Assembly (NCBI GenBank): GCA_005888755.1
Contig: VBBQ01000002.1
Coordinates: 788-13,535, forward strand
Origin: Candidatus Bathyarchaeota archaeon
GTDB taxonomy: Archaea > Thermoproteota > Bathyarchaeia > 40CM-2-53-6
Direction of reading: 5' to 3'
Length of the DNA: 12,748 nucleotides
In this document: piece after piece, positions 1 through 12,748 of the stretch
Layout: every line of letters starts with the position of its first letter
Numbering within the stretch: the first letter of the stretch is position 1
Notes under the pieces: generated by a model
Databases searched by the model: none
What the model was told of the DNA's origin: nothing
What the model saw: the letters and a program-made list of their open reading frames with translations, nothing else
Program-made: the position numbers and the translations under genes

Positions 1-1319
1 GCTGGTTCGTCAAAATACATCCTCTTGATCAGCCAACCATAGTAGCTCATACTGAAACCGCTGTTGACCAGCGCCGCTAATGCTAGATAGCCGCCCCAGC
101 TATACGGCGAATAGATCGACCCTGTGAAGAGCATGACTTTGCTGAAAAACCCGTTAAGAGGAGGCACTCCTGCGAGGCCGAGAAAAATTACAGCAATGCT
201 CAAAGACGTTTGTGGCATTCTACGAGATAGCCCATTGAAAGATTGAATATCCCTGACTGAAAGCTTGGTGGCAACTACCGCAGCAGCAACAAAGGCAGCC
301 GTCTTCAGAATGGCATAGTTTAGAACGTGGAAGAGTCCACCCTCCAGACCCAACGGCACCTTGGTCGTCGTGAAAGGAGTGGCGAGCGCCATTAGGATGT
401 AGCCGGCCTGGGCAATGCTGGAATAAGCGAGGAGTCGTGTAAAGCTCTTCTGCATCAGAGCCGCAACGTTTCCCACGGTCATTGTTACCACAGCCACAAT
501 CGCAAAGGTCGAATAGAAATCCACATTGAAGGCGGCGATTCCTACGATGAATACTCGAAAGGCTGCCGCGAAAGCTGCCATCTTCGCGCCTGAGGCCAAA
601 AAGGCGCCAATTGTCACGGGGGCTCCTTCGAATGCATCCGGTATCCACATGTGGAAAGGAACGACTGCCATCTTCACCCCGAAACCGACGATGAACAGGA
701 CGATGGCGAGGACGCCGAACGGACGGACATCAGGTCCCGCGGCCGATAGAGAGCTTGCGATGGCGGTTAGCCCAGTGGAGCCTGTTACGCCGAAAACCAG
801 GGAAATGGCATAGACTATGAGCGCGGAGGAGAGCGCTGACAGGACGAAGAATTTCATAGCGGCTTCGTTTGAATTCGGATCGTTCTTTCTGAACGCTGTC
901 AGAGCATAGGTTGGAATGCTCATCAGCTCCCAGCCTACGTAGAGAAGAACCAGATCCATTGAAGCGGCTAGGACAATCATGCCGAGGGTTGAGAGAAGCA
1001 GGAGTCCGAAAAACGGTCCCTTGTTAGGGTCCTCTCGCATATATTGCAGCGAGGCGACGGTTACGAAGATTGCTACGATTAGTAGGACTCCTGAGAAGAA
1101 AAGGGTAAACAAGTCAACTCGGAGTCCCCCGAAAGACACTGGTGAAGAGCTGGTGAATCCCAGCCATACCGTGGATACTAGGGCCACGGCCAGACCTAGG
1201 ATGCAGACGAAGGGCGCGAGACCAAGCTTCGAATTTCTGAATCGAAGAAAGCCAGCGGGAGTGGCGAGCAGTCCGAATACCGCTAGGCTGAGAAACGGAG
1301 TCAGCGATAGTAATGCCAA
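1..1319 (-). CDS. nuoN: NuoN-like complex I membrane subunit, C-terminus cut off by the window edge
   Basis: One of the antiporter-like proton-translocating subunits of the complex I membrane arm. The minus-strand frame is open from TTG at 1319 to the left edge, giving about 439 residues of a protein that is usually about 450-500. A TAA stop lies directly in frame before the TTG and no ATG is available near it, so TTG is the likely start. AAGG is found about nine bases upstream, inside the end of nuoM. Family residues seen: the TM5 Glu at 131 (GWELMSIPTYAL), the TM7 Lys at 216 in a GFGVKMAVVPFHMWIPDA motif, the TM8 Lys at 246 (ASGAKMAAF), and Lys 394 in GFFSKVMLF, where NuoN has Lys and NuoM has Glu. 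The LAYSSIAQAGY block is at about 297-307. It starts seven bases after the nuoM stop and is the last membrane-arm gene visible in the operon. The missing C-terminus would hold the last one or two helices. Confidence 0.93.
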   Translation of the reverse strand, partial: MALLSLTPFLSLAVFGLLATPAGFLRFRNSKLGLAPFVCILGLAVALVSTVWLGFTSSSPVSFGGLRVDLFTLFFSGVLLIVAIFVTVASLQYMREDPNKGPFFGLLLLSTLGMIVLAASMDLVLLYVGWELMSIPTYALTAFRKNDPNSNEAAMKFFVLSALSSALIVYAISLVFGVTGSTGLTAIASSLSAAGPDVRPFGVLAIVLFIVGFGVKMAVVPFHMWIPDAFEGAPVTIGAFLASGAKMAAFAAAFRVFIVGIAAFNVDFYSTFAIVAVVTMTVGNVAALMQKSFTRLLAYSSIAQAGYILMALATPFTTTKVPLGLEGGLFHVLNYAILKTAAFVAAAVVATKLSVRDIQSFNGLSRRMPQTSLSIAVIFLGLAGVPPLNGFFSKVMLFTGSIYSPYSWGGYLALAALVNSGFSMSYYGWLIKRMYFDEP

Positions 1320-1325
1320 TTAGGT

Positions 1326-2816
1326 TTACCTTGCTCCCAGAGCAGCGATTATTCCAACCCACTTCTCCACCGTCGGCGTAATCACACTCCCTAGTATGGG
1401 AGGAGGATACACTCCGAAGATCAGCAACGGAACGAGAAATGCGACTAGAACCAGGATCGAGTGAAGGTGCAGCTCGTTCTTGGGACCAGCTCCGGGGGTC
1501 ATGGCTACCCGTCTTAGCATCCAGAGGAAGTATCCGACAGTGAGAGCTGGAGCGACGATGGCGATGGCGAAGAGATAGCTTACGCTAAGAGCTCCCTGGA
1601 TCACAAGATATTCACTGATGAAGTTGGCGAAACCAGGAACCGCCATTGCAGCCATTGAGGCCAAGAAGAGGAGTGTGACTGTCTGAGGCATCTTTCCTCT
1701 CAGCCCCTTCAGCTCGTCGATATTTCTGGTTCCTGTGTGTTCGTGGATGTACCCGGACATGAGGAAGAGCATTCCAACTGCAAGCCCGTGGCTGAACATT
1801 TGAAAGACCGCTCCTGAAACCCCTGCAACGGTCGCGGTGAACGCTCCGAGTAGAACGTACCCCATGTGATTGACACTCGTAAGGGCAATCATTCTCTTGA
1901 TGTCCTTGGCGACGAGTGCGACTGATGCACCGTAGATCATAGTGATGAGACCGATGGTTGTGAGGTAGGGCCAAAGAACAGTGACTGCCTTCGGGAAGAG
2001 TAGCAGGTTGTATCGAATCAATCCGTAGCCTCCCATCTTCAAGAGCAAGCCAGCTAGGAGAACGCTGACCGGTGCCGGCGCCTCTACGTGGGCATCAGGA
2101 AGCCATGTGTGAAGCGGGAATATAGGAAGTTTTACGGCGAATCCAACGAAGGTTGTGATTGCTACGACGAGCTGAAGGGGGAGGGCAAGGCTAGGAATCC
2201 TGGCGGCGAGAACATCATAATCGAACGAGGGACCGCCGGGGTAAGCAGAGGTTCCGGTCCAGGCGTAAAGGGCAAGAAAACCAAAGAGCATCACTGCGCT
2301 ACCAGAGTAGGTGAAAATGAGAAATTTGATGGAGGCATATCTCCGTCGGGGTCCGCCCCAGATTCCGATGAAAAAGAACATTGGAATGAGAACGATCTCC
2401 CAGAAGAGATAGAACAGGATCAGGTTGAGAGAGGTGAAGACGCCGATTATTCCTGTTTCGAAAATGAGAAAGAGGGCGTAGTACTCCGCGTGTTTGAAAG
2501 TAATTTGATCCCATGATCCCGCGGCGGACAAGAGGCTCAGAAACGTGGCGATCATGAGGAGTGGAAGGCTGATTCCGTCAACTCCGACTTTGTAGTTGAG
2601 ACCAAAGGACGCCGCCCAGGGAGCACTCTCTGAGAGCTGGAACCCGGGCTGACCATATTGGAAAACTACGAGAATCAGGATCGAGATCGCAAAGACGACG
2701 GCAGTGGTCCCTACCCCCATGACCTTAGCAACTTTGGCGTTCTTCCTGCCGAGCAGATACGTCGGCGCGGCGAGCACTGCTGGGAGAAAGATTGCGATTG
2801 AAAGTAGTCCGATCAT
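1326..2816 (-). CDS. nuoM: Canonical NuoM-type proton-translocating subunit of complex I
   Basis: An antiporter-like subunit of 496 residues, the usual NuoM length, with about 14 hydrophobic segments. It couples quinone reduction to proton movement across the cytoplasmic membrane. All key charged residues are present: TM5 Glu140 in FYLFWEIVLIPMFF, TM7 Lys229 in GFAVKLPIFPLHTWLPDAH, TM8 Lys260 in LLLKMGGYG, His317 in SVNHMGY, His343 in FSHGLAVG, and TM12 Glu402 in ANFISEYL. These match the E. coli NuoM residues E144, K234, K265, H322, H348 and E407 as I recall them. The ATG start lies directly after the nuoL stop codon (TAA-ATG, no gap), which points to translational coupling. Since the more divergent NuoM-like subunit is the one encoded upstream of nuoL, I take this gene as the standard nuoM and the other as the extra copy. 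The family call is very secure. Confidence 0.97.
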   Translation of the reverse strand: MIGLLSIAIFLPAVLAAPTYLLGRKNAKVAKVMGVGTTAVVFAISILILVVFQYGQPGFQLSESAPWAASFGLNYKVGVDGISLPLLMIATFLSLLSAAGSWDQITFKHAEYYALFLIFETGIIGVFTSLNLILFYLFWEIVLIPMFFFIGIWGGPRRRYASIKFLIFTYSGSAVMLFGFLALYAWTGTSAYPGGPSFDYDVLAARIPSLALPLQLVVAITTFVGFAVKLPIFPLHTWLPDAHVEAPAPVSVLLAGLLLKMGGYGLIRYNLLLFPKAVTVLWPYLTTIGLITMIYGASVALVAKDIKRMIALTSVNHMGYVLLGAFTATVAGVSGAVFQMFSHGLAVGMLFLMSGYIHEHTGTRNIDELKGLRGKMPQTVTLLFLASMAAMAVPGFANFISEYLVIQGALSVSYLFAIAIVAPALTVGYFLWMLRRVAMTPGAGPKNELHLHSILVLVAFLVPLLIFGVYPPPILGSVITPTVEKWVGIIAALGAR

Positions 2817-4907
2817 TTAGGTAGCTCCGACGACGAATAGCATGTAGGCGAGGAGGAGAATTATTCCGATAGCGAAGGCTATGACATACTGCTCTGTTAC
2901 CCCCGACTGTAGCCTTCGCAAGAGATTGCTGAGCCGGGACCCGTAAGACGCAACTTCGTTTGCGGCCCGGTCTACAACTTGCGTATCAAGTTGATCACTC
3001 GCTCGTGAATAGTCCATAATGTCCTTAGCAACTACGTTGTTCAACCTGTTCCAGATTCCCTGTTCAACGTACGCGTATAGACCGCGACTTGCCGCAAGCA
3101 GGCCCGAGACGAAGACTTTGTAGTAGATCGCGTCCAGATACCAGCGTTTCCAGAAGAACCGCTGGATCGGGTTCATCGCGGTCTCGAATTCATAGCTTTT
3201 CCGGAAGTAGAGGAAGTAGGCAATTGCGCCACCAACAATGGCCACAGCAGTACTCACAGACAACAAAAGAAGGTCGGTAAGACTGGAAGCCGAGCTAGTT
3301 GCAGATGGAAGAGCGTAGATTGTAGAGCTGAAGGTACTCGCAACATACCTGGTCAATGGACCGCTGTAAATGGGGTAGCTTAGTCCAAGCGCCAAGCTGC
3401 CAACAGCAAGAAGCAGGTAGGGAATGAGCATCGTGAGGCTGGCTTCGTGGGGATGCTTTCCACTCTCCATGAGCTCCTCAAGGTGTTTGCTTGGCTTTCC
3501 TGCCAGTGTGATACCTAACATTCGGACGGTATAGAAACCTGTAATGAATGCTGTAGCGAGTGCTAATCCGTAGAGGATGTACTGTCCGCCGAGGAAGCTC
3601 AGGGACAGTATCGCGTCCTTCGTCCAGAATCCGCTAAAGAGTGGAATGCCCATCAGGGAGAGTCCTGCCAAGAGCATCGACGCGGAGGTAAGCCTCATCG
3701 CCTTTGCCAACCCTCCCATTTCATCCATGAAACGGGATTCTGTGACGTGTAATACCCATCCGGCGGCTAGGAATAATGAAGCCTTGAAAACGGCGTGGCT
3801 GAGGAGGTGAAAGAGCCCGGCCGTATAGCCTGCTAGGAAGTTAGCGCTGAGCCCTGCTAATCCGAGGGCCAGCATCATGTAGCCAATCTGCGAGACTGTG
3901 GAATAAGCCAGAACTTTCTTTATCTCGCGAGCGACAGCGGCCTGAGTTGCAGCAAGAAGGGCGGTTAGCGCGCCTATCCAGGCGATAAAGCCGAAGAATT
4001 GCGGCACTTGGTTGAACTGGGACAGGGCGATGAAGAATACGGGTCCCATCCTTCCTGTCAGGAAGACTCCGGCTTTGACCATTGTTGCAGCATGTATCAG
4101 AGCGGAGACTGAGGCGGGACCGGTCATCGCATCCGGAAGCCATTCCTGCAATGGAAACTGTGCTGATTTCCCAATCGGTCCGCCGAAAAACAACAAGGCA
4201 GTAGGGAGCAGGAGACCCAGCCGAGCCAGATTCGCAGCCCAGCTCCCCGAACCGCCGAGCTGTGTTACTAACTGATTGTAGTTGAAGGTCCGGGCGAAAG
4301 CGTAGATTAGAAAGATTGCGATCAGCAGTGCGATGTCTCCAATTCTTGTCATGATGAATGCTTTCATCCCCGATTTTGTCGGCGAGTATTCTTCGGAAAC
4401 ACCTAGGGCTTTGTCGCCAGGTGTACCGACCCAGTATTGGGGTTCGTCTCGGTAGAAGTGGCCTATCAATGCATAGGAGCAGAGGCCAACTCCTTCCCAA
4501 CCGAAGAACATCATCAGCAGATTGTCAGCGAGCACGAGAAGTAGCATGTTTCCGATAAAGAGGTTCATGAAGAACCAGTATCGCGTCATGCCGAATTCGC
4601 CCTTCATGTAGCCGACGCTATAGATCATGATGAGGAGGCTGATCCATGCAACAATGTTGGCCATGAAGAGGCTGAGAGGATCGACTAGAACTCCGGCGGT
4701 GATGCTGAGAGAGGGAATCCACGCGACAGTGTAGTCTCCGGCCGAGACCGTTAGTGCCGTTATGGTCGACAATACGGCCGCAACAAGAGTGAAACCGACT
4801 GCTGCAACATCACGAATTCTAGAGTGAATCTTCGCGAATAACGGGGTGAGAAGCGCGCCTATTAGTGGCGTGACCCAGATGAGCCATGCGAGAAGAGAAG
4901 TGGCCAA
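2817..4907 (-). CDS. nuoL: NuoL subunit of complex I with an extended C-terminal lateral helix
   Basis: The distal antiporter-like subunit, 696 residues against about 613 in E. coli. Seen: TM5 Glu138 in GWEGVGLCSYALIG, TM7 Lys247 in GKSAQFPLQEWLPDAM, His272 in ALIHAATM, Lys331, His371 and Lys375 in SHAVFKASLFL, and Lys430 in FWTKDAIL. After the last antiporter helices, a long amphipathic helix runs from about 591 to 672, followed by a final membrane helix at 673-692. This helix is about 30 residues longer than in E. coli; the added part is around 610-641. A loop at about 152-180, between TM5 and the next helix, is also about 18 residues longer. Lys278 stands where E. coli NuoL has Thr; the MrpA antiporter subunit has Lys there. 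The start is TTG, four bases after the stop of the upstream gene. The next in-frame ATG would remove the first helices, so TTG is preferred. Confidence 0.96.
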   Translation of the reverse strand: MATSLLAWLIWVTPLIGALLTPLFAKIHSRIRDVAAVGFTLVAAVLSTITALTVSAGDYTVAWIPSLSITAGVLVDPLSLFMANIVAWISLLIMIYSVGYMKGEFGMTRYWFFMNLFIGNMLLLVLADNLLMMFFGWEGVGLCSYALIGHFYRDEPQYWVGTPGDKALGVSEEYSPTKSGMKAFIMTRIGDIALLIAIFLIYAFARTFNYNQLVTQLGGSGSWAANLARLGLLLPTALLFFGGPIGKSAQFPLQEWLPDAMTGPASVSALIHAATMVKAGVFLTGRMGPVFFIALSQFNQVPQFFGFIAWIGALTALLAATQAAVAREIKKVLAYSTVSQIGYMMLALGLAGLSANFLAGYTAGLFHLLSHAVFKASLFLAAGWVLHVTESRFMDEMGGLAKAMRLTSASMLLAGLSLMGIPLFSGFWTKDAILSLSFLGGQYILYGLALATAFITGFYTVRMLGITLAGKPSKHLEELMESGKHPHEASLTMLIPYLLLAVGSLALGLSYPIYSGPLTRYVASTFSSTIYALPSATSSASSLTDLLLLSVSTAVAIVGGAIAYFLYFRKSYEFETAMNPIQRFFWKRWYLDAIYYKVFVSGLLAASRGLYAYVEQGIWNRLNNVVAKDIMDYSRASDQLDTQVVDRAANEVASYGSRLSNLLRRLQSGVTEQYVIAFAIGIILLLAYMLFVVGAT

Positions 4908-4911
4908 TTGT

Positions 4912-6417
4912 CTATGACCCCACTATGGCCCTTGCTGCTGAAAGTAGTCGACCGAGTATAGGCTCGGGATAGATGCCCAAGACTAAGGTTACGATGCTCA
5001 GTGTGATGAGAGGAAGGGTAATCGTCCACGGCGCTTCCTTGACATCGGAGGTATCCGAGTTCGGAGCTCCAAAGAAGATCTTCTTCATTGCCATTAGCGA
5101 ATAGCCTGCTGTAAGAGCTGTGGCGATAATTCCAAGGACAGCAATTACAAGACGATATTCCGAGGCTGTATCGGTAGCTCGCACGAATCCGCCTTGGAAT
5201 AGGAAGAATTCGGACAGGAACCCATTGGTGGAGGGGAGACCGGCGAGGGTTAGTGACCCAATGAAGGCAGCGGTCGCAGTGATGGGCATTTTGCTGGCGA
5301 GTCCTCCGAGCTTGCTCAGGCTTCTCTCGCCGCGGACCTGAAGCATAACCGCCCCGACCACGATGAAGAGTATTCCTTTGGCGGTCCCATTGCTCACGTA
5401 TTGAAACATAGAGCCGGAAACGCCGAACGAGTTGAATGCTGCGAGCCCGAACAGAATGTAGCCCATCTGGCTGATACTAGAATATGCAAGCAGCCTCTTG
5501 ATGTCATCCTGCACTAGCGCCATCGCGCTACCGTAGATCATTGTGATAAGGGCCCAGCCTGCGAAGAAGGCGGAAAAGGTAAGGAAGGATTGCGGGAATA
5601 TTGTGATGACTATTCTGACGGTGGCGTATCCACCTATTCCTGTCATTGCAGCGGCTAGAATCGCGCTGATCGGTGTGGGTGCCTCGGCGTAGGCGGATGG
5701 AAGCCAGACGTGTAGTCCGAATTGGCCTATCTTTACGAAGAATCCAAAGCACATTGCTGCGACTATCCCAAGTCGGAGGGTTGTTGAGATGAGTCCTGGG
5801 GTTGCAGTGAGGTTGCCGATTACAACGTCCATATCCGTAGCGCCAGTCAGAAACGCGGTGACTAGGATCCCTACGAGGAGCACTAACGCTCCGACATGGG
5901 TCCAAATGAAGTATGTTAGCGAGATTCTTTCTTTCTCGCCGTAGCCCCATTCGGCGATGATGAAGAAGGATGGAACGAGCATGATCTCAAAGAAGAGATA
6001 GAACTCGATCAGGTTCGTCGCTAGAACTGTCCCGATCATTCCGAGAGAGTAGAGAGCATAGAGGCTGTAGTACAGCCCGTAGCGTCCTGGGTCGTCGCCT
6101 ATTCGTTGCCGCATATATGGGACAGAGAAGAGAGAAACTAGGGCCGTGAGCAGGCTGATGATGAAGAGTATTGGGAGGCTTAGGTTGTCGACTCGGAAGC
6201 CGAAGTTTCCGATTGGAGACCACGAATATAGTTCCTGGTAAGCTCCTTGATTGGACCCTGATCCTTGAAGTGCGGCGTATAGTATCGTGATGAGCGGGAT
6301 GAGAAGAAGGGCGAAAGAGACGAATCCGGTTTTGTCCTTTAGCCGCCTCGCGAGTGAGTAAAGAATTGGAATGGCCAACAGCGGTACGATTATCGCGCCG
6401 ACTAGGAGGAGAGTCAT
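4912..6417 (-). CDS. Second, divergent NuoM-like subunit (NuoM2), likely a fourth proton pump of complex I
   Basis: A 501-residue antiporter-like protein of the NuoM family, placed between nuoK and nuoL where a standard operon has no gene. Conserved features seen: TM5 Glu144 in FYLFFEIMLVPSFF, TM7 Lys229 in CFGFFVKIGQFGLHVWLP, DDIKRLLAYSSISQMGY at about 304-320, and TM12 Glu403 in NGFLSEFF. Several residues typical of NuoM are changed. The WLPDAHVEAP motif reads WLPSAYAEAP (Ser241, Tyr243). The TM8 Lys is replaced by Thr259-Gly260. The two His of the second half-channel are Gln317 and Asn343. The ATG start follows the nuoK stop by seven bases, with AAAGGT ahead of it as a possible ribosome-binding site. 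By position and family I infer that it is an integral extra pump of the same complex. It is less likely to be a separate Mrp-type antiporter, because no Mrp genes are nearby. Confidence 0.93.
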   Translation of the reverse strand: MTLLLVGAIIVPLLAIPILYSLARRLKDKTGFVSFALLLIPLITILYAALQGSGSNQGAYQELYSWSPIGNFGFRVDNLSLPILFIISLLTALVSLFSVPYMRQRIGDDPGRYGLYYSLYALYSLGMIGTVLATNLIEFYLFFEIMLVPSFFIIAEWGYGEKERISLTYFIWTHVGALVLLVGILVTAFLTGATDMDVVIGNLTATPGLISTTLRLGIVAAMCFGFFVKIGQFGLHVWLPSAYAEAPTPISAILAAAMTGIGGYATVRIVITIFPQSFLTFSAFFAGWALITMIYGSAMALVQDDIKRLLAYSSISQMGYILFGLAAFNSFGVSGSMFQYVSNGTAKGILFIVVGAVMLQVRGERSLSKLGGLASKMPITATAAFIGSLTLAGLPSTNGFLSEFFLFQGGFVRATDTASEYRLVIAVLGIIATALTAGYSLMAMKKIFFGAPNSDTSDVKEAPWTITLPLITLSIVTLVLGIYPEPILGRLLSAARAIVGS

Positions 6418-6424
6418 TTCAGGT

Positions 6425-6733
6425 CTAACCTTTCAGCTTCGACAGTTTTGAGAGATCTATCTCGGCATTCAGTCTTGAGACTAGGATGATTATCGAGAGC
6501 CCGACAGCGGCTTCCATCGCGGCGAGCGCAATGGTGAACAATACCAGTACCTGCCCGGTAACTATGGGAGGATTACGGAGCCGTGCGAAAGCTATGAGAT
6601 TGAGATTGGCCGCGTTGTAGATCAGTTCTACAGAGAACAGAATCCGGATAGCGTTCCGTTTTGTCGTCAGACCGTAGATTCCGATGCCAAGGAGAATTAC
6701 CGAGACTGCGAAGAAGCTTGATAGGGGCTCCAT
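6425..6733 (-). CDS. nuoK: NuoK subunit of complex I
   Basis: A small membrane subunit of 102 residues, the normal NuoK length, with three membrane segments at about 6-22, 29-50 and 60-86. It sits between the quinone-proximal NuoH/J/A part and the antiporter subunits and belongs to the chain of charged residues along the membrane arm. The two family glutamates in the membrane are present: Glu36 in FSVELIYNAANLNL and Glu74 in AAMEAAVGLSI, matching E36 and E72 of E. coli. The ATG start lies three bases after the nuoJ stop, and the stop lies seven bases before the second NuoM-like gene, so it is clearly part of the same transcript. Nothing is unusual in the protein itself. Confidence 0.96.
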   Translation of the reverse strand: MEPLSSFFAVSVILLGIGIYGLTTKRNAIRILFSVELIYNAANLNLIAFARLRNPPIVTGQVLVLFTIALAAMEAAVGLSIIILVSRLNAEIDLSKLSKLKG

Positions 6734-6736
6734 TTG

Positions 6737-7231
6737 TCACGGCCCTCGATCTGTCTTCGATAATGCCAACGCGCCAATTACTGCAGCCGCCATCACAAGA
6801 GACATGAACTCTAGTTGAACTCCATAGTTCTTCAGAAGAGAAGTGCTGAGCAGATAGAGGTCGCAGCCCGATCCGCAGGAGTCTTTCCCTGGAAAGGCCG
6901 TCGCGTTCGCCAGCGCGCCAGTCATTCCAAGTAACAAGGATACCAGAATAGCCGCGAGGAGCGATACTCGTTTGAGCCCGAGGGGGGCTTCTCCCATTTT
7001 TGGCCCGACGAGCATAACTGTGAACAAGATCAGAACAACTACCGCGCCGATGTAGACCGCGATCTGGAACCAGCCTACATAGGCTGCATCAAGAAGAAAG
7101 AATAGTCCTGCTACTCCTAAGAACGCGATTCCTAGAGCTGCGGCACCGTAAACTAGATCTCTTGCTTCGATCGCAAGGATTGCGGCGCCGATTGTCACTG
7201 CGGCGAAGGCTAGAAACAAGAGGTCTGTCAT
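6737..7231 (-). CDS. nuoJ: NuoJ subunit of complex I
   Basis: A membrane subunit of 164 residues with about five hydrophobic segments, matching NuoJ in order and character. It begins MTDLLFLAFAAVTIGAAILA and contains the Gly- and Ala-rich second helix (about 29-45) and the DAAYVGWFQIAVYIGAVVVL stretch, where the family has a conserved aromatic and small-residue pattern around TM3. NuoJ helps form the junction between NuoH, NuoA and NuoK; its TM3 moves during turnover in known complex I structures. The ATG at 7231 is chosen because it lies eight bases after the nuoH stop. An open extension upstream to 7318 would overlap nuoH, and it encodes a basic, non-membrane stretch unlike NuoJ. The usual neighbour nuoI is absent between nuoH and nuoJ. 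Confidence 0.94.
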   Translation of the reverse strand: MTDLLFLAFAAVTIGAAILAIEARDLVYGAAALGIAFLGVAGLFFLLDAAYVGWFQIAVYIGAVVVLILFTVMLVGPKMGEAPLGLKRVSLLAAILVSLLLGMTGALANATAFPGKDSCGSGCDLYLLSTSLLKNYGVQLEFMSLVMAAAVIGALALSKTDRGP

Positions 7232-7239
7232 TTTTCGGA

Positions 7240-8247
7240 TTAGAATGTCGGGAGTCCTACGACCAAGAGGTAGGTTATGCCTATGTTGACTATCGCGAGC
7301 GTGAGAAGAGTGGTCCAACCCGCCCGGAGAAGTTGGTCAAGACGCACTCTGGGAAATGTCGATCTTAGCAGCATTATCAGGATGATTACCACGAGAGTCT
7401 TGGAAAGCATCCAGAAGAGCGGGGGAAGAAGGCTTGGTCCAAGGAAGCCTCCAAGGTATATTGTGGTGAAGAGGGCTGAGAAAGCGTAGAGTTTCACGAA
7501 GCCTGGGCCTTGGGCTGCGAGGAAGAGGACCCCAGGATATTCTGCCTGCCAACCCATCATGATCTCAGACTCCGCTTCGGGCAGGTCGAACGGGAGTCTC
7601 TCCATCTCCGCCACGCTAGTGACCAAGAAGATGAAAGCGCCAAGAGCCTGGGGAATGATGAACCATCCAGTGGATTGGGCAGCTACAATCTGAGCCAGGT
7701 TCAGGGTTCCTGCCATCATTATCACGCCAAGCGCCGAGAGCCATAGCGGAATCTCGTACGCTGTTTGTTGGAAGAGCGCTCGCAGTCCACCGATAAACGG
7801 GAATTTGCTATTCGCGCTCCATCCCGCCAGAAGGACCAGGCTCGGGGAGAGGGTGATGATTGCAAGGAAGGCAGGAAGCCCAACCTCGATGTTCGCAATT
7901 TGAAGCCCCGGTGCGAATGGGATAAGCCCAACGAGAGCCGCTCCGATGACAAGCCCAGTAGTCGGAGCCATTATGAAGAAGAAGGCGTCGGAATTCTCAG
8001 GAACGAACAATTCCTTGAACGAGAGTTTGATCAGATCCGCAAACATCTGAAGAATCCCGCCAGCTGGACTCGCATATAGCGGGCCGATGCGAAGTTGCAC
8101 TCGGGCGGTCACCTTGCGCTCTAACCATCCGAGGAGCGCGCCTATGATCGCGATCGAAGTAAGGCCTGGAAAGAGCACAATCATGAGGAAAAGCGGGCTT
8201 GTGACCATGTCAATCAGAGGTTGCAGCGGCCCAAGCATTGGCGCCAA
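7240..8247 (-). CDS. nuoH: NuoH subunit of complex I (quinone-site membrane subunit)
   Basis: A 335-residue membrane protein with about eight to nine hydrophobic segments. NuoH anchors the peripheral arm and forms much of the quinone chamber. Family blocks seen: ERKVTARVQLRIGP at about 43-56, GGILQMFADLIKLSFKE, then LLAGWSANSKFPFIGGLRA, AYEIPL, and LPFDLPEAESEIMMGW in the cytoplasmic loop near the quinone site. Near the C-terminus RVRLDQLLRAGWTTLL is found. The frame can start at TTG 8247 or at ATG 8238, three codons later. TTG sits about 13 bases after a GGAG that overlaps the nuoA stop codon, so I give it as the start, but the ATG is nearly as likely. The gene follows nuoA by 15 bases. In most complex I operons nuoB, C and D lie between these two genes; they are missing here. 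Confidence 0.95.
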   Translation of the reverse strand: MAPMLGPLQPLIDMVTSPLFLMIVLFPGLTSIAIIGALLGWLERKVTARVQLRIGPLYASPAGGILQMFADLIKLSFKELFVPENSDAFFFIMAPTTGLVIGAALVGLIPFAPGLQIANIEVGLPAFLAIITLSPSLVLLAGWSANSKFPFIGGLRALFQQTAYEIPLWLSALGVIMMAGTLNLAQIVAAQSTGWFIIPQALGAFIFLVTSVAEMERLPFDLPEAESEIMMGWQAEYPGVLFLAAQGPGFVKLYAFSALFTTIYLGGFLGPSLLPPLFWMLSKTLVVIILIMLLRSTFPRVRLDQLLRAGWTTLLTLAIVNIGITYLLVVGLPTF

Positions 8248-8262
8248 ATCTGGTGTAGGCTC

Positions 8263-8634
8263 CTACCAGTTCTCCCGATGATTGGCCAGGTGGAGCGCAT
8301 AACCCAAGGGGATCAGGAGAACGACGATGAAGACGAGAACTGGAAGGGACCCTGCTTCACCAAGACTCCTTAGATTCAGTCCCCAAGCGAAAAGGAACAT
8401 GGCGATGACATCGTAGACGACGAACATCAGGAGGTATGGATAGTACTGGATGATGAACCGGGTCCTACCGGGGCCCACCGCGATCTGGCCCGATTCGAAT
8501 GGTTTCTTCTTTTCCGGGGTCGGTCGAGGATCTCGCGGTGTAATCAAGAGCTTTAGGACGATGATGAGAGCGACCGTCGAGACGAAGAGGAAACCGATGT
8601 AGGCTCCGATCTCCGGGATTCCCTGCGCGACCAT
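8263..8634 (-). CDS. nuoA: NuoA subunit of complex I, first gene of the membrane-arm operon
   Basis: A 123-residue membrane subunit with three helices at about 10-30, 62-82 and 92-112. After the first helix comes the cytoplasmic loop ending in KKPFESGQIAVGPGRTRF, close to the family pattern (PYESGxxP..xxRFxxxYY). This is followed by QYYPYLLMFVVYDVIAMFLFAW with the conserved Asp in the second helix. NuoA binds alongside NuoH and NuoJ near the quinone site. A GTG at 8667 would add 11 basic residues, but it lies upstream of the transcript start expected from the TATA-like box at 8681-8688. I therefore choose ATG 8634. The final residues HLANHRENW are followed by TAG. Confidence 0.94.
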   Translation of the reverse strand: MVAQGIPEIGAYIGFLFVSTVALIIVLKLLITPRDPRPTPEKKKPFESGQIAVGPGRTRFIIQYYPYLLMFVVYDVIAMFLFAWGLNLRSLGEAGSLPVLVFIVVLLIPLGYALHLANHRENW

Positions 8635-8680
8635 TTTTTTGGACCCGTAGCTCGATCTTCGAGCCACCCGGAGTTTAGCT

Positions 8681-8688
8681 ATTATAAA
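8681..8688 (-). promoter_or_regulatory. Archaeal TATA-like box for the nuo operon
   Basis: On the minus strand this site reads TTTATAAT within an AT-rich stretch between the prenyl synthase stop (8716) and nuoA. Archaeal promoters place the TATA box centre about 26 bases before the start, so transcription would begin near 8658. That gives a leader of about 25 bases before ATG 8634 and excludes the GTG at 8667. This is a prediction from pattern and position only. Read-through from the upstream prenyl synthase gene is also possible, because I see no T-rich terminator between the two. Confidence 0.6.
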
Positions 8689-8715
8689 CGTTTGAGTTAG
8701 AGAGTAATTTTGCCC

Positions 8716-9648
8716 TTATTCCTTCCTCTTCCATAGATAATCGGCGTATTCTTCGAGAATCTTCCGGTTTCTCAACCGTTTTACCTTCCGCAACGATGCC
8801 TTTGCTTCGATTGCGTAGTCTCTCGCGCGTTTCCGTGCGAACTCTAGGGAGCCGGTTCTTTTCAACAGCTGAAGCACCTCCTTGTTGCTATGACCGTTGT
8901 TCGAGTTCAATACGTCTGAGTTATTGTTAGGACGCGGCGCTTCATGAAGACAGTGGGAAGTCACAATGTTCGGTCCTTTCAACAGTTGTTCCCCGGAGCC
9001 GTTGTGGAAATCCAGTACGTCATCTTGAATCTGAAACGCCATTCCACCTGACCGCCCAAATTTCTGCATGCTGACAAGATCCTTTCCCTCTACCCCCGCA
9101 ATTGCAGCTCCGATACCAGCTGCGCTTCCGAACAGAGAGGCTGTTTTCAGATCAGCTATCGCGATACACTCGCTTACGCTTGCATTCAAGTCTGAAATAA
9201 TGTCTAGAAGTTCTCCTCGGCTTACATCTACCAGGCTCGAGCCGATCATCCTCATGACCTCTGCATTCTTATAGTTAGACAACAGCTGAACGCCTTTGGA
9301 CGCCAGAAACAATCCCGAGGTCAAGGCCTTCTCGTTACTGAACGCCATGTGAACCGTGGGAGCTCCCCTACGGACTTGATCCTTATCGATGAGATCATCG
9401 AAGACAAGCGTAGCGGCGTGAATTATCTCCAGTGCTGCGGCAGCATCCAGAGCCTCATTAGGGTCTCCCCCGAAAGCCTTCGTTGAAAGAACCACCAACA
9501 GAGGCCTGCAGCGTTTGCCTCCAGTCTTGAACATGTACTTGATAATCTGATTTGCCTCTTCTCGATCGAAGTTCGTCTCAAGAGTATTGTCAATTTTTTC
9601 CTGAATGGGACCCCGCCAACTCTTGAAGACCGGAGGAAAGACACTCAT
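8716..9648 (-). CDS. Trans-isoprenyl diphosphate synthase, probably long-chain
   Basis: A 310-residue enzyme that condenses isopentenyl diphosphate onto an allylic diphosphate, acting in the cytoplasm. Seen: GGKRCRPL at 43-50 for substrate binding, the first aspartate-rich motif DDLID at 84-88 followed by RRG (93-95), and the second motif QIQDDVLDF with Asp209, Asp210 and Asp213. The fifth residue before the first motif is Ala79. Enzymes making C15-C20 products usually have a bulky aromatic there and long-chain synthases a small residue, so I infer a product of about C30 or more, for example a menaquinone side chain. The usual GKxxGxDLxEGKxTLP block after the second motif is not recognisable: the sequence reads LLKGPNIVTSH and then an Asn-rich stretch (240-256). 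The product could therefore be a divergent GGPP synthase or a non-catalytic partner. The ATG at 9648 is preceded by a TATA-like box, and the gene lies 81 bases upstream of nuoA on the same strand. Confidence 0.9.
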   Translation of the reverse strand: MSVFPPVFKSWRGPIQEKIDNTLETNFDREEANQIIKYMFKTGGKRCRPLLVVLSTKAFGGDPNEALDAAAALEIIHAATLVFDDLIDKDQVRRGAPTVHMAFSNEKALTSGLFLASKGVQLLSNYKNAEVMRMIGSSLVDVSRGELLDIISDLNASVSECIAIADLKTASLFGSAAGIGAAIAGVEGKDLVSMQKFGRSGGMAFQIQDDVLDFHNGSGEQLLKGPNIVTSHCLHEAPRPNNNSDVLNSNNGHSNKEVLQLLKRTGSLEFARKRARDYAIEAKASLRKVKRLRNRKILEEYADYLWKRKE

Positions 9649-9693
9649 TCAGTCATCTTCTCGTCGAGGGTCAACTAGCAGGTGTCCACACCC

Positions 9694-9701
9694 ATATTTA
9701 A
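9694..9701 (-). promoter_or_regulatory. TATA-like box for the prenyl diphosphate synthase gene
   Basis: The minus strand reads TTAAATAT. With a distance of about 26 bases, transcription would start near 9672, giving a leader of about 24 bases before the ATG at 9648. The site lies in the 157-base region between two divergent genes and partly abuts short ATCGG repeats. Predicted by pattern only. Confidence 0.5.
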
Positions 9702-9756
9702 TCGGTTGCAATCGGACGCCTTCTCTGATTATCGGTATGTAGATGCTTGAAACAAC

Positions 9757-9765
9757 CTTTATACC
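9757..9765 (+). promoter_or_regulatory. TATA-like box deciding the start of the unrecognised plus-strand gene
   Basis: The sequence CTTTATACC is a good archaeal TATA match. Its expected transcript start, near 9787, lies downstream of the ATG at 9743. That ATG would therefore not be in the mRNA, and the in-frame GTG at 9806 becomes the likely start. The same ATACC ending is seen in the boxes proposed for the cupredoxin and the right-hand membrane protein. Confidence 0.55.
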
Positions 9766-9805
9766 AATAAATAGCGAGAAATGTTGTCAATCTTCGCGGA
9801 CAGCA

Positions 9806-10747
9806 GTGACCTTCGATCTGTCATTTTACAGAACGAAAAGTACACAGGAACCGAAGGTCGAGGATCTTCGAGAGTTCTTCCGGGCATTGCCGAACTTTCG
9901 GATGCGAGATATCGATGTTGAGCAGCTTCAGAAATCGCTAGCGGAAAAAGGCGCTTCCCGTCTTGAGGTCAAAGAAGCATATGACATAGACTACGAGAAC
10001 CAGTCTACAGGGGTCTACTTCCAAATGTTTTACACACCCACAAATTCATCAAATGAAGAGCCTTCCTTCCCGAACTTGGACCCAACAGGTCTCGGAGCGC
10101 ATGTCAATCTCGTCAGACCAACCTACTTTGCCCTAGAATCGTTTCCCCTAATAACACAAATTGCCGACAAGTTTGGTTTATTGACCTTCGACAACCAAAT
10201 TACTTCAAGACACAAGGAACCCTTTAAGGCGGACTCCGCTACCCTAACCGAATCTTGGATTGCAACCAACAGCTGGGCTATCGGCAACTTCAGGAAAGAA
10301 GGTCATAGCATAAAATATCTCCCAAGAGAACGCCTTGATTACAACTGGAACTTCCTTAGACAATGCGTTGGCATGCAGCAGAGACTAGGCGATCACGTGT
10401 TTGTTCCGACAAGGATATTCTTGGCAGAGAAGAATTCTTTCCTAGGGACCTTCGTCACATGGACAGATTACATTCCAATGGTCCTTCCTAGTGTCGATTG
10501 GATAGTCATGGGTCAATCGAAAGGCGGCAAGGATTTCTCGACTAGAGGTTTTGCTCGATTTGGTGATCTCCTTCCGATTCTCGCCAACGATCTGAGAAAC
10601 TTGTCAGAACCTGTCCCGCACTATTTGCTCTCCAATGATTTGACAAAGGACACTAGAAAGAAGCTCGAAAAGCTTCAACTCATTGATAAGAAAGAGTTTA
10701 AGGCCCTTCCTCCCAGCGTGAACGTCGTCGATGTTCCGCCCAATTAG
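9806..10747 (+). CDS. Unrecognised soluble protein, possibly immunity-protein-like
   Basis: I do not recognise a defined domain with confidence. From GTG 9806 the protein has 313 residues and no signal peptide or membrane segment. It starts TFDLSFYRTKS, which resembles the N-terminus of uncharacterised bacterial proteins (MSxDLYFYxxK) often found as immunity partners of contact-dependent or polymorphic toxins. That resemblance is from memory and weak. An acidic N-terminal segment (about 15-75) is followed by a mixed region rich in aromatic residues (100-260) with GLGAHVNLVRPTYFALESF and VTWTDYIPMVLPSVDWIVM. The C-terminal 50 residues are charged and probably helical. In-frame ATG 9743 would add 21 residues (including two adjacent Cys) but lies before the expected transcript start. 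The gene is divergent from the prenyl synthase and has no obvious functional tie to its neighbours. No toxin gene is next to it. Confidence 0.75.
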   Translation: MTFDLSFYRTKSTQEPKVEDLREFFRALPNFRMRDIDVEQLQKSLAEKGASRLEVKEAYDIDYENQSTGVYFQMFYTPTNSSNEEPSFPNLDPTGLGAHVNLVRPTYFALESFPLITQIADKFGLLTFDNQITSRHKEPFKADSATLTESWIATNSWAIGNFRKEGHSIKYLPRERLDYNWNFLRQCVGMQQRLGDHVFVPTRIFLAEKNSFLGTFVTWTDYIPMVLPSVDWIVMGQSKGGKDFSTRGFARFGDLLPILANDLRNLSEPVPHYLLSNDLTKDTRKKLEKLQLIDKKEFKALPPSVNVVDVPPN

Positions 10748-10890
10748 CGGAGATGTGTACCTGTCTTTCCCGCCTTTTCGACAAGAAAGCTCGATTGCTA
10801 AGGCACAACTTCCAAGAGGATTAGCTCCGAAAACACCTCAAACCGATCATGCTCGTCCAATTCCGGGCGAGAAACGATTTTTGAGCATTC

Positions 10891-10904
10891 CAAGTTTTTT
10901 CTTG
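10891..10904 (+). terminator. Possible T-rich terminator in the 10748-10998 intergenic region
   Basis: A run of six T (10895-10900) flanked by CAAG and CTTG, about 145 bases after the stop of the unrecognised gene, with a second run of five T at 10878-10882. Archaeal termination often uses T-runs without a strong hairpin. The rest of this 251-base gap shows no RNA gene or convincing reading frame apart from the cupredoxin promoter at its end. Confidence 0.3.
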
Positions 10905-10954
10905 TAGCTGAAGCTTGGTATGGACGTTTCGAAAGATAGGGTATTTTCATAATC

Positions 10955-10962
10955 CTTATACC
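10955..10962 (+). promoter_or_regulatory. TATA-like box for the cupredoxin gene
   Basis: The sequence CTTATACC places the transcript start near 10985. The predicted leader is only about 14 bases but still holds an AAGGGA ribosome-binding site (10988-10993) before ATG 10999. The ATG at 10915 is excluded because it lies upstream of this box. Confidence 0.55.
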
Positions 10963-10998
10963 AAAAGAAAACGAGCGCACATAAATCAAGGGAAAAAA

Positions 10999-11433
10999 AT
11001 GGAAACATCACCAAAACCATCCGAAGCACCTAACTCCAAAAGCAGTCCAACGAAGCTCATTGCGATAGTCGTAGTAATATTAATCGTAGTGGGCGTCGCA
11101 GCTTACATCCTGACCCTACCGCCAGCCTCCACTGCCGCAAACGTACTCATGAAGGACGACGGCGCTTGTGCGGCCTCGGCCGCCGCTTGTCTGTTCAGTC
11201 CTACCTCTTACAACGCAACGGTAAACGGGCCCGCCGTTGTCTGGAAAAATGTTGGAGGAGTTCCCCACACGGCAACTTCGAATTCCACGGCAAACGGTAG
11301 TCTGCCGTCGTTCAACAGCAATACTATCGGGCAAAATGGTGGAACTTTCTCTTTCACCTTCACCGCAAAGGGCACCTACCACTATTACTGCAACATCCAT
11401 CTCTGGATGAAAGGCATAATCTACGCAAACTAA
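10999..11433 (+). CDS. Membrane-anchored blue copper protein (cupredoxin, plastocyanin/amicyanin-like)
   Basis: A 144-residue type I copper protein, likely a one-electron carrier facing the outside of the cytoplasmic membrane. Residues 1-18 are polar with two Lys. A single hydrophobic anchor spans about 19-40, followed by a cupredoxin domain from about 47 to the end. The copper ligands are visible: His90 in NVGGVPHTAT, and Cys131, His134 and Met137 in YYCNIHLWMKG. The C-x2-H-x2-M spacing is the short loop seen in amicyanin and many archaeal cupredoxins. Cys57 and Cys64 lie close together outside the copper site and could form a disulfide. The ATG at 10999 is supported by AAGGGA about six bases upstream and by the TATA-like box at 10955. 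A subunit IV-like oxidase gene nearby suggests it donates electrons to the terminal oxidase, or carries them from a quinol-oxidising complex; this is inference. Confidence 0.93.
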   Translation: METSPKPSEAPNSKSSPTKLIAIVVVILIVVGVAAYILTLPPASTAANVLMKDDGACAASAAACLFSPTSYNATVNGPAVVWKNVGGVPHTATSNSTANGSLPSFNSNTIGQNGGTFSFTFTAKGTYHYYCNIHLWMKGIIYAN

Positions 11434-11471
11434 CTCATCTCCCTGACATCAACGCTTGCAGTATTCCCACC

Positions 11472-11478
11472 TTTTTTT
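11472..11478 (+). terminator. T-run terminator after the cupredoxin gene
   Basis: Seven consecutive T about 40 bases after the cupredoxin stop, in the 98-base gap between two convergent genes, fit the poly-T termination signals of archaea. No matching T-run is seen on the minus strand for the opposing gene. Confidence 0.5.
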
Positions 11479-11531
11479 CTGCCCCCGAGATTGATCGCAT
11501 CCTAGGCGAGCAAGTGGAATATTCCTTATCA

Positions 11532-12407
11532 CTAGGATATCCTACAATTTCTGCCGTTGTGGTTTTGCAGCGATCTTGCGGATAATAGCGGGGACGCGAC
11601 GAGAATTGGTATGCTTATGACAACGAATATGGTCTGGAGAGAGCCTAGAAAGAACGAGGTGGACAAGGTGCCGGCTCCACCGAGCACTGAAATGAGGGCT
11701 AGCCCTGCGCAAGTCGGACATGATGTGAAGAGGCCGACGAAAGCTCCTATCCATCCAAGCCAGCCGATTCCAGCGTTTTTTGTTCGTAGCGAGAGAGCAA
11801 AACTTGCAAAGCTTACGTTGAGACCTACTAACCATGAAATTGAAAAGAGGAGAAGCAGGTTGATCGGAACGAAAAGAACCCCGATATGCTGAGAGACGTA
11901 GGCAACAACTATTGGGGTTTCTCCGATGGGCCCACAACAAGTAGCGATGGCCAACGAAGGTATCCCGACGTGATAGGCCTCTGAGAAACTAAGCGAAGGT
12001 TGAACGACCACAATTCCGGAAGCAAACGCATAGAATATGCCGTACACTAAGGCAGACGTCGTAAGCAGCCGCGAGTATAGACTCTTGCCAAAGGCAACGG
12101 CGATTGATCGGGAGACCGACAGCGGGTCCCCGGAGGCTTCGGCTGAGGACCAGTTAATCAGAACATTCGTTGCGCCAGAGAAGAGCAAACATGATCCCAA
12201 TATGTCAACGGCCAGGGCGAAATACGCATAGCCCACCACAAGGATCTCGCTTCGGACACCGCCGTTGAGATTCAAAGCGGCCACTATAGGATAAGTTGTG
12301 AATCCGAAAATCACGAGAAGAGCGCCAACAAGCGCGATCCGCAAGGATCGACCGCGGCCGGACAAAAGTCGGCTACTCATTAGTACGAGTCTCCCAGCTT
12401 GTGCCAT
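11532..12407 (-). CDS. Polytopic membrane protein with CC-G-P and C-P-T-C motifs, function unknown
   Basis: A 291-residue protein with about six or seven membrane segments (about 22-45, 54-79, 112-136, 148-160, 165-195, 218-240 and 252-275). Two cysteine motifs stand out near membrane edges: ATCCGPIGETP at 156-165 (Cys157, Cys158) and TSCPTCAGLALISVLGG at 229-244 (Cys230, Cys233). His146 and His174 flank the first motif. A C-x2-C pair and an adjacent Cys pair in the membrane suggest metal binding (for example copper) or thiol redox chemistry. I recall similar uncharacterised archaeal membrane proteins with these motifs but cannot name a family. ATG 12407 is given as the start. ATG 12380 (residue 10) has GGGAG about ten bases upstream and is a real alternative. 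The gene lies 88 bases downstream of the subunit IV-like gene on the same strand, so a role in oxidase assembly is possible but unproven. It converges on the cupredoxin. Confidence 0.8.
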   Translation of the reverse strand: MAQAGRLVLMSSRLLSGRGRSLRIALVGALLVIFGFTTYPIVAALNLNGGVRSEILVVGYAYFALAVDILGSCLLFSGATNVLINWSSAEASGDPLSVSRSIAVAFGKSLYSRLLTTSALVYGIFYAFASGIVVVQPSLSFSEAYHVGIPSLAIATCCGPIGETPIVVAYVSQHIGVLFVPINLLLLFSISWLVGLNVSFASFALSLRTKNAGIGWLGWIGAFVGLFTSCPTCAGLALISVLGGAGTLSTSFFLGSLQTIFVVISIPILVASPLLSARSLQNHNGRNCRIS

Positions 12408-12469
12408 GATTGTGCATGTTCCATGAGGTCACAGATTGTGAAGTCTTTCATTTCGAATCGCTATGCACC

Positions 12470-12477
12470 GGTATTAA
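12470..12477 (-). promoter_or_regulatory. Possible TATA-like box upstream of the cysteine-motif membrane protein
   Basis: The minus strand reads TTAATACC, sharing the ATACC end of two other boxes in this window. The expected start near 12448 gives a leader of about 40 bases to ATG 12407. The gene could equally be co-transcribed with the subunit IV-like gene just upstream. Confidence 0.35.
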
Positions 12478-12495
12478 CGGAGGTGAAAGGGCGAC

Positions 12496-12748
12496 TCAAT
12501 GAACATGCAATTGTATGAAGACGAGTGACATCAGCAACGAAGCTATAACGAGACCTATCAGGACCCAGGACGAGAGCGACCTCGGCTCGTATTTGAGGTG
12601 CTGGTAAAACAAAGCGATTAGGAGAGCCTTCATCCCCGCCAAACCCAGGAGAGTGCCCACTATCAATCCATAGGAAAGCGCAATTGTTCCGAAAAGCATC
12701 GCCACGCCAGTCGACGCCGACGGATACAACGCGACAATGTTAACCTCT
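12496..12748 (-). CDS. Cytochrome c oxidase subunit IV-like protein, probably cut by the right edge
   Basis: The frame encodes a small membrane protein matching the prokaryotic subunit IV (COX4/CyoD-like) pattern: GMKALLIALFYQHLKYEPR, in which the helix ending in K-A-L-L-x-x-L-F-x-x-H-L-K is the family hallmark, followed by a last helix (SSWVLIGLVIASLLMSLVFI) and a His-rich end, QLHVH. This subunit is a small accessory part of haem-copper quinol or cytochrome oxidases in the membrane. The frame is open to the right edge with no stop. TTG 12729 could start a 77-residue protein, but that is short for the family, so the true start probably lies beyond the window. Further oxidase genes would be expected there. 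The stop is TGA at 12498-12496. Confidence 0.72.
   Translation of the reverse strand, partial: EVNIVALYPSASTGVAMLFGTIALSYGLIVGTLLGLAGMKALLIALFYQHLKYEPRSLSSWVLIGLVIASLLMSLVFIQLHVH

Follow-up and report, generated by a model that had tools for sequence, protein, structure and literature searches.

The closest described relative of the locus analysed here is the "2M" complex I, an already known kind (Chadwick et al. 2018, ISME J 12:2668, as summarised in PMC7300363 and PMC9040806) which was also reported for heterotrophic Thaumarchaeota (PMC7300363). According to these summaries its gene cluster includes a pair of NuoM genes, and the lateral helix (HL) of its NuoL is about 26 residues longer; both traits are shared by the window, i.e. 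the whole 12,748-nucleotide stretch of Candidatus Bathyarchaeota DNA under study. The window differs in belonging to a Bathyarchaeia family, in that its M proteins come from different NuoM lineages and in having the peripheral arm encoded on another contig together with an FrhB/FpoF-like subunit. The heterotrophic marine Thaumarchaeota clade 2 (PMC7300363) has a complex of the 2M type and, like the window, no NuoEFG, but possesses its own NuoBCDHI in the same cluster, where no FrhB-like gene was found. The Complex_I_3 of Ca. Manganitrophaceae (PMC9040806) also combines extra pumps with a 26-residue HL insert, although it is bacterial, has five pumps and carries two MrpD-like subunits in place of its NuoL. 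The archaeal Fpo/Fqo F420H2 dehydrogenase resembles the window in the FrhB/FpoF-like input subunit and the lack of an NADH module, whereas the known Fpo has three pumps and the window four plus a longer HL. Finally, complex I of ammonia-oxidising archaea shares with the window close relatives of the L, M2 and N proteins and the order K-M2-L-N, but has no bacterial-type M, and its HL is 38–39 residues long.

The window contains the gene order nuoA-H-J-K-M2-L-M-N on its minus strand, with no internal stops and with intergenic spacing from nuoJ through nuoN of 0–7 bases. The small and proximal membrane subunits are represented by nuoA (8263–8667; Pfam Oxidored_q4, 71.5 bits), nuoH (7240–8247; NADHdh, 297 bits), nuoJ (6737–7231; Oxidored_q3, 84 bits; an ATG start is given here, the mechanical ORF starting at 7318) and nuoK (6425–6733; Oxidored_q2, 80 bits). 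They are followed by an archaeal-type nuoM (4912–6417; assigned by tree and residues), named M2 in the sequence-only reading of this DNA, by nuoL coding for the distal pump with an extended lateral helix (2817–4907; Pfam/NCBIfam, tree), by a second nuoM of bacterial type (1326–2816; TIGR01972, 480 bits, tree, residues and homologues) and by nuoN (3–1319; TIGR01770, 318 bits), which is cut at the window start before its C-terminus. All four pump genes score 207–246 bits against the Pfam model Proton_antipo_M, whose cut-off is 21.5, and exactly these four are the Proton_antipo_M genes of the genome (G000; 2.01 Mb, 95% complete). At the window edge nuoN runs into an assembly gap (N at contig positions 769–791), and the expected C-terminus resumes behind it, so the gene is considered intact apart from this gap. 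The genes nuoB, C, D and I are located outside the cluster.

The initial proposal of four intact antiporter-like genes, closely spaced and ordered K-M2-L-M-N, is thus borne out by the gene calls and the unambiguous Pfam/NCBIfam matches, and a search of related genomes, as suggested there, detected the same order in other genomes of the family as well as in ten families of Nitrososphaeria. Because of this recurrence the arrangement cannot be attributed to chance. Every defining feature of 2M complex I that can be checked on sequence is present, namely two NuoM proteins with NuoL and NuoN, an HL insert of about 26 residues, the channel residues and a cassette conserved in relatives. We consider it highly probable that the membrane arm encoded in the window is that of a four-pump complex I of the 2M kind, likely fed by F420H2. 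A search of the available literature found no earlier report of 2M complex I in this Bathyarchaeia family. It is a known enlarged kind of complex I, encountered in a new archaeal family.

Which of the two NuoM proteins is the additional one was judged from a tree of 130 pump proteins (quick method, SH-aLRT support). The protein encoded at 4912–6417 groups with archaeal NuoM/FpoM (28 rows, support 99) in a clade including proteins of ammonia oxidisers, Desulfurococcales and Fpo-like Bathyarchaeia, and not with Mrp, a placement which the sequence-only reading had named as refuting it. The clade of the protein encoded at 1326–2816 includes NuoM from E. coli, Sinorhizobium and Mycobacterium (21 rows, support 99); inside it, this protein groups with M from four-pump cassettes of Nitrososphaeria-like genomes (15 rows, support 99). 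The former protein is therefore the ordinary archaeal NuoM/FpoM, orthologous to the single NuoM/FpoM of other archaea, and the pump added relative to most archaea is the bacterial-type NuoM at 1326–2816, which Nitrososphaeria that do not oxidise ammonia also have. Hence an archaeal four-pump complex I, as first proposed, is supported by the gene order of relatives, the tree and the extended HL, but the extra gene had been misassigned to the NuoM-family gene between nuoK and nuoL. M and M2, which share only 36% identity, represent two different NuoM lineages and not a recent duplication.

The same data bear on the suggestion that one of the M genes codes for a stand-alone Mrp- or hydrogenase-type antiporter located in the cluster by chance. 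These families are all homologous, and many Mrp and hydrogenase NCBIfam models are indeed listed below their cut-offs; nevertheless, both M proteins exceed the NuoM subfamily cut-off of 263.8 bits (480 and 325 bits), none of the window pumps groups with the MrpA/MrpD proteins, which are found elsewhere in the 130-protein tree apart from the NuoM clades, and there is no further Mrp-type gene in the genome, which makes such an origin extremely improbable.

All four pumps possess the TM5 Glu, the TM7 Lys and the TM12 Glu/Lys. The archaeal-type M keeps Glu144 (TM5), Lys229 (TM7) and Glu403 (TM12), and the bacterial-type M keeps Glu140, Lys229, Lys260 and Glu402. At the TM8 site, M and N have the Lys, NuoL has a corresponding His and M2 a Gly, the last residue also being found in the one NuoM that ammonia oxidisers and Desulfurococcales possess. 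Nothing among these residues suggests that one of the four would be a dead pump.

The HL of the window NuoL (residues 601–664; 2916–3107, minus strand), counted between two conserved anchors in an alignment of NuoL C-termini, has 64 residues as against 37–39, about 26 more than in three-pump complexes. A length of 63–64 residues was found in all 24 four-pump cassettes; among the 36 three-pump cassettes, 28 have an HL of 34–42 residues and the other eight one of 64–66, except for a single HL of 116. Fisher's exact test of HL length against pump number gives 4e-10, a value which is descriptive only because the sequences are related. HL length was rejected as sole proof of a fourth pump on account of the eight three-pump cassettes with a long HL, in agreement with the caveat from Manganitrophaceae, where the 26-residue insert also occurs without an extra pump (PMC9040806). 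The HL insert of published 2M complexes is similar to the present one in both length and position.

These observations are relevant to the alternative that two three-pump complexes are formed, sharing L and N and using M or M2 depending on conditions, with never four pumps in one arm. Key residues are kept in both NuoM proteins, three-pump cassettes with a long HL exist, and it is from the genes that we infer one shared particle. On the other hand, the genes form a single cluster with gaps of 0–7 bases, and HL is long in every four-pump cassette but short in the amoA-carrying relatives without the extra M, making the alternative rather improbable. In the preferred four-pump reading, four antiporter-like subunits would be incorporated into one arm of a redox-driven ion pump, the clamp across them being the lateral helix of NuoL with its additional unit of 26 residues. 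Electrons would enter via NuoBCDI and the FrhB/FpoF-like subunit, most likely from F420H2, and pass to quinone, and each turnover might move about five ions instead of four.

A tandem duplication as the source of the HL insert was not accepted for the four-pump set, in which the signal is moderate (offset 26, z 3.7; offset 30, z 3.5); other lineages show the repeat clearly (offset 26 or 27). An AlphaFold model of NuoL alone, built on a 10-row alignment, has a mean pLDDT of 65.5 and values of 32–42 in the HL region, too low to judge helix continuity. Three Fpo-like three-pump clusters (L042, L043 and L064) have an HL of 65 residues with a clear 27-residue tandem repeat and no added pump in the cluster. 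A NuoL-like protein of another Bathyarchaeia family (L039:6361-8472; G088, family f11) contains an HL of 116 residues made of 26-residue repeats, its cluster including only three pumps and an FrhB-like gene.

The peripheral arm genes nuoB, C, D and I are situated on another contig of the genome (G000 contig C3) and are followed by a gene coding for the FrhB/FpoF-like protein. The B-C-D-I-F order is kept in the family, with the FrhB-like gene directly after nuoI in 12 of the 12 loci examined. The protein has N-terminal 4Fe-4S motifs, matches solved F420 enzymes and scores 220 bits against the F420-hydrogenase beta models, the best model being FrhB with a curated cut-off of 269, above the score. 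The genome also possesses cofD, the only cof gene looked for, with a score above the cut-off, which points to a capacity for F420 synthesis, and no match to NuoF, the 51-kDa protein of the NADH module, was found in it. FrhB-like subunits can serve other enzymes, and it is from the FrhB/FpoF-like neighbour, the presence of cofD and the absence of NuoF that we infer F420H2 rather than NADH as the most likely electron donor.

The main rival donor is reduced ferredoxin; in this case the four-pump complex would be fed by ferredoxin or some other carrier, and the FrhB-like protein would belong to a different enzyme. Ferredoxin input is often proposed for complexes without NuoEFG (PMC9038741), and the Nitrososphaeria four-pump loci examined contain no match to an FrhB-like subunit, but the invariable position of the gene after nuoI in the family, the N-terminal 4Fe-4S motifs and the presence of cofD argue against it, and we regard it as somewhat unlikely.

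With regard to distribution, the named relatives whose M2 is 93–98% identical are MAGs from soil that bear the label Candidatus Bathyarchaeota or Crenarchaeota archaeon. The K-M2-L-M-N order recurs in relatives of the window genome within its family (f1), while the other families of its order, where clusters were assembled, have three pumps arranged as N-L-M or L-M-N. Homologues of the extra M with 42–54% identity were detected in 32 of 300 genomes sampled from a Nitrososphaeria-like class (that of G359), representing 16 genera. Among the cassettes fetched, the K-M2-L-M-N order is present in the Nitrososphaeria families f61, f70, f71, f77, f78, f80, f81, f84 and f85, and in f73 with a fifth pump in addition; the f77 genomes are small (0.8–0.9 Mb) and probably belong to the heterotrophic marine Thaumarchaeota group.

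The window cassette groups with the Nitrososphaeria-like four-pump cassettes in the trees. When the H, M2, L and N proteins of 36 cassettes are concatenated for a tree, f1 and Nitrososphaeria form a clade with a support of 96, inside which the ammonia oxidisers are nested, and the complex I of the other families in the order of f1 falls into a separate clade (support 100), which makes it likely that f1 acquired its complex I horizontally. The four-pump state requires two changes on this tree compared with 12.4 in shuffles, and the favoured reading has the state gained once at the base of the clade formed by f1 and Nitrososphaeria and lost once in the ammonia oxidisers. Within this clade, amoA is present in six three-pump genomes and was not found in any of the 16 tested genomes that have four or five pumps. 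All six amoA carriers lack the extra M and have a short HL (38–39 residues), which suggests that the extra M and the HL extension were lost together. A duplicated M has been stated for ammonia-oxidising Nitrososphaerales (PMC9038741), contrary to which it is absent from the six amoA-carrier clusters read.

Four-pump complex I is thus common across non-ammonia-oxidising archaea and extends to a soil Bathyarchaeia family, in which it is probably F420-fed. The nested ammonia oxidisers provide pairs matched by nature, in which a long helix accompanies four pumps and a short one three pumps, and which allow asking whether pump number sets the proton-to-electron ratio. The apparent loss in this group is among the most interesting by-products of the analysis, the others being the NuoI inteins and a cluster of five pumps in which HL is extended twice over.

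The five-pump cluster (L125:165-7945; G436 contig C108) contains five antiporter-like genes in a row, M-M2-L-M-N, and the HL of its NuoL measures 91 residues, about two units above the three-pump form. It is located on a single contig of a MAG that is 79% complete, and no second such cluster was found among 400 genomes of the Nitrososphaeria-like class. As a tentative idea, to which we give somewhat less than an even chance as a whole, pump number may be modular and change stepwise, one more pump corresponding to about 26 HL residues; f1 would then have obtained an F420H2-driven four-pump version from Nitrososphaeria, a pump and a helix unit would have disappeared together in the ammonia oxidisers, and the Nitrososphaeria-like genome of L125 would have advanced to five pumps and an HL of 91 residues.

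The nuoI gene of the window genome (L009:7777-9366, on contig C3) is interrupted by an intein with Hint and LAGLIDADG domains, inserted directly before a Cys ligand of the second 4Fe-4S motif, i.e. between CCFCHF and CTDYCP of the spliced product; splicing would be needed to make this cluster. In the family, nuoI is uninterrupted in L139 and L140, and other members contain the intein. A paper search found no NuoI inteins in the literature. Members of the Nitrososphaeria-like family f61 (L110, L122 and L124) carry NuoI inteins at this site too; in L122 and L124 there are two of them, six host residues apart and both inside the second 4Fe-4S motif.

The remaining window genes include a polyprenyl synthetase gene (8716–9648; Pfam) that shares the strand of nuoA and immediately precedes it, perhaps serving a quinone or lipid side chain. 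ORFs 9743–10747 and 11532–12407 have no Pfam match, the latter resembling a membrane protein with a CPTC motif. The complex I cluster is also adjoined by genes for a plastocyanin-like cupredoxin (10915–11433) and a cytochrome c oxidase subunit IV-like protein (12496–12729), which together suggest that the organism respires aerobically and uses copper in an electron carrier.
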